The notes beneath the pieces were generated by a model. The model was not told the DNA's origin and ran no database searches. It saw only the letters and a program-made list of their open reading frames with translations. Of a stretch of DNA of 64,000 nt, positions 1 through 64,000 are shown in pieces (the first letter of the stretch is position 1; each line of letters starts with the position of its first letter). The stretch is from Desulfovibrio gilichinskyi (lineage in GTDB: Bacteria; Desulfobacterota; Desulfovibrionia; Desulfovibrionales; Desulfovibrionaceae), in NCBI RefSeq assembly GCF_900177375.1, contig NZ_FWZU01000002.1:496001-560000 (forward strand). The letters are read 5' to 3'. The position numbers and the translations under genes were made by a program.

Positions 1-528
1 GATATTCTGTTTTTAGCAGGAGATGCATTCTCAATTCTCACAGGTGGAGTAATTGGAAGTAGAAATAATAACAGAACAGAATTTGGAGAAGTTTCGGCAA
101 CTGCAAAGATCAATAACGGTGTTGCTGTTAATGATGATTTGGTTCTTAAGTCGCCTTTACTACGCGGAGACGGGGCAGGTAAAATGGATCTGAATAAGAT
201 GATCTTAGATTATGCGCTTGATACGAAAATTGTAGGATCTTTTGAGGGTCAAGGTGGTAAAAGCAGTAAAGATCTTGTCGGTCTGACTGTTCCGATTAAT
301 ATTACCGGCCCTGTTGCAGATCCTTCTATTATGGTTGACTTGCCAAAGTTTGCAATTGTTCTTGCAAAGTCCGGTTTCAGTATTGTTGGAAATGTTCTTA
401 AAGGAGTCGGCGGAGCGCTTGAAGGTTTTGAGAAGACTCTTACCGGTAAGGGCGCTCAAAAAGGTACAGCTGATCCTGACAAAAATCCTGTAAAAGAAAT
501 CGGCAATGCCATAAAAGGTTTATTTTAA
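1..528 (+). CDS. AsmA-family protein, C-terminal fragment
   Basis: The reading frame is open from base 1, so the gene begins outside the window and only the last 175 codons are seen. The translated start of the window contains EFGEVSATAKINNGVA followed by LKSPLLRGDGAG, the pattern at the C-terminal end of AsmA-like proteins (large envelope proteins linked to outer-membrane lipid homeostasis). A later segment, LVGLTVPINITGPVADPSI, fits the same domain, where a beta-strand rich core precedes a short amphipathic tail. The last 40 residues are glycine- and lysine-rich. A strong terminator follows 85 bp later, so this is the end of a transcription unit. Family assignment is from pattern recognition of the C-terminal part only. 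Confidence 0.75.
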   Translation, partial: DILFLAGDAFSILTGGVIGSRNNNRTEFGEVSATAKINNGVAVNDDLVLKSPLLRGDGAGKMDLNKMILDYALDTKIVGSFEGQGGKSSKDLVGLTVPINITGPVADPSIMVDLPKFAIVLAKSGFSIVGNVLKGVGGALEGFEKTLTGKGAQKGTADPDKNPVKEIGNAIKGLF

Positions 529-613
529 TTAGTATGTTGTACTTAATTTATTAAAATCATGTTAAGTAATCTTCTTTTATGTTTATGATTTTTAATGTTT
601 TTAAATAATTAAA

Positions 614-655
614 TTAATGGGTTGTCTTTATTATAAGGACAACCCATTAATTTTC
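614..655 (+). terminator. Intrinsic terminator after AsmA-like gene
   Basis: A perfect 13-bp inverted repeat (614-626 with 638-650) closes on an AT-rich loop and is followed by TTTT. It ends the AsmA-like transcription unit. Confidence 0.85.
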
Positions 656-740
656 TAATTACCTCCGACAGTGTCTGGCAGTTGCTGACGGTGTGAAATT
701 ATAACTTCACCGCTAAGCATATAAAAATCGGAGAGATGGA

Positions 741-1010
741 ATGAAAGAAAATTTGTTATATGAGGCTATGGTCCGCGAGATGAATAGTGTTCAGCTTGGA
801 AATAAAACACCGGAGAAGGCTGCATTAAGTGTTCTCAGAGAGTTTGCAAACGATAGAGTGTATATTTCGACTCGTTTTGTTGAGTATGCCAAGCTGACCG
901 AAAAAATTGTCCGCCTTAAAGATTATGGTGTGGAAAACGCCGATATTGCGGATAGACTGGGGATTTCGCAAAGACACGTAAGGAGGATATATTCAAGCAT
1001 GGCTAATTAA
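741..1010 (+). CDS. Small helix-turn-helix protein
   Basis: This is an 89-residue protein with ATG at 741 preceded by GGAGAGATGGA. The C-terminal third (residues about 64-88: a run ending in DIADRLGISQRHVRRIYS) has the spacing of a helix-turn-helix, with an Ala/Gly turn and an RHVRRI recognition helix similar to Mor/C-type or resolvase-like HTH domains. The N-terminal 60 residues are helical and charged with no motif I recognise. The gene stands alone between two strong terminators, with a 200-bp upstream region that contains an imperfect hairpin around 690-715. It is probably a DNA-binding regulator, but the target is unknown and no family name is certain. Confidence 0.6.
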   Translation: MKENLLYEAMVREMNSVQLGNKTPEKAALSVLREFANDRVYISTRFVEYAKLTEKIVRLKDYGVENADIADRLGISQRHVRRIYSSMAN

Positions 1011-1066
1011 TTCTTGTTGGTTTAGATGATCTTTTAACTATTATTAAAATTTTTATTTCTAAAAGT

Positions 1067-1104
1067 AAAAACCGCCCTCTGGATAATCCAGAGGGCGGTT
1101 TTTA
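1067..1104. terminator. Bidirectional terminator between HTH gene and tdh
   Basis: A 17-bp perfect stem (1067-1083 with 1087-1103), GC-rich in the middle and flanked by A-run and T-run, lies between two convergent genes. It can serve both strands. Confidence 0.9.
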
Positions 1105-1134
1105 CGTGGAATATATATAAAAAGACAGGGGTGA

Positions 1135-2169
1135 TTAATTCCAATCAAGAATAACTTTACCGGACTGTCCTGTACGCATTATGTCAAAACCTTTTTGGAA
1201 GTCGTCAATTTTGAAACGATGAGTGATTACTGGAGTGACATCGAGATTTGATTGAAGCATGGATGACATTTTGTACCATGTTTCAAACATTTCGCGGCCG
1301 TAAATACCTTTAAGCTTAAGGCCCTTGAAAACAATTTTGTTCCAGTCGATTTGTGTTTCTTCAGGAAGAATAGCCAGAAGTGCAACGTGGCCGCCATTGT
1401 TCATTTTATCCAGCATTTCTGTGAAAGCAGCAGGACTGCCGGACATTTCTAAACCCACGTCAAAACCTTCGACCATTTTAAGATCAGTCATCACGTCTTT
1501 CAGCTTTTCTCTTGTGACATTCACGGTGCGGGTAGCTCCGAGTTTGCTTGCAAGGTCGAGGCGGTAGTCGTTGAGGTCCGTAATAACGATGTGGCGGGCT
1601 CCGGCATGGCGGGCAATTGCTGTTGCCATAATACCGATAGGTCCGGCTCCGGTGATAAGAACATCTTCGCCTACAAGATTGAATGAAAGTGCTGTGTGCG
1701 CTGCGTTTCCAAGAGGATCGAGGATAGATCCCACTTCATCAGAGATTGCATCGGTAAGTTTAAATACGTTAGAAGCCGGAACTGATACGTATTCTGCAAA
1801 ACATCCGGGACGATTAACGCCGATTCCTACAGTGTTTCTACAAAGATGTCTTTTTCCTGCTCTGCAGTTACGGCAGTGTCCGCAAGTGACATGTCCTTCA
1901 GCGGAAACTCTGTCGCCTACAGCAAGTCCTTTTACTTCACTGCCTAGGCTTTCGATTACGCCGGCAAATTCGTGCCCGACTACCATAGGAACAGGGATTG
2001 TCTGCTGAGCCCATTTGTCCCAGTTATATATATGAATATCTGTGCCGCAGATCGCGGTCTTGTTAATTTTGATCAGGACATCATTGTGTCCGCACTCAGG
2101 TACGGGCACTTCTTCCATCCAGATGCCTTCTTGCGCTTTGGCTTTGACTAGAGCTTTCATTGTTTTCAT
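1135..2169 (-). CDS. tdh: L-threonine 3-dehydrogenase
   Basis: This 344-residue zinc-dependent medium-chain dehydrogenase oxidises L-threonine to 2-amino-3-ketobutyrate with NAD+ in the cytosol. Seen: catalytic-zinc region [13 protein letters not shown] (residues about 41-53), GHEFAG, the structural zinc loop with four cysteines [15 protein letters not shown] (about 96-110), and the Rossmann GAGPIG motif (about 174). The length and the IYNWDKW signature distinguish it from generic sorbitol/alcohol dehydrogenases. It lies 14 bp downstream of kbl on the same strand, so the two steps of threonine to glycine conversion are co-transcribed. The divergent Lrp/AsnC gene is the likely regulator. Confidence 0.95.
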
Positions 2170-2183
2170 ATGATGATATCCTT

Positions 2184-3374
2184 CTATTCGATAATGTTTA
2201 GTTTACGACCGACTTTGATAAATGCATCAACAGCCTTATTAACTTGTGAAGTAGTGTGGCCTGCTGACATTTGCGTTCTGATTCTTGCTTGTCCCTTAGG
2301 TACAACAGGGAAGCTGAATCCAATAACATAAATACCTTCTTCCAGAAGTCCTGCAGCTAGTTTTTGAGCCAGAACGGCGTCGCCTAGCATTACCGGAATG
2401 ATAGGGTGATGGCCCGGCACAAGAGTAAATCCTGCTTCTTCCATGCGCGAACGGAAAAGCTGACTGTTTTCATTAAGTCTGGTTCTGAGTTCAGGATGAT
2501 TTTTAATTAAATCGAGAACTGCTATTGAAGTGGAGGCTATTACCGGAGCCAGCGTATTGGAGAAAAGGTATGGACGTGATCTTTGGCGTAACCATTCAAT
2601 AATTTCTTTACGACCGGATGTGTAACCGCCGGATGCTCCGCCGAGAGCTTTGCCCAGAGTTCCTGTGATTATATCGACTCGGCCGAGGACACCGCAATGT
2701 TCCGGAGTTCCTCTGCCGTTTTCACCGACAAACCCTACAGCATGTGAATCGTCAACCATAACAAGTGCATCGTATTTGTCTGCCAAGTCGCAAATAGACT
2801 TCAGGTCAGCTATAATCCCGTCCATGGAAAAAACACCGTCAGTAACAATCAAACGGTAACGGCAGTCGGCAGCATCTTTTAACTGCTGTTCAAGGTCTGC
2901 CATATCGTTATTTTTGTAGCGGAATCTCTTAGCTTTACAGAGGCGTACTCCGTCAATAATTGATGCGTGGTTTAACGCATCACTGATGACAGCATCTTCG
3001 TCTGATAAAATAGTTTCAAATAATCCGCCGTTTGCATCAAAGCATGAACCGTAGAGAATTGTGTCTTCAGTTTGTAGAAATTCGCTTATTTTATGTTCAA
3101 GTTCTTTGTGGATGTTTTGAGTGCCACATATGAACCTTACAGATGAAAGCCCAAAACCATGAGTTTCAAGAGCTTTCTGCGCTGATTTTATAAGTTCAGG
3201 GTTGTTCGCAAGGCCGAGATAGTTGTTTGCGCAGAAGTTTAGAACATCTTTTCCTCCGGCAACAGATATTTTAGCCTGCTGCGGTGAAGTGATAATTCTT
3301 TCATCTTTGTAAAGACCGGTAGCCTTCAACTCTTCAGTTTGCTCAGAAAGTGCTTGAAATAAATTCTTAGGCAT
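2184..3374 (-). CDS. kbl: Glycine C-acetyltransferase (2-amino-3-ketobutyrate CoA ligase)
   Basis: A PLP enzyme of the alpha-oxoamine synthase family that cleaves 2-amino-3-ketobutyrate with CoA to glycine and acetyl-CoA. Seen: [14 protein letters not shown] at the N-terminus, the [21 protein letters not shown]-binding region, and the PLP lysine in [14 protein letters not shown]. The frame is open further upstream to 3434, but I place the start at ATG 3374 because GGAGG lies at 3381-3386, six bases upstream, giving 396 residues, which matches the family. It is the first gene of the kbl-tdh operon, about 230 bp from the divergent Lrp/AsnC-type gene. Confidence 0.95.
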
Positions 3375-3524
3375 ATTTAATCCTCCATGTTGGGAAAGTG
3401 CGTATTCCGTTTTATTTGAAAAACCATATGTCAAATCTTGTCAATAGTAAAAATGAGTATGTAAAATATTTAAATGCAAAAAAATGTAATAACTTTATTA
3501 AATAATAGAATTTTAAGTCATGGA

Positions 3525-3558
3525 TTGACGGAATTGTTATTTTGCCACTATGTATAAT
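3525..3558 (+). promoter_or_regulatory. Possible promoter of the Lrp/AsnC gene
   Basis: TTGACG (3525-3530) is followed 18 bp later by TATGTA and 4 bp further in by a consensus TATAAT (3553-3558). It lies in the kbl/lrp divergent region, about 50 bp before the GTG start. Spacing to the best -10 is too long, so the exact -35 is uncertain. Confidence 0.35.
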
Positions 3559-3606
3559 CTGTTGAATTTGAAAATCCAGAGTAATTATGAAAGCAGGAGA
3601 TTTCGA

Positions 3607-4068
3607 GTGAAGGATAAAACTTTAGTACTGGATGATATAGATCGCAAAATTATTGAAGAACTACAGGATAATGGACGTGAATCTTACAAGAATATAGCGC
3701 GTAAACTTGGAGTTTCGGACGGAACCGTAAGATTGCGTACTGAGAGAATGGTCAAAAATGATTATCTTAGAATTTCCGCTTCTGTAAATCCTCTTTATTT
3801 TGAGAACAGCCTGATTGCCATGGTGGGGATTAATCTTGAAGGCCGCGCCAACCGTGAAATTATGGAGAAAATTGCGACTGTCAGCGGAGTTCAGTCTGTT
3901 ATAAATGTTTCCGGTCGTTATGACCTGCTTGTGGAAGTATTTGTTCCTTCACGTAATGCGTTCAGGCAGTGCCTCGTGGATGACCTTTCTAATATCGGCG
4001 GGATTAAATCTACTGAAACATTTATGTTTCTTGATGCCGTGGGAAAATGGGCGGAGCACAAAAAGTAG
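3607..4068 (+). CDS. Lrp/AsnC family transcriptional regulator
   Basis: A 153-residue feast/famine regulator. The N-terminal winged HTH reads LDDIDRKIIEELQDNGRESY then IARKLGVSDGTVRLRTERM, followed by the C-terminal RAM (ligand-binding, oligomerising) domain with SVNPLYF, MVGINLEG and VSGRYDLLVEVFV. The GTG start at 3607 is chosen because AGGAGA at 3595-3600 is ideally placed. An earlier ATG at 3550 has no SD and overlaps the presumed -10. It is divergent from kbl-tdh. By analogy with Lrp control of threonine degradation it probably senses an amino acid and controls that operon. The effector is not deducible. Confidence 0.9.
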   Translation: MKDKTLVLDDIDRKIIEELQDNGRESYKNIARKLGVSDGTVRLRTERMVKNDYLRISASVNPLYFENSLIAMVGINLEGRANREIMEKIATVSGVQSVINVSGRYDLLVEVFVPSRNAFRQCLVDDLSNIGGIKSTETFMFLDAVGKWAEHKK

Positions 4069-4092
4069 TCAGAATTAATTTTCTGATTTTTA
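4069..4092 (+). terminator. Terminator after Lrp/AsnC gene
   Basis: TCAGAA (4069-4074) pairs with TTCTGA (4081-4086) and is followed by a T-rich tract. The stem overlaps the end of the lrp gene and faces the convergent gene at 4093. Confidence 0.6.
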
Positions 4093-5145
4093 TTAGTTTC
4101 TATTTATAAAATTACCATTGCCATTGTTGTTTGATGAAGGTGATATTTTGAGCTGCTTTGTCTTGATCGTATTTTTATCACCGTATCGGTAGTCGTTTAT
4201 GCTGTCATTTAATTGAAAATGTCTTAAAGGAGCTAATTGGTAGCTTCTGGCTTTTTTGCGCTCAATCATTTGATCATATTTTGTCCATCGTTCAGTCCAT
4301 TGTCTGTAAACTCTGTATGAGTGAGCCAGCTCTTCGTAGCTCTCGCCCTCTTCTTTTCGTTTAATTCCTAAGAATCCGAGTAGTCGTTCAGCAAATAGTT
4401 TGTTGTGGGAAAACTTTCCTTTTACAGATATTTTTAAACGTGCCATTTCTCTTTGTTCCGCTGTCATAACGCCGTGTTTTTTTTCATCCCTTTTTTTTAT
4501 TGCAAAAATTATCTGTTGCAGTTCTTTTATTTTTTGAGAGCGCTCGGTATCTTTATTTATTTCAGAGTCGTGAAGATGGGCGTTGCCAAGTGAAAGAAAA
4601 AGGTCCTGTCCTGTTTTTAGAATTGTGAGATCGTAAATTGAATCGAAACTGATGTCAGAATAAACAGGATGATAGTATGTCCGATCTTCGTCATCTGTTT
4701 GTCGGCTGTAGGCCAAGGACCCATTGCGATATGCCTGAAATATTGCTTTCAAAGCCTGTGAAGGCTCAACTTCGTCAGCTGCAGTAGCGTTTTTCCGGTT
4801 TTTTATAAGTTCGTCCGCAAATTTTGAAATAATTACTGAGCGATCAGTATTGTTTTTATACTGAGAAACCGTCTGAATTGGCTGATTTTTCACATTATTC
4901 ATAATTGCTCGAAGTTCTTTTGACGGCGGAACGGAGTCGCTGGTGTGCGGTACTATGTATTCTTTAATGTCGTCAATTTTAGACTTCTTTTCAGAGGTTA
5001 ACAAATTGCCATCGGCGGAGCTGTTATGTTCGAAGTAGACCGGCTCTGCCGCTGGTATAGGTACGCAGCTAAATAACAGTACCGCCAGTATCGTTAGCAG
5101 TACTGAAGCTGATTTTATTTTATTTATAGTTAAGTGATGAGACAT
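4093..5145 (-). CDS. Exported protein of unknown function (possible lipoprotein)
   Basis: A 350-residue protein I do not recognise. Residues about 10-30 are hydrophobic and end in LLFSC, an acceptable though atypical lipobox (Phe at -2), so a lipoprotein or Sec-secreted protein is likely. After the signal the chain is hydrophilic and rich in Lys, Glu, Asn and Tyr, with segments AYRQG-like, YYHPVYSDISFDSIYD and LAHSYRVYRQWTERWTKYD. The end is Asn/Gly-rich (SSNNNGNGNFINRN). It contains no catalytic motif I can name. The gene stands alone, divergent from the histidine kinase at 5326, with no strong SD. A link to that kinase is possible but not shown. Confidence 0.55.
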   Translation of the reverse strand: MSHHLTINKIKSASVLLTILAVLLFSCVPIPAAEPVYFEHNSSADGNLLTSEKKSKIDDIKEYIVPHTSDSVPPSKELRAIMNNVKNQPIQTVSQYKNNTDRSVIISKFADELIKNRKNATAADEVEPSQALKAIFQAYRNGSLAYSRQTDDEDRTYYHPVYSDISFDSIYDLTILKTGQDLFLSLGNAHLHDSEINKDTERSQKIKELQQIIFAIKKRDEKKHGVMTAEQREMARLKISVKGKFSHNKLFAERLLGFLGIKRKEEGESYEELAHSYRVYRQWTERWTKYDQMIERKKARSYQLAPLRHFQLNDSINDYRYGDKNTIKTKQLKISPSSNNNGNGNFINRN

Positions 5146-5325
5146 GTGATATTTATGCTTTTAATATATAGTTGAGTTCGGTTATGATGATTCTCTAATC
5201 TATTTCGCATATAAGTGTGACAAGGTCTATCCTGAGCAGGGTAAAATATTTGAAAAGATAAATTGGACTAATTTATACAACCTCTAGGTATATTTTTTGT
5301 TCAACGAAAATGAGGTGTGAGCTTC

Positions 5326-7599
5326 ATGATAAATTTTTTGGGTTTTAGGAAAGGACAAGTCTTACCCTACAGGCTCCTTATTTATATTTTGATATGTAGT
5401 TCTTTTTTTACAGTGCTTGGCACCAGTGTTCAATTGTATATGGAATACAGAAGTGATGTGGGCGATATTGATCAAGCAATGTCACAAATTGAAAGCAGTT
5501 ACGTTGATACAATCTCTGCCAGTCTTTGGGATATTAACCTTGACCACGTTCTGATTCAGCTTGAAGGGGCTAAAAAACTACCAGGAATACGATATTTAGA
5601 AGTCAGCGATATGACTTCAGATTCTATTGAACCTGTTGCATCTGTTGGAACAATCCCCTCAACGGAAAAAGTAATTGAGAGAGTTTTTGTATTAAAACAC
5701 TTAGTAGACGGCAGGGAAATTCCTGTCGGACAATTATTGGTAGTTGCTGATCTTGAAAATGTATTCAATCGGTTAGAGCATAGAGTTTTTGTTGTTTTGC
5801 TGATGCAGGGTGTTAAAACTTTTTTGGTCGCACTTTGTATCTTAATTATTATTTATTATATGGTTACCAGGCACTTACAGGCAATGGCTGAATACGCGCA
5901 GAACATGGATATTGATAACCTTGAACGTCCTCTCGTTTTAAAGCGCAGTAAAAAGCGCAAGAAGTTTGATGAATTTGATCAGGTTGCCAAGGCTTTTAAC
6001 GATATGCGCCTTAATCTGATTAAAGATATAGCTGAGCGTAAAAAAGCTGAAGAAGCTCTTAGACAATCAAATATGATTGTGGAGAAAAGTCCTGTTGTGC
6101 TGTTTAAATGGAAGGCCGAGGAAGGATGGCCTGTTGAACTTGTTTCTCAAAATGTTACACAGCTCGGCTTTACTGCAGATGAATTCATGTCTGGAAATTT
6201 AAAATTTATTGATATTATTCATCCTGATGATTTGGAAAGAGTTTCGGCAGAAGTTAAGATGTATCATAATTCAAATATTGATCATTTTAAGCAGGAATAC
6301 AGAATTGTTGATTCTGCCGGGCGGGTTCTTTGGATTGATGACAGTACTGTTATTGCTCGTGATACTGAAGGCACAATCCTGTATTATATGGGAATTGTCA
6401 CGGACTCAACAGATCGTAAAAAATCTGAAAATGAGCTTGCCCGTTTACGTAACCTTCTTAAAAATACAATTGATTCCATGCCCACTGTACTCGTCGGAAT
6501 TGATAGCAAGGGACATATTATTCAATGGAACAGGTCCGCAGAGGAAGAAACAGGATTAACATGGGATGAAGTGAAAGGGTTACCTTTTATTGAAATTTTG
6601 CCGCAACTTGAAAGTGAACACGAATTGATTACAGAAGCCATTTCTAAGTTTATAATCCGTGAAAAGCAGAAAATTCCTTTTATCTCTGGTGGAACAGTCA
6701 AATATAAGAACCTTAAAGTTTATCCTCTTCTTGACAGTGAAGAAAGAGGGGGAGCTGTTTTATTGGTAGATGATGTTACAATGAAATCACGTCTTGAAGA
6801 AATGATGATTCAGACTGAAAAAATGATGTCTGTCGGTGGTTTGGCTGCTGGAATGGCACATGAAATTAATAATCCTTTGGGAGCAATTTTGTCAGGTGTT
6901 CAAGGGGCGGAAAGACGCTTATCCCCTGCTTTACCTAAAAATGTTGAAGTCGCTTCTGATATAGGCTTAGATTTAAATAAAGTTCAGGAATATTTGGATA
7001 AAAGAGGTATTATAGGATATATGCGCGGTATAAGCGATGCCGGGCGGAGAGCCGCACAGATTGTTCGCAATATGCTTGAATTCAGCCGGAAAAGTGAATC
7101 TATACGCGGACCGATGGATGTCAAAAAAATTTTAGAAAAGTCGATCAGTCTTGCTGCCAATGATTATGATTTAAAAAAGAAGTACGACTTTAAAACTATA
7201 GATATACGTAGAGATTATGAGCAGGTATTGCCACCGGTTAATATTACGGAAACTGAAATTGAGCAGGTGTTTTTGAACATATTTAAAAATGCTGCTCAGG
7301 CCATGTCTGATAAGGATTTTGGAGATGAGCGTCCTTGCCTGACTTTGAGGACGAGGAAGGATGGGGATTTTGTTCGGATTGAGGTGGAAGATAATGGACC
7401 CGGTATGGTGGAAGAGGTCCGTAAAAGAGTTTTTGAACCTTTCTATACAACAAAGCAGGTAGGGTTTGGGACCGGTCTTGGGCTTTCTGTTTCGTATTTC
7501 ATCATTACCAGAAACCATGGAGGAGATTTTTTTGTTGAATCTGAGCCGGGTAACGGAACAAAATTTATCATACGCTTACCAAGCACAGCTGTGTTATAA
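5326..7599 (+). CDS. Membrane PAS-PAS sensor histidine kinase
   Basis: A 757-residue orphan sensor kinase. Order: transmembrane helix (about 12-35), periplasmic sensor of about 110 residues, second transmembrane helix (about 155-178), HAMP-like linker, PAS 1 (about 245-365, with SPVVLFKWK and IIHPDDLERV), PAS 2 (about 370-485), HisKA with the phospho-accepting His in GMAHEINNPLG (about residue 512), then the HATPase domain with NIFKNAAQAM, DNGPGM and GTGLGLSV. ATG 5326 is preferred over the in-frame GTG at 5317, since GAGGTG lies 8 bp upstream. No response regulator is adjacent. It is a close paralogue of the kinase at 53908-56439 in its catalytic half. It is divergent from the exported protein at 4093. 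Confidence 0.9.
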   Translation: MINFLGFRKGQVLPYRLLIYILICSSFFTVLGTSVQLYMEYRSDVGDIDQAMSQIESSYVDTISASLWDINLDHVLIQLEGAKKLPGIRYLEVSDMTSDSIEPVASVGTIPSTEKVIERVFVLKHLVDGREIPVGQLLVVADLENVFNRLEHRVFVVLLMQGVKTFLVALCILIIIYYMVTRHLQAMAEYAQNMDIDNLERPLVLKRSKKRKKFDEFDQVAKAFNDMRLNLIKDIAERKKAEEALRQSNMIVEKSPVVLFKWKAEEGWPVELVSQNVTQLGFTADEFMSGNLKFIDIIHPDDLERVSAEVKMYHNSNIDHFKQEYRIVDSAGRVLWIDDSTVIARDTEGTILYYMGIVTDSTDRKKSENELARLRNLLKNTIDSMPTVLVGIDSKGHIIQWNRSAEEETGLTWDEVKGLPFIEILPQLESEHELITEAISKFIIREKQKIPFISGGTVKYKNLKVYPLLDSEERGGAVLLVDDVTMKSRLEEMMIQTEKMMSVGGLAAGMAHEINNPLGAILSGVQGAERRLSPALPKNVEVASDIGLDLNKVQEYLDKRGIIGYMRGISDAGRRAAQIVRNMLEFSRKSESIRGPMDVKKILEKSISLAANDYDLKKKYDFKTIDIRRDYEQVLPPVNITETEIEQVFLNIFKNAAQAMSDKDFGDERPCLTLRTRKDGDFVRIEVEDNGPGMVEEVRKRVFEPFYTTKQVGFGTGLGLSVSYFIITRNHGGDFFVESEPGNGTKFIIRLPSTAVL

Positions 7600-7831
7600 A
7601 TGATTGAATCAAATTGTTTTTGTTATGTTGTTATCGACTTTTTCTATGAGTGTTTGTTGTTATTTAAAATTGCTCGATAGTTGTTACCAAATTATTGTGT
7701 TTTGTGTTATTTTATATGGTAAGGTTCTTTAGTATAAGGTGGTGCTTGCCCTTTTGCGAGGCTTGTGGAGAGTGTCACGATTTAGGATTTTTTAAACTAA
7801 ATTTATTTGATTCGTTAGGGGGTAGCGTACG

Positions 7832-9922
7832 ATGCTTATGAATATTAAAAATAAGATAATATTGCTGACATTGACAGCGGTTTTGTTTTCTATTGGGGGG
7901 TTGTCTTCAACAGCATATTTTAAAATGACAGAAATGGCTGAAAGTTTTTTTGCCAGCTCTTCTATGAATGAGTTAATGCAGATTGATAATTTTGTATCAG
8001 ATTTTATGAAAGAAACAGAGCAAAATGCAAAATTTTTAGCACTTGAAGATAATGTCCTTAATTCACTGGGAGAGAATCCTAATTTTGTTAAACAGGAAGG
8101 TCTTGAAAGAATTTCCCGCAGTACAATGACTGAGCAAGGCAAAAAAACTTTCGATTTGTTTGGTAAAATGGTTTCGAGTCATGATTCTTATGATGCTGTT
8201 TATCTTGGCATGAAAGACGGCAGTTTTAACATGTATCCTGAAGACAGTATGCCGAAAGGATATGATCCCCGGCCTCGTCCATGGTATAGAACAGCGATTG
8301 AGGCCCCTCAAATCTCTTCATTCAGCAAAGCTTATAAATCAACAACTGGAAAACCTGTAAGTTCCATCATGGCAAAGCTTGTACAGAATGATCAAGTTAT
8401 CGGAATTGTAGGTATTGATATCAATCTGGCTACGCTGACAGATGTTATTTCCGATATTAAGGTCGGGAAGACCGGGTATATTATGCTGATGGAAGGGGAC
8501 AATACGATCCTTTCCGATCCTGTTCATAAAGACTTTTTGTTTAAAAAAGCAGATGATCTTGGAATTGAAGGGTTTAATACAATTGCTAAGCTTAAAGACA
8601 ATATGACCACCGTTAACGTTGACGGTGTGGAAAAATTTGTCAGAGTTTACACTTCGCCGAAGCTAGGGTGGAAGCTTGCTCTGATGATCGATAAATCAGA
8701 AATTATGGAAGATGCCTATAGCACTTTGAGAAGTACTGTTTTAATTGGTGTATGTATTGCTATTATCTTATGTATCGTTGGATGGATCGTTGCGAAGTCT
8801 ATAGCAACGCCTATCCAGAGTCTTGTTGAAGCCGCTCAGTCTGTTGCAAAGGGTGATTATAAAGCCATCCCTGATGGAAAAAAGTTTAACGGTGAATTGC
8901 TTACCTTACAACAAGCTTTAAAGAGCATGGTTGCAAGTCTCAGTGACCTTATAAAAGCAACTGAAGAAAAAAGTCTTGAAGCGGAAAATCAAACTCGCCT
9001 TGCTAAAGACGCACTTGCTGATGCGGAAGATGCAAGGCGTGAAGCTGATAGTGCAAAACGTGCAGGAATGCTTCAGGCGGCAGAGCATCTGGAAATAATT
9101 GTAAATCAGGTAACCAGTGCGTCGCAGGAGCTTTCAGCACAGATAGAAGAGTCACGCGCCGGAGCAGAGCAGCAGCGTGAGCGTACTACTGAGGCCGCAA
9201 CAGCTATGGAAGAAATGAACGCCTCTGTTTTTGAGGTTGCACAAAATTCTTCGCAGGCGGCTGAAAGTGCTGATAATGCAAAAAAACAAGCAGAAACCGG
9301 TGGAAAGATCGTTGAAAACGTAATCCGAAGCATTGGAGAAGTTAATACTGCTGCCGGAGAGATGGCCGGAGGTCTCGAAGATTTAGGGCGTCAGGCACAG
9401 GGAATCGGGCATATTATGAATGTTATTACTGATATTGCTGATCAGACTAACCTTCTTGCACTTAACGCTGCAATTGAAGCTGCCAGAGCAGGTGAAGCCG
9501 GCCGAGGGTTTGCAGTTGTTGCGGATGAAGTCCGTAAACTTGCCGAAAAAACCATGGACGCAACTAAAGAAGTTGGAGCAGCCGTTTCTGCAATTCAGGC
9601 TGGTACCGAGAAGAGTATTAAGGATATGAGCAGGGCTTCAGATATGATTGGAAACAGTAATGGTTATGCTTCTGAGGCTGGTGAGTCTTTATCGTCCATT
9701 GTTGATATTGTTGATTCAACCTCAGATCAGGTTAGAGCAATTGCAACAGCTTCGGAAGAGCAGTCTGCCGCTTCTGAAGAAATAAACCGAAATACTGATG
9801 AAGTTAACCGCATTGCTGCTGAAACTGTGCAGACTATGGAAGAATCGGCACGGGCCGTTAATGAGTTATCCCGTTTGTCAGAGGAATTGCAGTCTGTAAT
9901 TGATACTTTGAAAGACGCGTAG
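7832..9922 (+). CDS. Methyl-accepting chemotaxis protein (dCache type)
   Basis: A 696-residue chemoreceptor. A transmembrane helix (about 7-28) precedes a large periplasmic ligand-binding region of dCache_1 type (about 30-285, with [16 protein letters not shown] and [14 protein letters not shown], the usual dCache signatures). It is followed by a second transmembrane helix (about 293-315), HAMP (about 316-370) and the cytoplasmic four-helix signalling domain with its conserved tip [19 protein letters not shown] near residue 550. There is no C-terminal CheR pentapeptide. The cytoplasmic half is very similar to that of the receptor at 48123-50531, so both probably join the same arrays. The ligand is unknown; dCache receptors often bind amino acids or carboxylates. 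Confidence 0.95.
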
Positions 9923-9952
9923 CACTGAAGTGAATAGATAATGATCTAAATC

Positions 9953-9986
9953 AGGCCGCTTCCTATAAAGGAGAGCGGCTTTTTAT
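9953..9986. terminator. Terminator after chemoreceptor gene
   Basis: GGCCGCTTCCT pairs with AGGAGAGCGGC (one bulge) and is followed by TTTTTATTT. It overlaps the end of the convergent BON gene. Confidence 0.75.
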
Positions 9987-10648
9987 TTATTAAAAGCTAT
10001 CTCTTGCTTGCGGGTCATATTGTATTTATTTTGTTTGCTGGATTTAATGAAAGATTTTACGGAACTCACTCCTTCAATGCTTGCCGCAATCTGCTTGGCG
10101 TAAGTTATCTCATTTATATTTCCAACTCTGCCTAAAAGGACAACGTTACACTGAACTGATTTTACAGCGATATTTGTTCCCCATACAGAATCATCTTCAA
10201 GCAAGGCTTCTTTTATCTGCATTTGCAGTATATAATCTTCAGCCGCATTGCAGGATGAATTTTCTGTTTCCTTGAGCATAAAAGTTGTGAGAGAATTTAC
10301 TTTGCCGGATTTTTGAACAATTTTACGGATTTTGCTAAGATCTTTTTTGTCGTCATACTGGCCGATAACGTAAACATGGCCATTGTATGAATAAGCACTG
10401 AGGCCAAGGACTTTAAGATCTTTCTGATGGAATATTTTAGATTGAATTTTTGCTTCAATCATTTCGTCTTCTACAATTGTCTGAAAACCGCGTTCGTCAG
10501 CTCCTATGGCGTATGCTGTGTAAATAGTTCCGATAGCAGACGGGACCATTGTCGGGCCTGGCAGTGGCGGAATGAAGATAGAGGCAGAGCAGCCGCTGAG
10601 ACAAATGAGCGTAAGCATAATAAGGCAAAGTAATTTTATTTTCTGCAT
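9983..10648 (-). CDS. BON-domain lipoprotein (OsmY/DolP-like)
   Basis: A 221-residue lipoprotein with signal peptide and lipobox LSGC (Cys near residue 21), which places it in the cell envelope. Two BON domains follow: about 65-130 (VEDEMIEAKIQSKI, VYVIGQYDDKK) and about 145-205 (DYILQMQIKEALLEDD, VVLLGRVGN, VKSFIK). BON domains bind phospholipid, and tandem BON lipoproteins protect outer-membrane integrity. I set the start at the ATG at 10648 rather than 10654 because AAGGAAGA lies 7-8 bp from it. Single gene, convergent with the chemoreceptor gene. Confidence 0.85.
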   Translation of the reverse strand: MQKIKLLCLIMLTLICLSGCSASIFIPPLPGPTMVPSAIGTIYTAYAIGADERGFQTIVEDEMIEAKIQSKIFHQKDLKVLGLSAYSYNGHVYVIGQYDDKKDLSKIRKIVQKSGKVNSLTTFMLKETENSSCNAAEDYILQMQIKEALLEDDSVWGTNIAVKSVQCNVVLLGRVGNINEITYAKQIAASIEGVSSVKSFIKSSKQNKYNMTRKQEIAFNK

Positions 10649-10720
10649 TCCCATATCTTCCTTGATAAGAGTGTTTGGGTATATACAGCAATACTTATGC
10701 CTAAAGTGATTTTAGATGTT

Positions 10721-12208
10721 TTAGTTTATAAAGTTAAGTATGTTACGGATACGGTTTTGATAAGTATGGTCTTTAAGAATCACTTCGCGCCATTTTTTTG
10801 AAAGTTCAATTCTGCGCTGAGGGTCAGCTAGATATTTATCACAAAGTTCAGGCAATTCTGAAGGCGTGCTGAATGAGCATTCTTTTACTAATTCTTCAGG
10901 GAAAATCGAGAGTCCGGGAGTTTGGTCCGTGAGTAGAAAACCACCGGCTGCCCATACATCAAAATTACGCTGGGTCAGACCGTTTGGCAGCAAAGGACTG
11001 GTCATATTTAAAACGATGGCAGAGTTTGTGTAAACAGCAGGCAAGACTGTATAATAATCTATCGGTTTGCGTAAATCCACGTCCGGGAGCAATTCACGCC
11101 AACCTTCGTCACCAAAAACAGTCAGATTGCTACCTGCAAATTTAAGGGTTTCAGTTCGCCAGATTGTTCCTGTTTGTTCTGCCCTGAATCCCGAAGAGCG
11201 GACATTCGGTTCCGGCCAGAATGAAGTAATATCATCTCTATTTATCCACCATTCGAAATTTGGTTTAATCCCGCTATTAATGGCGTAGACGGCATCTCTT
11301 TCATCTTTGGATGAAAATTCACACCCTGCAAAAAACTTAACTTTTTTAGGGAAACTTGATCTTCCTGCAAAAACGATGCGGTTATCCAGTCCGGGGTATA
11401 AAGGTACATTCGGGTTGAATATATCAGGATCTGTTGCAAGGGGGAGATGTCCGATTTTTGTTGCGCCGAGCTTCCTGAGAGGTTTGATGAACCAGTCATC
11501 AGTGATCAACATAGGGACTTCTTTCCAATATGCTGATTTTATACCTGATATTACGTGGAAAGGATTGTCTACCATCCATACAACGACTTTAACGCCAGCT
11601 TCACGCAGCAGGAAGAATGTTTCTCCTGAATTATCAAGACCGTTAAAGTTGATGCTGAAGACAATTTCCGGGAGTTCCTGCTTCAATAGGGACAGCATGT
11701 TACGGCGCATTGCATCCGGAGCGATAACCCTGTATGTGAAGTCGGCACGTGCAAAGGCTTTAGATATCTCCGGCACAAGCAGTGAATGATCATTGCCGGG
11801 AATCCATACGGATTTGCTTTGTATTTTTGAACATATTTCAGTCTTATTCAAAGTAAGTTTTGATGTTATCGGTTCCCAGAATGAGGGAAACAACCTTTTA
11901 TTAGGTGTATATAATATCAATCGAAAACTGTTTTTATTAAAAAAAGTTGCGTCATAAGACTGGATCTTTTTAAATTTTGCAGGGAGCGCGAGCAAAGACG
12001 GAATTTGTTTTTCGTACTCAGGACATTCTATATAATAATAGTATGACTCGTCTGGGAAAAATTCTGTCAGCAGATCAGGATTCGGTCCGATCCCCAGAAA
12101 CAGAATGTCCCCGGATCCTCCGAGCTCTTGAAAATATTCTTTCCCGTCCGGCAAGGACTGTAGTTTGCCGGATTCATTTTTAATGCGGATTCTTTGGGGA
12201 CGTTGCAT
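10721..12208 (-). CDS. CgeB-like glycosyltransferase
   Basis: A 495-residue protein with the architecture of CgeB/DUF3880 proteins. The N-terminal part has a Rossmann-like start [14 protein letters not shown]. The middle part has [11 protein letters not shown] then [12 protein letters not shown] and LPLATDP (DUF3880). The C-terminal group-1 glycosyltransferase half has [42 protein letters not shown] and GGFLLTDQ. Family members glycosylate surface structures such as flagella or spore coat. The acceptor here is unknown, and no sugar-biosynthesis operon is adjacent. It is divergent from rlmE, with about 105 bp between the starts. The SD is weak. Confidence 0.8.
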
Positions 12209-12313
12209 AGTGTTAGACTTGGCTTGCGGGCCGTATTAAGTTATTTTCTGTCACCTTATACCGCAGTCCTTCGGAAAAGTCTTTTCCAAGGACAGCCAAA
12301 CAAAAACGAGACG

Positions 12314-12913
12314 ATGAAACAATACCAAGATCATTACTTTAAGAAGGCAAAAAAAGAAAATTATCCGGCACGTTCAGTGTATAAACTTAAGGAAATCGAT
12401 AATCGGTTTCATATTTTTGAAAACGGACAAAGAGTGCTGGACCTTGGAGCCGCTCCGGGGTCATGGACTTTGTTTTCCGCGAAAAAAGTCGGTCCTGAAG
12501 GTTATGTTCTTGGCGTGGATATTCAAACAACCGAAACTGAATTTCCTGAGAACGTTACTTTTTTGCAGGCTGACGTGTTTGAAGATTCTCCTGAACTCAT
12601 GGCGGCAATGGAAAAACACTTGCCCTATGATCTGATTATCAGTGATATGGCTCCTAAAACAATCGGAGTCAGGTTTGCTGATCAGGCGAATTCGCTTGAG
12701 CTTTGCGAAAGGGCTAAAGAATTGATTCCTAGAAGGCTCAAGGTCGGCGGCCATTTTATAGTTAAGATTTTTGATAGTTCAGATGTAAAAGGCTATACGG
12801 ATTCACTTAGGAAGATGTTTGGAAAAGTTAAAAATTTCAAACCGAAAAGTTCCAGAGAAGAAAGTATTGAACTTTTTATTGTTGCACTTGGCTTTCGTGG
12901 CATTGAAGGGTAA
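12314..12913 (+). CDS. rlmE: 23S rRNA 2'-O-methyltransferase (FtsJ/RrmJ)
   Basis: A 199-residue SAM-dependent methyltransferase that modifies U2552 of 23S rRNA in the A-loop. Seen: the lysine in [12 protein letters not shown] motif [11 protein letters not shown], the aspartate in IISDMAPK, the lysine in FIVKIFD and a C-terminal glutamate in [10 protein letters not shown], matching the family's K-D-K-E tetrad. The frame is open from 12194, but the start is taken as ATG 12314 because homologues begin at [16 protein letters not shown]. It lies upstream of yebC on the same strand, with about 130 bp between them. Confidence 0.95.
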
Positions 12914-12955
12914 AAGTCCCTCTGCATCTGTTCATTTTATATAGTATAGGAACCT

Positions 12956-12983
12956 TTTGTGCCGGAACAGTCTTCCGCACAAA
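12956..12983 (+). other. Hairpin upstream of yebC
   Basis: TTTGTGC (12956-12962) pairs with GCACAAA (12977-12983), with an inner GGAA/TTCC pairing and one bulged C. No T-run follows, so it is not a terminator. A -10-like TATAGT at 12939-12944 would place this hairpin at the very 5' end of a yebC mRNA, where it could stabilise the message. Confidence 0.4.
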
Positions 12984-13043
12984 CAAAATAATAAATTACC
13001 CGTCCCGCACATCGGGCGGAGGCAGATTACTTCAGGAGGAATA

Positions 13044-13793
13044 ATGTCTGGACATAGTAAATGGGCTAATATTCAGCATCGTAAAGGTAGACAGGACGCG
13101 AAACGCGGTAAAATTTTTACAAAGATGGCTAAAGACATAATCATTGCGGCCAAAGCCGGCGGTGGCGATGTCAACATGAACTCCTCCCTGCGCCTTGCTG
13201 TTGCTAAAGCTAAAGCAGTCAATATGCCTAATGATAGAATTGATACTGCCATTAAAAAAGGTATCGGTGAACTGGCTGGCGGCGATATTACAGATATGCT
13301 TTATGAAGGTTACGGACCCGGCGGTGTTGCCCTGCTTATTGAAGCATCAACTGACAATAAAAACCGCACCGTTGCTGAAGTTCGCTATGCTCTGAGCAAA
13401 TCAGGCGGTACCATGGGTGAAGCAGGAAGCGTTGCCTGGATGTTTGATAAAAAAGGCGTACTGACCTTTGACAAGGAAGCTTATTCTGAAGATCAGCTCA
13501 TGGAAATAGGGATTGAAGGCGGAGTTGAAGATATCATTGATGATGATGACTCCTTTGCCGTGCACTGCGCACCTGAAGACTTCACCGCAGTTCAGAAAGT
13601 GTTTGAAGAAGCTGAATGTGTATGTCTCAGTGCGGAGCTGTCTTTTATCCCTAAAAATCTCATAGAAGTTGATGTTCCAAGTGCCAAAAAATTGATGAAT
13701 CTCATGGAAAAACTTGAAGAGAACGAAGATGTCTCCGAAGTGTATGTAAATGCAGATTTCCCTGATGAATTGATGGCTGAGATGGAAGACTAG
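13044..13793 (+). CDS. yebC: YebC/PmpR family protein
   Basis: A 249-residue cytosolic protein starting with the family signature MSGHSKWANIQHRKGRQD. The ATG at 13044 has a strong AGGAGGA SD at 13034-13040. It continues with YEGYGPGGVA and GTMGEAGSVAWMF, also diagnostic. YebC-family proteins act as transcriptional regulators (PmpR) and, in more recent work, in relieving ribosome stalling at proline runs. It heads a tight yebC-ruvC-ruvA-ruvB unit: its stop codon directly abuts the ruvC start. Confidence 0.95.
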   Translation: MSGHSKWANIQHRKGRQDAKRGKIFTKMAKDIIIAAKAGGGDVNMNSSLRLAVAKAKAVNMPNDRIDTAIKKGIGELAGGDITDMLYEGYGPGGVALLIEASTDNKNRTVAEVRYALSKSGGTMGEAGSVAWMFDKKGVLTFDKEAYSEDQLMEIGIEGGVEDIIDDDDSFAVHCAPEDFTAVQKVFEEAECVCLSAELSFIPKNLIEVDVPSAKKLMNLMEKLEENEDVSEVYVNADFPDELMAEMED

Positions 13794-14300
13794 ATGGATA
13801 AATCCGGCATTGTGATAATCGGTATTGACCCGGGAACACGTGTTACAGGGTTCGGAATCGTCAGGGAAGTTTCCGGACAGGTCATTCTGATAGAAGCCGG
13901 CACAATCCGGACAGATACCAAAAAGCCTATGTGTGCTCGTCTCGGGCAGATTTATTCCCGAATAGCCGAGCTTATTGCTACTCATAAACCGGATGAAGCG
14001 GCGATAGAAAATGTCTTCGTCGCTTCAAATCCGTCTTCTGCAATTAAACTTGGACAGGCCAGAGGTGCCGCTATGGCTGCATGCGCTGTTTCAGGTCTTA
14101 TCGTTTCCGGTTACGAACCCACTAAAGTTAAGCAGAATCTGGTTGGAACTGGGCGGGCTGCCAAAAGTCAGGTTGCTTTTATGGTAGAGCGTATTCTGGG
14201 CGTTAAAGACACCAAGTGGGCGAATGATACCACCGATGCGCTGGCTATTGCGGTTTGTCATTTAAATGAACGCAGATTTGCAAGGATGGCCGGTAAATGA
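13794..14300 (+). CDS. ruvC: Holliday junction resolvase RuvC
   Basis: A 168-residue endonuclease that cuts Holliday junctions with RuvAB. The four catalytic acids are present: Asp in IGIDPGTRVTGFG, Glu in EAAIENVFVASNP, and two Asp in NDTTDALAIAVCH. ATG 13794 follows the yebC stop without a gap, and its stop overlaps the ruvA start by four bases (ATGA), so the set is translationally coupled. Confidence 0.97.
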   Translation: MDKSGIVIIGIDPGTRVTGFGIVREVSGQVILIEAGTIRTDTKKPMCARLGQIYSRIAELIATHKPDEAAIENVFVASNPSSAIKLGQARGAAMAACAVSGLIVSGYEPTKVKQNLVGTGRAAKSQVAFMVERILGVKDTKWANDTTDALAIAVCHLNERRFARMAGK

Positions 14301-14911
14301 TTGCATACATTCACGGAAAGTTGCTTGAAGCCACAGACAGGTCATGTATTATTCTCACTCCCGGCGGTGTGGGGTATGAACTTTTTTTGACCATAACAGC
14401 TCTTTCAACCCTTCCAGCGTCCGGCTCCGATGTTACTTTTTATGTGTACACCGTGGTTAGAGAAGATGCGCTGGAGCTTTACGGCTTTCCTTGTTTTGAC
14501 GACCGTGAAGTTTTCCAGACTTTGATTTCAATTGACCGTTTAGGCCCCAAGAAAGCATTGGCGATCCTCTCACAGTTCGGTCCCAAGGAGTTGCAGGATA
14601 TTGTCTTTCGTGAAGATGTGAAAACTCTTTCCATTGTCCCGGGTATCGGGCCGAAATCTGCTCGTCAGATTTTGTGGAGTCTTAAAGATAAAATGGATAA
14701 GCTCAGTTCAGCGACTATCCGTTCCGGCGGCTGTCCGGTTTCCGGGGATAGAAGTGAATTTCTCGATGCTCTTTCCGGCCTTCGCAATCTGGGCTATGCG
14801 GATGATGAAGTCAGAACGTTCCTTAAAGACATTTTCGAGGAAGAACCTGATCTTGACGCAGCAGGGGCTATCCGTGTGGCTCTTAAGAAAATTTCACAAA
14901 AAAACAAATAG
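14297..14911 (+). CDS. ruvA: Holliday junction helicase subunit RuvA
   Basis: A 204-residue junction-binding tetramer subunit. The OB-fold N-terminal domain (MIAYIHGKLLEAT; VREDALELYGF) is followed by the helix-hairpin-helix region (FQTLISIDRLGPKKAL and LSIVPGIGPKSARQILWSL), then the mobile C-terminal RuvB-contacting domain (ALSGLRNLGYADDEV). ATGA overlap with ruvC. Confidence 0.97.
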   Translation: MIAYIHGKLLEATDRSCIILTPGGVGYELFLTITALSTLPASGSDVTFYVYTVVREDALELYGFPCFDDREVFQTLISIDRLGPKKALAILSQFGPKELQDIVFREDVKTLSIVPGIGPKSARQILWSLKDKMDKLSSATIRSGGCPVSGDRSEFLDALSGLRNLGYADDEVRTFLKDIFEEEPDLDAAGAIRVALKKISQKNK

Positions 14912-14920
14912 TTTAGGCGT

Positions 14921-15901
14921 ATGAACGAAAGTAATCTTCCAGACGATCATATTAGGCCGCAAAGGCTCTCAGATTTTATCGGACAGGAAGACCTGCGCCA
15001 TAATCTTGATGTTTTTATTCAGGCTGCCCGTGGACGCGGGACCGCTATGGATCATGCTCTTTTTTACGGGAATCCAGGTCTCGGTAAAACTACGCTGGCC
15101 CGTATTATTTCTTCCGAACTGGGCGTTAACCTTGTTTCCACTTCCGGTCCGGTAATCGAAAGAAGTGGTGATCTCGCCGCTATTCTTACCAATCTTTCCA
15201 GAAACGACATACTTTTTATTGATGAAATTCATCGTGTTCCTTCTTCGGTAGAAGAGGTTCTCTATCCTGCGATGGAAGATTTTACTCTTGATCTTATTAT
15301 CGGACAGGGGCCTGCAGCCCGTACGGTGAAGATTGATCTTGAACCGTTCACTCTGGTCGGGGCGACAACGCGTCTAGGGCTTCTCACATCTCCGCTCCGC
15401 GACAGGTTCGGGTGTATTTTCAGATTGGAGTTTTATTCTCCTGAAGAATTAGCTCAGATCGTTGTTCGCGCGGCACGAATTTTTGACCTTGAAGTTACTG
15501 ACGAAGGCGCGCTTATGATCGGCAGACGGTCGCGCGGCACACCGCGTATTGCAAACCGTCTTTTGCGAAGGGTGCGCGATTATGCAACAGTTCATGGAGA
15601 TGGTACTGTTAACGCCGAAATTGCTGACATGGCTCTTGATAGGCTGGAAGTTGATCCGCAAGGGCTTGATCAGATGGACCGCAAGATTCTTTCTGTATTA
15701 ATAGACCAGTTCGGCGGCGGACCTGTCGGCGTTAAAACTATTGCGGTTGCCTGTTCGGAAGAAGTCAGAACTATCGAAGAAATCTATGAACCCTACCTTA
15801 TACAATGCGGCTTTTTAAAGCGGACATCCCGCGGTCGTGTTGCTACAGCAAAAGCTTATCAGCATCTGCAACTTAACTCTGGTTCAACAAGACTATTCTA
15901 A
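14921..15901 (+). CDS. ruvB: Holliday junction branch-migration ATPase RuvB
   Basis: A 326-residue AAA+ motor. Seen: [11 protein letters not shown] at the N-terminus, Walker A in [14 protein letters not shown], Walker B in ILFIDEIHR, sensor 1 in [20 protein letters not shown], and the C-terminal winged-helix domain with [12 protein letters not shown]. It starts 9 bp after ruvA, with only a weak SD, so it probably depends on coupling. Last gene of the yebC-ruvCAB unit. Confidence 0.97.
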
Positions 15902-16049
15902 ATAAATTTAGTGCGTTGATTGATTTATATTTTTTGCTTTTAATCATTCGGAACAAGTTGAATTGTGTTGGCATAACTCTTTGGTCGGGGTATTGTGCGC
16001 TCACTCCTTTTAATTTTTTGTACTTTTGCCGGATCACAGGAGGGTGGAT

Positions 16050-17507
16050 GTGTCTGTCAGGTTTAAATTAATCACTACGCTTACGGCTATTCTGGTCGTA
16101 TCTTTTATCTCTGTATCTATTTTCAATTATAATGTTTCCCGCAATTCAGCGCGTAATGAAATACTCAATTCCGCCTTGCCGCTTACCCGTGATAATATTT
16201 ATTCGGAACTGCAGTCAGGTCTCATGCGTCCTCTCTTTGTATCCTCTCTGATGGCCAATGATATTTTTTTAAAAGACTGGGCAAATGCCGGAGAGAAAAA
16301 TGTCATGCAGCTAATGAGATATCTTTATGAAATCAAAAATAAGTATGGCTTTTTTACAGCATTTTTTGTTTCAGCTACGACTGGAGATTATTTTTATTAC
16401 GATGGAGTATTAAAAACAGTATCGCCGAAAGACAGTCACGACGTATGGTATTATGATTTTATTAATTCCGGAAAAGAATATGACTTTGATGTTGATACAA
16501 ATGAGGCTGCAAATAATGTTTTAACTGTTTTTATAAATCACAGGGTTAACGACAAAGACGGAAAGCTGATTGGAGTCACCGGTGTCGGTCTCAAAATGGA
16601 TCAGGTTGCAAATCTGCTTAAAACATTTGCAGTTAAATATTCTAAAGAGATTTTTTTGATTGACCCTCAGGGTTTTATTCAAGTTCATCCCGACAAGAAG
16701 CTTATTGGAAATATTAATATTAAAAATATACCGGGTTTTAAGAACATTGCTGACGATGTTCTTGCAATGAATCGGACCAGTTCCTCAATGTTTAAATATA
16801 AAGTTGATGGTGAATCTGTTCATCTCACTGCACGGTTTATTCCGGAATTCAACTGGTTTTTAATTGTTGAACAAAAAGAAAATGCAGCGATGATGGCAGC
16901 CCGTAATAACTTCATCAGGACTTTAGGTAGCGGAGCTCTTGTAACGCTGCTGATAATAATTTTATCAATAATTACAATTAATCATTTTCAGAGCAGGCTG
17001 GAAGCACAGGCAAATACCGATCCGCTTACAGGTGTTGCCAATCGCCGATCATTTGAAAAAAGAATTGATGCTGCTATGAATTCTCAGTTGAAGACCGGTC
17101 GTCCTTTTTCGCTTGTTCTTATGGATTTAGACGGATTCAAAGTGATTAATGATACTTGTGGACATAATGAAGGTGATAGGCTGTTAAAAGAGATCTCAAA
17201 AGTTATTAATTCCAGTATTCGTGAAAACGACTTCTGTGCACGGTGGGGCGGTGATGAATTCATAGTTCTGGTGAGCGGAGACCTTGCGCAGGCCACGCTT
17301 ATTGCCGAGCGGATTAGAAATTCTATTGAACGGACTATTGTCTGTGAAGATGTCGCTCAAGCAATATCTTTCGAAATGCAAGTTACCGTCAGTTGCGGGA
17401 TTACTCAGTATTTGACAGGTGATACACTTGATTCTCTTACTTCCAGAGCTGACAAGGCCATGTATGAATCTAAGGAATTAGGGAAGAATAAAGTTGTTGT
17501 AAGCTGA
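16050..17507 (+). CDS. Cache-domain diguanylate cyclase
   Basis: A 485-residue membrane protein that should make cyclic di-GMP. A transmembrane helix (about 5-28) precedes a periplasmic Cache-type sensor (about 30-275, with GFFTAFFVSATTGDYFYYDG and IFLIDPQGFIQVHPD). A second transmembrane helix (about 290-312) leads to a GGDEF domain (about 325-480) with DPLTGVANRR and the intact active site RWGGDEFIVLV. I choose GTG 16050 because AGGAGG at 16038-16043 is 6 bp upstream. The upstream TTG at 16026 would lie before the SD. No RxxD inhibitory site is obvious directly before GGDEF. A strong terminator follows. Confidence 0.9.
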   Translation: MSVRFKLITTLTAILVVSFISVSIFNYNVSRNSARNEILNSALPLTRDNIYSELQSGLMRPLFVSSLMANDIFLKDWANAGEKNVMQLMRYLYEIKNKYGFFTAFFVSATTGDYFYYDGVLKTVSPKDSHDVWYYDFINSGKEYDFDVDTNEAANNVLTVFINHRVNDKDGKLIGVTGVGLKMDQVANLLKTFAVKYSKEIFLIDPQGFIQVHPDKKLIGNINIKNIPGFKNIADDVLAMNRTSSSMFKYKVDGESVHLTARFIPEFNWFLIVEQKENAAMMAARNNFIRTLGSGALVTLLIIILSIITINHFQSRLEAQANTDPLTGVANRRSFEKRIDAAMNSQLKTGRPFSLVLMDLDGFKVINDTCGHNEGDRLLKEISKVINSSIRENDFCARWGGDEFIVLVSGDLAQATLIAERIRNSIERTIVCEDVAQAISFEMQVTVSCGITQYLTGDTLDSLTSRADKAMYESKELGKNKVVVS

Positions 17508-17545
17508 TAATTAAAGTTGATGATAATATGTATAAGTTAAAAAAT

Positions 17546-17585
17546 GAAGGCCGCCGGGACAGAGATCCGGCGGCCTTCGTTTCTT
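17546..17585 (+). terminator. Terminator after diguanylate cyclase gene
   Basis: A 12-bp perfect GC-rich stem (17546-17557 with 17567-17578) is followed by GTTTCTT. Confidence 0.85.
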
Positions 17586-17968
17586 GCCCTGTGAAATAGG
17601 AGGTAGGGAAGAAATCTTTTAACGTATGTAGAATATCTTTATATGGTGTGAGTGAGGATATCTATAGAAGGATGCTTGAAGCCGGTTTTGCACTAATTCT
17701 ATACTTTTAAGATTCAGAATAATTTATTTTTGGCTGTAATATACTGTATTTATGATGTTTTTACTTAGTACACACTGAGGAAAGTAATCGCCTAAAATAA
17801 TCAAATAAGAAAATTACTTAATTTTATAGTTAAATAACAATCATATATAATACGGTTATATCTTAAGTATGCTTGATCGGGCATAATTAATTAAAGCTAA
17901 AGGAAGAGTAAGCGTTTGCGTGGTGAATTGGCAGAATCTATTTATCTAAGTTGCCTAAAAGTTCAAAT
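17586..17968. other. Intergenic region without a recognisable gene
   Basis: About 380 bp of AT-rich sequence lie between the dgc terminator and the convergent transposase-like gene. I see no ORF with an SD, no tRNA and no inverted repeat of an insertion sequence. It contains one copy (17687-17696) of the decamer TTTGCACTAA, which also occurs upstream of fdhE. Confidence 0.5.
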
Positions 17969-18841
17969 TCAATCAACATCCGGAACTATTTTACAGACAT
18001 AGTCTACTAGAATATCGAATAGATCTTTATTGCGATTGTTAAATCTGAATTCAAGTTCTTTAAGATATAGCGGGAATCGGTGCGGGGATATTCCTTTATA
18101 CCGTTTGAATCTGTCGCGGGCAAATTCCCAGAATTCGCCGCCGGATCTTTCAATTTCCGGAGTCACAGCAGGATATTTACGGATATAATCCAGTGGAAGG
18201 GAATCATCTCCGCAAAGGATGAGAGCGTTGTATTTTTGATACCTGTCTGTATGAATGATACTTCCATGACGTACTAATTTGAGATGGAAATTATGATTGA
18301 AGTGAAAAACTGATTCTGCTGTAATGTTTTGCATAAGATCAATAAACACCCAGCCGTTTTTTTCGAGTACTCCGAATACAGGTATAGGCTCTGAGCCTGT
18401 TTTAGTGGGAATCCCTGTTAGCTTTCTATTCTTTAAGTGTTTGTGAAGTCCTGTTTCAGGACCGAGAAGCTGAACTGCATCAATTGCCTGCGCTAAAATT
18501 GAAAATCTCAGGGAAGATACAGCCTTGTAGGCTGCGTTATAGGAAATTCCGAGATCCTGAGAAATATAGTGAGCGGTGTTATCGTCTGCAAAAAGCCGGA
18601 TGAGCCGTATCCACTCAGTGCAGGACAACCCTCCGTTGTTGATCCACCTTCCGCTGAAATCCTGAAATGTATATTTGCAGGAAGCGCAGCGGTAGCGGCT
18701 GCCGTTTAAAGTATAGAGTTTGTTTTCTCTACAGCGTGGGCAAAAGGTTTTTCGCTCGCCGAAGCAGTTTGCAATAAGGAATTTTTTAGCCTCTTCTTCG
18801 GAAGAGATAAGCTTTTCAAATTGTGCAGTGCTGTCATCCAT
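17969..18841 (-). CDS. IS1595-type transposase-derived protein, probably inactive
   Basis: A 290-residue protein with the IS1595/ISXO2 layout: N-terminal zinc ribbon (C34/C37 in CPRC and C52/C55 in CASC), an HTH-like stretch (about 80-115), then a DDE-type domain. The second catalytic aspartate is seen (HTDRYQKY, about D199), as is the C-terminal FWEFARDRFKRYKGI...ELEFRFNNR segment. The first catalytic acid, normally in a VE(I/V)DETYIGG motif, is missing: the aligned stretch is VQLLGPETGL. The start at 18841 (GGGAAG upstream) is 22 bp after the moaA stop on the same strand, so it reads as a member of the fdhE-moaA operon. No terminal repeats flank it. I infer a domesticated DNA-binding protein; a decayed IS is the alternative. 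Confidence 0.75.
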   Translation of the reverse strand: MDDSTAQFEKLISSEEEAKKFLIANCFGERKTFCPRCRENKLYTLNGSRYRCASCKYTFQDFSGRWINNGGLSCTEWIRLIRLFADDNTAHYISQDLGISYNAAYKAVSSLRFSILAQAIDAVQLLGPETGLHKHLKNRKLTGIPTKTGSEPIPVFGVLEKNGWVFIDLMQNITAESVFHFNHNFHLKLVRHGSIIHTDRYQKYNALILCGDDSLPLDYIRKYPAVTPEIERSGGEFWEFARDRFKRYKGISPHRFPLYLKELEFRFNNRNKDLFDILVDYVCKIVPDVD

Positions 18842-18863
18842 ATGAATTATCTTCCCATGCCGG

Positions 18864-19859
18864 TTAACCGCCGATGGATGACATCTGAGTTTCACACACG
18901 CCGTTATTTTCACGGCGGGTTTGTAAAATATTATATCCTAAAGGCTTATCGTGTGTTGCTGCCACAAGTACGCGCTTTACAGTTTCATCAGTTAATTTGG
19001 GGTTTCTAAGTATCTCGCGAAGTTTGTAAGTTTTGTCGGAGAAAAGGCATGTTCTGAGATGTCCATCCGAAGTGATGCGGAGTCTGTTGCATGTACCGCA
19101 AAAATGAGAGCTGACTGGAGATATGACCCCTAAGCGTCCTTTTCCGCCTTCAATGGAAAACATTTTAGCCGGTCCGTGGCTTTCTGCTGATCTTTTAACC
19201 GGATTTAAAACGGCATACTGACTTGCCTGTTGAATAATTTCCTCAGCACTCCAGAATACTTCGCTAGACCATCTTGTATCTTCGCCCATGGGCATAAATT
19301 CAATAAATCTTAAATCAATCGGATTTTCTTTTACGAATTTCAAGAATGATTCCAGTTCGTGATCATTAATTCCTTTCATTGCAACGGCATTAATTTTAAC
19401 GCGTATTCCAGCGGAAAGGCAGGCTGAAATAGAATTCAGCACAGCATTTAAATAATCATGTCCTGTGATTTTTTCGAACGTTTCGCTGTTAAGAGTGTCC
19501 AGAGAAATATTCAGTCTGCTGATACCGATTTTTTTTAGATCTTTTACATATGGTTCAATAAGAGTGCCGTTGGTTGTAATCCGCAGGTCCATATCAGCGT
19601 GATGTTGTAAAATAGATGCAACAAAATCCATGAAACCGCGGCGGACAAACGGTTCACCACCAGTTAGACGAAGCTTTGAAATATTAAGAGTGGCGGCCAG
19701 ATTCACCAGCCTGAGCATTTCTTCATACCGCAGGATATTGGGGTGCGGGGTGAAGGTGAAGTCTTTAGTCATGCAGTATTTGCATCTTAAATTACATCTG
19801 TCAGTTACGCTGAGCCTCAGGTAGCTGACACTTCTTCCAAGTTTGTCGGTAAGTGTCAT
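18864..19859 (-). CDS. moaA: GTP 3',8-cyclase MoaA
   Basis: A 331-residue radical-SAM enzyme that turns GTP into 3',8-cyclo-GTP, the first step of molybdopterin (Mo/W cofactor) synthesis. Seen: the CNLRCKYC cluster motif, [11 protein letters not shown], the second 4Fe-4S site in [12 protein letters not shown] plus LRTCLF, and the conserved C-terminal GG (SSIGG) that enters the active site. The frame opens at 19907, but ATG 19859 is correct because GGGGA precedes it and it starts one base after the fdhE stop. It is translationally coupled to fdhE. Confidence 0.95.
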
Positions 19860-19860
19860 G

Positions 19861-20808
19861 TTAAAATCCCCATGCTGATAATGTTCCGCGATTGTATCCT
19901 TCTTCAACTGCTAAGAAATCAAGTGATAGCGATTCGAGGTCATCAAGTGTCGGTATGGAGACTTTATCCATTTCTCTGAAATCTATGGTTTTAATGTAAT
20001 TCTTACAATTGTCGCAGACTTCAACGCGATATCCAGGTTCATCTTCAACCGTGAAAAATTTAATTTCTTTAGAGTCGGCTTCGTCACAGTAGGCACAAGC
20101 CAGTCTGCGCACTCTGTACTCAGTGTGGCAAAATGAGCAGTTTGCGTATCTGAACCCCTGTTTATGACGCAGAGCGTGGATGAAAGGAATACTGCCGCAC
20201 ACGGGGCAATTTCCATGCTGTCTGGCTGGAGGAGGGCTGACTTCGATTTCCAGATCAACGCTGGTAGGCGTTTGAACTTCCGCTTTTTCAATTTCAGGCA
20301 AATGGGCGGCAATGTTTCTGGCTACAACTCTTATCGACGGAGTGATCGCTGATTGAACAAGAAAATTTAAAGTGCGCGGAGCCTCGGGAGTATTTTCGCC
20401 CCATTTGGCAAAGAAGATGTCATCACCTTCAAGATATGCGGAAAATACTTTTTTAAGTTCCAATTCTCCATTTTCTATTTTGCTGGAAATTAACTTTGTC
20501 GCATCTGAAATCGGGCCTGAGAAATTTAAAAGCAGGTCGGAAAATTTTGAGAATAATTGCGCGGCCTGTTCGTAGTCATATGGAAAGTCCGCTCTGGCAA
20601 GTAACGGGCGTCCCTGAATATTTTCATTAGCAGGAGCAAGAGAAGCTTGTTCTGGAATGGTCGGCGCGGCATGTAGTTCTGCTTCCAGTTGGATTTTTGC
20701 AACTTTTGAAATGAGTTCAACAAGTTCTGCGGGAAGAAATTTCTTTTTGCCTAACTCTTTTATTTTTTTATCTAATTGAAGCTGTGCCTTAGTATAATCA
20801 AAAGTCAT
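19861..20808 (-). CDS. fdhE: Formate dehydrogenase accessory protein FdhE
   Basis: A 315-residue rubredoxin-like assembly factor for exported formate dehydrogenases. The N-terminal half is helical. The C-terminal half has paired CxxC motifs: [20 protein letters not shown] with LACAYC, and [10 protein letters not shown], the four knuckles that bind iron/zinc in FdhE. ATG 20808 has a GGGAGA SD. It is the first gene of fdhE-moaA-(transposase-like), and its 5' region carries two copies of a decamer repeat. Confidence 0.93.
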
Positions 20809-21112
20809 AATCTTCTCCCGCTCGTTACTCTATTTGAAGTCATAAAATTTATTAATTATTACGCTTGATTTTGCACTAATGGGGTAAGCTTTCTGAAATA
20901 AAGCTGCATGATCGTGTCAATTGCTTTCGTTTTAGCACTAACGTTTAACTCTTTTTATCTCGCCGTCAACAGCAATATCATCAAATTTGTAATAAAGTGT
21001 TTTGGTGGTCTGTTTTAAGGATCAGCTGATAGAAAAATGGAAAAACAGTAAGAGTAATTGTGTGGCAAATGACATAATAAAAAAAGATGAAGGAAACGGT
21101 CATATTAATGAG
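20809..21112. promoter_or_regulatory. fdhE upstream region with repeated decamer
   Basis: This 304-bp gap separates fdhE from fdhD (same strand). Two copies of TTWGCACTAA lie at 20870-20879 and 20932-20941, 62 bp apart (about six helical turns); the second is a palindrome TTAG-CA-CTAA. On the minus strand a TTGACA (around 20914-20919) lies between them. They could be operator sites for a cofactor- or formate-responsive regulator. That is inference only. Confidence 0.35.
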
Positions 21113-21901
21113 TTAAAGGCCTTCAATCCGGCCCTCATCATTATAGACCCAGAAACCGGTATCACTGATGTTGCCGATTAAAGTGATGCCGATTTTTCTT
21201 GCCAGCTCAACTGAAAAACTGGTTGCAACAGCGGTTGAAGCAAGAATAGGGACCCCTATGCGAACGGCTTTAAGCAGAATCTCAGAAGCGACTCTTCCTG
21301 TTGAAACAATAATTTTACCATTGGTAGAGACTTCTTCAAAAAAGCACTGTCCGACAATCATATCAATGGCATTGTGTCTGCCGATATCTTCCCTGAAATA
21401 GAGCATTTCAGTCGGTGTGCAAAGCGATGAGTTGTGGCATCCTCTGGTCTTTGCGTAGAGAGTTGATCTTTCATGCAACGTGCGTGCGTGTTGCAGTATC
21501 TGCTCCGGAGTCACCTTGAGGTCGGACTGGATGGTTTTCTTTGAAATGGTGGAAACATTGCGCCCGAAATTAGTACCTTTTCCGCAGCCTGAAGTAATTG
21601 AATATTCAAGAACGCGTCCTTCCCATGGATCATTATTTGTTGTAATGTCAGCTATTATTCTGTCATCACTTTCTATCATTTTAATGTCGGTTATCTGATC
21701 TCGCGTTGAAATATACGCATCGGACTTAAGGAAGCCTATTGCAAGATATTTAGGATACTTAGCGGTGGTAAGCAGGGTTACTACTTCTCTCCCGTTAAGG
21801 TTTATGGTCAACGGAATTTCAAGGATACTTTTAATATTTTTATTTTTAAATGAATTATTTGAGTATTCTTTAACCGTAAAATCATGACTGTCTTTTACCA
21901 T
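21113..21901 (-). CDS. fdhD: Formate dehydrogenase sulfurtransferase FdhD
   Basis: A 262-residue protein that transfers sulfur from IscS to the Mo/W-bis-PGD cofactor before insertion in formate dehydrogenase. Seen: EIPLTINLNGREVVTLLTT, the loop TSGCGKG with a single cysteine (E. coli has CxxC; the single-Cys form is common in the wider family), RGCHNSSLCT, FREDIGRHNAIDM, STGRVASEILLKA and PILASTAVAT. Start: ATG 21901 is preceded by AGGCGG. The frame continues to a GTG at 21985 without a convincing SD, so the N-terminus is not certain. It is upstream of fdhE on the same strand but separated by about 300 bp. Confidence 0.92.
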   Translation of the reverse strand: MVKDSHDFTVKEYSNNSFKNKNIKSILEIPLTINLNGREVVTLLTTAKYPKYLAIGFLKSDAYISTRDQITDIKMIESDDRIIADITTNNDPWEGRVLEYSITSGCGKGTNFGRNVSTISKKTIQSDLKVTPEQILQHARTLHERSTLYAKTRGCHNSSLCTPTEMLYFREDIGRHNAIDMIVGQCFFEEVSTNGKIIVSTGRVASEILLKAVRIGVPILASTAVATSFSVELARKIGITLIGNISDTGFWVYNDEGRIEGL

Positions 21902-22062
21902 GTTTCCGCCTATATATGTTTTAGGTAATGTAGATGAAATTTTGTGCACAGGGCAAGCTTCTCTTTTCTGCTTCAAGTTTTGCACTGGAGTTAAGGTTTA
22001 GTATTCGTTCAATAAATAATTGAAACAAGCGGGGTCAAATTAGTAGTATAAATATGCTTAAG

Positions 22063-22093
22063 TTGACATACTGCGCGGATTCTGTTCTAGGAT
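22063..22093 (+). promoter_or_regulatory. Possible tupA promoter
   Basis: A consensus TTGACA (22063-22068) is followed by TAGGAT (22088-22093) at 19 bp, about 90 bp before the tupA start. The spacing is long, so the -10 assignment is tentative. Confidence 0.35.
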
Positions 22094-22183
22094 GTAAAGA
22101 GAATTTGTTTTTAATGGTAATTGTTTTGGCTGATTTGATTTAAACTGTACTCAACGACCTAAATTTTTCACTTTGGAGGGAAA

Positions 22184-23011
22184 ATGAAAAAGATTAATGT
22201 AATATTTTTGACTTTTGCACTTGTTGCAATGCTTGTTTCACCAGGACTGGTAAAAGCAGAAGAAGTTTTAATGATGGCTACCACAACCAGTACCGATAAT
22301 ACCGGACTTCTGGATGAGATTGCTCCTAAGTTCCAGAAAGATACCGGCATTGAATTGCGCTGGACCGCTGTCGGAACCGGTAAAGCCCTCAAAATGGGCG
22401 AAAACTGTGATGTTGATGTGCTTTTAGTTCATGCTCCTGCTGCTGAACAGAAATATGTGGATTCAGGTGCACTCAAAGATCGCAAAGAAGTCATGTATAA
22501 TGACTTTGTAATCATAGGACCTGCTTCCGATCCAGCAGGTGTTAAAGGAATGAAAGTCGTTGATGCTATGAAGACTATTGCAGCTAAGAAAGCAGTCTTT
22601 GTAAGCCGCGGTGATAATTCCGGAACCAACAAAAAGGAAATTTCTCTTTGGAAGGTAGCAGGCATGGCTGTTCCTGATAAAGAAGCTTGGTATGTTCAGA
22701 CAGGACAGGGCATGATCAAAAGTATCAACATTGCCGAAGAACGCGATGGATACACAATGACTGACCGTGGAACTTACATTAAGTACGAAGCTACCAAGAA
22801 GGGTTCTCCTGATCTGAAAGTTCTGGTTGAAGGTGATAAGACCTTATTCAATCAGTACAGTGTTCTTGCTGTAAATCCTGAAAAATGCAAAAACGCTAAA
22901 TATGAACTTGCAACTAAATTTTCTGACTGGCTTACTTCCCCTAAAGCTCAGAAAGATATTGCAGACTTCAAACTTCTCGGCAAAAAATTATTTATTCCTA
23001 ATGCAAAATAG
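22184..23011 (+). CDS. tupA: Tungstate ABC transporter substrate-binding protein
   Basis: A 275-residue periplasmic protein with a cleavable signal peptide (residues 1-25, ending VKAEE). The mature N-terminus MMATTTSTDNTGLLDEIAP carries the TTTST anion-binding motif typical of TupA/WtpA-like tungstate receptors. AVGTGKALKMGENCDVDVL and FVSRGDNSGTNKKE are further TupA signatures. The ATG at 22184 has a TTGGAGGG SD. It is first in tupABC, next to Mo/W cofactor genes, which supports tungstate rather than molybdate or another oxyanion. A hairpin terminator separates it from tupB and may give it excess expression over the membrane parts. Confidence 0.93.
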   Translation: MKKINVIFLTFALVAMLVSPGLVKAEEVLMMATTTSTDNTGLLDEIAPKFQKDTGIELRWTAVGTGKALKMGENCDVDVLLVHAPAAEQKYVDSGALKDRKEVMYNDFVIIGPASDPAGVKGMKVVDAMKTIAAKKAVFVSRGDNSGTNKKEISLWKVAGMAVPDKEAWYVQTGQGMIKSINIAEERDGYTMTDRGTYIKYEATKKGSPDLKVLVEGDKTLFNQYSVLAVNPEKCKNAKYELATKFSDWLTSPKAQKDIADFKLLGKKLFIPNAK

Positions 23012-23041
23012 TTTTAAGTTGTCACTATAATGTTGAAAGAA

Positions 23042-23071
23042 AAGGGGATGCATCTGCGTCCCCTTTTTTTG
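23042..23071 (+). terminator. Intercistronic terminator between tupA and tupB
   Basis: GGGGATGC pairs with GCGTCCCC (around a short ATCT loop), followed by a run of seven T. Because tupB and tupC follow on the same strand, it is probably a partial terminator that sets the binding protein to transporter ratio. Confidence 0.75.
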
Positions 23072-23086
23072 TACAAGGGTAACTAA

Positions 23087-23782
23087 ATGGACTTTATCAC
23101 AACCGGTTTTCTTCAGGCATTTGTACTCCTCTTCGGCGGTGACCCCGAAACATATTCAGCAATATTAACCACCATCTCTGTTTCGACTCTTTCTATTATG
23201 GCAAGCCTGATAATAGGCGCGCCGCTCGGTTTTATGCTTGGCTATCACGATTTTCTCGGAAAGAAATTTTTGAGGACTGTAGCTGATTCACTGCTCTCGT
23301 TTCCTACTGTTGTTATTGGTCTTCTTGTTTACGCATTACTTTCCCGCCGAGGCCCTTTAGGGGAGATGGATCTTCTCTTTACTATTCCGGGTATTGCTGC
23401 GGGACAGGCTCTTTTGGGTATTCCCATTGTGACCGCAATGATGGCTACAGCTGTTGAAAATCTTGATCAGCGATTAAAAAATACATTGCTTACTTTAGGA
23501 GCAGGGCGCAGTCAGATTTTGCGAACAACTCTTTGGGAAGCCCGCTATAGTCTTGTACTTGCCGTTGCTGCTGCATACGGGAGAATCGTTTCGGAAATAG
23601 GTATTTCCATGATGATCGGTGGAAATATTAAATGGCATACAAGAACCATTACAACTGCAATTGCTTTGGAAACAGGCAAGGGCGAATTTGCAATGGGTAT
23701 TGCGCTCGGGCTTGTCTTAATGATTATAGCCTTCGGAGTTAATTTTTCCATGTCAGGTATTAAAAAGAGGGCTGGTAAGTGA
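23087..23782 (+). CDS. tupB: Tungstate ABC transporter permease
   Basis: A 231-residue inner-membrane permease with about five to six hydrophobic helices. The EAA loop is seen as TLGAGRSQILRTTLWEARYSL. Also seen is LLSFPTVVIGLLVYALLSRRGPLG, typical of TupB/WtpB. AAGGG precedes the start at 23087. Its stop overlaps the GTG start of tupC. Confidence 0.92.
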   Translation: MDFITTGFLQAFVLLFGGDPETYSAILTTISVSTLSIMASLIIGAPLGFMLGYHDFLGKKFLRTVADSLLSFPTVVIGLLVYALLSRRGPLGEMDLLFTIPGIAAGQALLGIPIVTAMMATAVENLDQRLKNTLLTLGAGRSQILRTTLWEARYSLVLAVAAAYGRIVSEIGISMMIGGNIKWHTRTITTAIALETGKGEFAMGIALGLVLMIIAFGVNFSMSGIKKRAGK

Positions 23783-24429
23783 GTGATATCCTATACAAAC
23801 TATCTAATATAACTCAAAGCTACAGCGGTAAAATAGTTCTTGAACTTGATAGCTTTACCATTCCTAAAGGTGCAATAATCGGTCTGGCCGGACATAACGG
23901 CAGTGGCAAGAGCACTCTTATGCGAATTTTGGCTTTTCTTGAGAGTCCATCTTCGGGTGAGATCATTTTTGATGATAAAAAAATTGAAACGCTGGAAACT
24001 TCACTTCGTCGCGAAGTCACTTTGCTTACTCAGGAACCTTACCTCCTGAAAAGGACTGTTGCTGGTAACGTTGCCTACGGTCTCGAGCTCAGAGGAGCGA
24101 AAAATATTGATAATAAGGTTCGAGAATCTTTAAATCTTGTCGGTCTTGAACCGGATTCTTTTATGCCCCGGCAATGGTTTGAACTTTCCGGCGGTGAGGC
24201 GCAGAGAGTTGCTCTTGCAGCACGGCTTGCGCTTAATCCGAAGGTTCTGCTCCTTGATGAACCGACAGCCAGTCTAGACCGGGAAAGCACACTGCTGATA
24301 CATGACGCTGCGGTAAAGGTTCGCGAAAAATGCGGGACAACTCTTGTGATTGTCAGTCATGATTATCTTTGGCTGGATGATGTTTCTGATACGATTTTTA
24401 CTTTTGCGCAGGGTCATCTTGAATATTAA
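23779..24429 (+). CDS. tupC: Tungstate ABC transporter ATPase
   Basis: A 216-residue ABC ATPase. Walker A is in GLAGHNGSGKSTLMRIL, the Q-loop in LLTQEPYLLKRT, the signature LSGGEAQRVALA, Walker B in VLLLDEPTASLD, and the H-switch in VIVSHDYLW. The start is GTG 23779, overlapping the tupB stop by four bases. It powers tungstate import with TupAB. Confidence 0.93.
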   Translation: MSDILYKLSNITQSYSGKIVLELDSFTIPKGAIIGLAGHNGSGKSTLMRILAFLESPSSGEIIFDDKKIETLETSLRREVTLLTQEPYLLKRTVAGNVAYGLELRGAKNIDNKVRESLNLVGLEPDSFMPRQWFELSGGEAQRVALAARLALNPKVLLLDEPTASLDRESTLLIHDAAVKVREKCGTTLVIVSHDYLWLDDVSDTIFTFAQGHLEY

Positions 24430-24611
24430 CACGAATTAATAAGCGTGGTGTATTCTTGGACTGCATGTTTTTTATAACGGTTAGTTTATGGAATTAAAAA
24501 CGACTCTTTCGATACAAGATGAAATGTGATGGTTATATTTTTCAAGTGGATTTAGACAACTGAAATTGTTAATATGGTCCAATTATCCATTATGAATAAG
24601 TAGGAGTACTT

Positions 24612-27083
24612 ATGGCAAAATGTAAATCTGTATTGAAAAAGAAAAATGATCGTGAAAGCCTTAATGCCGATATCTGTGATCACGTGGTATTTTCGCTCAG
24701 TAAGGATATAGAGAATGCTACTGAACGGGATATGGGAAGGGCCCTCGCATTGTCATTGCGTGACCGTCTTGTTGAGAGAATGCTGGAAACTCGTGACCGT
24801 TACCGCGAGACGAAAGCTAAGCGTATGTATTATTTTTCCATTGAGTATCTGCTGGGTCGCTGCCTTGGTAACTCCTTGTGTAATATGGAAATGCTTTCAG
24901 AGTGTGAGGATATGTTTAAAGACCTCGGGTTTGATTTAGATGAAGTCCGTGAAAGCGAGCGTGACCCTGCGCTTGGAAATGGCGGCCTTGGTAGATTGGC
25001 CGCTTGTTTTTTAGATTCTTTAGCCACACTTGATATGCCCGGGTGCGGGTACGGTATCCATTATGAATATGGACTTTTCAGGCAGTCAATTCAGGACGGC
25101 TACCAGAAAGAATTAGCCGATTACTGGATGGCTGACGGTATGCCGCTTGAAATAATCCGTCCTGATCAGGCTGTTCTTATTCCGTTATACGGCAGAGTTG
25201 AAAACAGTATTCTGCCTAATGGTGAATATTTGCCAATGTGGTTGGACTGGGAAGATATTGTAGGTGTTCCGTATGACATTCCAATCGTGGGCTATGGCGG
25301 GAAAACTGTAAATTATCTCAGATTGTTTGCTGCGCGGGCTTCGCAGAATTTTGATATGGAAATTTTTAATAGCGGTGATTACATTCGTGCTGTCCAGCGC
25401 AAGATTGAATCAGAAATGGTTTCAAAGGTTTTATATCCAAGTGAATCAGTTTCTTTCGGTAAAGAATTACGTCTTGTTCAGGAATATTTTCTGGTTGCGT
25501 GCGGCTTAAGGGATATAACCCGTCGGTTCTCAGCTCAAAACAAGAATTTTGAAGAATTTTCAGATTATGTAGCCATTCAGCTAAATGATACTCATCCGGC
25601 TTTGACTGTTGTAGAGTTGATGCGTTTTCTGGTGGATGAGAAACGCATTGAGTGGGGACGGGCGTGGAAGATTACTCAGGCAACCTGTGCATATACAAAC
25701 CATACTTTGTTACCTGAAGCTCTGGAATGCTGGTCGGTAGATCTGCTTGAAAAAGTCCTGCCGCGTCATTTACAGCTTATATATGAAATTAACAGTCGTT
25801 TTTTGGATGGGATTAAGAAAAAATATTCGGAAGATATTGAGAAAATCAGGCGCATGTCGCTCATTGAGGAAGGGGGCAAGAAAGAAGTCCGTATGGCAAA
25901 TCTTGCTGTTATAGGTTCTCATTCCGTTAACGGGGTTTCAGAGCTTCATTCTGAACTCGTAAAGCGCAGGCTTTTCCCTGATTTTTATGAAATGAATCCT
26001 GAGAAATTCAATAATAAAACAAATGGTGTTACCCCGAGACGCTGGCTGCTTAAATCAAACCGCCCGCTCGCTAAGTTGTTAACTGATTGTGCGGGGGACA
26101 AGTGGATTACTGATCTCAGTGAACTTAAGAAAATTGAAAAATACGCAACAGATTCAGAATTCAGGGATAAATTTGTTGCAGCTAAGCGTGAAAATAAAAT
26201 TATCCTTTCAAATTTTATAAGAAGCACTTTGGATATCGATGTTTCACCTGATTCTCTTTTTGATATCCATGCAAAACGTATTCATGAATATAAGCGGCAA
26301 CTACTGAATGTTTTACATATCATCCATATGTATCTGGAAATGGTTGATCATGGGCGGGAACCGCTTTGTGCCCGAACTTTTATTTTTGCAGGAAAGGCCG
26401 CACCCGGATACTGGGAAGCGAAGCAGATAATTAAGCTTATCCATAGTGTCGGCGGTGTCATAAATAAGGACAAAAGGGTCAAGGGGCTGATTAAAGTGGC
26501 CTTTACCCCTGACTATCGAGTTTCCCTTGCAGAAAAAATTATTCCGGCATGTGATCTCAGTGAGCAGATTTCAACAGCAGGGACTGAAGCATCAGGCACA
26601 GGCAATATGAAATTTGCTATAAATGGCGCCTTGACTATCGGGACTCTAGACGGGGCGAACATTGAAATGCGGGAAGAGGTCGGGGAGGATAATTTCTATT
26701 TATTCGGCCTTAGACAGGATGAGGTCGAAAACCTTTTAACGACCCGTTCATATCATCCGCGCGAGATTTATGAAAGTTCTGCTGAAGTAAGAGAAGTCCT
26801 TGACGCATTGTACTCAAACAGATTCTCTCCGAAAGATCCCGGTCTGTTCAACTGGATAGTGGATAAACTGCTTGCTGATAATGAACAGTATCTGCATCTG
26901 GCTGACTTTGCTGAGTACATAGAGGTCCAAAAAACAGTCGGACTGGAATACTCTGATCCTGTTCTTTGGAATAAGAAAGCTATCCTTAACACTGCCCGCA
27001 TGGGTAAATTCTCAACTGATAGAACTATGCGGGAATATGCTGAAGATATCTGGAATATTAAAGCTCTTAAAAATTTAGAATAG
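24612..27083 (+). CDS. glgP: Glycogen/starch/alpha-glucan phosphorylase
   Basis: An 823-residue PLP enzyme (GT35) releasing glucose-1-phosphate from glycogen. Seen: RMYYFSIEYLLGR at the N-terminus, the RDPALGNGGLGRLAACFLDS substrate-loop region, and YGLFRQSIQDGYQ. QLNDTHPAL and TNHTLLPEALECW follow. The C-terminal PLP region has IHEYKRQLLNVLH and EASGTGNMKFAINGALTIGT with the PLP lysine. ATG 24612 has GTAGGAG upstream. It stands alone and is closed by a terminator. MalQ at 38.9 kb would act with it in maltodextrin turnover. Confidence 0.97.
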   Translation: MAKCKSVLKKKNDRESLNADICDHVVFSLSKDIENATERDMGRALALSLRDRLVERMLETRDRYRETKAKRMYYFSIEYLLGRCLGNSLCNMEMLSECEDMFKDLGFDLDEVRESERDPALGNGGLGRLAACFLDSLATLDMPGCGYGIHYEYGLFRQSIQDGYQKELADYWMADGMPLEIIRPDQAVLIPLYGRVENSILPNGEYLPMWLDWEDIVGVPYDIPIVGYGGKTVNYLRLFAARASQNFDMEIFNSGDYIRAVQRKIESEMVSKVLYPSESVSFGKELRLVQEYFLVACGLRDITRRFSAQNKNFEEFSDYVAIQLNDTHPALTVVELMRFLVDEKRIEWGRAWKITQATCAYTNHTLLPEALECWSVDLLEKVLPRHLQLIYEINSRFLDGIKKKYSEDIEKIRRMSLIEEGGKKEVRMANLAVIGSHSVNGVSELHSELVKRRLFPDFYEMNPEKFNNKTNGVTPRRWLLKSNRPLAKLLTDCAGDKWITDLSELKKIEKYATDSEFRDKFVAAKRENKIILSNFIRSTLDIDVSPDSLFDIHAKRIHEYKRQLLNVLHIIHMYLEMVDHGREPLCARTFIFAGKAAPGYWEAKQIIKLIHSVGGVINKDKRVKGLIKVAFTPDYRVSLAEKIIPACDLSEQISTAGTEASGTGNMKFAINGALTIGTLDGANIEMREEVGEDNFYLFGLRQDEVENLLTTRSYHPREIYESSAEVREVLDALYSNRFSPKDPGLFNWIVDKLLADNEQYLHLADFAEYIEVQKTVGLEYSDPVLWNKKAILNTARMGKFSTDRTMREYAEDIWNIKALKNLE

Positions 27084-27111
27084 GACTTTATCTGTTATAA
27101 TTCATGTACTC

Positions 27112-27156
27112 ACTGCGAAGGAGCTTCGAGAAGAATCTCTTTCGCAGTTATTTTTT
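27112..27156 (+). terminator. Terminator after glgP
   Basis: ACTGCGAAGGAG (27112-27123) pairs with CTCTTTCGCAGT (about 27137-27148, one mismatch), followed by a T-run. Confidence 0.8.
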
Positions 27157-27239
27157 AGGAATGTTCTTTTGAAGATGCTTGCTTTCTAATACTTTGAACA
27201 TATAGTATTAGTTCACCAATTAAAATCGGAGAATATGAA

Positions 27240-27533
27240 ATGAGTGTATTAGTTGAGCTTACAATTTTCCCGACGGATAAAGGCATCAGCGTCAGCCCAT
27301 ATGTAGCACGTGTTGTTGAAATACTTCGCGCAAGCGGTTTATCTTGCAACCTTGGACCGATGGGGACCAATATAGAAGGTGAATGGGATGACATTATGGC
27401 TGCTGTTACCAGATGTTACCGGGCATTAGCAGAAGATTGCGACCGCATATATATAGTTATGAAGGCCGATTGCAGAAAAGGTGCTGAAAACAGAATGGAA
27501 GGTAAAATAAAATCCGTTGAAGCAAAGTTGTAG
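27240..27533 (+). CDS. MTH1187/YqgV family thiamine-binding protein
   Basis: A 97-residue ferredoxin-fold protein starting MSVLVELTIFPTDKGISVSPYVARV, with YRALAEDCDRIYIVMKADCR and a C-terminal KIKSVEAKL. This matches the UPF0045/MTH1187 family, small cytosolic proteins shown to bind thiamine in some members. The biological role is not settled. ATG 27240 has a CGGAG SD. A lipoprotein gene follows on the same strand. Confidence 0.85.
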   Translation: MSVLVELTIFPTDKGISVSPYVARVVEILRASGLSCNLGPMGTNIEGEWDDIMAAVTRCYRALAEDCDRIYIVMKADCRKGAENRMEGKIKSVEAKL

Positions 27534-27592
27534 CTTTTAAAAATTTTAATAATGAAATGTCGAAACTAAAATGTTGCAAACCGGAGATGGTG

Positions 27593-28087
27593 ATGCATTT
27601 AGGTATAAAAAAAGTAAACGGGGTATTGTCGCTCTTGGTTGTTTTGATGCTTTCCGGATGTGCTCATCTTGATGTTTCACATTTGAACCGAAAGCCGTGG
27701 CAACTTGAGATTCAAAAATCTGTATCAATGGAATTTATGGATTTTGACTATCAGGTAATTCCGCGCACTGACAGCTTCGGAGTACGCGGTACAGCCTTTA
27801 TCAAAAAAGCAAATGTTCCTGTATGGGCGCAGTGGGTTGGCGAACTTTGGATTCAGGGATATTTAAGCGATGAGGACGGAACTGTTCTTGCGCAGGGAAT
27901 GCAGGTTTTTTCCCCGGCAAAGCTTGAGAACGGTGTCGGAGTTCCGTTTGATTTTGAATTGAAGCCTGATCAGCTGGACTTAGGTCCTCTGTTCATTTCT
28001 TTCGGTTACAGGCTGGTACTCCTCAAAGATAAGCATGACACCGTAAACCCGCCGTTTATGGCTATTGAAAGAGCTGTCATAAAGTAG
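27593..28087 (+). CDS. Lipoprotein of unknown function
   Basis: A 164-residue protein with a short basic N-terminus, a hydrophobic stretch and the lipobox LSGC (VLMLSGCAHLDV), so it should be lipidated and envelope-anchored. The mature part is beta-rich (VRGTAFIKKANVPVWAQWV; LWIQGYLSDEDGTVLAQGM; FISFGYRLVLL) with no family I can name. The start is the ATG at 27593 because GGAG (27583-27586) lies 6 bp upstream; earlier in-frame ATGs lack an SD. It is 60 bp after the thiamine-binding-type gene and probably co-transcribed with it. Confidence 0.65.
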   Translation: MHLGIKKVNGVLSLLVVLMLSGCAHLDVSHLNRKPWQLEIQKSVSMEFMDFDYQVIPRTDSFGVRGTAFIKKANVPVWAQWVGELWIQGYLSDEDGTVLAQGMQVFSPAKLENGVGVPFDFELKPDQLDLGPLFISFGYRLVLLKDKHDTVNPPFMAIERAVIK

Positions 28088-28097
28088 CTGACAGATT

Positions 28098-28868
28098 TTA
28101 CAATGCTATAAGTTCAATATTGCCCCATGCTCCTATTTTAGAGTCATATTGAACGAAAACTCCATCCAGACCGTATTTTGCCCCGGATTTTGTCAAACTT
28201 TCTGACAGGGTCCGGGCTTTTTCTATGACAATCGGAACATCAGCAGGGGACTTCAGCAAATTGGCAAGTGCTGTTGCCGCTGCATCTGCAAGCCGTCCGT
28301 CTTGAGATCTGACAGTTACAAGATCACCGCTGCCGAGGCTTAAAGAATGCCCTATTGTTCCGGATGACGAGCATACCGATACGGGGAATTCATTCGACTT
28401 GATGACTAAACCTATTTTCGAGCCGGATTCCGGATCGGAAAGCAGTGCAACTCTGCGTGTAACGGTTGAGTGCATGTATATATCCCCGCCGTTCTCGACC
28501 AGTATATTTTCACTTACCGGTTTCAGGCGCGTCGCAACTTCCTGCGCAACGGCCCCTGCAACCGCGGCCATCGGTCCCACATTACAAAGTTTGGCTGCTT
28601 CGGCCATAGCTGTTATTATGGGATCAGCATCCTTAGGGACATCAACAGGTGTAAGACTTGTTCCAAACTGCGGATTCAGAAATATGTGGGCTTTGATTAC
28701 AGAACGTACTTCATGGATAATTGCAGCAACTTCTGCACGCAAATCTTTTTGAGCCGTGACAAAAAGGTCTGTCTGCTCAACCACCACCTGAAAAGAAGTT
28801 TCATTTTGAGATGGTGTAACATTTTTTCTGTAATTTCTAGCGGAATCAGTGTGCTTTTTTCTGGTCAA
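28098..28868 (-). CDS. UPF0280 (ApbE-like) family protein
   Basis: A 256-residue protein with the UPF0280 pattern: ARNYRKNV, VVVEQTDLFVTAQKDL, FLNPQFGTSLTPVDVP, CNVGPMAAVAGAVAQEV, ILVENGGDIYMHS, SSSGTIGHSLSLGSGDLV and ADAAATALANLL. The fold is related to ApbE flavin transferases, but the biochemical role of this branch is unknown. The only start that keeps the conserved N-terminus is TTG 28868, with a weak SD. It is downstream of the LUD gene, with a hairpin between them. Confidence 0.85.
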   Translation of the reverse strand: MTRKKHTDSARNYRKNVTPSQNETSFQVVVEQTDLFVTAQKDLRAEVAAIIHEVRSVIKAHIFLNPQFGTSLTPVDVPKDADPIITAMAEAAKLCNVGPMAAVAGAVAQEVATRLKPVSENILVENGGDIYMHSTVTRRVALLSDPESGSKIGLVIKSNEFPVSVCSSSGTIGHSLSLGSGDLVTVRSQDGRLADAAATALANLLKSPADVPIVIEKARTLSESLTKSGAKYGLDGVFVQYDSKIGAWGNIELIAL

Positions 28869-28926
28869 AGTAATCCCGTAGGTTAATCAGAAAACAGGTT
28901 GTTGATTTGTCTAAAAGTTGTTGAAG

Positions 28927-28967
28927 CAGTCAGGCCGAGTTGCAGTAAACACAATTCAGCCTGACTG
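28927..28967 (-). terminator. Long hairpin after the LUD gene
   Basis: CAGTCAGGC (28927-28935) pairs perfectly with GCCTGACTG (28959-28967). An inner GAGTTG/CAATTC pairing extends it to 15 bp. Its T-tract on the minus strand is interrupted, so it may be an attenuator before the UPF0280 gene or an mRNA-processing hairpin. Confidence 0.6.
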
Positions 28968-28984
28968 TGGTGCAGTCAAAAAGC

Positions 28985-29635
28985 TTAGAATCCTAGGTCT
29001 TCATTGATAAGGACAACGTGGATACGTCCTTTCGGCGAAGATTTTTCAGTGATGCCCCATACTGAACAGATTCTTTCAGGGGAGCTGCAATCGGCGCATG
29101 TGCCGGTGACGGCGCAAGGAGTTTTTCTTTTAAGCCTCATGGCATTAACCGGAGCCACATATTCTTTGATGCGGCGTGTTGCTGCTTCAAGGTCTCCGCA
29201 AATTTTATTTCTGCCGACAAGGACGATGACATTTTTCGGTCCGAATGCCATTGCTGCGACTCTGTTGCCTGTACCGTCGAGGTTTACCAGTTCTCCCTCA
29301 TTGGTCACAGCATTTGCGCTTGTGATGAACAGATCGCTTAAAAGAGACTGTCTGCGGCGTTCAATTCTTTCTTCAGGAGCAGGCTTCATATCGTAAGTAT
29401 CAATTACTTTGACATTTTTAAGCTGTTTAATCTGACCGAAAAGACCTGAGTCCACAACAGTCATAGAACCGCCGAAACTTATAGACTTAGGTGACAGCTG
29501 AGGGATAATTTTATCAAGAACAAGGGCTGCTGCGGCGTGGGAGCTGTTTGCAACATGGGTTGTAAAACCGTTGTCATCAAGAACTTCTTTAAGTTCTCCG
29601 AGGCGAATGTTCCAAAAATTTTGTATAGGGCTCAT
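28985..29635 (-). CDS. LUD-domain protein (LutC/YkgG-like)
   Basis: A 216-residue protein of the LUD (DUF162) family. Seen: NIRLGELKEVLDDNGFTTHV, ISFGGSMTVVDSGLFGQI, LFITSANAVTNEGELVNLDGTG, GPKNVIVLVGRNKI, and a C-terminal cysteine cluster (CAVTGTCADC then C in ERICSVWGI) seen in stand-alone LUD proteins of anaerobes. Family members are linked to lactate oxidation (LutC). Without LutAB neighbours the role is open. ATG 29635 has an AAGGAG SD. Confidence 0.85.
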   Translation of the reverse strand: MSPIQNFWNIRLGELKEVLDDNGFTTHVANSSHAAAALVLDKIIPQLSPKSISFGGSMTVVDSGLFGQIKQLKNVKVIDTYDMKPAPEERIERRRQSLLSDLFITSANAVTNEGELVNLDGTGNRVAAMAFGPKNVIVLVGRNKICGDLEAATRRIKEYVAPVNAMRLKRKTPCAVTGTCADCSSPERICSVWGITEKSSPKGRIHVVLINEDLGF

Positions 29636-29837
29636 TAACTTTCTCCTTAAATTATTTTAGCATTTATAGATTTAACTGCCGGATTTAGGTTTACTGAATC
29701 ATTTTTTAAATTATGCTTAACAAATCGGCATAACGAAGAACATAATCATTATGAAACGATTAGCCATACTCCTCAATAGATTTTCATGAAAAAATTGATA
29801 AAATCAAATTCATAGTGTATCTAAGCAGTAATAGACT

Positions 29838-29867
29838 TTGACAGAACGGCAAACATCAGGGTATGCG
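29838..29867 (+). promoter_or_regulatory. Upstream promoter of the rpmH operon
   Basis: TTGACA (29838-29843), 18-bp spacer, TATGCG (29862-29867), in the 411-bp gap before rpmH. The rest of the gap shows no ORF. Confidence 0.45.
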
Positions 29868-29950
29868 GTCTTGTTTTCACTTCGAAGAACATAGATTATT
29901 CAAAGTGATATTAAAAGGTTTTCGCGGTGACCCAGTTTTAAAAACATTTC

Positions 29951-29979
29951 TTGACGATGTCCCCCGTAGGGGATATATG
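29951..29979 (+). promoter_or_regulatory. Proximal promoter of the rpmH operon
   Basis: TTGACG (29951-29956), exactly 17 bp, TATATG (29974-29979). The spacer holds a small CCCC/GGGG inverted repeat. The predicted RNA start near 29986 gives a leader of about 60 nt to rpmH. Confidence 0.6.
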
Positions 29980-30046
29980 TTCCCGTTCCTCGTGACCGGA
30001 ATTATCCCGGCTTAATCAAGAAAATAATTTTTGGAGAAATAGAACA

Positions 30047-30181
30047 ATGAAAAGAACTTATCAGCCTAGCAAAATCAGAAGAAAAAGAACCCACGGTTTT
30101 CTCGTTCGTTCACGCACTAAAAGCGGTCGTGCTATGATTGCAAGACGTCGTGCTAAAGGACGCAAAAGATTATCTGTTTAA
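30047..30181 (+). CDS. rpmH: Ribosomal protein bL34
   Basis: A 44-residue, very basic protein: [18 protein letters not shown], then [11 protein letters not shown] and [12 protein letters not shown], an unmistakable L34. TTGGAGAAAT precedes ATG 30047. First gene of rpmH-rnpA-yidD-yidC-jag-mnmE, a block conserved across bacteria. The last codons appear to contain the start of rnpA. Confidence 0.98.
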
Positions 30182-30549
30182 ATTGGACTAAGGAGCATCG
30201 TCTCCTTAGAAAGCCTGATTTCGATCACTGCTATGAGCAGGGAAAGAAACACTACACGAGAAATTTCATATTATTCGTGTTATGCCATGGTAGCGGCCCC
30301 GGCGGGGTTCGTTTGGGCCTTACCGTGAGCAGGAAAAAAGGGCCTGCTGTTGTCAGGAATCGTATCAAAAGAGTGATACGTGAATTCTTCAGGCTCTATC
30401 AAAATCAAATCCAGATCCGTGCTGACATAATTTTTGTGCCGAAGCGCGCTTTGGATGGCAAGAAAATAACTCTTGGTCTTGCTGAAAAAGAACTGATTCC
30501 GGTGATAGACAAGCTTAATAAGATTGTTGTCAGCCCGGAACAGCAATGA
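30169..30549 (+). CDS. rnpA: Ribonuclease P protein component, apparent ATT start
   Basis: The basic protein cofactor of RNase P (tRNA 5' maturation). The core is clear: [20 protein letters not shown] then RVIREFFR, the RNR signature. The conserved N-terminal part ([20 protein letters not shown], then NFILFV) is encoded in the same frame upstream of the first canonical codon, GTG 30277. Between the frame's last stop (30154-30156) and 30277 there is no ATG, GTG, TTG or CTG. The best placed codon is ATT 30169, 8 bp after AAAGGA (30155-30160), giving 126 residues and a 13-nt overlap with rpmH. The family's usual length is about 115-130. If GTG 30277 were used, the product would lack its N-terminal helix and strand. 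The stop overlaps yidD (ATGA). Confidence 0.85.
30188..30209 (+). other. Perfect hairpin just after the rpmH stop
   Basis: CTAAGGAG (30188-30195) pairs with CTCCTTAG (30202-30209) around CATCGT. The 5' arm is an SD-like AAGGAG, but no T-run follows. In the ATT-start model it lies in codons 7-14 of rnpA and could modulate its translation or mark a processing site. Confidence 0.5.
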
Positions 30550-30821
30550 GAAATCAGGGAATGCGGACTCTGTTTCTTTATCTTATACGCTTTTATCAGA
30601 AGTTTATTTCCCCGTTGTTTCCGGGGTGCTGCCGTTTTCATCCTACCTGTTCGCAATATGCCATAGAGGCGATTTCCCTTCATGGAGTGATCAAAGGAGG
30701 GATGTATACTTTGTGGCGTCTGATGCGTTGTCATCCGCTATGCAAGGGCGGACATGATCCTGTCCCAGCCCCAAAAAATCTACCACCGCGCAGTCTCGAC
30801 CTTAATTTAAAGGTCAAATGA
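30546..30821 (+). CDS. yidD: Membrane protein insertion efficiency factor YidD
   Basis: A 91-residue protein with [27 protein letters not shown] and the [20 protein letters not shown] motif, diagnostic of YidD (haemolysin-like small protein assisting YidC). Its start overlaps the rnpA stop and its stop overlaps yidC, so rnpA, yidD and yidC are translationally coupled. The C-terminal 20 residues (proline-rich) are variable. Confidence 0.95.
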
Positions 30822-32440
30822 GTGAGAAATTAAAAATGGAAAATAAACGCGTTATCTTGGCGGTTGCCTTATCTTTTGTAGTACTTCTTGGCTGGCAATT
30901 TCTTTTCCCGACTCAGCCGCAACAACCTGTTCCTGTTCAGACACAACAATCAGTTGAAAAGCAAGAGGCCGTAAAAGGTCCTGTTTCAAACCAATTTCCT
31001 GACCCGATGACCACAAGTGCAATAGTTTCTGCAAAAGGAACTAAGCTGAAAGTGGAAACACCTCTCTATTCCGCTGTGATCAATTCACAGGGCGGACTTC
31101 TTGAGAATTTTAAACTTAAACTTTATAAAGAGACAATCGAAGCAAATTCACCTGATGTGGATATGGTCGGCGCTAATGCTCTTGATAAAGCTCCTATGGG
31201 AATTATTCTTAACGGAATACCCACATGGACTCGCGGAGTCTGGGGTTACGAAGGGGATAATTTGTCTCTTAACGGCGATAAAATCGGGACCCTCGTATTT
31301 CGCGGAGAAGTAGAAGGGTTCAGAATTGAACGCCGACTTACATTTCATGCAGACAACTATCTGATTGATGAAGATGTTCGTATTCTTAATGAGTCTAATC
31401 CGAGCGGTCAGGGCAGAGTTGCCTTTACCACAGCGACTAAGAGCCTCAGTGCAGACGGTGACCGCTACAATCCTACACGCATTTCATGGTATGGAACTGA
31501 TGGTCTTAAAACAGAGAGCGACCGTGAAGATCTTCAAAAGACCGGAATTGAAGTCACTGGAGACTTGAACTGGGGAGCTATCGATTCTAACTTCTTTATT
31601 CTTGCTCTTCTGCCTGAAGCCAAAGACGTTACTGTAAAAGGTAAAGTGCAGGATGATATTTTCAGAGTAGCCGCTGAGCATACGGTTTCTTTAGATAAAG
31701 GAATTGAACGCAAACTGGCTTGTTCTTATTTCTTCGGTCCGATGGATCCGAATTATATGAACAAGGTTTCTGGGAACCTTGCAGCAGCAATTGATTTCGG
31801 CTGGTTTGATATTATTGCAAAACCGCTGACAATCGCGCTTGAATGGTTTAACCAGTATGTACATAACTACGGTATTTCCATTATCCTGTTGACGATTGCT
31901 ATTAAGCTCCTTTTCTGGCCGCTGTCACAGAAAAGTTATAAGTCTATGGAACAGATGAAGCGTTTGCAGCCGATGGTAGCAAAACTTCGTGAAAAATATG
32001 GTGACGATAAAGAAAGACTCAATAAAGAGTCTATGCAGCTCTACAAGACATATAATGTCAATCCGGCCGGCGGGTGTTTACCGATGGTGCTGCAGATTCC
32101 TGTATTCTTCGGTTTGTATAAGGCTCTGTTGGGGACAGTTGCACTTAGACATGCCGATTTTATTACTCATTTCCCTTTTACTGATATCATTTGGCTTGCC
32201 GACCTTTCGGCTAAAGACCCACTTTACATCACTCCTATCGTGATGGGTGCTACCATGTTCCTTCAGCAGAAAATGACACCTTCAGCAGGTGATCCTACTC
32301 AGCAGAAAATCATGATGCTTTTGCCCTTAGTGTTCACGTTTATGTTCCTCAACTTCCCGGCAGGGCTTGTTGTTTACTGGTTAGTGAATAACGTACTTTC
32401 AATAGCCCAGCAGTGGATTATTACTCGCAAAGTAAAATAA
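30818..32440 (+). CDS. yidC: Membrane protein insertase YidC
   Basis: A 540-residue insertase. The N-terminal transmembrane helix (about 10-28, ending GWQFLFPTQ) is followed by the large periplasmic beta-sandwich domain (about 60-330) of Gram-negative YidC. The C-terminal five-helix core begins near [19 protein letters not shown], with [20 protein letters not shown] (coiled cytoplasmic loop), [20 protein letters not shown] and the [16 protein letters not shown] end. It inserts membrane proteins alone or with SecYEG. ATGA overlap with yidD. Confidence 0.97.
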
Positions 32441-32489
32441 AGGGCGTACGACTGAATTGTTAGAGTGATGAATACTATTAGGAGACAGA

Positions 32490-34091
32490 ATGAGCGAATT
32501 CAAAGAATTCCAAGGGAAGAATCTGGACGAGGCAATTAATACAGCCTGTGATTACTTCAATCTGAATCGCGATAAGCTTGAAATTGAAATACTCAGCGGC
32601 GGATCTACCGGAGTTTTCGGACTGGTAGGAAAAAAGAACGCCAAAGTTAAAGCCCGTCCCAGAGGCGGAGAAACAAAAGCTTTACTTAATAGCGAGACTA
32701 AGCCCGAAAAGACTCAGTCAGTTAAATATGAAAAACCGGTTGAGCGTCCTGTAGAAAGAAAGCCTGCACCGGAAGAAAAGAAGATTCAGCAGGAAGTTGC
32801 TGCTGTAAAAGAAGAATCAGCTATCGCGCCACGCGCAGAAGTGGAAACTCCTGCAGTAAAAAGAGAATCTGTTGTTGCTGTCAGAGAAAAAGCAGCTGTT
32901 CCAGCTGTTTCTGAGTCCAAAGTTAAAGCAGAAGTTAAAGCAGAAGATGATGCTGTTGATGATGGAATGGATGAGGACATTGAAAATGAAAACTTCAGAG
33001 AACGTCGCAGCATTATGGAAGCTGATCCTGAAGATATCGCAGCAGCAGTTCGTGAAGCTCTTGAAAGGATGATTGAACCCATTGTTCAGCAGCCTCCGAA
33101 GCTTGAAATTGAAGTCGGTGCAGACAGAGTCAACGTACTTGTTGACGATGAAGAAAACTCCGGTCTTATTATAGGTCGTGAAGGTCAGACTCTTTCCTCA
33201 TTGCAGTATCTTTGCAACAGGATGGTTTCTAAGAAGCTTCAGACTTCAGTTCGTGTTCAGATTGATACAGGTGACTATCGCGATCGTCAGGATGAAAAAC
33301 TCCGTCAGCTCGCATGGCATCTTGCTGATAAAGCTATGCATACCGGAAGGGTGCAGAGCACTAAGCCTTTAAGTTCTTATCACCGCAGAGTCGTTCATAT
33401 GGCTTTGCAGGAAGATAAGCATGTTAATACTCGCAGTAAGGGCGATGGTCCTATGAAGCGTGTGCTGATTCTGCCGCGTCGCAGCCGGAACACCGGTGGC
33501 CGTGTTGGCGAACGCACTGAAAGTACCGACCGTCCGGAACGCAGCGAAGGATATACTTCTCAGCCTGCTGACCGCTATAACAGTCGCGGACCAGCTCGTA
33601 GTGATGACCGCGGACCTGCTCGCAGTGATGCCCGCGGCCCAGCCCGTAGCGATGACCGCGGACCAGCACGCAGCTATGATCGTGGCCCAGCCCGCAGCAG
33701 CGAGCGTGGCCCTGCCCGTAGCGATGACCGCGGCCCAGCTCGCAGCAGTGAGCGTGGACCAGCACGCAGCGGCGAACGTGGACCTGCTCGCGCACCTGAA
33801 CGCGGTACCCCGCGTACAGATGGTCGCAATGAAGGTTACGCAAGCCGTAATCGCTCTGAAGGATATGCCGGAAGCGGACGTGATGAAAACTTCGGTAATC
33901 GTCCTCCTCAGGATGAAAACTTCGGTAATCGCGCCCCGCGTGACGAAAACTTCGGCAACCGTGCACCGCAGAACGAAAGTTTCGGTAATCGCGCACCGAG
34001 ACCAAGCAACACACGTAATACTGGACGTACCGGCGCAAACAGTGCTGATACTACCGATGGTTACAACGACGATCGTTACAACCGCTATTAG
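32490..34091 (+). CDS. jag: Jag/KhpB RNA-binding protein with long repeat tail
   Basis: A 533-residue protein. Jag_N (residues about 1-52: FQGKNLDEAINTACDYF, GGSTGVFGLVGKKNAKV), then a Lys/Glu/Ala/Val-rich linker (about 60-170). A type-II KH domain (about 200-275, IIGREGQTLSSLQYLCNRM) is followed by R3H (about 280-335, YHRRVVHMALQEDKHVNTRS). Typical Jag proteins end here. This one adds about 195 residues: nine copies of an eight-residue GPARS(D/S)(D/E)R unit, then four copies of a ten-residue (D/N)E(N/S)FGNRxPx unit, then a Thr/Asn/Arg-rich end. Such RGG-like disordered tails are usually RNA-binding. The protein acts in RNA metabolism and cell-envelope control in other bacteria. AGGAGA SD; 50 bp after yidC. 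Confidence 0.93.
   Translation: MSEFKEFQGKNLDEAINTACDYFNLNRDKLEIEILSGGSTGVFGLVGKKNAKVKARPRGGETKALLNSETKPEKTQSVKYEKPVERPVERKPAPEEKKIQQEVAAVKEESAIAPRAEVETPAVKRESVVAVREKAAVPAVSESKVKAEVKAEDDAVDDGMDEDIENENFRERRSIMEADPEDIAAAVREALERMIEPIVQQPPKLEIEVGADRVNVLVDDEENSGLIIGREGQTLSSLQYLCNRMVSKKLQTSVRVQIDTGDYRDRQDEKLRQLAWHLADKAMHTGRVQSTKPLSSYHRRVVHMALQEDKHVNTRSKGDGPMKRVLILPRRSRNTGGRVGERTESTDRPERSEGYTSQPADRYNSRGPARSDDRGPARSDARGPARSDDRGPARSYDRGPARSSERGPARSDDRGPARSSERGPARSGERGPARAPERGTPRTDGRNEGYASRNRSEGYAGSGRDENFGNRPPQDENFGNRAPRDENFGNRAPQNESFGNRAPRPSNTRNTGRTGANSADTTDGYNDDRYNRY
33585..33800 (+). repeat. 24-bp tandem repeat, nine units, in jag
   Basis: Nine imperfect 24-bp units beginning CGYGGNCC encode Arg-Gly-Pro-Ala-Arg-Ser-(Asp/Ser)-(Asp/Glu). 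Many differences fall at third codon positions, which suggests selection on the peptide. Confidence 0.9.
33882..34001 (+). repeat. 30-bp tandem repeat, four units, in jag
   Basis: Four 30-bp units (starting 33882, 33912, 33942, 33972) encode a Glu-(Asn/Ser)-Phe-Gly-Asn-Arg-containing decapeptide. The unit is unrelated to the 24-bp array just upstream. Confidence 0.9.
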
Positions 34092-34128
34092 ACACCAGTT
34101 CACGAGCGGTGAATACAGACTTTAAGAT

Positions 34129-34163
34129 AACCCCGTGGACATTGTTCACGGGGTTAATTTTTT
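34129..34163 (+). terminator. Terminator between jag and mnmE
   Basis: AACCCCGTG (34129-34137) pairs with CACGGGGTT (34147-34155), followed by AATTTTTT. Confidence 0.85.
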
Positions 34164-34185
34164 AATCTGTTAATGGAGACTTAAT

Positions 34186-35571
34186 ATGTCAGTCAGTTCT
34201 TCCGGCACTATTGCTGCTATTGCTACTCCTCCAGGTGAAGGTGGAGTGGGAATTATCCGTGTAAGCGGCGAAAATGCGCTATCTATTGCAAAAACTATTT
34301 TTAAATCCTCTAAAGATTCTTTTTCAGGGTTTAAGCCATACACAATGCATTATGGCTATGTGCTGGATGAAAACGGTCTGGAACTGGACGATGTTCTAGC
34401 TGTTTTCATGCCCGGACCGAATTCATATACCGGTGACGATACCGTTGAGTTTAACTGCCATGGCGGCAGAGCTATTCTGGGTGCGGTTCTCGGTGAAATT
34501 TTGTCACGGGGAGCGGTCCTCGCACGTCCGGGGGAATTCACCTTAAGAGCTTTTTTGAATGGTAAAATGGATCTTACGCAGGCTGAAGCTGTTGCGGAAA
34601 TGATTCATGCTCCATCTAAGGGAGCCGTCCAGCTAGCACGTGTAAAACTTTCAGGAGTGCTTGGAAACCGTATTGAAGAACTTCGCGGCAGGCTGGAAGT
34701 GCTCCGTACTCATTTATGCGTGGCTGTTGATTTTCCGGATGATGAACTTGAGTGCTTGCCACTTGAGGAGATGATGACGGAAGTAACCGATGCTGTAAAA
34801 AATATTTCTGAAATTCTTGCAGGCGTTGAACGCACCCGTGCGTGGCGCGAGGGCGGGCTTGCTGTTCTTTCCGGTAAAGTAAATGCCGGAAAATCGAGCC
34901 TCCTAAACGCATTGCTTGGCCGTAACCGTGCTATTGTTACCGATATTCCGGGTACAACCAGAGATTTTATTGAAGAAACTCTCAGTTTAGACGGCCTTCA
35001 AGTGCGAGTGGTCGATACTGCCGGACTGCGTGAAACGACTGATAAAGTTGAACAGGCCGGTCTTGATATGGGTAAAGAACTTGCGCAGCAGGCTGATCTG
35101 GTCCTTTTAATTATTGACGGCTCCAAACCGTTTGACCTTTCTGATATTGATCCTGAATTCTCAGCGCAAAGCGGCAAATGTATAGCTGTAATCAATAAGA
35201 TCGACCTTGTGCAATCAATTCCATCTCCATCAGAAGTAATGCTTGGTGCAGGGTATGAAGTTGTTGAGATATCTGCCAAAAAGGGACAGGGTATTGACCA
35301 GCTTGCTTCAACTATCCGGGAGCATATCCTGTCTGGTTCCGGCGAACCTGACCCTGATGAACTTGTGCCTAACTCAAGGCAGGCTGCAACACTGCGAAGA
35401 GCTTTAGCTGAACTTGACGGGCTTGTTGAAGATATTAAAATGACAATCCCTTATGATTTACTCGGAGTCCGTTTGGAATCGGCTTGTTCCGCCTTATCTG
35501 AAATAACAGGTGAAATTACTCCTCAAGAAGTTCTTGATTCAATTTTCAGTAAATTCTGCGTTGGAAAATAA
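34186..35571 (+). CDS. mnmE: tRNA modification GTPase MnmE
   Basis: A 461-residue GTPase that with MnmG makes the cmnm5 modification of wobble uridine. The N-terminal folate-binding domain has TIAAIATPPGEGGVGIIRVSG, and YTGDDTVEFNCHGG and PGEFTLRAFLNGKMDLTQAE follow. The G domain (about 220-380) has Walker A GKVNAGKSSLLNALL, DIPGTTRDF, DTAGLRE and NKID. The C-terminal FCVGK supplies the catalytic-loop cysteine. It is transcribed after a terminator but continues the oriC-proximal-type gene order. Confidence 0.97.
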   Translation: MSVSSSGTIAAIATPPGEGGVGIIRVSGENALSIAKTIFKSSKDSFSGFKPYTMHYGYVLDENGLELDDVLAVFMPGPNSYTGDDTVEFNCHGGRAILGAVLGEILSRGAVLARPGEFTLRAFLNGKMDLTQAEAVAEMIHAPSKGAVQLARVKLSGVLGNRIEELRGRLEVLRTHLCVAVDFPDDELECLPLEEMMTEVTDAVKNISEILAGVERTRAWREGGLAVLSGKVNAGKSSLLNALLGRNRAIVTDIPGTTRDFIEETLSLDGLQVRVVDTAGLRETTDKVEQAGLDMGKELAQQADLVLLIIDGSKPFDLSDIDPEFSAQSGKCIAVINKIDLVQSIPSPSEVMLGAGYEVVEISAKKGQGIDQLASTIREHILSGSGEPDPDELVPNSRQAATLRRALAELDGLVEDIKMTIPYDLLGVRLESACSALSEITGEITPQEVLDSIFSKFCVGK

Positions 35572-35572
35572 A

Positions 35573-35827
35573 ATGAAAAATAAGATTGTTGATATGCGCG
35601 CTGTTACATGCGGTCTTGTTCCTGCAATAGTTGCAGAACTGGATGGAACATCAGCTCCTGTTGTTGATTTTCATATCAGAATGGGAATCCGCGAAGAAAT
35701 AATGAGCGGTTTCGGTTCAGGCGGTAATTGGGATATCGAGATAATTCCTGATCTCGGTTATGATCTTTTAAGATTTACCCGCAAGCATAACAGCGTTGTT
35801 TCCACCCTTAATGTTGTCGAGTATTAA
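35573..35827 (+). CDS. Conserved small protein of unknown function
   Basis: An 84-residue protein starting one base after the mnmE stop (ATG 35573), so it is translationally coupled to it. It reads MKNKIVDMRAVTCGLVPAIV then VDFHIRMGIREEIMSGFGSG and ends in VVSTLNVVEY. There is no signal peptide and no motif I can name. Codon use resembles its neighbours, so I think it is real. Its stop overlaps the convergent glycosyltransferase gene by four bases. Confidence 0.7.
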   Translation: MKNKIVDMRAVTCGLVPAIVAELDGTSAPVVDFHIRMGIREEIMSGFGSGGNWDIEIIPDLGYDLLRFTRKHNSVVSTLNVVEY

Positions 35828-36486
35828 GTGATTTTTAGGTAATCTTGGTATGTTTTAAACGTATTCGGGCAGTTTTTTTCACACTCTTTATTTTGCAGTA
35901 AAGATATTAAATCTTCAAGCGTATCAACATCTGAGTGTTCCGGTAGAACGTATGGCTCTAGTTTGGCTGATTTAAATTTTTGCATTGTTTGTTCAAAAAC
36001 ATGCGGAGTGCTCCAGCATATGTTTGTGAATGGAATCTCGGTCAATGTCTCAGCCTGAAATCCTATAAGGTAATATCCTCCGTCTTTTGCCGGACCGATG
36101 CATGCCGGATATTTACCAAGAACGGCTAAACCTTTTTTAATTGTTGAAGTTGAAAGATCCGGCAAATCACTTCCAATTAAAACACATTTATCGTAACCAA
36201 GCTTAAATGCATCGATAAATGCGTTTAGCATCCGCTTTCCTAAATCCTTTCCCCGTTGCGGGATCAGCCTTCTATTTCCAAGCCATTTATTATATTCTGA
36301 CGCTGGTTCTTCCGGGTCAAAAAAGATTAAAGTTTCAATTTCGCTCTTATCAACTCTTGCAAGTAAATCCTCAACAAAAGCCGCGTAAAAAAGTGCCGCC
36401 TGTGTATTGCCGACATCTTTTCCAAGCCTTGTTTTGACCTTGCCAGCTATCGGTAACTTTACGAATATCAGCAGAGCCTTATTCAA
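35824..36486 (-). CDS. TIGR04282-type glycosyltransferase
   Basis: A 220-residue GT-A fold nucleotide-sugar transferase-like protein: ALLIFVKLPIAGKVKTRLGK at the N-terminus, RGKDLGKRMLNAFIDAF, VLIGSDLPDLSTSTIKKGL and IGPAKDGGYYLIGF. These match the DUF2064/TIGR04282 family, named for arsenosugar-associated members. No arsM is nearby, so the name should not be read as proof of arsenosugar synthesis. Its start overlaps the stop of the TIGR04283-type gene (ATGA), a pairing frequently seen for these two families. Confidence 0.85.
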   Translation of the reverse strand: MNKALLIFVKLPIAGKVKTRLGKDVGNTQAALFYAAFVEDLLARVDKSEIETLIFFDPEEPASEYNKWLGNRRLIPQRGKDLGKRMLNAFIDAFKLGYDKCVLIGSDLPDLSTSTIKKGLAVLGKYPACIGPAKDGGYYLIGFQAETLTEIPFTNICWSTPHVFEQTMQKFKSAKLEPYVLPEHSDVDTLEDLISLLQNKECEKNCPNTFKTYQDYLKIT

Positions 36487-37190
36487 TTTTCAGCTCCATT
36501 ATCAGAATACATTTTTTTAAGAGTAACCGGACTTAATCCGCATAAATGAAGTATTCTAAGCAGCCAGTTGCGCAAAAAACATTTAACCTTTCCTGTTTTT
36601 TGGTACCGACGGGCAGAGGTTATTACTGATTCTTTGAGTATAACAATTTCAAGCCGCTTTTTTTTAATATTTCTGAAAAACTCAACGTCTTCCATAATGG
36701 GAATCAACGGGAAACATCCTAGTTTGAAAAATGTTTCTTTTTTAATAAAAGGAGCTTGATCTCCGTACGGAACACGTTCTATTCGTGAACGAATGTTTCC
36801 TACATATGCGATCAGCCGCATGATTCTGGAATAGTCGTCAAAACTGAGATTGAATGCTCCGGCTGAGGAACTTGGAACATCTAATGCTTCGCGGATAAGT
36901 GTGCCGGAATTTGGAGGCAATATTGTATCTGCGTGCAGAAACATCAGTATTCCACCTGTAGCAACGCCGGCTCCTGTGTTCATTTGAGACGCGCGTCCTG
37001 ACTTTGCTGAAATTTTGATTATGGTTTTATCTTTGATGAATTTATTCGTTGATTGACTTGGCGATCCGTCTACGACAATAATTTCGCATCCGGTTCCCAA
37101 GTTTGATCTAACGTTATTTATGCAAGTATTTATAGTTGCTTGTTCATTGAATACGGGGATAATAACGGATATTGGTGTATGGATAGACAT
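36483..37190 (-). CDS. TIGR04283-type family 2 glycosyltransferase
   Basis: A 235-residue GT2 enzyme: ISVIIPVFNEQATINTCIN, EIIVVDGSPSQSTNKF, the GRASQMNTGAGVATGGILMF donor region, and FLHADT with the DxD-like metal site. PYGDQAPFIKKETFFKLGCF and PIMEDVEFF follow. The C-terminal part has a hydrophobic patch, so membrane association is possible. Upstream partner of the TIGR04282 gene in a two-gene operon. The substrate is unknown. Confidence 0.85.
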   Translation of the reverse strand: MSIHTPISVIIPVFNEQATINTCINNVRSNLGTGCEIIVVDGSPSQSTNKFIKDKTIIKISAKSGRASQMNTGAGVATGGILMFLHADTILPPNSGTLIREALDVPSSSAGAFNLSFDDYSRIMRLIAYVGNIRSRIERVPYGDQAPFIKKETFFKLGCFPLIPIMEDVEFFRNIKKKRLEIVILKESVITSARRYQKTGKVKCFLRNWLLRILHLCGLSPVTLKKMYSDNGAEN

Positions 37191-37237
37191 GAAGTATGTT
37201 TATACTCTTTAACCGACAGAATAAAGAGGAGATGAGT

Positions 37238-37708
37238 ATGTCTGAAAAGATGAAGCCCAGAAAGGGTTTTTCCAGTGATGAAGGTGTAATCGAAGAAGTA
37301 TTACGGAAAGGGGAAGTTCTCCATCTGGCCTTAAAGGACACGGACGGTGTGTATTCTGTTCCTGTGAATTATGGTTTTAAACGCGGAGCAATATACATTC
37401 ATTCTTCTAAAACCGGACGCAAAATATCTGCGCTGGCTTTAGGTGATGAAGTCGGCTTCAGCGTACTTGCTTCGCATGAGGTTAAGCCGCATGAAAAACC
37501 ATGCAAGTGGGGATGCTCATTCAGCTCTGTAGTCGGATGCGGAGTCCCGCGCATTCTTGAAGATCGTGAAAAAATAGCTGCCCTTAATTTGATTATGAAG
37601 CAGTACAGTGATGAAAAATGGGAAATAGAACCAGCCGCTGCAAGTGCCATAGAAGTTGTTGAAATAATGATTACAACAGCTACTGCGCGGATAGTGGATA
37701 GGGAATAA
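37238..37708 (+). CDS. Pyridoxamine 5'-phosphate oxidase-fold (NimA-like) protein
   Basis: A 156-residue flavin-binding split-barrel protein. Seen: VIEEVLRKGEVLHLALKDTD, YSVPVNYGFKRGAIYIHSSKTGRK, GDEVGFSVL, CSFSSVVGCGVPRIL, LIMKQYS and a hydrophobic C-terminal strand VVEIMITTATARI. This is the pattern of PNPOx-like/NimA proteins that bind FMN or haem; the reaction is unknown. The start is the ATG at 37238, 6 bp after AGAGGAG; the ATG at 37232 would be too close. It is divergent from the glycosyltransferase pair. Confidence 0.8.
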   Translation: MSEKMKPRKGFSSDEGVIEEVLRKGEVLHLALKDTDGVYSVPVNYGFKRGAIYIHSSKTGRKISALALGDEVGFSVLASHEVKPHEKPCKWGCSFSSVVGCGVPRILEDREKIAALNLIMKQYSDEKWEIEPAAASAIEVVEIMITTATARIVDRE

Positions 37709-37730
37709 ACTCCGACTGAGAATATTCCCT
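37700..37730. terminator. Possible terminator between convergent genes
   Basis: AGGGAATA (37700-37707) pairs with TATTCCCT (37723-37730); the stem covers the stop codon of the upstream gene. There is no T-run, so function is uncertain. Confidence 0.4.
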
Positions 37731-37756
37731 TCCGTAAATTGTGGCAGCTGATCTGC

Positions 37757-38110
37757 TCAACCTGCCCATGCAAACTGGCTTTCTTCTTCCAAGCGAGCCT
37801 GACAGGATATGCAGAGGCGCGCAGTAGGATTGGCCTTGATTCTGGCGAGTCCAACTTCCTGTCCGCAATCATCACAGATGCCGAAATCGTAATGGTCGAC
37901 TCTGGCAAGAGTTTCTTCGGTTTCTTTAATAAGCTTGCTTTCACGTAAATGAAGAGCAAGGTTGATTTTCTGTTCACTTAAACGTGAAGCATACTCATTG
38001 TCATCAGCACAAGTTTCAACGACCGTTTCACGACTTTCTGACCTTGCGATGAGTTCGGCAAGATTCTGTTCAAGATGTTTTCTGATGAGAGCCCGTTGAG
38101 TCGAATTCAT
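37757..38110 (-). CDS. TraR/DksA-family zinc-finger protein
   Basis: A 117-residue protein: N-terminal helical coiled part (about 1-75), then a C4 zinc finger with CDDCGQEVG and RLCISCQARLE, matching TraR/DksA. DksA-type proteins bind the RNA polymerase secondary channel and act with ppGpp. The start is the ATG at 38110, because GGAG lies 7 bp upstream; the ATG at 38122 overlaps that SD. The coiled-coil tip residues were not checked against E. coli DksA, so a true DksA role is not claimed. Confidence 0.85.
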   Translation of the reverse strand: MNSTQRALIRKHLEQNLAELIARSESRETVVETCADDNEYASRLSEQKINLALHLRESKLIKETEETLARVDHYDFGICDDCGQEVGLARIKANPTARLCISCQARLEEESQFAWAG

Positions 38111-38269
38111 GATTTTCTCCATGTAATGTTGGAATCATTTATTGGTTTTTGGACTATGGGGCTTATACATTTGACGATCTTCCTTTAAATCGCGAGACCG
38201 TGACGGTTTTGAGTCATATTGGTGTCATTTTTTTAGTGCAGACTGTTTTGAGATTAATGGAGAATATTT

Positions 38270-38914
38270 ATGGCTTTATATTCAAGAGATTACGCAGAAT
38301 ATTGGGAAGATAAAGGTTCATTAAAAAACTTTTCAACTCCTGTTAAATTTACAGAATTTAAGAAATATGTTTCCAGCGATGCGGATATTTTGGATGTGGG
38401 ATGCGGCTACGGACGCGTCATGAAGACTCTTTTTGAGGAAGGTTTTAAAAATATAAAGGGTGTTGAACCTTCTGCCGCCTTGCGTCAAAGGCTGCTTAAA
38501 GAGGGGGGAGAGTTTGAAGTTAAGCCGTTAGAAGATGGGATAATACCTTATAAAGACGGATCCGTTGACGCAGTTCTTCTCGTTGCTGTTCTCACCTGCA
38601 TACCGGAAAATAAAGATCAGGATCAGCTTATGAGTGAGGTTTACCGCGTGCTTAAACCGAGCGGAGTTCTGTATATTAATGACTTTTTACTCAATACAGA
38701 TGAGCGCAATATTGAGAGATATAACCGCTGTCAAAAGCAGCATGGTACATACGGAATCTTTGAAATTGAGGGCGGAGGAATCCTGCGCCATTTTTCAGAA
38801 GAGCGCATTAAAGAACTGCTAGGTTCATTTGATGAACTTGAGCATGAAAAGGTTGTTTACACGACAATGAACGGTAACCGTTCCAACGGATTTTATTACA
38901 TAGGCCGTAAATAG
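38270..38914 (+). CDS. Class I SAM-dependent methyltransferase
   Basis: A 214-residue protein with motif I ILDVGCGYGRVMKTLFEEGF, motif II-like region IKGVEPSAALRQRL, and VDAVLLVAVLTCIPENKDQD before LKPSGVLYINDFLL, the Methyltransf_11/25 pattern. The substrate is not evident from sequence or context. TAATGGAGAATATTT precedes ATG 38270. Convergent with malQ, 29 bp apart, no terminator seen. Confidence 0.8.
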   Translation: MALYSRDYAEYWEDKGSLKNFSTPVKFTEFKKYVSSDADILDVGCGYGRVMKTLFEEGFKNIKGVEPSAALRQRLLKEGGEFEVKPLEDGIIPYKDGSVDAVLLVAVLTCIPENKDQDQLMSEVYRVLKPSGVLYINDFLLNTDERNIERYNRCQKQHGTYGIFEIEGGGILRHFSEERIKELLGSFDELEHEKVVYTTMNGNRSNGFYYIGRK

Positions 38915-38943
38915 TCAGTTTGCTGTTTTTATTACTTAATAAT

Positions 38944-40455
38944 TTAATCTATCCTGCTGGTGCGTCCGAAAAGTTCTGTCATTTCCCCCAGACGTTCCCG
39001 TATCAGTTGTGTAAGCTGCCCCGGGACCAGTTTCCAGCCCCAGTTGCCGTTGGCTTCTCCGGGGATGTTCATGCGTGCTTCTCCGCCCAGATTAAGCAAG
39101 TCCTGAGTCTGGAAAATACACAGGCAGGCTACGCTGGACATTAAAAGCCTGATGAGTTCCCATGAAATTTTGGATTCGTCTATCCAGTCATGTCCAAGAT
39201 ACGACAACATATTTTTGCGGCTTACTTCATCAGCATCCTGATTGAACCATCCTCGGTTTGTGTTATTATCATGAGTACCGGTATATACGACGGAATTTCG
39301 TTTATGATTGTGGAGAGCATCTGCACAGATACCGATATTTTTCCCGAAAGAAAATTGCAGAATGCTCATGCCGGGAAATTGAAAACGGTCCCTGAGATAT
39401 GCAACATCAGGAGTTATATGCCCAAGATCTTCGGCTATAATGCGTAGACATCCGGTACCGCAGGTAGCTATTTCGAAAAGCTTATGCCCGGGAGCTGGAA
39501 CCCAGTATCCTTCAATCGCTGATTCTGCTTCGGCCGGAACTTCCCAGTATGCTGAAAACCCTCTGAAATGATCAAGTCTGGCCCAGTTATATAAGCCTAG
39601 ATTATGGTTAAGCCTGCTGACCCACCAGCCGAAACCTTCTTGCTCGAGAATTTCCCAGTTATAAACCGGATTTCCCCAGAGTTGTCCTGTTTTACTGAAA
39701 TAATCAGGCGGAACACCTGCCACGCAATATGAATTACCGTTTTCATCAAGTTTGAAAATTCTGCGGTTGGCCCAGACATCAGAGCTGTCGTGAGTGACGT
39801 ATATCGGGATATCTCCGATAAGTTCAACTCCGATTTCAGCAAGATGATCGCGAAGCTGCCCCCATTGCCGGAAAAAAATCCACTGGCAGAATTTAACAAA
39901 TAATATTTCCCGCGCCAGCAATTCTCCCCAATAGTGCAGACTTTCTTCTGTTCGATCTCTTATATCTTGCGGCCATTTCGTCCATCTTTCACCGTTTAAA
40001 TGAAGCTTAAGCGACGTAAATAGTGCAAAATCGTTAAGCCAGTGCATGTTATCAAGTAAAAACTGGGTAAACACATGGTCATCGAGTAAATTATTGGCAA
40101 CTCGCGAGAAAGCCATACGGAGAAGTGTTTCTTTTGCAAGGGCAGCCGCATCAAAGTCAGCTTTATCTGAGTCCGGAAGAGCAAAATTATTTATTTCTTC
40201 ATCGTCAAGCAATCCATATTCAACCATAAGTTCGGGGCTTATTAATATGGTGTTGGCGGCAAATGCTGAAAATCCTGAATAAGGTGAATTGCAAAGCTCA
40301 CTCGATGTAGGAGTTATGGGCAGAACCTGCCAGAATCTCTGGCCTGCTTCCGCCAGAAAATCTGCAAATTCATAAGCCGCAGGGCCGATATCTCCGACTC
40401 CGAATCTTGACGGTAATGATGTGAAATGGAGAAGTATTCCGCTGGAACGTTTCAT
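38944..40455 (-). CDS. malQ: 4-alpha-glucanotransferase (amylomaltase)
   Basis: A 503-residue GH77 enzyme that disproportionates maltodextrins. Seen: SSGILLHFTSLPSRFGVGDIG, FWQVLPITPTS, DIPIYVTHDSSDVWAN. The intact catalytic triad is Asp in NWARLDHFRGF, Glu in RIIAEDLGHITPDV, and Asp in VVYTGTHDNNTNRGW. Of two adjacent ATGs I take 40455, 6 bp from AAGGAG. It follows the TreZ-like gene on the same strand with about 100 bp between, so the pair may be one operon. It would act with glycogen phosphorylase. Confidence 0.95.
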   Translation of the reverse strand: MKRSSGILLHFTSLPSRFGVGDIGPAAYEFADFLAEAGQRFWQVLPITPTSSELCNSPYSGFSAFAANTILISPELMVEYGLLDDEEINNFALPDSDKADFDAAALAKETLLRMAFSRVANNLLDDHVFTQFLLDNMHWLNDFALFTSLKLHLNGERWTKWPQDIRDRTEESLHYWGELLAREILFVKFCQWIFFRQWGQLRDHLAEIGVELIGDIPIYVTHDSSDVWANRRIFKLDENGNSYCVAGVPPDYFSKTGQLWGNPVYNWEILEQEGFGWWVSRLNHNLGLYNWARLDHFRGFSAYWEVPAEAESAIEGYWVPAPGHKLFEIATCGTGCLRIIAEDLGHITPDVAYLRDRFQFPGMSILQFSFGKNIGICADALHNHKRNSVVYTGTHDNNTNRGWFNQDADEVSRKNMLSYLGHDWIDESKISWELIRLLMSSVACLCIFQTQDLLNLGGEARMNIPGEANGNWGWKLVPGQLTQLIRERLGEMTELFGRTSRID

Positions 40456-40555
40456 CATGAGCTCCTTATGCTGACCAAAAACGATATAATAATATATCTC
40501 AGAGCATGGTAAGGATGTCCAGCTACTTTGTTTTGAGCAAAGAAATAAAATCAGG

Positions 40556-42406
40556 TCATATATTCAATGGGGTATGAAAATATACTGCAAAAGATTGCGC
40601 GGCTAGTTCCAGCGGTGTGGTGGTTGATAAAATTTTATCTAGAGGAACACCGTATCCTCCGAAGGCTCTCGCGCCGCTGTAAAGTTTAAGTGTCCATGGT
40701 CCGGTCGGTAGATATGACTCAAGTTTTTCAGTGATTGCAACCTTATTGAAATTAAAAATGACAACCGCATACCTTCCATCCGAAGTTGAAGGATTTCGAA
40801 GCATCAGGATAACTCCTGGCTTAATTTCCTGAACCTGACACCTGTTGTGACACGGTTCTTTCAGTGCCGGGTGTTCTTTTCTTAAAAGTAACATTTTTTT
40901 ATAGAACGCAAGCATGGCTCTGCCCTGTTCAGAATCCTTTTTATTCCAGTCCAGTTGACTGGTAGTGAAAGCCGATTCATCGCTGGGATCAAGCTGTTTC
41001 TCTTGGGAAAATTTCAGTTCATGGTAGTGTTTGTCTAAGGTTTCATTTAAACTTGGGGCTGTGGAATAGTCCGAAAAATAATTGAATGGAGCTGTTTCTC
41101 CGTATTCTTCTCCCATGAAAAGTAACGGAGTGTATGGAGAGAGAAGTACGGCTCCGGCGCTCAGTTTAGCAGCTTCAAATCCTGCTTTTTTGATTGTTCT
41201 GCATTCTTCTCCCGTGCAGATAGTTTGCTCATGATTTTGGGAGTAGATGACTAACTTGCTGCCTGAAAACTCTTGAGTATTGCAGCCATGGATTCTTTTC
41301 CGATAATCAGAAAATTCTCCGCGATATGCAAAGCCGTATTGCATGGCCGAGACCATTTTTTCAGGATATCGATAGTCACGGAAAACTCCGTTTATATCCC
41401 CTGTTATTCTGTAGTGCAGGGCGTGGTGGAAATCTTCATCCCATAAAGCATCAAAGCCGTATCCACCCTTGTCATTAGGCTGTATAGAGCGAGTGGAGTT
41501 GTGATGGTCATTAATTATTAAAACACATTTTCTGTTATTTTCTTTTTCAAAAGATCTAATGCGAGTGGAAAGCTCTTCCAGAAAATGGATCGGACTTTGA
41601 TCATAGATTGTTTCAGCATTATTTATGCGCAGTCCGTCGATGTGAAAGTCGCGCAGCCATGACAGAGCACATTGGATATAAAATTCGCGAACACCGAAAC
41701 TGTATTGCTCATCAAAATTAATGGCTTTTCCGTGTGTTGTTGTGTGTATGTCACAAAAGAATGAATCGAAGGCTGAACTTAAGCTTTTTACAATATTATG
41801 CTGGCAGAATTCTACAACTAAAATTACCGCTATACCGCGATCATGGCTTGCCTTAACTAAAGCTTTAAATTCATCCGGTGTCCCGTAACCATTGTGTACT
41901 GCATAAGGAAAAACAGTTTTATTACCCCAGCCGCGGTGACCTGCAAACTGTGCAACTGGCAGAAGTTCCAATGTGTTTATTCCAAGTTCAGACAGATAAT
42001 CCAGCTTGGAAATAAGAGCGCGTAGCGTTCCTTCCTTGGTGAAAGTTCCGACATGGGCTTCGTAAATAATCATTTCGTTTATCGGCAGGCCGGAAAAATT
42101 GTCTCCTTCCCAGTCAAATTTATGATGATCAAAGACAGTTGAGTAGGTATTTATTCCTTCAGGCTGCCATAACGATGCCGGGTCGGGGATTTTTTTTGAA
42201 GCATTAAGCAGAAATGAGTATGATGTGTCCGATGTCAGATTTTTCAATGTTAATTCATGAAAACCATAGTCGGTTTGATTCATCATAAATATATGATCAG
42301 GGTCATTATTAAAATTGATTCCAACGGTTTGGACATGAGGAGCAAATAGTCTAAACATGCAATTACCATTTTCATCAAACCGTGCTCCGAAGTGTTCTTT
42401 TTCCAT
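40556..42406 (-). CDS. TreZ-family GH13 protein lacking catalytic residues
   Basis: A 616-residue protein with the full layout of maltooligosyltrehalose trehalohydrolase: N-terminal CBM48-like domain (MFRLFAPHVQTVGINF, about 15-95), then IYEAHVGTFTKEGT, LELLPVAQFAGHRGWGNKT and YGTPDEFKALVKASHDRG. WDEDFHHALHYRITGD and a C-terminal beta domain complete it. All four GH13 motifs are altered: motif I DVVYNH is VVEFCQ (from Val197), the motif II nucleophile Asp is Asn262 (GLRINNAETI), the motif III acid Glu is Asn299 (LIINDHHN), and the motif IV Asp is Glu393 (QNHEQ). The frame is otherwise intact, so I infer a maintained pseudoenzyme, perhaps a glucan-binding or regulatory partner of the adjacent MalQ. 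No treY is in the window. A new activity is also possible. Confidence 0.8.
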   Translation of the reverse strand: MEKEHFGARFDENGNCMFRLFAPHVQTVGINFNNDPDHIFMMNQTDYGFHELTLKNLTSDTSYSFLLNASKKIPDPASLWQPEGINTYSTVFDHHKFDWEGDNFSGLPINEMIIYEAHVGTFTKEGTLRALISKLDYLSELGINTLELLPVAQFAGHRGWGNKTVFPYAVHNGYGTPDEFKALVKASHDRGIAVILVVEFCQHNIVKSLSSAFDSFFCDIHTTTHGKAINFDEQYSFGVREFYIQCALSWLRDFHIDGLRINNAETIYDQSPIHFLEELSTRIRSFEKENNRKCVLIINDHHNSTRSIQPNDKGGYGFDALWDEDFHHALHYRITGDINGVFRDYRYPEKMVSAMQYGFAYRGEFSDYRKRIHGCNTQEFSGSKLVIYSQNHEQTICTGEECRTIKKAGFEAAKLSAGAVLLSPYTPLLFMGEEYGETAPFNYFSDYSTAPSLNETLDKHYHELKFSQEKQLDPSDESAFTTSQLDWNKKDSEQGRAMLAFYKKMLLLRKEHPALKEPCHNRCQVQEIKPGVILMLRNPSTSDGRYAVVIFNFNKVAITEKLESYLPTGPWTLKLYSGARAFGGYGVPLDKILSTTTPLELAAQSFAVYFHTPLNI

Positions 42407-42534
42407 TCTTGCTCTCTTAAATGCGGTTTTGTTTTAAATTTCAATTTAAGTTATAGTTAAAGCAAGCTTCGTTCGGCCCGTCTTTTGCAAGTGAATGAGT
42501 ACTTACAGCTCGTAACATAATGAGGAGGCAGACC

Positions 42535-42888
42535 ATGAACAGCACTATTAAGTCAGGCGCAGTAGAAGAACATGTACAGATAGCTGAAGTTATGGCCGGT
42601 GAAAAATCAATTTTACATGAGCTTGATTTTCAAGATGTGGCCATCTCAACTGTTGCCGTGGATGCTCTTAAAAGAGCAGCTAAGGCAGTAATGGAAAAAT
42701 TTCTTCCTGGTAGTCAACCCGAAAAACTCACAGAATCTCAGGCAATAGCCTTTTTTATAGACAGAGTATTCTGGGACCAGAATTCTAAGGGATTGATCCT
42801 TTGCGCTGACGTTGCCACACGTAGTTTTTGTATTCCTATTCCAAGTCATCATTGGCATATGAAAACAGACCTTGGAACTATTCAGTAA
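42535..42888 (+). CDS. Small protein of unknown function
   Basis: A 117-residue soluble protein not recognised. ATG 42535 has a strong AGGAGG at 42523-42528. It reads MNSTIKSGAVEEHVQIAEVM, VAVDALKRAAKAVMEKFLPG, AIAFFIDRVFWDQNSKG and LCADVATRSFCIPIPSHHWH. The Cys/His pairs near the end (LCAD, FCIP, HHWH) could bind a metal, but that is a guess. It is a monocistronic gene closed by a good terminator. Confidence 0.65.
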   Translation: MNSTIKSGAVEEHVQIAEVMAGEKSILHELDFQDVAISTVAVDALKRAAKAVMEKFLPGSQPEKLTESQAIAFFIDRVFWDQNSKGLILCADVATRSFCIPIPSHHWHMKTDLGTIQ

Positions 42889-42926
42889 ATATTTTTATAA
42901 CTTATTGCAAGTAAAAATAGAATAAC

Positions 42927-42950
42927 AGGAGGCTTAGCCTCCTTTTTTTG
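42927..42950 (+). terminator. Terminator after the small gene
   Basis: AGGAGGC (42927-42933), TTA loop, GCCTCCT (42937-42943), then seven T. Confidence 0.9.
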
Positions 42951-43101
42951 TAGTTATATATAGATTAATAATTTAAAAATACTAATATGCTATAATAAAT
43001 GGAGGCATATTGTAAGCGGGATGTAACTATTAAGTAACACATAAAATTGCAGATTCGAGGTATTGTTTTGCGACTAAAAACAAGTAGCAAGGGAGTACCA
43101 A

Positions 43102-44976
43102 ATGGTTAATGAGATCTGTTCCGATCTGTTTAAATTGAGGTCACCTTTCGAAGATAGATTCAGGGGGGCTCTTTTTTCAATATTAGAAAAACCATTATCA
43201 GGGCTGCTATGTCTTCCTAAGTTGAATTCAATGTATAAAAAAGTTTCTGATGAGCAATACTGGAAAGATGAGCCGGACTTTATAGGCAAGGCTCTAGATT
43301 TGCTGGGTGTTTCGTCCGAAATTTCTGAGAATGAATTAAAAAAAATTCCAAGTTCCGGTGCTGCTGTTGTTGTATCAAATCATCCTTTCGGTGTTGTTGA
43401 GGGATTAGTCTTGCTTAGAGCGCTTAAAACTGTGCGGCCTGATGTTAAAATTATGGCAAATTTCATGCTCGGACTTATTCCGGAGATGCACGAACATCTG
43501 ATTTCAGTTGATCCTTTCGGTCGTAAAAAATCACATAGTGATAATATTTCCGGTTTGAAGGAAGCCGTTAAGTGGGTAAAATCCGGCGGGATGCTGGTTG
43601 TTTTTCCGGCTGGTGAAGTTTCAAACTTAAAACTTAAGGACGGAAAAGTTGAAGATTCTGCATGGAGCCCGACAATCGGCGGAATAATCAAACGTACCGG
43701 AGCCAGCGTAGTTCCTGTTTTTTTTAATGGTCGCAACAGTTTTTTATTTCAGCTGATGGGAATTATTCATCCCCACTTGCGTACCATGTTGATCCCCCGG
43801 GAAAATCTTAATAAACAATCTGATCCTGTAAAGTTTGCAGTCGGAAGTACTGTGTCAGGTGACCGTTTATCCTTGTTTGAGACAAATCAAGAGCTGATTG
43901 AGTATTTAAGATTTCGAACATACGCACTCAAATCACGCTTTAAAATTAAGAAAAAATCAAATCTTCCGGTATTTAAAAAGAAGCTTAAACCTTTGTGTGA
44001 TGAAGTTTCACAGGATAGGATTATTGCGGAAGTAGGTTCGCTTTCAGCGGAAAATAAACTTGCTGAGAATAATGAGTTTACAGTCTATGAAGTTCATTCT
44101 GCAAAATGTCCTTTTATATTGCGTGAGCTTGGAAGGTTGCGCGAGAAGACATTCCGCACAGTCGGCGAAGGGACCGGAAAGCCGGTTGATGTCGACAGGT
44201 TTGATAATACGTTCATTCATCTGGTGCTTTGGAATTATAAAAATAACGAGATTGCAGGTGCATACCGTATCGCCCGCACAGATGAGCAGATTGAGCATTA
44301 TGGAATGAAGGGGGTTTACAGCGATTCCTTTTTCAGATTTACGGACGGCTTTTTTAAAAGTGTAACACCTGCGCTTGAGCTCGGACGTTCGTTCATCCGG
44401 CCTGAATATCAGAAAAACTATGCGTCTCTTTTGATGCTCTGGAAAGGAATTGCCGGATATTTATCCAAGAATCCTAAGTATCGCTACTTATTCGGATGTG
44501 TCAGTATCTCGAATGATTATAAAAAAATATCACGTGAATATATGGCCGATTCACTGCTGCGTCATCATGGTAGATCTGATCTTGCCACAATGATCTCTCC
44601 GACTAAGCCTTTAAAGTTTAAAAAACTTAAATATTGGCAGAAATGTCTGCCGCAGTCGGCTTTTTCCGAACCGGATGATCTTGAAAAAGTTGTGCAGGAC
44701 ATTGAAGGCGGGCAGGGTATTCCTGTGCTGATTCGCCATTATTTAAAAATAGGCGGCAGGCTTGTAGGGTTCAACGTTGATCCTGATTTCGGTAATTCGC
44801 TTGACGGGCTTATTGTTGTTGATCTGCTTGAAACTTCCGAGAGAAGTCTTGCTAAGTTTATGGGTAAGGAAGAATCCAGTTGTTATCTGGATTACCACAA
44901 AGCTTTAGAAGCAGAGCAGAGTAAGATTAATGATGAAAGATTGATTACTGGGGATATTGATAGAATCGCAGTATGA
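43102..44976 (+). CDS. OlsF-like bifunctional acyltransferase (PlsC-type plus GNAT-like)
   Basis: A 624-residue fusion. The N-terminal half (about 70-260) is a PlsC/haemolysin-type acyltransferase with VVVSNHPFGVVEG (catalytic His), MANFMLG, SVDPFGRKKSHSDNISGL and VFPAGEVS. The C-terminal half (about 330-590) is an OlsB-like N-acyltransferase with LGRLREKTFRTVGEGTG, DNTFIHLVLWNYKNNEIAGA, LELGRSFIRPEYQ and FGCVSISNDY. The same two-domain arrangement makes ornithine lipid in OlsF proteins: one domain forms lyso-ornithine lipid, the other acylates it. AGGGAG precedes ATG 43102. I infer amino-acid-containing membrane lipid synthesis; the acyl acceptor is not proven. Monocistronic. Confidence 0.8.
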   Translation: MVNEICSDLFKLRSPFEDRFRGALFSILEKPLSGLLCLPKLNSMYKKVSDEQYWKDEPDFIGKALDLLGVSSEISENELKKIPSSGAAVVVSNHPFGVVEGLVLLRALKTVRPDVKIMANFMLGLIPEMHEHLISVDPFGRKKSHSDNISGLKEAVKWVKSGGMLVVFPAGEVSNLKLKDGKVEDSAWSPTIGGIIKRTGASVVPVFFNGRNSFLFQLMGIIHPHLRTMLIPRENLNKQSDPVKFAVGSTVSGDRLSLFETNQELIEYLRFRTYALKSRFKIKKKSNLPVFKKKLKPLCDEVSQDRIIAEVGSLSAENKLAENNEFTVYEVHSAKCPFILRELGRLREKTFRTVGEGTGKPVDVDRFDNTFIHLVLWNYKNNEIAGAYRIARTDEQIEHYGMKGVYSDSFFRFTDGFFKSVTPALELGRSFIRPEYQKNYASLLMLWKGIAGYLSKNPKYRYLFGCVSISNDYKKISREYMADSLLRHHGRSDLATMISPTKPLKFKKLKYWQKCLPQSAFSEPDDLEKVVQDIEGGQGIPVLIRHYLKIGGRLVGFNVDPDFGNSLDGLIVVDLLETSERSLAKFMGKEESSCYLDYHKALEAEQSKINDERLITGDIDRIAV

Positions 44977-45025
44977 CAAATTATTGGTCACAAGCTTATT
45001 GAAACAGAACCTAGTCAGTATGAAA

Positions 45026-45061
45026 AAAGCCTCCCGCATTTTAAGTGAGAGGCTTTCTTTT
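45026..45061. terminator. Terminator between OlsF-like gene and threonine aldolase
   Basis: AAAGCCTC (45026-45033) pairs with GAGGCTTT (45049-45056), followed by a CTTTTTTT tract; it can serve both convergent genes. Confidence 0.75.
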
Positions 45062-45096
45062 TTTGCTTGAAGTCTTGCGAACTCGGCCTTGTGTGA

Positions 45097-46116
45097 TTAG
45101 ATAAGAGTCTTCAAGGCTGAGACGAAGTTATCAATATCTTGGTCTGTTGTTGCCCATGAAGTCATCCAGCGTACTTCTGATGCTGACTCATCCCATACAT
45201 AGAAAGGGAATTTTTCTTGCAACTTAGGGATGACATGAGGAGGAACGATTGCAAAAACAGCATTGGCCTCCACAGGGCGGGTGATTTTTACTTCACTGAC
45301 TTCTTGAACTTTGTGAGCGAGAAGAGTAGCGAGTTCGTTGGCTCTGGCGGCGTTCTCTTTCCATAGCTCATCAGTCAGCAGAGCTTTGAACTGGGCTCCT
45401 ACATAACGCATTTTAGAAATCAGCTGCATGCCTTGTTTGCGGACGAATTCAAAATCCTTACCGATTTTCGAGTTGATAAAGACCGCTGCTTCGGCGCACA
45501 TGCATCCATTCTTAGTGCCGCCGAAGGAGAGGACGTCAACACCGCAATCAACGGTCATTTCTTTAAATCCGGTTCCAAGGGCGACTGCTGCGTTGGAAAG
45601 TCTTGCTCCATCCATGTGGACCAGCAGTCCGTGTTTATGAGCGTAGTCGCAAATGGCTTTTATTTCAGCAAGTGTGTAAACAGTGCCTAGTTCCGTGTTT
45701 TGAGTTATTGAGATAACGGCCGGCTGACTTTGGTGTACATCTTTTCTTCCTGCCAGCAGCGGGGCGATTGATTCAACACTGAGCTTGCCGTGAACAGCTT
45801 CGGCATGGGCAATTTTTATCCCTGCAACAGCTTCGACGGCGCCGCATTCGTCAACATTTATATGTGCGGTGTCAGCGCATATGACGCTGTTCCAGCTATT
45901 TGTTATGTGTTTAAGGATCAGTGTATTGGTGGCAGTTCCGGTTGCCATGAAGAATATTTTTGCATCGCTGCCGAAATGTTTTGCAAAAAGTTCTAAAGCT
46001 GCTTCTGAAACGGGATCGTTGCCATAGGAACTCATATCGTCACTGTTAACGCTTATAATTTCCTTCATTATAGAAGGATGTACTCCCGCGTAGTTATCAC
46101 TGGCAAATGCGCGCAT
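45097..46116 (-). CDS. ltaE: Low-specificity L-threonine aldolase
   Basis: A 339-residue fold-type I PLP enzyme splitting threonine/allo-threonine to glycine and acetaldehyde. Seen: MRAFASDNYAGVHPSIM, MSSYGNDPVSEAALELFAKH, FMATGTATNTLILKHI, the GLLVHMDGARLSNAAVALG Asp-binding region, and the PLP lysine in SFGGTKNGCMCAEA. ATG 46116 has a GGAG SD. Together with Kbl/Tdh it gives this organism two routes from threonine to glycine. Confidence 0.92.
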   Translation of the reverse strand: MRAFASDNYAGVHPSIMKEIISVNSDDMSSYGNDPVSEAALELFAKHFGSDAKIFFMATGTATNTLILKHITNSWNSVICADTAHINVDECGAVEAVAGIKIAHAEAVHGKLSVESIAPLLAGRKDVHQSQPAVISITQNTELGTVYTLAEIKAICDYAHKHGLLVHMDGARLSNAAVALGTGFKEMTVDCGVDVLSFGGTKNGCMCAEAAVFINSKIGKDFEFVRKQGMQLISKMRYVGAQFKALLTDELWKENAARANELATLLAHKVQEVSEVKITRPVEANAVFAIVPPHVIPKLQEKFPFYVWDESASEVRWMTSWATTDQDIDNFVSALKTLI

Positions 46117-46345
46117 TTAATTGTCTCCGGATGATTGATTAAGTTTTGATAGCAGAAAATAGATGTCGATTGCTGCTTAGTCAATCAGGAGCTGTGAATG
46201 AAAGCGACAGTTTGTTACAAAAATAAGTTATGTTTTTTGTTCATAATGTAATAAGTAAGATTTTGATATTATAGTGAGTGTGTATGTTTAAATTTCGTTT
46301 TAATTGCTTACTCGTTATCGAGTTTGCCGGAGGTTTTGCACTGTA

Positions 46346-47170
46346 ATGAGCCCCGAAAAAGTTATAAGTTTTTCAAATGTAAGTTTCAGATACGGTCCTC
46401 ATGACGTTATTGATGACGTCAGTTTTGATATTTTAAAGGGAGACTATCTTGCCGTGCTCGGCCCCAACGGAGGCGGCAAGACAACTATGCTTAAACTTTT
46501 GCTGGGTCTTCTAACTCCTGAAAAGGGTAGTGTGGAGGTTCTTGGCACGGTCCCGGGAAAGCATGGCGGGCAGATAGGATATATGCCGCAATATACTTCT
46601 GTTTCGAAAAGTTTTCCGATTACAGTGCGTGATGCTGTGCTTATGGGGAAAGTTTCACCCGGACTTAAAGGTGTTTTCGGCATAAAATTTGGGAAAAATG
46701 CTTCATCCGCTGTGGAAAAAGCTCTGGATCGTGTAGGGATGCTTACGCACATCAACCGGAGAGTCTCAGATCTTTCAGGAGGGCAGAAGCAACGTGTTTT
46801 TATTGCGCGTGCTATTGTTGATGAACCGCAGATTATTTTGCTTGATGAACCGACCGCAAGCATTGATCAGGCCGGTAAAAACAGTCTTTACTGCCTTCTC
46901 AGGGAACTAAATCAGGATATGACCGTTGTTATGGTAAGCCATGACATATCTGTTCTCGGTCAGGGAGTTAAGTCTGTGGCATGCGTTAATAGAAAAGTTC
47001 ATATGCATGATCAACCTAAAATAACCCGCGAATTGTTAAGTGAAGCATACGGAGAAAATGAACGCGGATCGTGCCCTATTGAGCTTATTACCCATGGAGA
47101 GCTTCCGCATAGAGTGCTTGAATTCCATGACGAATCTGACCGTAAACCGGAAGGAGACTGGCATGATTGA
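46346..47170 (+). CDS. Zinc/manganese-type ABC transporter ATPase
   Basis: A 274-residue ABC ATPase of the ZnuC/TroB class. Walker A is in VLGPNGGGKTTMLKLLLGLL, the Q-loop in GYMPQYTSVSKSFPITV, the signature LSGGQKQRVFIARA, Walker B in IILLDEPTASID, and the H-loop in MVSHDISVL. The C-terminal 60 residues include His/Cys (VHMHDQPK, GSCPIEL), in line with metal-transport ATPases. The start is taken as the ATG at 46346 (GGAGGT 11 bp upstream, a little far). It overlaps the permease gene by 8 bp. No binding-protein gene lies beside it. Confidence 0.88.
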   Translation: MSPEKVISFSNVSFRYGPHDVIDDVSFDILKGDYLAVLGPNGGGKTTMLKLLLGLLTPEKGSVEVLGTVPGKHGGQIGYMPQYTSVSKSFPITVRDAVLMGKVSPGLKGVFGIKFGKNASSAVEKALDRVGMLTHINRRVSDLSGGQKQRVFIARAIVDEPQIILLDEPTASIDQAGKNSLYCLLRELNQDMTVVMVSHDISVLGQGVKSVACVNRKVHMHDQPKITRELLSEAYGENERGSCPIELITHGELPHRVLEFHDESDRKPEGDWHD

Positions 47171-47978
47171 GTCCCTCGGTTATGAATTTATGCGCAACGC
47201 TTTGATCGCAGGGTTGCTGGCTTCCATTATCTGCGGAATTATCGGCTCATTGGTGGTGGTCAACCGCGTTGTGCTTCTTGCCGGAGGAATCGCTCATGCC
47301 TCGTATGGCGGAGTGGGGCTGGCCTTTTTTCTGGGTCTTCCTATGCTTCCGGTTACTGCGGTTTTTGCCGTGTGTGCGGCTTTGCTTATGGCGCTCGTAA
47401 CCATGCGGGTAAAAGAGCGGGCTGACACTTTTATCGGCGTTATGTGGGCTGGAGGGATGGCACTTGGTATTATCCTTCTCGACATCACTCCCGGCTATAA
47501 TGTTGACCTAATGAGTTATCTTTTCGGAGGCATACTTGCCACTCCTAAGTCCGATCTGCTTTTGATGACTGCACTGGCTGTAATTGTGCTTTCTGTTGTT
47601 TTTGCCTGCTATAAAGGGTTTTGGGCCATGTCATTTGATGAGGATTTTGCCAGAGCCAGAGGCGTTCCGGTTACATTGCTTTATTTTATAATGCTTGCAT
47701 TGATCGCTCTTAGTGTTGTGATGGTAATCCGTGTTGTCGGGCTTATTCTGGTTATTGCACTTTTGACGATTCCTCCGCAGATTGCCGAAAGCAGAACCTC
47801 ATCACTGCATACAATGATGATTCTTTCAACTTTGCTCAGCATGATTTTTTGTGTGACGGGACTGCTTTTATCCTACGAGCTCAACGTTTCGTCAGGGGCA
47901 ACTATCATCGGAGTAAGTGTGCTGGGATTTATTATTTCTCTTTTGGTAAATAAAATTAAAGGTCACCGTGGTGCTTGA
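47163..47978 (+). CDS. Zinc/manganese-type ABC transporter permease
   Basis: A 271-residue inner-membrane protein with about eight hydrophobic segments, of the ZnuB/TroC (ABC-3) family: NALIAGLLASIICGIIGSLV, LAGGIAHASYGGVGLAFFLG, DLMSYLFGGILAT, VVGLILVIALLTIPPQIAE, SYELNVSSGATIIGVSVLGF. ATG 47163, with AAGGAG upstream, overlaps the end of the ATPase gene. Together they import Zn2+ or Mn2+; the substrate cannot be told from sequence. Confidence 0.88.
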   Translation: MIESLGYEFMRNALIAGLLASIICGIIGSLVVVNRVVLLAGGIAHASYGGVGLAFFLGLPMLPVTAVFAVCAALLMALVTMRVKERADTFIGVMWAGGMALGIILLDITPGYNVDLMSYLFGGILATPKSDLLLMTALAVIVLSVVFACYKGFWAMSFDEDFARARGVPVTLLYFIMLALIALSVVMVIRVVGLILVIALLTIPPQIAESRTSSLHTMMILSTLLSMIFCVTGLLLSYELNVSSGATIIGVSVLGFIISLLVNKIKGHRGA

Positions 47979-48066
47979 AAATATCAGGTTTAAATTGGAA
48001 AAGCCGCCTCTCCTCATATAAAGAGGTGCGGATATTTGATTTGATACAAGTATTTTATTATTTATA

Positions 48067-48102
48067 AAAAAAGGCGAATTTCATTAGAAATTCGCCTTTT
48101 TT
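48067..48102. terminator. Bidirectional terminator between permease and chemoreceptor
   Basis: A 15-bp perfect stem (48068-48082 with 48087-48101), flanked by A- and T-runs, lies between convergent genes. Confidence 0.9.
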
Positions 48103-48122
48103 AGATTTTATAGAGTGATAAA

Positions 48123-50531
48123 TTAAGACTGCATATTCCTGATGAGTGTCTTAATTTTTGATGCCAGTTTGGCTACCTCTGCAATGGCTTCCGCTGATTG
48201 TTCTGTCGCTTGAGCAGATTCTGCTGATATTTGATTAATCTCTTCAGTTGCTCTGTTGATTTCTTCACTTGTTGCGGACTGCTGTTCCGCGGCTGTTGCT
48301 ATGCCGTGAATCTGGTCAGCGGACGCTTCAACCATATCAACTATTTCATTTAAAGCTTTTCCTGATTTGGCTACAAGGTCAGTCGATTCAACAATAGATC
48401 CGACAGCAGTATCCGTTGCCGTGATATTTGTGCGAGTGCTGGTTTGGATCGATTTAATCGCCTCGCCGACCTGTTTTGTGGCATCCATGGTTTTTTCAGC
48501 CAGCTTACGGACTTCATCCGCAACAACTGCAAATCCACGTCCTGCTTCACCTGCTCTGGCTGCTTCAATCGCTGCATTAAGTGCCAATAAGTTTGTCTGA
48601 TCTGCAATGTCGGTAATAACATTCATTACAGAGCCTATCGCTTCGGTTTGAACTCCAAGCTGTTCCATGCTTGACCTAAGTTCTTCAGAATTTGTCTCAA
48701 GAGCTTTTATAGAGATAACTACCTGGCCTACTAAATTTTGTCCTTCAACCGCTTTAGCTTTAGTTACTTTTGCATTTTCGGATGCTTCACCTGCATTGCG
48801 GGCAACTTCAAGGACTGTTGAGTTCATTTCTTCCATTGCAGTTGCTGTTTCACTTGCTCTTGCCTGCTGAGTTTCAGCACCTCTGCGTGATTGCTCAACC
48901 TGTGCAGCCAGTTCTTCTGCGGCGGAGGAAAGCTGATCGGATATGCCGTCAGCTTCGCGCGCAGTTTCTGCAATTTTTTCACTCTGTGCAGTAATAGCCT
49001 GTTCGTTTTCTTTGATGGTTGTCACATCATTCATAATCATGAATGCGCCGATAAGTTTGCCATCAAGGTCATGCAACGGCGCAATGTCTATTACTGCAAA
49101 GAACTGTTTGCCGCTTTTATTTTCTGCGGATATTTCGATATTTGTCTTGTTCTGATTATTACGGATGCAATCTGCGATGGTCTCAGTAATAGTCGAATGA
49201 TTCAGCAAATTATGGACGGAGGTTCCAATATACTCGTTTAGTGTTCCGGAATAGCCGAACTGATCAAGCAAGTGTTGGTTGATGAAAGTGATATTTTCAT
49301 CAAGGTCTACAACTACACATGGAAGTGTTAAACCGTTTAGCAGACCACTTGAAAAACCAAGTTTGTGTTTGAGTTCTAAAACCATGCTTTTAACCGAAGC
49401 AATCGTTTCACCTACAACATCATCTGCTCCATATTCGAGATCTGAATCGTAATCGCCTTTTGATACTTTAGCCGTGAATTTTGAAAGGCTGTGCAGCGGT
49501 TTTGTCGTGTATTTAATAAGGAGCAGGAGGATAATCACTGAGACGAAAAGGGCTATAACTGCAATGACTATATTGGTAATGAAAATGTCTTTATCAACAC
49601 CATGAGTCATCTCTTCTTTATTCATTATGAATGCGAAGGACCAGTTCCACGGTTTAAAGAGAGTGACGAAGGCAACTTTTTCTTTTCCATCTTTAGTATA
49701 GCGGACAAGTCCATCAGTTGCTTGTTCAAATTTGTCCCAGTAAGGTTCACCAGATAAGTTATTACCTTTCATTGTGGGATGGAGAAGTATTTCACCTTTC
49801 TTATTGAAAATGGTTGCATAACCCGTCCCACCGACATTAGCAGTGCTTACTGATTTTTCGAACGCAGGGGTTATAATTTTGCGCCCTACGAATATCACAC
49901 TGACAATTTTCCCTCTAAGGTTTTGTAAAGGTTTGTAGGCAGTAATGTACCATCCGTTTACTACATATGCCATACCGTAATATGTTTTACCTTCCATTAC
50001 AGCTTTATAGACTGGGCTGCTGGAAGGAATATATGTTCCTGTTGCGCGGTTTCCGTCAGTCTTTAAAACATTAGTGGAAACTCTTAAAAGTTTATCAGGT
50101 AGAACTTGAAAGACTGTAGCCGTTCCGCCTACTGTTTTTTGCAGATCGTCAACTATATCGAATGATCCGTTCATAACTATTCCACCGAATTCTAAAGAGG
50201 GAATAGTTACGTTTTCGCTTTGTTTTGTTACTTGATTAGTAATTGTTACGTTAAGAGGAGCACGTTTATTAAGTTTTGGAAATCCTAACGAAAATATTCG
50301 TTTATCCATGATATCAATGTCAGCTTTGACTTTATCAAGGATGATATCATTTTGCATTTCCATAAGAGAGTGAACGCCTTCCGCAATTGAAGCCATGGAC
50401 GTTTCGCCTAATATATTCAAAGATGTCTGAACTTTGTACAGGTTGATTGTCGTCATAGATATGATGGTTGCCATAACTATTGCGACGGCTCCAAGCATCA
50501 GTTTTGCTTGAAAAGATAATTTTTTAAACAC
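48123..50531 (-). CDS. Methyl-accepting chemotaxis protein with Cache and PAS domains
   Basis: An 802-residue chemoreceptor. Transmembrane helix (about 8-30), periplasmic single-Cache-like domain of the Cache_3/PilJ-adjacent type (about 33-285, with [26 protein letters not shown] and [20 protein letters not shown]). Then a second transmembrane helix (about 295-318), HAMP, PAS (about 395-500, [20 protein letters not shown]) and the signalling domain, tip [19 protein letters not shown] near residue 657. The start is GTG 50531, 6 bp after AGGAG; the frame extends to 50579 without a better SD. The PAS domain suggests internal energy or redox sensing in addition to the periplasmic ligand. The cytoplasmic part is closely similar to the receptor at 7832. 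Confidence 0.93.
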
Positions 50532-50668
50532 GCATAACTCCTGATCCAAGGTTATGAACTTGCATGGTATAATCTGCAATGTACTCTTTACAAATAATAG
50601 TCAAAATTATCAATTAATATATGAATTAAATTCATAGTTTGATGATAATACCAAAATTTTAATGGTTT

Positions 50669-51106
50669 TTAATTACTTTCATGTAATGGTCGTGATATTT
50701 TTGACAAAAGCTTAATAACGTTACTTTCCTTTTCGTTTTTTACACGCGATATTCTTGGAGCTGCTTTAGCATAATATACAATGATACTATCACCGCCGGA
50801 GAGGGCCTGCCATTGTCTGTCGGGGATGCCGGCGATTTTTTCCTGAGTCTGTCCAAGCGGGTCAATAAATTGATACCGTATAAAATGTTCGACTTTTGGG
50901 TCGGCAGAAGATTGCAACTCATGATGATTAACGCTTATTTTTTCAATCACTGTTCCTACTGTTTCACTTTCTCCAAATGCTCTGATCCGTTCAATTCTTA
51001 TTTCTTGGTATGGAATAGCGTACAGGGCGCATAAGAAAAGAAATGCTCCGACAATCAGCAAGTTTTTTTTAACGGGAGAATAGTTTGGAATATAAAATAT
51101 ACTCAT
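50669..51106 (-). CDS. DUF3592-like membrane protein
   Basis: A 145-residue protein with one N-terminal transmembrane helix (about 13-32) and a DUF3592-type soluble part: TVGTVIEKISVNHHEL, FIRYQFIDPLGQTQE and YYAKAAPRISRV near the end, i.e. the extended beta pattern with V-x-Y-F/Y. The function of the family is unknown. The SD is poor. Its stop is about 140 bp from the downstream chemoreceptor start, and the gap upstream (51107-51327) holds only short inverted repeats. Confidence 0.65.
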   Translation of the reverse strand: MSIFYIPNYSPVKKNLLIVGAFLFLCALYAIPYQEIRIERIRAFGESETVGTVIEKISVNHHELQSSADPKVEHFIRYQFIDPLGQTQEKIAGIPDRQWQALSGGDSIIVYYAKAAPRISRVKNEKESNVIKLLSKISRPLHESN

Positions 51107-51327
51107 TGTTCAAAAGGTATCACCAGCGTCTTTGGTAGGCAAGTGACATGTCTAAACTTATCAGTAAAACTGATTACATAAGGTAGCAAAGTTTTATGAA
51201 AGGCGAAAAATGGAGGAGTGAACTCACTAAGTGATTCTTTTTGAAGATAAGGAGATTAATAAAATGAATTAGGATGGATTTGTTAAAACCAAGAGATTCA
51301 ATAAAATAAATTTCTTGGCTGTTTTGC

Positions 51328-51954
51328 CTAATTTTTGGATAGGGCAATTTTTAATCCTAGCGCGATAAAGACTACACCGGAGAGAGCTTCGAGTCTTTTT
51401 TTGAATTTACTTCCGGAAATAAGCGGGCGCATTTTTCCAAGAGTCAGGGATAACGAACCAAGCCACATAACTCCCATGCAGATATGAATGCTCATAAGTA
51501 AAAAAGATTTCTCAATAATATTATCAGCAGGGGATATAAATTGCGGCAGAAGTGCAAGATAGAATACAGCTACTTTGGGGTTTAGAACATTTGTCAGAAA
51601 TCCCTCGCGGACAGATGATGTAAAATTTCGTTTAGAGCCGTTGTTGATGACTTGTAATTCTTCTGAGTCAGTTCTGCTACGCCGCAGTGATTGTATTCCA
51701 AGGTAAATTATATAGAGGGCTCCGGCCATTTTGACGAATTCAAATGCAGTCGCAGAGTTCATGAGAATCATGGACAGACCGAACGCCGATGCCATCGCGT
51801 GGACAAGTAGCCCCGCGTTAACGCCAACCACGGTGCACAGCCCGTCTGATGTTGAGCGGGTCAGCGTATTGTTAACAACCAGCATTGTATCAGAGCCGGG
51901 AGTGACGGTTAAGATTGCAACAATCGGAATAAAAGCAAGAGTCAGTCCATCCAT
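51328..51954 (-). CDS. LysE/RhtB-family amino-acid exporter
   Basis: A 208-residue, six-helix inner-membrane protein. FIPIVAILTVTPGSDTMLVV contains the TPGPD-type family motif, followed by GVNAGLLVHAMASAFGLSMI, GALYIIYLGIQSLR, FLTNVLNPKVAVFYLALLPQ and VFIALGLKIALS. It exports amino acids such as threonine, homoserine or lysine in relatives. The start is the ATG at 51954 (GAGGG 8 bp before). It lies 38 bp downstream of gmhA on the same strand. Confidence 0.9.
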   Translation of the reverse strand: MDGLTLAFIPIVAILTVTPGSDTMLVVNNTLTRSTSDGLCTVVGVNAGLLVHAMASAFGLSMILMNSATAFEFVKMAGALYIIYLGIQSLRRSRTDSEELQVINNGSKRNFTSSVREGFLTNVLNPKVAVFYLALLPQFISPADNIIEKSFLLMSIHICMGVMWLGSLSLTLGKMRPLISGSKFKKRLEALSGVVFIALGLKIALSKN

Positions 51955-51992
51955 TTTATATCCCTCAACGAACACGATTATTCTGGAAAAAA

Positions 51993-52610
51993 TTATTCTG
52001 AAATAAGGTATGGCTCCAGTTCTGAAACTGCTTCAAAAAGAAAATGGTCGATAAGCTCGCAGAACAGATGTCCGACAGCAATATGAACTTCCTGCACAAT
52101 GGCTGTGTCTTTGCTTGGAATGCTTATTATGTGATCACAAATAGGAAGCATTTCACCTGAACTCATGCCGGTCATGCCGATTGTCACCATCTGTTTCCGT
52201 TTCGCTTCTTTCAATGCTCTTATCACATTCGGACTTGTGCCGGAAGTGCTGATGCCGACAAGTACGTCTCCGGGTGCTCCTAAAGCTGCAACCTGTTTTT
52301 CAAATATCATATCAAAGGAATAGTCGTTTCCAATTGACGTGAGTATTGATGAGTCGGTAGTAAGGGCAAGTCCGGGTAATGGTGGGCGTTCAAGTTTAAA
52401 CCTGTTCACCAGTTCAGCTGCAAGGTGTTGACAATCAGCCGCGCTGCCGCCATTGCCACAGAATAAAATTTTCGATCCCTGAGCAAGGCGGACAGCCATG
52501 GCTCTGGATATTTCAACAACTGACTGAGCGTCCTGTTCAAAAAAGGCTTCTCTTACTTCAAGGCCGGAGCGGGCGTGATCGAGTACCTTTTGCAGAGCTG
52601 TCTGGGACAT
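51993..52610 (-). CDS. gmhA: Sedoheptulose-7-phosphate isomerase
   Basis: A 205-residue SIS-domain isomerase, the first step of ADP-heptose synthesis for lipopolysaccharide core. Seen: GSKILFCGNGGSAADCQHLAAEL, RPPLPGLALTTDSSILTSIG, VGISTSGTSPNVIRAL, and TAIVQEVHIAVGHLFCELID with the catalytic Glu/His. AAGGAAAA precedes ATG 52610. Upstream gene of the LysE-type exporter. Confidence 0.93.
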   Translation of the reverse strand: MSQTALQKVLDHARSGLEVREAFFEQDAQSVVEISRAMAVRLAQGSKILFCGNGGSAADCQHLAAELVNRFKLERPPLPGLALTTDSSILTSIGNDYSFDMIFEKQVAALGAPGDVLVGISTSGTSPNVIRALKEAKRKQMVTIGMTGMSSGEMLPICDHIISIPSKDTAIVQEVHIAVGHLFCELIDHFLFEAVSELEPYLISE

Positions 52611-52782
52611 ATATTTTCCTTATTGGGAGTTTGATTTTTAATCCGTATGGTGAATTCCGTTTATAGGAAATAAATCCGTGTGGCAATATGCGTGATTCGG
52701 CTTTTGTAAAACATTGATCATATATAAAGTAATTATTTATATTAGTTAACAGATCAAAACAATCTTTGCGGAGTATATACCT

Positions 52783-53904
52783 GTGAATAAGTTTTTATTT
52801 TTTGCATTTTTTTCACTCATTATCGGTTTTGCGGGATGTAGTTCCAAAAATATATCCGCGCCTTCTTCTGATTTGGATGCAATGATCGGCCAGATGGTTA
52901 TGGTCGGATTCAGAGGGATGGAGGCCAAAGCTGACAGCTTGATTGTAAAGGATATTCGCGATGCTCGCATCGGCGGGGTCATTCTTTTCAGTAAAGACTG
53001 TGCGCTGAACAGCACTGAGCGAAATATTGCTGATTACAAACAGGTGAAAGAACTGACGGCTTCACTTCAGACTCAAGCCCGTATCCCGCTTTTTATTGCA
53101 GCGGATCAGGAAGGTGGACTGATTTGCCGATTTGCCGCCGACAGAGGTTTTCCAGCAACTTCTTCTGCTGCGGAATTAGGGAACAGCGGTGATTTGAGCG
53201 CCGCCGTTAAAGCCGGTGAAATTATAGGAAAAACTTTAAGCAAAGTCGGCGTTAATGTAGATTTTGCTCCGGTTGTGGATGTGAACCGTAATGCTGCAAA
53301 CCCGGTGATAGCCGCATTGCAGCGGAGTTTTTCTGATGATCCGGCAATTGTCGCTGATTTTGCCGGAAGTTTTATCGATGGTTTGCACTCTGAAAAAGTC
53401 ATTTCCTGCTTGAAACATTTTCCTGGTCACGGCAGTTCCACCGCAGACAGTCATAAAGGTTTTACCGATGTAACGGATTCGTGGTCAAACGAAGAGCTTA
53501 TTCCATTTCGCAGGCTTATTAAAAGTCATAAGGTTGACATGGTCATGACAGCTCATATCTATAACAAGAACCTTGATATAAAATATCCTGCAACTCTTTC
53601 TCGTGCTGTTATCACTGGAATTTTACGCAAACAGCTTGGATTTAAGGGTGTTATTATTACTGATGATATGCAGATGCAGGCTGTGAGCGGTGAATATGGG
53701 TTTAAAGACAGTGTATTTAAAGCTGTAAATGCCGGAGCTGATATATTGTTATTTGGAAATAATCTCATATATGAACCTGGATTAGGATTTAAAGCTGTTA
53801 AAGTGCTTAAAGAACTTGTCCGTGAAGGCAGTATTTCTGAAGAGCGAATAAAACAATCATATAAGAGGATAATGAATCTTAAGAGTCGTTATCATCTAAT
53901 TTAA
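52783..53904 (+). CDS. nagZ: Beta-N-acetylhexosaminidase (GH3), lipoprotein form
   Basis: A 373-residue GH3 hydrolase releasing GlcNAc from peptidoglycan fragments. Seen: IPLFIAADQEGGLICRF, VNVDFAPVVDVNRNAANPVI, SCLKHFPGHGSSTADSHKG (His/Asp catalytic loop), MTAHIYNKNL and VIITDDMQMQAVSG with the nucleophile Asp. The N-terminus has a signal peptide and lipobox FAGC, so this NagZ should be envelope-anchored, unlike the cytosolic E. coli enzyme. GTG 52783 with GGAG about 10 bp upstream. Converges on the kinase at 53908 with only 3 bp between stops. Confidence 0.9.
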   Translation: MNKFLFFAFFSLIIGFAGCSSKNISAPSSDLDAMIGQMVMVGFRGMEAKADSLIVKDIRDARIGGVILFSKDCALNSTERNIADYKQVKELTASLQTQARIPLFIAADQEGGLICRFAADRGFPATSSAAELGNSGDLSAAVKAGEIIGKTLSKVGVNVDFAPVVDVNRNAANPVIAALQRSFSDDPAIVADFAGSFIDGLHSEKVISCLKHFPGHGSSTADSHKGFTDVTDSWSNEELIPFRRLIKSHKVDMVMTAHIYNKNLDIKYPATLSRAVITGILRKQLGFKGVIITDDMQMQAVSGEYGFKDSVFKAVNAGADILLFGNNLIYEPGLGFKAVKVLKELVREGSISEERIKQSYKRIMNLKSRYHLI

Positions 53905-53907
53905 ATA

Positions 53908-56439
53908 TTAGTTCTGTATAGTTGGCAGCATGATTGTAAATGTAGTCCCTTTTTCTTTAGAGGAATGTACACTCAGAGTTCCCTTATGATTTTGTGTAAT
54001 TATAAAATATGAAACAGAAAGACCAAGCCCGGTACCATTTCCGGGCTCTTTTGTAGTATAAAACGGTTCAAAAACTCTTTTTCTGGTATCGTGGTCCATT
54101 CCAGGCCCATTGTCAGAAATAGAACATTTTATCATGTTGCCTAAATTTGAAGTTTTAATAATGATCTCAGGCGTAACCGTCATGTCATCCCAGTCAAACA
54201 TTGCCTGCGCAGAGTTTCTAAGTAAGTTGAGTATGACTTGTTCAATCTCGGTTTTGGAGCAAAAAATCGGAGTCAATGATTCTGCATAATCTTTAGTTAT
54301 TTTTATTTTTTTAAAATCATGCTTTTTATTAGGGTCATAGTCTTGCAGAGCTAAGGATAGAGAATTATCGATTAGATCTCTGATGTCACAGGATGCTTTG
54401 CTGAAATTGCTCTTACGGCTGAATTCGAGCATGCGCGAAACTATTTCAGCCGCGCGAACTCCAGCTTCAGTAATTCCTTCTATAATATTAATGATTTTAC
54501 GGTCTTCTACATATGCGATTATCGAGTCTATATTGCATCCGGCTTTTTCTGCGGCCAGTGTATTAGGAGCAAGGTCAGGAGAGAGTCTTCTGACAATATT
54601 TTGAATGCCTTGCAGAATCCCCCCAAGCGGATTGTTAATCTCGTGGGCCATTCCTGCCGCAAGACCTCCGATGGACATCATTTTCTCTGTCTGAATCATC
54701 ATTTCTTCGATTCGGGCCCGTTCTGTTGCATCATCAATTCGTATAACTGCTCCCTTAATATCTCCGCTGAGCGGGTAGATCATGATATCTTGAAATTTTT
54801 GTCCGTCCTGACCATATGGTGAGCGAATTTCTGTTTCAGGTATTCCTGTCTCGATGGCTTTTTCAATATGTGATGAGTATTTTGTAAGAGCTGGAAAAGC
54901 CTCACCTATTTTTTCCCCGAGAAGTCGGTTTGCCGCTATTGTAGATCTTTTTTCTGCATTTGAATTAAAGTGAATGATTTCTCCTTCACTGTTGACTCCG
55001 ATTATCAGCGACGGCATCGAATCTATGATGTCCTTTATGTAATTTCTTGTTTGCTGCAGTTCCAGTTCAACACGTTTGCGCTCAGTTATATCAGTACCGA
55101 CTGAAAGGATTTCAATCGCGTTTCCTTCGTCGTCATAAACAGGGCTGTTTGACCAGTAAAGCCATACCTTATGCCCGTCTTTACGGATATTTTGATTTAT
55201 TTTGTTCGGAAAGTCCTCGGGATGTTCAAGCATTTTAAATATAAAATTTTCAAGGTCTGAGTCTCCGCTTTCAGTCGCAGTTACAATAGTTCCTATAATA
55301 CTTTTTCCGAGTATTTCCTGCTGAGAGAATCCGAAAAATGACTGCGCATATTCATTAAAGAAAGTGCAATTCCCTTTCAGATCCATTCTGAGAATTATGC
55401 TGTGAGCTCTTTGAACTAAGTCTTTATATTCTTGTCTTGATTTAGAAAGATCTTTTGAATGAACCGCAACTTCATCAAGTAATTGCAATATGTTACCGGC
55501 AAAAAAAGCAGCGGTAAAAATGTACTCACGGTTTTCAATAAAAGACATTTTTTCAACTTCAGCGTTCCAGTCAACTTTCCTTATATTTTCAGCAGCATAT
55601 TCTATGGCATGTAGATGAGTTAGCTTTTGAACCGGCGGCATTGATACATCGGCGAGCAGCTCTCTTATGCGGGCAAAATCTTTTTCCGTATCTGCAAGAT
55701 CCCATGTTAGAAACGTAGATCTTTTAAGGATTATAATGACGGTAGTAATAGCAAGAAATATAAACAGCAAAACGCAATAAAATTCATTGGAAATGTCTTT
55801 TGCAACAATAATTGTAACTAAGCCGGCTTTATCAATTTGTCTTTCGGCTGAGGTAAATATGTGCAGTGAAGATATCATTATTCTATGCAGTTTTTCATAG
55901 TGAAGATTGTGAAGGTCCCCTGTATGGAAAATACAGTTATTGTCGTTATTAAATATGAAAAGTTCTGTTTCCTGCGGTGAGACCGGGATTAGATCTTCAG
56001 AATTGAGTTCCAAAATTATAAAAGAATTATCGAGCCGTTTGACCAAATAGAGTTGGGTTTTGTCTTGTCCGTTTCCTGAGAATAAAGAGGATTGTCCGGG
56101 GGCATAGTCTTTAATTTTATTAAATAAAAAAGAATCTGATATATCTGGATTTTCTACAGGATAAGGTCTGCTGTTGAAGATCTCTCCTTGCGTTGAAACT
56201 CTGAGTATAGAGGTTATACCATAATCAAGAGAATTCTTCGACTGCATTATCTTTTCAATGAAATCAATTCTATTAGAGAAGTATGTTCCCCATGTGTCAG
56301 CTTTTTCATTTATTTCGTTATTAATCATCCAAGAGAAAAGCATAAGTGAAAGTAATAAGCCCATAATGGAAATTATAAGTAAAAAGGAAAGGTAATTGCG
56401 TATGCGTTTGCTGAGCGTATGTATGCTTCTGATTTTCAT
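53908..56439 (-). CDS. Membrane PAS-PAS sensor histidine kinase
   Basis: An 843-residue orphan sensor kinase. Transmembrane helix (about 13-36), periplasmic sensor (about 40-210), second helix (about 213-233), linker, PAS 1 (about 335-455, LRMDLKGNCTFFNEYAQSFF; PAC WSNSPVYDDEGNAIEI), PAS 2 (about 460-575). Then HisKA with the His in GMAHEINNPLGG (about residue 599) and HATPase with NLLRNSAQAM, DNGPGM and GTGLGLSVSYF. The HisKA-ATPase half is a close paralogue of the kinase at 5326, including a 30-residue insertion between H-box and second helix. No response regulator is adjacent. Possible partners are encoded elsewhere. Confidence 0.9.
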   Translation of the reverse strand: MKIRSIHTLSKRIRNYLSFLLIISIMGLLLSLMLFSWMINNEINEKADTWGTYFSNRIDFIEKIMQSKNSLDYGITSILRVSTQGEIFNSRPYPVENPDISDSFLFNKIKDYAPGQSSLFSGNGQDKTQLYLVKRLDNSFIILELNSEDLIPVSPQETELFIFNNDNNCIFHTGDLHNLHYEKLHRIMISSLHIFTSAERQIDKAGLVTIIVAKDISNEFYCVLLFIFLAITTVIIILKRSTFLTWDLADTEKDFARIRELLADVSMPPVQKLTHLHAIEYAAENIRKVDWNAEVEKMSFIENREYIFTAAFFAGNILQLLDEVAVHSKDLSKSRQEYKDLVQRAHSIILRMDLKGNCTFFNEYAQSFFGFSQQEILGKSIIGTIVTATESGDSDLENFIFKMLEHPEDFPNKINQNIRKDGHKVWLYWSNSPVYDDEGNAIEILSVGTDITERKRVELELQQTRNYIKDIIDSMPSLIIGVNSEGEIIHFNSNAEKRSTIAANRLLGEKIGEAFPALTKYSSHIEKAIETGIPETEIRSPYGQDGQKFQDIMIYPLSGDIKGAVIRIDDATERARIEEMMIQTEKMMSIGGLAAGMAHEINNPLGGILQGIQNIVRRLSPDLAPNTLAAEKAGCNIDSIIAYVEDRKIINIIEGITEAGVRAAEIVSRMLEFSRKSNFSKASCDIRDLIDNSLSLALQDYDPNKKHDFKKIKITKDYAESLTPIFCSKTEIEQVILNLLRNSAQAMFDWDDMTVTPEIIIKTSNLGNMIKCSISDNGPGMDHDTRKRVFEPFYTTKEPGNGTGLGLSVSYFIITQNHKGTLSVHSSKEKGTTFTIMLPTIQN

Positions 56440-56826
56440 TATGCTGAAACTGTTTAGTTTTTTAAAATATTAGAAGAAGTGTCGGTTAAAAGATCCTGTT
56501 ACCCCTACTTATGCAAGTTCAATTTCTTTTTACAGGTAGATCATCAAACTGCACCTTGTAAAGATTTTCTTGCGGTGTATCAATGTAACTGCTTTGATTA
56601 ATTGTGTTTTAATAAACTGCAACATTCCTCTGCTTTTTAAGTCCAATATCCGCATTCGTCCGCTTAAGGGAGGAATCTTTTTCCGTTTCAAACGGGCAGA
56701 AGTTTCCGCATCTGTGCCTTATACCCCATTTCTTAAGTATTATTCATTTTTATATATGTCTAAAAATGCAATCTAAACAAAATGTTAAGGTTGTATAAAT
56801 CTAGAATTGTTAAATTAATCTTTCTT
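56440..56826. other. Intergenic region upstream of flagellin promoter
   Basis: About 390 bp separate the divergent kinase gene from the sigma-54 site. Short ORFs here have no SD. There are no repeats or RNA genes that I can recognise. Binding sites for a sigma-54 activator would be expected here, but none is recognisable by eye. Confidence 0.4.
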
Positions 56827-56844
56827 TAGGCATGACCATTGCAA
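56827..56844 (+). promoter_or_regulatory. Sigma-54 promoter of the flagellin gene
   Basis: TAGGCATGACCATTGCAA has GG at 56829-56830 and GC at 56841-56842, the exact 12-bp offset of -24/-12 promoters, with GGCA and TTGCAA matching the consensus. The predicted RNA start near 56854 gives a 5' leader of about 460 nt. Confidence 0.75.
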
Positions 56845-56854
56845 TGGCTTTTGC

Positions 56855-57317
56855 AGATAAGAGTTTCAATCAACTGACAAAGGAGAAAGTTCGAAAAAAG
56901 AACGGCGTTAAAGTGGGCATGATTGAGCAATAAGTCGGATGAAGATTCTCGGAGGTTGGTAATGTGCGGACACGTTCGCATAGAGATATTTCCCATGTGG
57001 GACATGTGAGAATCAACACCGTTTAAGGCTATGCCTGCGAAGAGTCGCGGATTCATAAAGGATTCCCGCGCATTTGTGGAAAGATCAGACGGACACCTGC
57101 GTGAGTCCGATTGCAGGTAGTGCTAAGTGATGTCCTCTAAGCGACGTTGGTTTTTGCCGGACTTGGTAGCCGCTGGCTACGACAGTCTAACTGTTCCGGA
57201 GGGTATTGTATGAAGTAAATTCGAAGTAATTTATTTAAGTTTGTCAACTAGTTAGAAGCTCGAAGTGGATGGAACCACTTAGGCGTACTTTCTGAAATAA
57301 TTCAAGGAGGAATTATT
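56855..57317 (+). promoter_or_regulatory. Long structured 5' leader of flagellin mRNA
   Basis: About 460 nt of GC-richer sequence with several inverted repeats: CGGAC/GTCCG (about 57089-57108), GTAGCC/GGCTAC (57166-57171 with 57175-57180), ACAGT/ACTGT (57182-57186 with 57190-57194), an outer CCGGA/TCCGG pairing enclosing the last two, and AAGTGG/CCACTT (57263-57268 with 57275-57280). The nested set at 57157-57202 looks like a folded three-way structure. It does not match c-di-GMP-I/II riboswitch consensus that I know. A 27-codon ORF (57130-57213) and a two-codon ORF with good SD (GGAGGG, then ATG AAG TAA at about 57209) are also present. Confidence 0.5.
57263..57280 (+). promoter_or_regulatory. 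Candidate CsrA-binding hairpin upstream of flagellin
   Basis: A 6-bp stem (57263-57268 with 57275-57280) presents the hexaloop ATGGAA, i.e. an ANGGA motif in a loop. It lies about 35 nt before the flagellin SD AAGGAGGA (57304-57311), which holds a second GGA. This two-site layout resembles CsrA control of hag in Bacillus. Function is inferred. Confidence 0.45.
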
Positions 57318-58202
57318 ATGTCGCTCGTAATTAATCACAATTTGATGGCAATGAATGCTAACCGTAACCTTGGTAGTGCTTACAACAGTCTTGGTGTATC
57401 AACCCGCAGACTGTCTTCAGGTCTCCGTGTCGGAACAGCAGCAGATGACGCAGCCGGTCTCGCAATTCGCGAACTTATGCGTGCTGATGTTAAGACTTTG
57501 AACCAGGGTATTCGTAACGCTAACGATGCTATCTCCATGATCCAGACCGCTGACGGCGCTCTCGGTGTCATTGATGAAAAGTTGATCCGCATGAAGGAAC
57601 TTGCAACTCAGGCAGCTACCGGTACTTATAACTCTGACCAGCGTCTTATCATCGACTCTGAATATCAGGCAATGGCTTCAGAAATTACCCGTATCGCTAA
57701 TGCAACTGACTTCAACGGAATTCATCTTCTTAACGGTAACTTGTCAGGTGCGAACTCCGCTCATAATGGTAACGGACTTACCTCTACCGGTCCTGTCAAG
57801 GTCCATTTCGGTTCAGGTAACGATAGTGCTGAAGACTATTACTACGTATCTATCAATACTTCTACCGCTTCTGCCCTTGGTGTCGGACTTGCAGCTAATA
57901 ACTCAATCTCCACACAGGCTCTGGCTCAGGCGTCTCTTGATAAGTTGAATAATGCGATCATATCCAAGGATAAGATCCGTGCAAATCTAGGTGCTCTCCA
58001 GAACAGACTGGAAAACACTATTACCAACCTCTCGGTTCAGGCAGAAAACGTTCAGGCTTCAGAGTCACGCATCTCTGATGTCGACGTTGCGACTGAAATG
58101 ACTGAGTTCACTAAGAACCAGATCTTAACTCAGGCCGCAGTGGCAATGCTCGGACAGGCTAACGGTATGCCTAGAATGGCAATGCAGCTCATTGGTGGCT
58201 AA
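57318..58202 (+). CDS. fliC: Flagellin
   Basis: A 294-residue flagellin. The conserved N-terminal D0/D1 part reads MSLVINHNLMAMNANRNL, LSSGLRVGTAADDAAGLAI, ANDAISMIQTADGAL and DFNGIHLLNG. The C-terminal D1/D0 part reads NLGALQNRLENTITNLS, SRISDVDVATEMTEF and QAAVAMLGQANGMPRMAMQL. The central domain (about 145-200) is short, so the filament surface is compact. AAGGAGGAA precedes ATG 57318. Transcription is probably from the sigma-54 promoter at 56827 and translation controlled by the long leader. The R-x-A/L TLR5-type residues were not assessed. Confidence 0.97.
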   Translation: MSLVINHNLMAMNANRNLGSAYNSLGVSTRRLSSGLRVGTAADDAAGLAIRELMRADVKTLNQGIRNANDAISMIQTADGALGVIDEKLIRMKELATQAATGTYNSDQRLIIDSEYQAMASEITRIANATDFNGIHLLNGNLSGANSAHNGNGLTSTGPVKVHFGSGNDSAEDYYYVSINTSTASALGVGLAANNSISTQALAQASLDKLNNAIISKDKIRANLGALQNRLENTITNLSVQAENVQASESRISDVDVATEMTEFTKNQILTQAAVAMLGQANGMPRMAMQLIGG

Positions 58203-58222
58203 CATCAGTGAGTGATTAACTC

Positions 58223-58260
58223 AGAAGGGGAGGTCCGCTTACGCGGGCTTCCCTTTTCGT
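58223..58260 (+). terminator. Terminator after flagellin
   Basis: A GC-rich stem (GAAGGGGAGGTCCGC against GCGGGCTTCCCTTTTC, with G-U pairs) closes on TTAC. The T-run is within the 3' arm. Confidence 0.8.
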
Positions 58261-58420
58261 ATTTCTATTGTTACTTTTTTAACAATCCGCTGAATATATA
58301 GTCTTGCAGTCTTTTAGACGTTTACTTTTTTGCAATTTTGACCTAATAACGACCTCTAAATCCGGCCTTGCCGGGTTAAAGATGTCCGTTTACTACAACT
58401 AATCATATTCAGAAGAGTGT

Positions 58421-58636
58421 TTATTTTACACTTCTATGCGTACAAAAAAACGGCATCATGCGCAAACGGCGTATTTGGTGTAACTTTTTTGAAACTGACT
58501 TGATCTTCTTGCCGGGAAATCCCGCTAAATATTCTTTTTCAAGCAGCCCTTCATTTTGTTGCCCGCATATTATCAGCTCTGACGTGATTCGCAGTGCTTC
58601 ATCTCTTCTCTTTCTGCGTATTGCGTCGTAGCACAT
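58421..58636 (-). CDS. Possible small basic protein
   Basis: A 71-codon frame on the minus strand inside the 485-bp gap between flagellin and icd: MCYDAIRRKRRDEALRITSE, then NEGLLEKEYLAGFPGKK and a basic end. Composition is protein-like (charged, few rare codons), but the SD (AAGTGG) is weak and no family is recognised. The rest of the gap holds a GCCGG-type hairpin near 58360-58378 and nothing else I can name. Confidence 0.3.
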   Translation of the reverse strand: MCYDAIRRKRRDEALRITSELIICGQQNEGLLEKEYLAGFPGKKIKSVSKKLHQIRRLRMMPFFCTHRSVK

Positions 58637-58687
58637 CCACTTGTATGGCTTTGAACTTAAGCTGTGTACCGACCAAAGGAGATCGTT

Positions 58688-59833
58688 TTGTCTAAAAGAA
58701 CAGTATATTACATTGAAGGTGATGGTATTGGTCCTGAAGTTTGGGGACCAACACGTCCTATTATTAACGCTGCGCTGGAAAAAGCATATGCCGGTGCTAA
58801 TACTTTAGAATGGAAAGAGCTGCTCGCCGGAGAAAAAGCTTTCAAAGAAACTGGCGAGTATTTGCCGCAGACAACTCTTGATACGCTTAAAACAGCTGAT
58901 TTAGCTATGAAAGGCCCCCTTCAGACTCCAGTCGGAAAAGGTTTCCGTTCATTAAATGTTACTATCCGTCAAACTTTTGATCTTTATGCCTGTATACGTC
59001 CTATCCAGTATTTCAAAGGTATTGAATCTCCTGTCAAAAGACCTGACCTTGTCGATATCGTTGTTTTCCGTGAAAATACAGAAGATGTTTATGCCGGGAT
59101 TGAGTGGAGTTCTAACTCTGCAGAAGCAAAAAGAGTAATCGACTTTTTAGTCGGTGAAATGGGTGCTAAAATTGACAGTTCCGCCGGAATAGGCATTAAG
59201 CCCATCACTCCTGCTGGTTCAAAACGTCTTGTTCGCAGAGCTCTTGATTTTGCTCTTGAACATAACCGTGAGTCAGTAACTCTGGTCCATAAGGGTAATA
59301 TCATGAAGTACACTGAGGGTGGATTCCGTCAGTGGGGTTATGATCTTGCTGCGGAAGATTATGTCGGAAAAGTAGTAAAAGAAGGCGAAGAAGCCACAGG
59401 TAAAGTGATACTTAATGACCGCATCGCCGATGCTATGTTTCAGGAACTGCTTATGCGCCCTGAAAAATACAGCGTTCTGGCTACAACAAACCTTAATGGT
59501 GACTATCTTTCCGATGCTCTTGCAGCTCAGGTCGGCGGTCTCGGTCTTGCTCCGGGTGTTAATATGGGTGATACTCTCGCATTTTACGAGGCGACTCACG
59601 GAACAGCACCGACTATCGCAGGTAAAGATATGGCTAACCCCGGTAGTTTGATTCTTTCCGGTGCGATGATGCTTGAACATCTCGGTTGGCATGAAGCTGC
59701 TGATTTGATTAAAAACTCTGTTGAAAAATCTTTGGCTGCTAAAAAGGTTACTGTTGACCTTTCAAGCCAGATCAGCGGAGCGACAACTGTCGGCTGTAAA
59801 GAGTTTGGTGAGATTATTCTCGCTAACCTGTAG
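58688..59833 (+). CDS. icd: NADP-dependent isocitrate dehydrogenase
   Basis: A 381-residue enzyme converting isocitrate to 2-oxoglutarate and CO2. Seen: YYIEGDGIGPEVWG, the substrate loop GFRSLNVTIRQTFDLYACIR with the regulatory serine position, VVFRENTEDVYAGIEW, ALEHNRESVTLVHKGNIMKY, LATTNLNGDYLSDALAA and ATHGTAPTIAGKDMANPGSL. It is about 35 residues shorter than E. coli Icd, as is usual in this bacterial subgroup. The start is TTG 58688, 6 bp after AAAGGAG; the upstream ATG at 58664 lies before that SD. It probably serves glutamate synthesis, since sulfate reducers of this type have an incomplete citric-acid cycle. Confidence 0.93.
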   Translation: MSKRTVYYIEGDGIGPEVWGPTRPIINAALEKAYAGANTLEWKELLAGEKAFKETGEYLPQTTLDTLKTADLAMKGPLQTPVGKGFRSLNVTIRQTFDLYACIRPIQYFKGIESPVKRPDLVDIVVFRENTEDVYAGIEWSSNSAEAKRVIDFLVGEMGAKIDSSAGIGIKPITPAGSKRLVRRALDFALEHNRESVTLVHKGNIMKYTEGGFRQWGYDLAAEDYVGKVVKEGEEATGKVILNDRIADAMFQELLMRPEKYSVLATTNLNGDYLSDALAAQVGGLGLAPGVNMGDTLAFYEATHGTAPTIAGKDMANPGSLILSGAMMLEHLGWHEAADLIKNSVEKSLAAKKVTVDLSSQISGATTVGCKEFGEIILANL

Positions 59834-59863
59834 TCACGTAGAATCGGCACATAATAAAAATGA

Positions 59864-59896
59864 AGCCCTCCTGATATATATCAGGAGGGCTTTTTC
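59864..59896. terminator. Terminator after icd
   Basis: AGCCCTCCTGA (59864-59874), TATATA loop, TCAGGAGGGCT (59881-59891), then TTTTTCTA. Convergent gene at 59920. Confidence 0.9.
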
Positions 59897-59919
59897 TATA
59901 GGTGAATGAAGGTAAAAAT

Positions 59920-60252
59920 CTACTCTACGCTGACTTCAAGTCCTTCCTTTGTGTGCTTAAGTTCAATGTAGCAGTCAGGAGAATCTAGCGTTGTGGTTGT
60001 TATTTTTGCGGCTGTGTCCAGTCCGTTATCAGCAATGGTCCGCAGAATAAGTTTGGTATCTGAAATACCTGTTCCAAGATGAACCTTTTGACCTGGTATC
60101 AATCTGAACTGGGCAAACATTACTTTGGTATCTTTGTAGCGAAGAGATCCGGCAACTGGAAAAGTGCAGGAATTTCTTATAGTGATTGCCGCGGCTGGAC
60201 CCGCTGTCAAAATTGATATGAGAGCAAAAGCTGTAATTAATAAGTTTTTCAT
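59920..60252 (-). CDS. Small secreted protein of unknown function
   Basis: A 110-residue protein with a clear Sec signal peptide (MKNLLITAFALISILTAGPA, cleavage after AAA near residue 22) and a beta-rich mature part of about 88 residues: ITIRNSCTFPVAGSLRYKD, FAQFRLIPGQKVHLGTG, SPDCYIELKHTKEGLEVSVE. Two cysteines (in NSC and PDC) could form a disulfide. AGGAAAA precedes ATG 60252. Monocistronic; family not recognised. Confidence 0.65.
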   Translation of the reverse strand: MKNLLITAFALISILTAGPAAAITIRNSCTFPVAGSLRYKDTKVMFAQFRLIPGQKVHLGTGISDTKLILRTIADNGLDTAAKITTTTLDSPDCYIELKHTKEGLEVSVE

Positions 60253-60398
60253 TTTTTTCCTAATATAACAAATTTGGTATCTGGATTATCTATTAACGCG
60301 ACTGTGTAAAGTCAAGTTTGCCAGATTATAAATGAGGTTATAATAGTATTAAATGAGCTAGCGCCAAGAACTTATTTTATTTCAGTTATATGTTTAAC

Positions 60399-61559
60399 CT
60401 ATTTAAATTCTTTTACATACTTTTCAAATCTGTTCATGCCTTCCTCTAAATTCTCAATTGAGTTGGCATACGAAAATCTTATGTAACCTTCGGCGCCCTG
60501 TCCGAAATCAACCCCGGGAGTCACTCCTATATGGGCTTTTTCGAGAATATCAAAAGCTAGTTTGTAAGAACTCCCTTCAAATTTTTCAGCAAAAGACTTC
60601 ATATTGACCAGTATATAAAAAGCTGCGGTCGGTTCAACTTTGATATCAAATCCGATTTCGCGAAGACGTTTGAGCATAAATTTGCGGCGCTGATCGTAAA
60701 TACCTTTAATGCGGTTAACATCACCCCAAGATTCGGTGAGGGCGGCTACTCCGGCCCACTGGGCCATTGAGTTCGCAGATATAAAAAAGTTCTGACAAAG
60801 TTTCTGCATTGGGCGGATGTACTTTTCAGGTGCGATTATGTAGCCGAGTCTCCATCCGGTCATGGCGAATAGTTTAGAAAAACCGTTCAGCACAAAGGCG
60901 TGATCTGTATATTCAAGAATTGAATGTTCTTGCTCGCCGTAAACTAGTCCATGGTATATTTCGTCTGAAATGATCCAAGGGCCGAGGTCCGCAATTTTTT
61001 TCATACGCTCAGGTGAAAGAACCGTACCTGTGGGGTTGGATGGTGAATTGATTAAAATCGCCTTTGTTTTTTTGTTTATGGCTTTGGCAATTTCTTCAGG
61101 GCGGAACTGAAATCCGTCTTCTTCGCTGATAGTAACTTTTACAGATTCAGCTCCGGCAAATTTTATGAAGTTGTCATAGCAGGCGTAACATGGATCGGAT
61201 GTGATGACGTTGTCGCCTTGATCAAGAATAAAGGTGAAGAGTAAAAGCATGGCAGGGGAGGTGCCCTGAGTCACAATTATGCGGCCAGGGTCAACGTCAA
61301 CGTTATATCTGTCTTTGTGATATTTGCTGATTGCCTGACGCAGTTCAGGAATTCCAAGGCTATGAGTATAGTGAGTTTCGCCTTTATCGAGAGCTTCACA
61401 GCAGGCTTTTTTGATACATTCAGGTGTATCAAAATCAGGCTCACCGATTTCCATGTGGATTATATTTTTACCCTCGCGTTCCATTTGCTGCGCTGCTTCC
61501 AGAACGTCCATGACTAAAAATGGTGTGATCTCACAAGCTCGTTTGGAAATACATTCCAT
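60399..61559 (-). CDS. PLP-dependent aminotransferase, class I
   Basis: A 386-residue fold-type I aminotransferase of the AspC/AlaT group. Seen: IIHMEIGEPDFDTPECIKKA, VTQGTSPAMLLLFTFILD, AILINSPSNPTGTVLSPE, WIISDEIYHGLVYG, the PLP lysine in VLNGFSKLFAMTGWRLGYI, and the C-terminal IRFSYANS with substrate Arg. AAGGAG precedes ATG 61559. The amino donor (aspartate, alanine or other) cannot be told from the sequence. Divergent from pabA. Confidence 0.9.
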   Translation of the reverse strand: MECISKRACEITPFLVMDVLEAAQQMEREGKNIIHMEIGEPDFDTPECIKKACCEALDKGETHYTHSLGIPELRQAISKYHKDRYNVDVDPGRIIVTQGTSPAMLLLFTFILDQGDNVITSDPCYACYDNFIKFAGAESVKVTISEEDGFQFRPEEIAKAINKKTKAILINSPSNPTGTVLSPERMKKIADLGPWIISDEIYHGLVYGEQEHSILEYTDHAFVLNGFSKLFAMTGWRLGYIIAPEKYIRPMQKLCQNFFISANSMAQWAGVAALTESWGDVNRIKGIYDQRRKFMLKRLREIGFDIKVEPTAAFYILVNMKSFAEKFEGSSYKLAFDILEKAHIGVTPGVDFGQGAEGYIRFSYANSIENLEEGMNRFEKYVKEFK

Positions 61560-61806
61560 GATAGACTCCTTATTAAACAGCTCTCAGCCGTATATGTGGT
61601 GTGATAATTATTTCAATAGCATTGCTGCATTTGTAACGCTTTATACAGCCTCATAAGGCGAAGCGCAATAAGACATCTATCAAGCTTAATTGAAATTTAA
61701 GTATAAATCTGCTGACCTCATAGATCTTGCCCATGTGCGGCTGCAGGAGTAACTAGTCCGCTACCGATTCAAACAATCAAATATTCTTAATGGTACAGCG
61801 CAAGTA

Positions 61807-62385
61807 ATGAAAATTCTTCTTATTGATAACAACGATAGTTTTACTAATAATCTTGAACATTTGTTGGTTAATGAAATTAACCATGCTGAAGTGACTGTCG
61901 TTTCATACTCTAAAATTCTACCATGCACCGTAAAAGCTGATTGTGAACATAATAAAAAGTCATTCAATCTTGATGAATTTGACCTGATAGTAATTTCGCC
62001 AGGGCCCGGAAAACCTCAGGATTATCCCGGGTATGATTTTGTGATTGACTCTGGAAAGCCCATATTGGGCATATGTTTGGGGATGCAGATTATAAATGAA
62101 CATTTCGGCGGTCAGACTTCCCGCCTGACTGGCTGTTTTCATGGCAGAGCTGAGGATATTGATTTTAACGGTTTAAACATAGCCGTAGCCAGATATCATT
62201 CCCTATATTGTAATGTCGTCGGGCAAGGGGTGGAAGTGGTTGCCGCAAACAGTTGTGGAGTGCCTATGGCTATCATTCATAATAAGCGTCCATTGCTGGC
62301 TTATCAATTTCATCCTGAATCATTTTTAACAAAGCAAGCTGGAGTTTTTATTGGCTACGCCCTCAATTTTTTCGGAATTAATTAA
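61807..62385 (+). CDS. pabA: Aminodeoxychorismate synthase glutaminase subunit
   Basis: A 192-residue class I glutamine amidotransferase: LLIDNNDSFTNNLEHLL, VISPGPGKP, the nucleophile Cys in LGICLGMQIINEHFGG, and His/Glu in YQFHPESFLT. It gives ammonia to the chorismate-binding subunit encoded next. Assignment to pabA rather than trpG rests on the neighbours (PabB with a PIKGT motif, PabC-like lyase). Its 3' end overlaps pabB by 35 bases. Confidence 0.88.
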   Translation: MKILLIDNNDSFTNNLEHLLVNEINHAEVTVVSYSKILPCTVKADCEHNKKSFNLDEFDLIVISPGPGKPQDYPGYDFVIDSGKPILGICLGMQIINEHFGGQTSRLTGCFHGRAEDIDFNGLNIAVARYHSLYCNVVGQGVEVVAANSCGVPMAIIHNKRPLLAYQFHPESFLTKQAGVFIGYALNFFGIN

Positions 62386-63655
62386 CTTTGACAGGTTCCG
62401 GGAAATAGCACTTCATTTTGTAAGAGAACAGAATGCAGATGTTCTTTTGACTTCTCCGGGATTTGGACATTGCGGGCGAAGTTTTATCGGGATTTTGCCT
62501 GACGAAGAGTTTATTCTTACTGATGAATTAATAGTCGAAACTCTTGAGCATGAAGTTAAAGCTTTCGCTTTTTCAGATAGCAAACCCAGTATAGGGTATG
62601 TCAGTTATGACTGCGGTCAGGTTTTGCGATCAGTTAAAACTATAAAACATACACAATATCCGTTTGTTCATCTTAAAAAGTACAAGGCTGTGCTTGTTCA
62701 TGATGAAGTAGACGGAAGCGTTAAATGTTTGTGCGATGATAATTCCTTTATTGCTTTTATTACTGAGCAGGCACTGAGCGCAGGTCAGATTACTGATATT
62801 GAATTGCCGGGTTTTTCTGATCACGCAGTAACCATGTCACTTGATAAAAAAGGGTATGAGGACGGAGTTCGCAAAACTCTTGAACACATCCGCGATGGTC
62901 TTACATATCAGCTTAACTTGTCTACAATGTTCCGTATTAAGGATGTGGATATTGATCCTGTACTATGGTTCTTCACTCTTAATAAGAAATTTCCTGCCCC
63001 ATACTATGCTATGTTTAAAAGTAGTGAAGATTTGATAATTTCCACTTCACCGGAATTATTTTTACGTGTTGAAAATGGTCATGTGCTGTCTGAGCCTATT
63101 AAGGGAACTCTTCATTTTGAGGAATATTCAGCTGAGCTTGAAAAAGAGTTAACTTCGTCACCGAAGGAAGATGCTGAATTATCCATGATTGTCGATTTGG
63201 TCAGAAATGATATTTCTTCTGATTGTAAATATGGTTCAGTTAAAGTTGAAGATCACAAATCGGTGTTTGCGGTTGATAATCTGCTCCAGATGTTCAGCCG
63301 TGTTCGCGGAGAACTTGCCGAAGGACGTGATTGTCTGGATTTATTTTTTAATGCTTTTCCGGGCGGGTCTATCACTGGTTGCCCCAAGAAGAGTTCTATG
63401 GAGCTGATTGAAAAACTTGAGCCTCATAGCCGCGGTCCTTTTTGTGGAAGTATCGTTTTGATTGAAGGCTCGCAGAATATGATTTCATCAATTGCAATCA
63501 GAACTGCTGTTTACAATCTGAAAGATAAGAATCTCACCTATTGGGCAGGAAGTGGTATTGTAATAGATTCTGACCCTGAAGATGAATACTTAGAAACGCT
63601 TGCCAAAGCCGGAAAGATTTTACATCCACAAAAGCATATCTCGGAGGACTCGTGA
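62351..63655 (+). CDS. pabB: Aminodeoxychorismate synthase subunit I
   Basis: A 434-residue chorismate-using enzyme making 4-amino-4-deoxychorismate, on the folate pathway. Seen: RKTLEHIRDGLTYQLNLSTM, ISTSPELFLRVENG, PIKGT (the lysine is characteristic of PabB; TrpE has alanine there), EDAELSMIVDLVRNDIS, VHG-like MFSRVRGEL, FPGGSITGCPKKSSMELIE, and YWAGSGIVIDSDPE. The start is TTG 62351 with GGAG 62341-62344, inside pabA, so translation is coupled. GTGA overlap with the next gene. Confidence 0.9.
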   Translation: MATPSIFSELINFDRFREIALHFVREQNADVLLTSPGFGHCGRSFIGILPDEEFILTDELIVETLEHEVKAFAFSDSKPSIGYVSYDCGQVLRSVKTIKHTQYPFVHLKKYKAVLVHDEVDGSVKCLCDDNSFIAFITEQALSAGQITDIELPGFSDHAVTMSLDKKGYEDGVRKTLEHIRDGLTYQLNLSTMFRIKDVDIDPVLWFFTLNKKFPAPYYAMFKSSEDLIISTSPELFLRVENGHVLSEPIKGTLHFEEYSAELEKELTSSPKEDAELSMIVDLVRNDISSDCKYGSVKVEDHKSVFAVDNLLQMFSRVRGELAEGRDCLDLFFNAFPGGSITGCPKKSSMELIEKLEPHSRGPFCGSIVLIEGSQNMISSIAIRTAVYNLKDKNLTYWAGSGIVIDSDPEDEYLETLAKAGKILHPQKHISEDS

Positions 63656-64000
63656 TTTATTATAGAAACGGGAAGTTTGTAGAAGATTTAGTAGATATGG
63701 ACCTGTCGCAACCTGCTTTTAGAACAGGATACGGTTTTTTTGAAACTATAGCTTGGAACGGGAGAAAAGCGTGTCATCTTGATCTACATCTTAAACGTGC
63801 ACGAGTAAGTCTAAAAGAATTCAGCGTCTTTGAAGAATCAATAGATTATGAGAAAATTATTTCAGAGGTCATTGAGGCTAATGCGCTTACAGGGCGTTTT
63901 GCACGAGTAAATATCTTTTTCCCTGTAGAGAAAAGTAAAACGTTTCCTATTATTACAGCCGTCTTATTTGAACATGATCCTGAGAGAATATGGTCGCTTA
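63652..64000 (+). CDS. pabC: Aminodeoxychorismate lyase-like protein, partial
   Basis: The first 116 codons of a class IV PLP enzyme cut by the window end. It starts GTG 63652 (GGAGG four bases upstream, overlapping the pabB stop): MIYYRNGKFVEDLVDMDLSQ, then AFRTGYGFFETIAWNGRKAC, HLDLHLKRARVSL and ARVNIFFPVEKSK. The RGYGFFET-type motif is typical of PabC/IlvE, and the context favours PabC, the last step to p-aminobenzoate. The PLP lysine lies beyond the window. Confidence 0.85.
   Translation, partial: MIYYRNGKFVEDLVDMDLSQPAFRTGYGFFETIAWNGRKACHLDLHLKRARVSLKEFSVFEESIDYEKIISEVIEANALTGRFARVNIFFPVEKSKTFPIITAVLFEHDPERIWSL

Follow-up and report, generated by a model that had tools for sequence, protein, structure and literature searches.

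The stretch of DNA analysed here (hereafter, the window) comprises 64,000 nucleotides of the genome of Desulfovibrio gilichinskyi. On its minus strand, at 40556..42406, lies a gene encoding a protein of 616 amino acids in one unbroken open reading frame, with a predicted TreZ-like (GH13_10) fold and without the catalytic triad, which is referred to as pseudo-TreZ (psTreZ). Its best curated family match is TreZ (TIGR02402, NCBIfam), with 511.2 bits, a score below the curated cut-off of 538.8; the full-length, unbroken TreZ-type gene reported in a preliminary description of this locus, made from the sequence alone, is confirmed. When solved structures were searched with phmmer, TreZ was also the closest to the window protein (3vgg, E 3.5e-101, residues 11-523), the Sulfolobus TreZ structures being its closest solved relatives by sequence. 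Identity to TreZ rows taken from the model alignment or found nearby is 34-39%.

An AF2 model of psTreZ, built from an alignment of the window protein with 40 TreZ relatives, has a mean pLDDT of 83 and a pTM of 0.89, and its stretches with pLDDT <50 include the old catalytic loops (residues 151-156, 159-165, 204-208 and 395-399). The top Foldseek match of this model is 3m07, a putative alpha-amylase from Salmonella, and eight of its nine best matches are TreZ, with TM values of 0.89-0.92 by target length. Thus, the TreZ architecture previously ascribed to the protein is also that of the model, and psTreZ is predicted to retain the TreZ fold, consisting of N-domain, barrel and C-domain.

Downstream of psTreZ, after a gap of 97 bases, is located malQ (38944..40458, minus strand), encoding a 4-alpha-glucanotransferase (GH77). 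Its product shows a strong GH77 match and retains RLDHF, IAEDLG and GTHDNN, which we take to be the GH77 catalytic motifs, in agreement with the earlier statement that the adjacent MalQ keeps its D-E-D triad. The gap between both genes contains a conserved promoter-like block (TGGACAT, then TGC[TC]CTG) at 40500..40521, minus strand, whose strict pattern is found in 12 of the 17 genomes of the genus considered below, four more being alike by eye and G002 being the exception. The conservation of this block before malQ suggests that malQ may be transcribed separately from psTreZ, using its own promoter. A promoter scan of the region returned 7 sites, with 8.6 expected.

A divergent gene encoding a protein of 122 amino acids without a Pfam match (42520..42888, plus strand) is a conserved neighbour of the locus, and its divergent position next to malQ is conserved even in the absence of TreZ (L178, G062). 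At 43102-44976 of the window, on the plus strand, a single protein combines a GNAT-type acetyltransferase domain with acyltransferase domains. One further alpha-glucan gene was noticed in the window and, named by eye, encodes the glycogen phosphorylase GlgP (24612..27083, plus strand). This enzyme had been put forward, together with MalQ, as a possible partner of psTreZ; it is indeed present in the window, but it is not adjacent, being located about 13 kb from psTreZ.

The genome to which the window belongs contains glgA-glgB, and its only GH13 proteins are GlgB and psTreZ; the same two GH13 types are found in the other genomes of the genus, with one more in G004. The replacement of a debranching enzyme by psTreZ was considered, since this genome has no GDE match, but it was rejected, as a debrancher may still be present, the genome having three matches to the GH57 model.

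Catalytic and ligand residues in the genus

The positions of the triad were located by alignment to 3vge/3vgg (D252S and E283Q mutants). Codon 262 (41621..41623, minus strand), which aligns with D252, the nucleophile Asp of TreZ, encodes Asn; codon 299 (41510..41512, minus strand), which aligns with E283, the general acid/base Glu, also encodes Asn; and codon 393 (41228..41230, minus strand), corresponding to the Asp that stabilises the transition state, encodes Glu, so that QNHDQ becomes QNHEQ. In the alignment with TreZ, GH13 motif I, which reads DVVYNH in this enzyme, is here VVEFCQ (residues 197-202; 41801..41818, minus strand). All these substitutions had been recognised in the preliminary description, and the alignments corroborate them. 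Furthermore, residues 301-302 (41501..41506, minus strand), adjoining the old acid/base, are H-H in the window protein and mostly D then L in TreZ; K301 is found in 14/17 copies of the pseudo-TreZ clade and R/H302 in 16/17, a basic pair thus replacing D-L.

The genus sample consists of the window genome and 16 others returned by the search, all of which carry a psTreZ ortholog. These orthologs are 39-88% identical to the window protein, and the 17 copies match TIGR02402 at E <= 0.001. Their triads are NNE, NDD, TDT and NGD (two copies each), KGE (four), KGD (two), and SGD, KSE and AER (one each). The nucleophile Asp is retained in none of the 17 copies, the acid Glu in one and the third Asp in seven, and no copy retains two of the three residues. 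The nucleophile position is occupied by N, K, T, S or A (K262 appears in 7/17 genomes), and the acid position by N, D, G, S or E. Conservation of the exact N262/N299/E393 set, which had been contemplated earlier, does not hold, as it is common to G000 and G009 only. The loss of the triad in 17/17 genomes rules out both an error in the sequence and a defect limited to one strain.

The control set comprised 106 other TreZ rows, of which 104 are distinct at 97% identity; 80 were the top matches in a genome scan, and 26 came from family and order genomes. D262 and E299 are each present in 106/106 of these rows and D393 in 105/106, the lone miss being an alignment gap in L058, whose matched stretch contains a stop codon. 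Additional TreZ rows beyond the control, from 17 family places and 2 order-level places, conserve D/E/D in all 19 cases. When the genus profile was searched against 247 family genomes, drawn from a larger group, 39 of them passed E <= 1e-60, with scores of >= 855 bits in the 17 genus genomes and of <= 502 bits in 30 other places. As D/E/D is intact in the 30 non-genus places, the dead TreZ clade is, judging from these sequences, confined to the genus within the sample. Viral contigs, scanned with the window psTreZ in a search that detects close relatives only, gave no match and no sign of viral spread.

The residues involved in ligand binding and selectivity have been assigned roles in Sulfolobus TreZ (PMC3716775). 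Carried over by hand through the 3vge/3vgg alignment, the residues published for S. solfataricus P2 are kept in psTreZ to very different extents: Y155 in 11/17 copies, D156 in 6/17, R356 in 5/17, W218 in 4/17, H195 in 1/17 and Y328 in 0/17. The positions of D328 and D329 of Deinococcus TreZ are each kept in 14/17. Cysteines at residues 246, 294 and 519 are conserved in 16/17 psTreZ and in <10% of TreZ.

The motif segments are also less acidic in psTreZ than in TreZ (net charge -6.5 vs -9.9), with more Lys/Arg (4.8 vs 2.0). Together with the basic pair that replaces D-L, this would be compatible with a ligand sensor, in which the old pocket would bind another small ligand, perhaps an anionic one (glucose 1-phosphate), controlling MalQ or glycogen turnover. 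The whole protein (residues 12-540) is, it must be said, also less acidic (-12.9 vs -20.5 in TreZ). Taking into account that no single pocket pattern is found across the genus, and the evolutionary rates given below, such a sensor is considered quite unlikely.

Selection and evolutionary rates

The psTreZ gene is under purifying selection. Its pairwise omega is 0.077, 0.179 and 0.102 in three close species pairs (YN00), and 0.123 and 0.091 in two further pairs (NG86), and maximum likelihood gives 0.105 and 0.100 in two subclades of 6 and 7 genomes. The corresponding maximum-likelihood values are 0.050 and 0.036 for malQ (two subclades), 0.087 and 0.133 for a neighbouring GT2 glycosyltransferase, and 0.095 and 0.044 for an aldolase-like neighbour, these two neighbours having been named by eye. 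Judged by tree length (4.65 vs 1.31, on 10 genomes), psTreZ evolves at about 3.5 times the rate of malQ.

Of the 91 columns conserved in >=95% of TreZ, 48 persist in >=90% of psTreZ, and 28 are missing from most copies. Within the motif segments, 9/35 of these columns are kept and 19 lost, and outside them 39/56 are kept and 9 lost (Fisher p 1.8e-4, for the lost columns). Two segments evolve more slowly in psTreZ than in TreZ: residues 93-109 (DHHKFDWEGDNFSGLPI; 42080..42130, minus strand), with a rate of 0.72 vs 1.28, and residues 510-542, which span the end of helix 493-511 and the strands after it (40781..40879, minus strand), with 0.70 vs 1.58. Both segments emerged from a scan, and the permutation threshold that they exceed takes no account of autocorrelation.

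TreY is the enzyme making the substrate of TreZ, and it could be thought that, once TreY was lost, TreZ became useless and psTreZ is a decaying gene on its way out. The lack of TreY above the cut-off in the genus, the fast evolution of psTreZ and the copy of G008 (L040, just upstream of 10299, minus strand) would speak in its favour; an in-frame TGA interrupts this copy about 19 codons from the usual start, at a position where the aligned codon of its relatives is a sense one, with a possible GTG start downstream of it. However, an omega of about 0.1, the absence of in-frame stops within the matched region of the remaining 16/17 copies despite their 39-88% identity, the columns kept (above all those outside the motifs) and the two segments more constrained than in TreZ make decay extremely improbable. 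A recent pseudogene is likewise disfavoured by an omega of about 0.1. Intact close homologues combined with relaxed dN/dS, which would point to such a pseudogene, are not found among the 17 genus genomes. With the loss fixed in 17/17 genomes and an omega of 0.08-0.18 in pairs and about 0.10 by maximum likelihood, the maintained pseudoenzyme proposed in the preliminary description stands, and psTreZ is, with high confidence, a genus-wide and selectively maintained pseudoenzyme.

Six GH13 motif segments (67 residues) were compared with the rest of residues 12-455. In 27 diverse TreZ the motif segments evolve at a rate of 0.29 vs 0.90 for the rest (p 1.6e-13), and in 17 cyanobacterial TreZ, a set matched in divergence to psTreZ (mean identity 59% vs 57%; tree length 6.0 vs 6.5), at 0.33 vs 0.92 elsewhere. 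In psTreZ, in contrast, the two rates are 0.90 and 0.93 (p 0.93). Thus, the GH13 motifs, which are the slowest part of TreZ, are without special constraint in psTreZ. Loops I, V and IV evolve above the protein average (1.21, 1.14 and 1.20), and two of them, I and IV, belong to the segments with lost constraint, which argues against the ligand sensor mentioned above. The loss of special constraint on the motifs, together with that of most published TreZ ligand residues, also speaks against a sensor built on the old active-site groove; a sensor was one of the functions initially suggested.

These rates also bear on a second possibility, namely that psTreZ is an enzyme with new chemistry, still acting on a sugar by means of a rebuilt pocket (in the larger subclade, for example, K262/D263 and D300/K301/R302). 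Motifs II and III have less freedom to vary than I and IV (rates of 0.68 vs 1.2), K262, K301 and R/H302 recur in 7/17, 14/17 and 16/17 copies, respectively, acids common to TreZ and psTreZ remain (e.g., D232 and D257), and a GH13 enzyme with an aberrant third residue, BmaN1, can be active (PMC5347038). Nevertheless, the residues at the nucleophile and acid positions are variable, the motif rates equal those of the rest of residues 12-455, the only acids among the 26 conserved positions specific to psTreZ, D98 and E517, both lie outside the GH13 motifs, and BmaN1 itself retains nucleophile and acid. New chemistry is therefore regarded as very unlikely, even more so than the sensor.

Linkage to malQ and origin

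In all 17 genus genomes, psTreZ is located directly upstream of malQ, with a spacing of 97-157 bases, so that the linkage to malQ that was to be looked for among homologues does exist. This linkage is weak evidence of interaction, because the synteny around the locus is generally conserved across the genus anyway. It might thus be argued that psTreZ has a non-catalytic function unrelated to MalQ (e.g., as a structural or stress protein) and that its position beside malQ is inherited synteny, taking into account that the neighbours are also largely syntenic and that malQ may have its own promoter. Rate covariation, analysed with 10 genomes, 17 branches and 12 genes, would also be in line with this; GlgA and malQ are the best partners of psTreZ, but the covariation is weak, with GlgA, malQ and GlgB ranking 7/66, 15/66 and 30/66 among the gene pairs. 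In this analysis, four of the 16 genes built (acylT, MTase, KdsB and CarA) were excluded for being present in too few genomes. On the other side, psTreZ has TreZ ancestry, the pairing with malQ is also seen outside the genus (G063 and G029, see below), and the psTreZ-malQ pair survives intact in G014 and G015, in which synteny breaks past malQ. A function unconnected with MalQ is rated as unlikely, although it is the strongest of the alternatives considered.

Of 24 genomes tested, five have TreY above the cut-off; it was not found above it in G063, in G029 or in any of the 17 genus genomes. G063, a genome from another genus of the same family, contains at L160 the gene order 122-aa divergent gene, intact TreZ, malQ, and the motifs of this TreZ are intact (RLDAVQ, IAESS, QSHDE). 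In G029 (L165), an intact TreZ is also found directly upstream of malQ. The malQ neighbourhoods were surveyed in 30 places of 31 matches, from 27 of 30 family genomes, and among these 30 places only G063 and G029 have TreZ directly upstream of malQ. Both orphan TreZ resemble psTreZ in their order with malQ and in the lack of TreY, and G063 also has the 122-aa gene; unlike psTreZ, their triads are intact.

In a mixture-model tree of 35 rows, G063 joins the psTreZ clade with support of 96/94, this tree carrying warnings for long rows and odd letter make-up that include G063 and several psTreZ rows. In a quick tree with 66 rows, G029 and G063 both fell with psTreZ, and the mixture-model tree keeps G063 only; G029 was dropped as a psTreZ sister due to this unstable position. 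The genus of G063 is represented by one genome, which explains why no intermediate between TreZ and psTreZ was found in it.

Given that G063 shares the gene order with an intact TreZ and lacks TreY, an orphan TreZ seemingly became a pseudoenzyme in place. On these comparisons of sequence and gene order, psTreZ seems to have arisen from an intact orphan TreZ located upstream of malQ, and the order of events would seem to be the loss of the TreY partner first and the loss of TreZ catalysis later, at the same site.

Proposed role and related systems

Taking all this into account, the following scheme can be proposed. In a lineage without TreY, a TreZ would have been located upstream of malQ. This orphan TreZ would have lost its triad and most of the ligand residues tested, while fold, locus and purifying selection would have persisted. 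psTreZ would then have a non-catalytic role, structural or regulatory, in the metabolism of alpha-glucans (glycogen/maltodextrin), as a partner that most probably binds MalQ and/or tethers MalQ to glucan, with residues 93-109 and 510-542 as part of the putative contact surfaces. A non-catalytic partner role in glycogen/maltodextrin metabolism, with MalQ as first candidate, is inferred tentatively, as a reasonable possibility that falls somewhat short of being probable. The overall explanation, which joins a maintained pseudoenzyme, its origin in place and a partner role in alpha-glucan metabolism, stops just short of what we would call probable.

A bolder version might be imagined, in which catalysis was lost once, at the base of the genus, and the dead TreZ subunit came to serve MalQ as its allosteric or tethering partner, its former active site being freed; in one subclade this site would now be a basic pocket that binds a phosphorylated sugar reporting glycogen flux, and G063 would represent the still-catalytic state. 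This version is speculative and rather unlikely, a little more so than a function unrelated to MalQ.

Among known systems, TreZ itself (GH13_10; 3vgb, 2bhu) shares with psTreZ the whole fold, the best family match and the structure matches. psTreZ differs from it in having no triad, in the loss of most of the tested +2 to -3 ligand residues, in its sub-cut-off TIGR02402 score and in the absence of TreY.

In its way of working, the closest system would be, as a best guess by analogy, plant ISA2 (GH13_11), a non-catalytic isoamylase acting in complex with ISA1 (PMC12510319). In ISA2, which also has a GH13 origin, the nucleophile and further catalytic residues were lost lineage-wide, and the protein evolves fast and is retained (PMC12510319); clade-wide catalytic loss with purifying selection is likewise found in psTreZ. 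ISA2 differs in belonging to another GH13 subfamily and to plants and in having an extra N-terminal domain (PMC12510319). Moreover, the partner of ISA2 is an active paralog (PMC12510319), whereas no active TreZ, that is, no active paralog of the same subfamily, was found among the genus genomes examined. The earlier assertion that no system of this kind had been described was thus too strong, ISA2 being a conserved non-catalytic GH13 protein (PMC12510319).

BmaN1, whose group is called GH13_45 in another source (PMC11448133), is like psTreZ in belonging to a GH13 group with a conserved departure from the D/E/D triad. It is an active alpha-amylase with an aberrant third residue and with nucleophile and acid intact (PMC5347038), unlike psTreZ, in which the nucleophile is kept in 0/17 copies. 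Among the literature matches listed, whose scope leaves subscription journals mostly outside, no TreZ pseudoenzyme is described.

psTreZ could easily be annotated as a trehalohydrolase, because its score falls so little short of the curated cut-off, and the genus would then be credited with a trehalose route that is apparently absent from it, since there is no TreY. If the proposed explanation is true, psTreZ would constitute a bacterial family of TreZ-type pseudoenzymes. As another genus (G063) has a related gene, still intact, at this locus, the step from enzyme to non-enzyme would be open to direct study. It would also allow the study of the pairing of TreZ and MalQ without TreY, and of the use that a dead glycoside hydrolase may have in glycogen metabolism.
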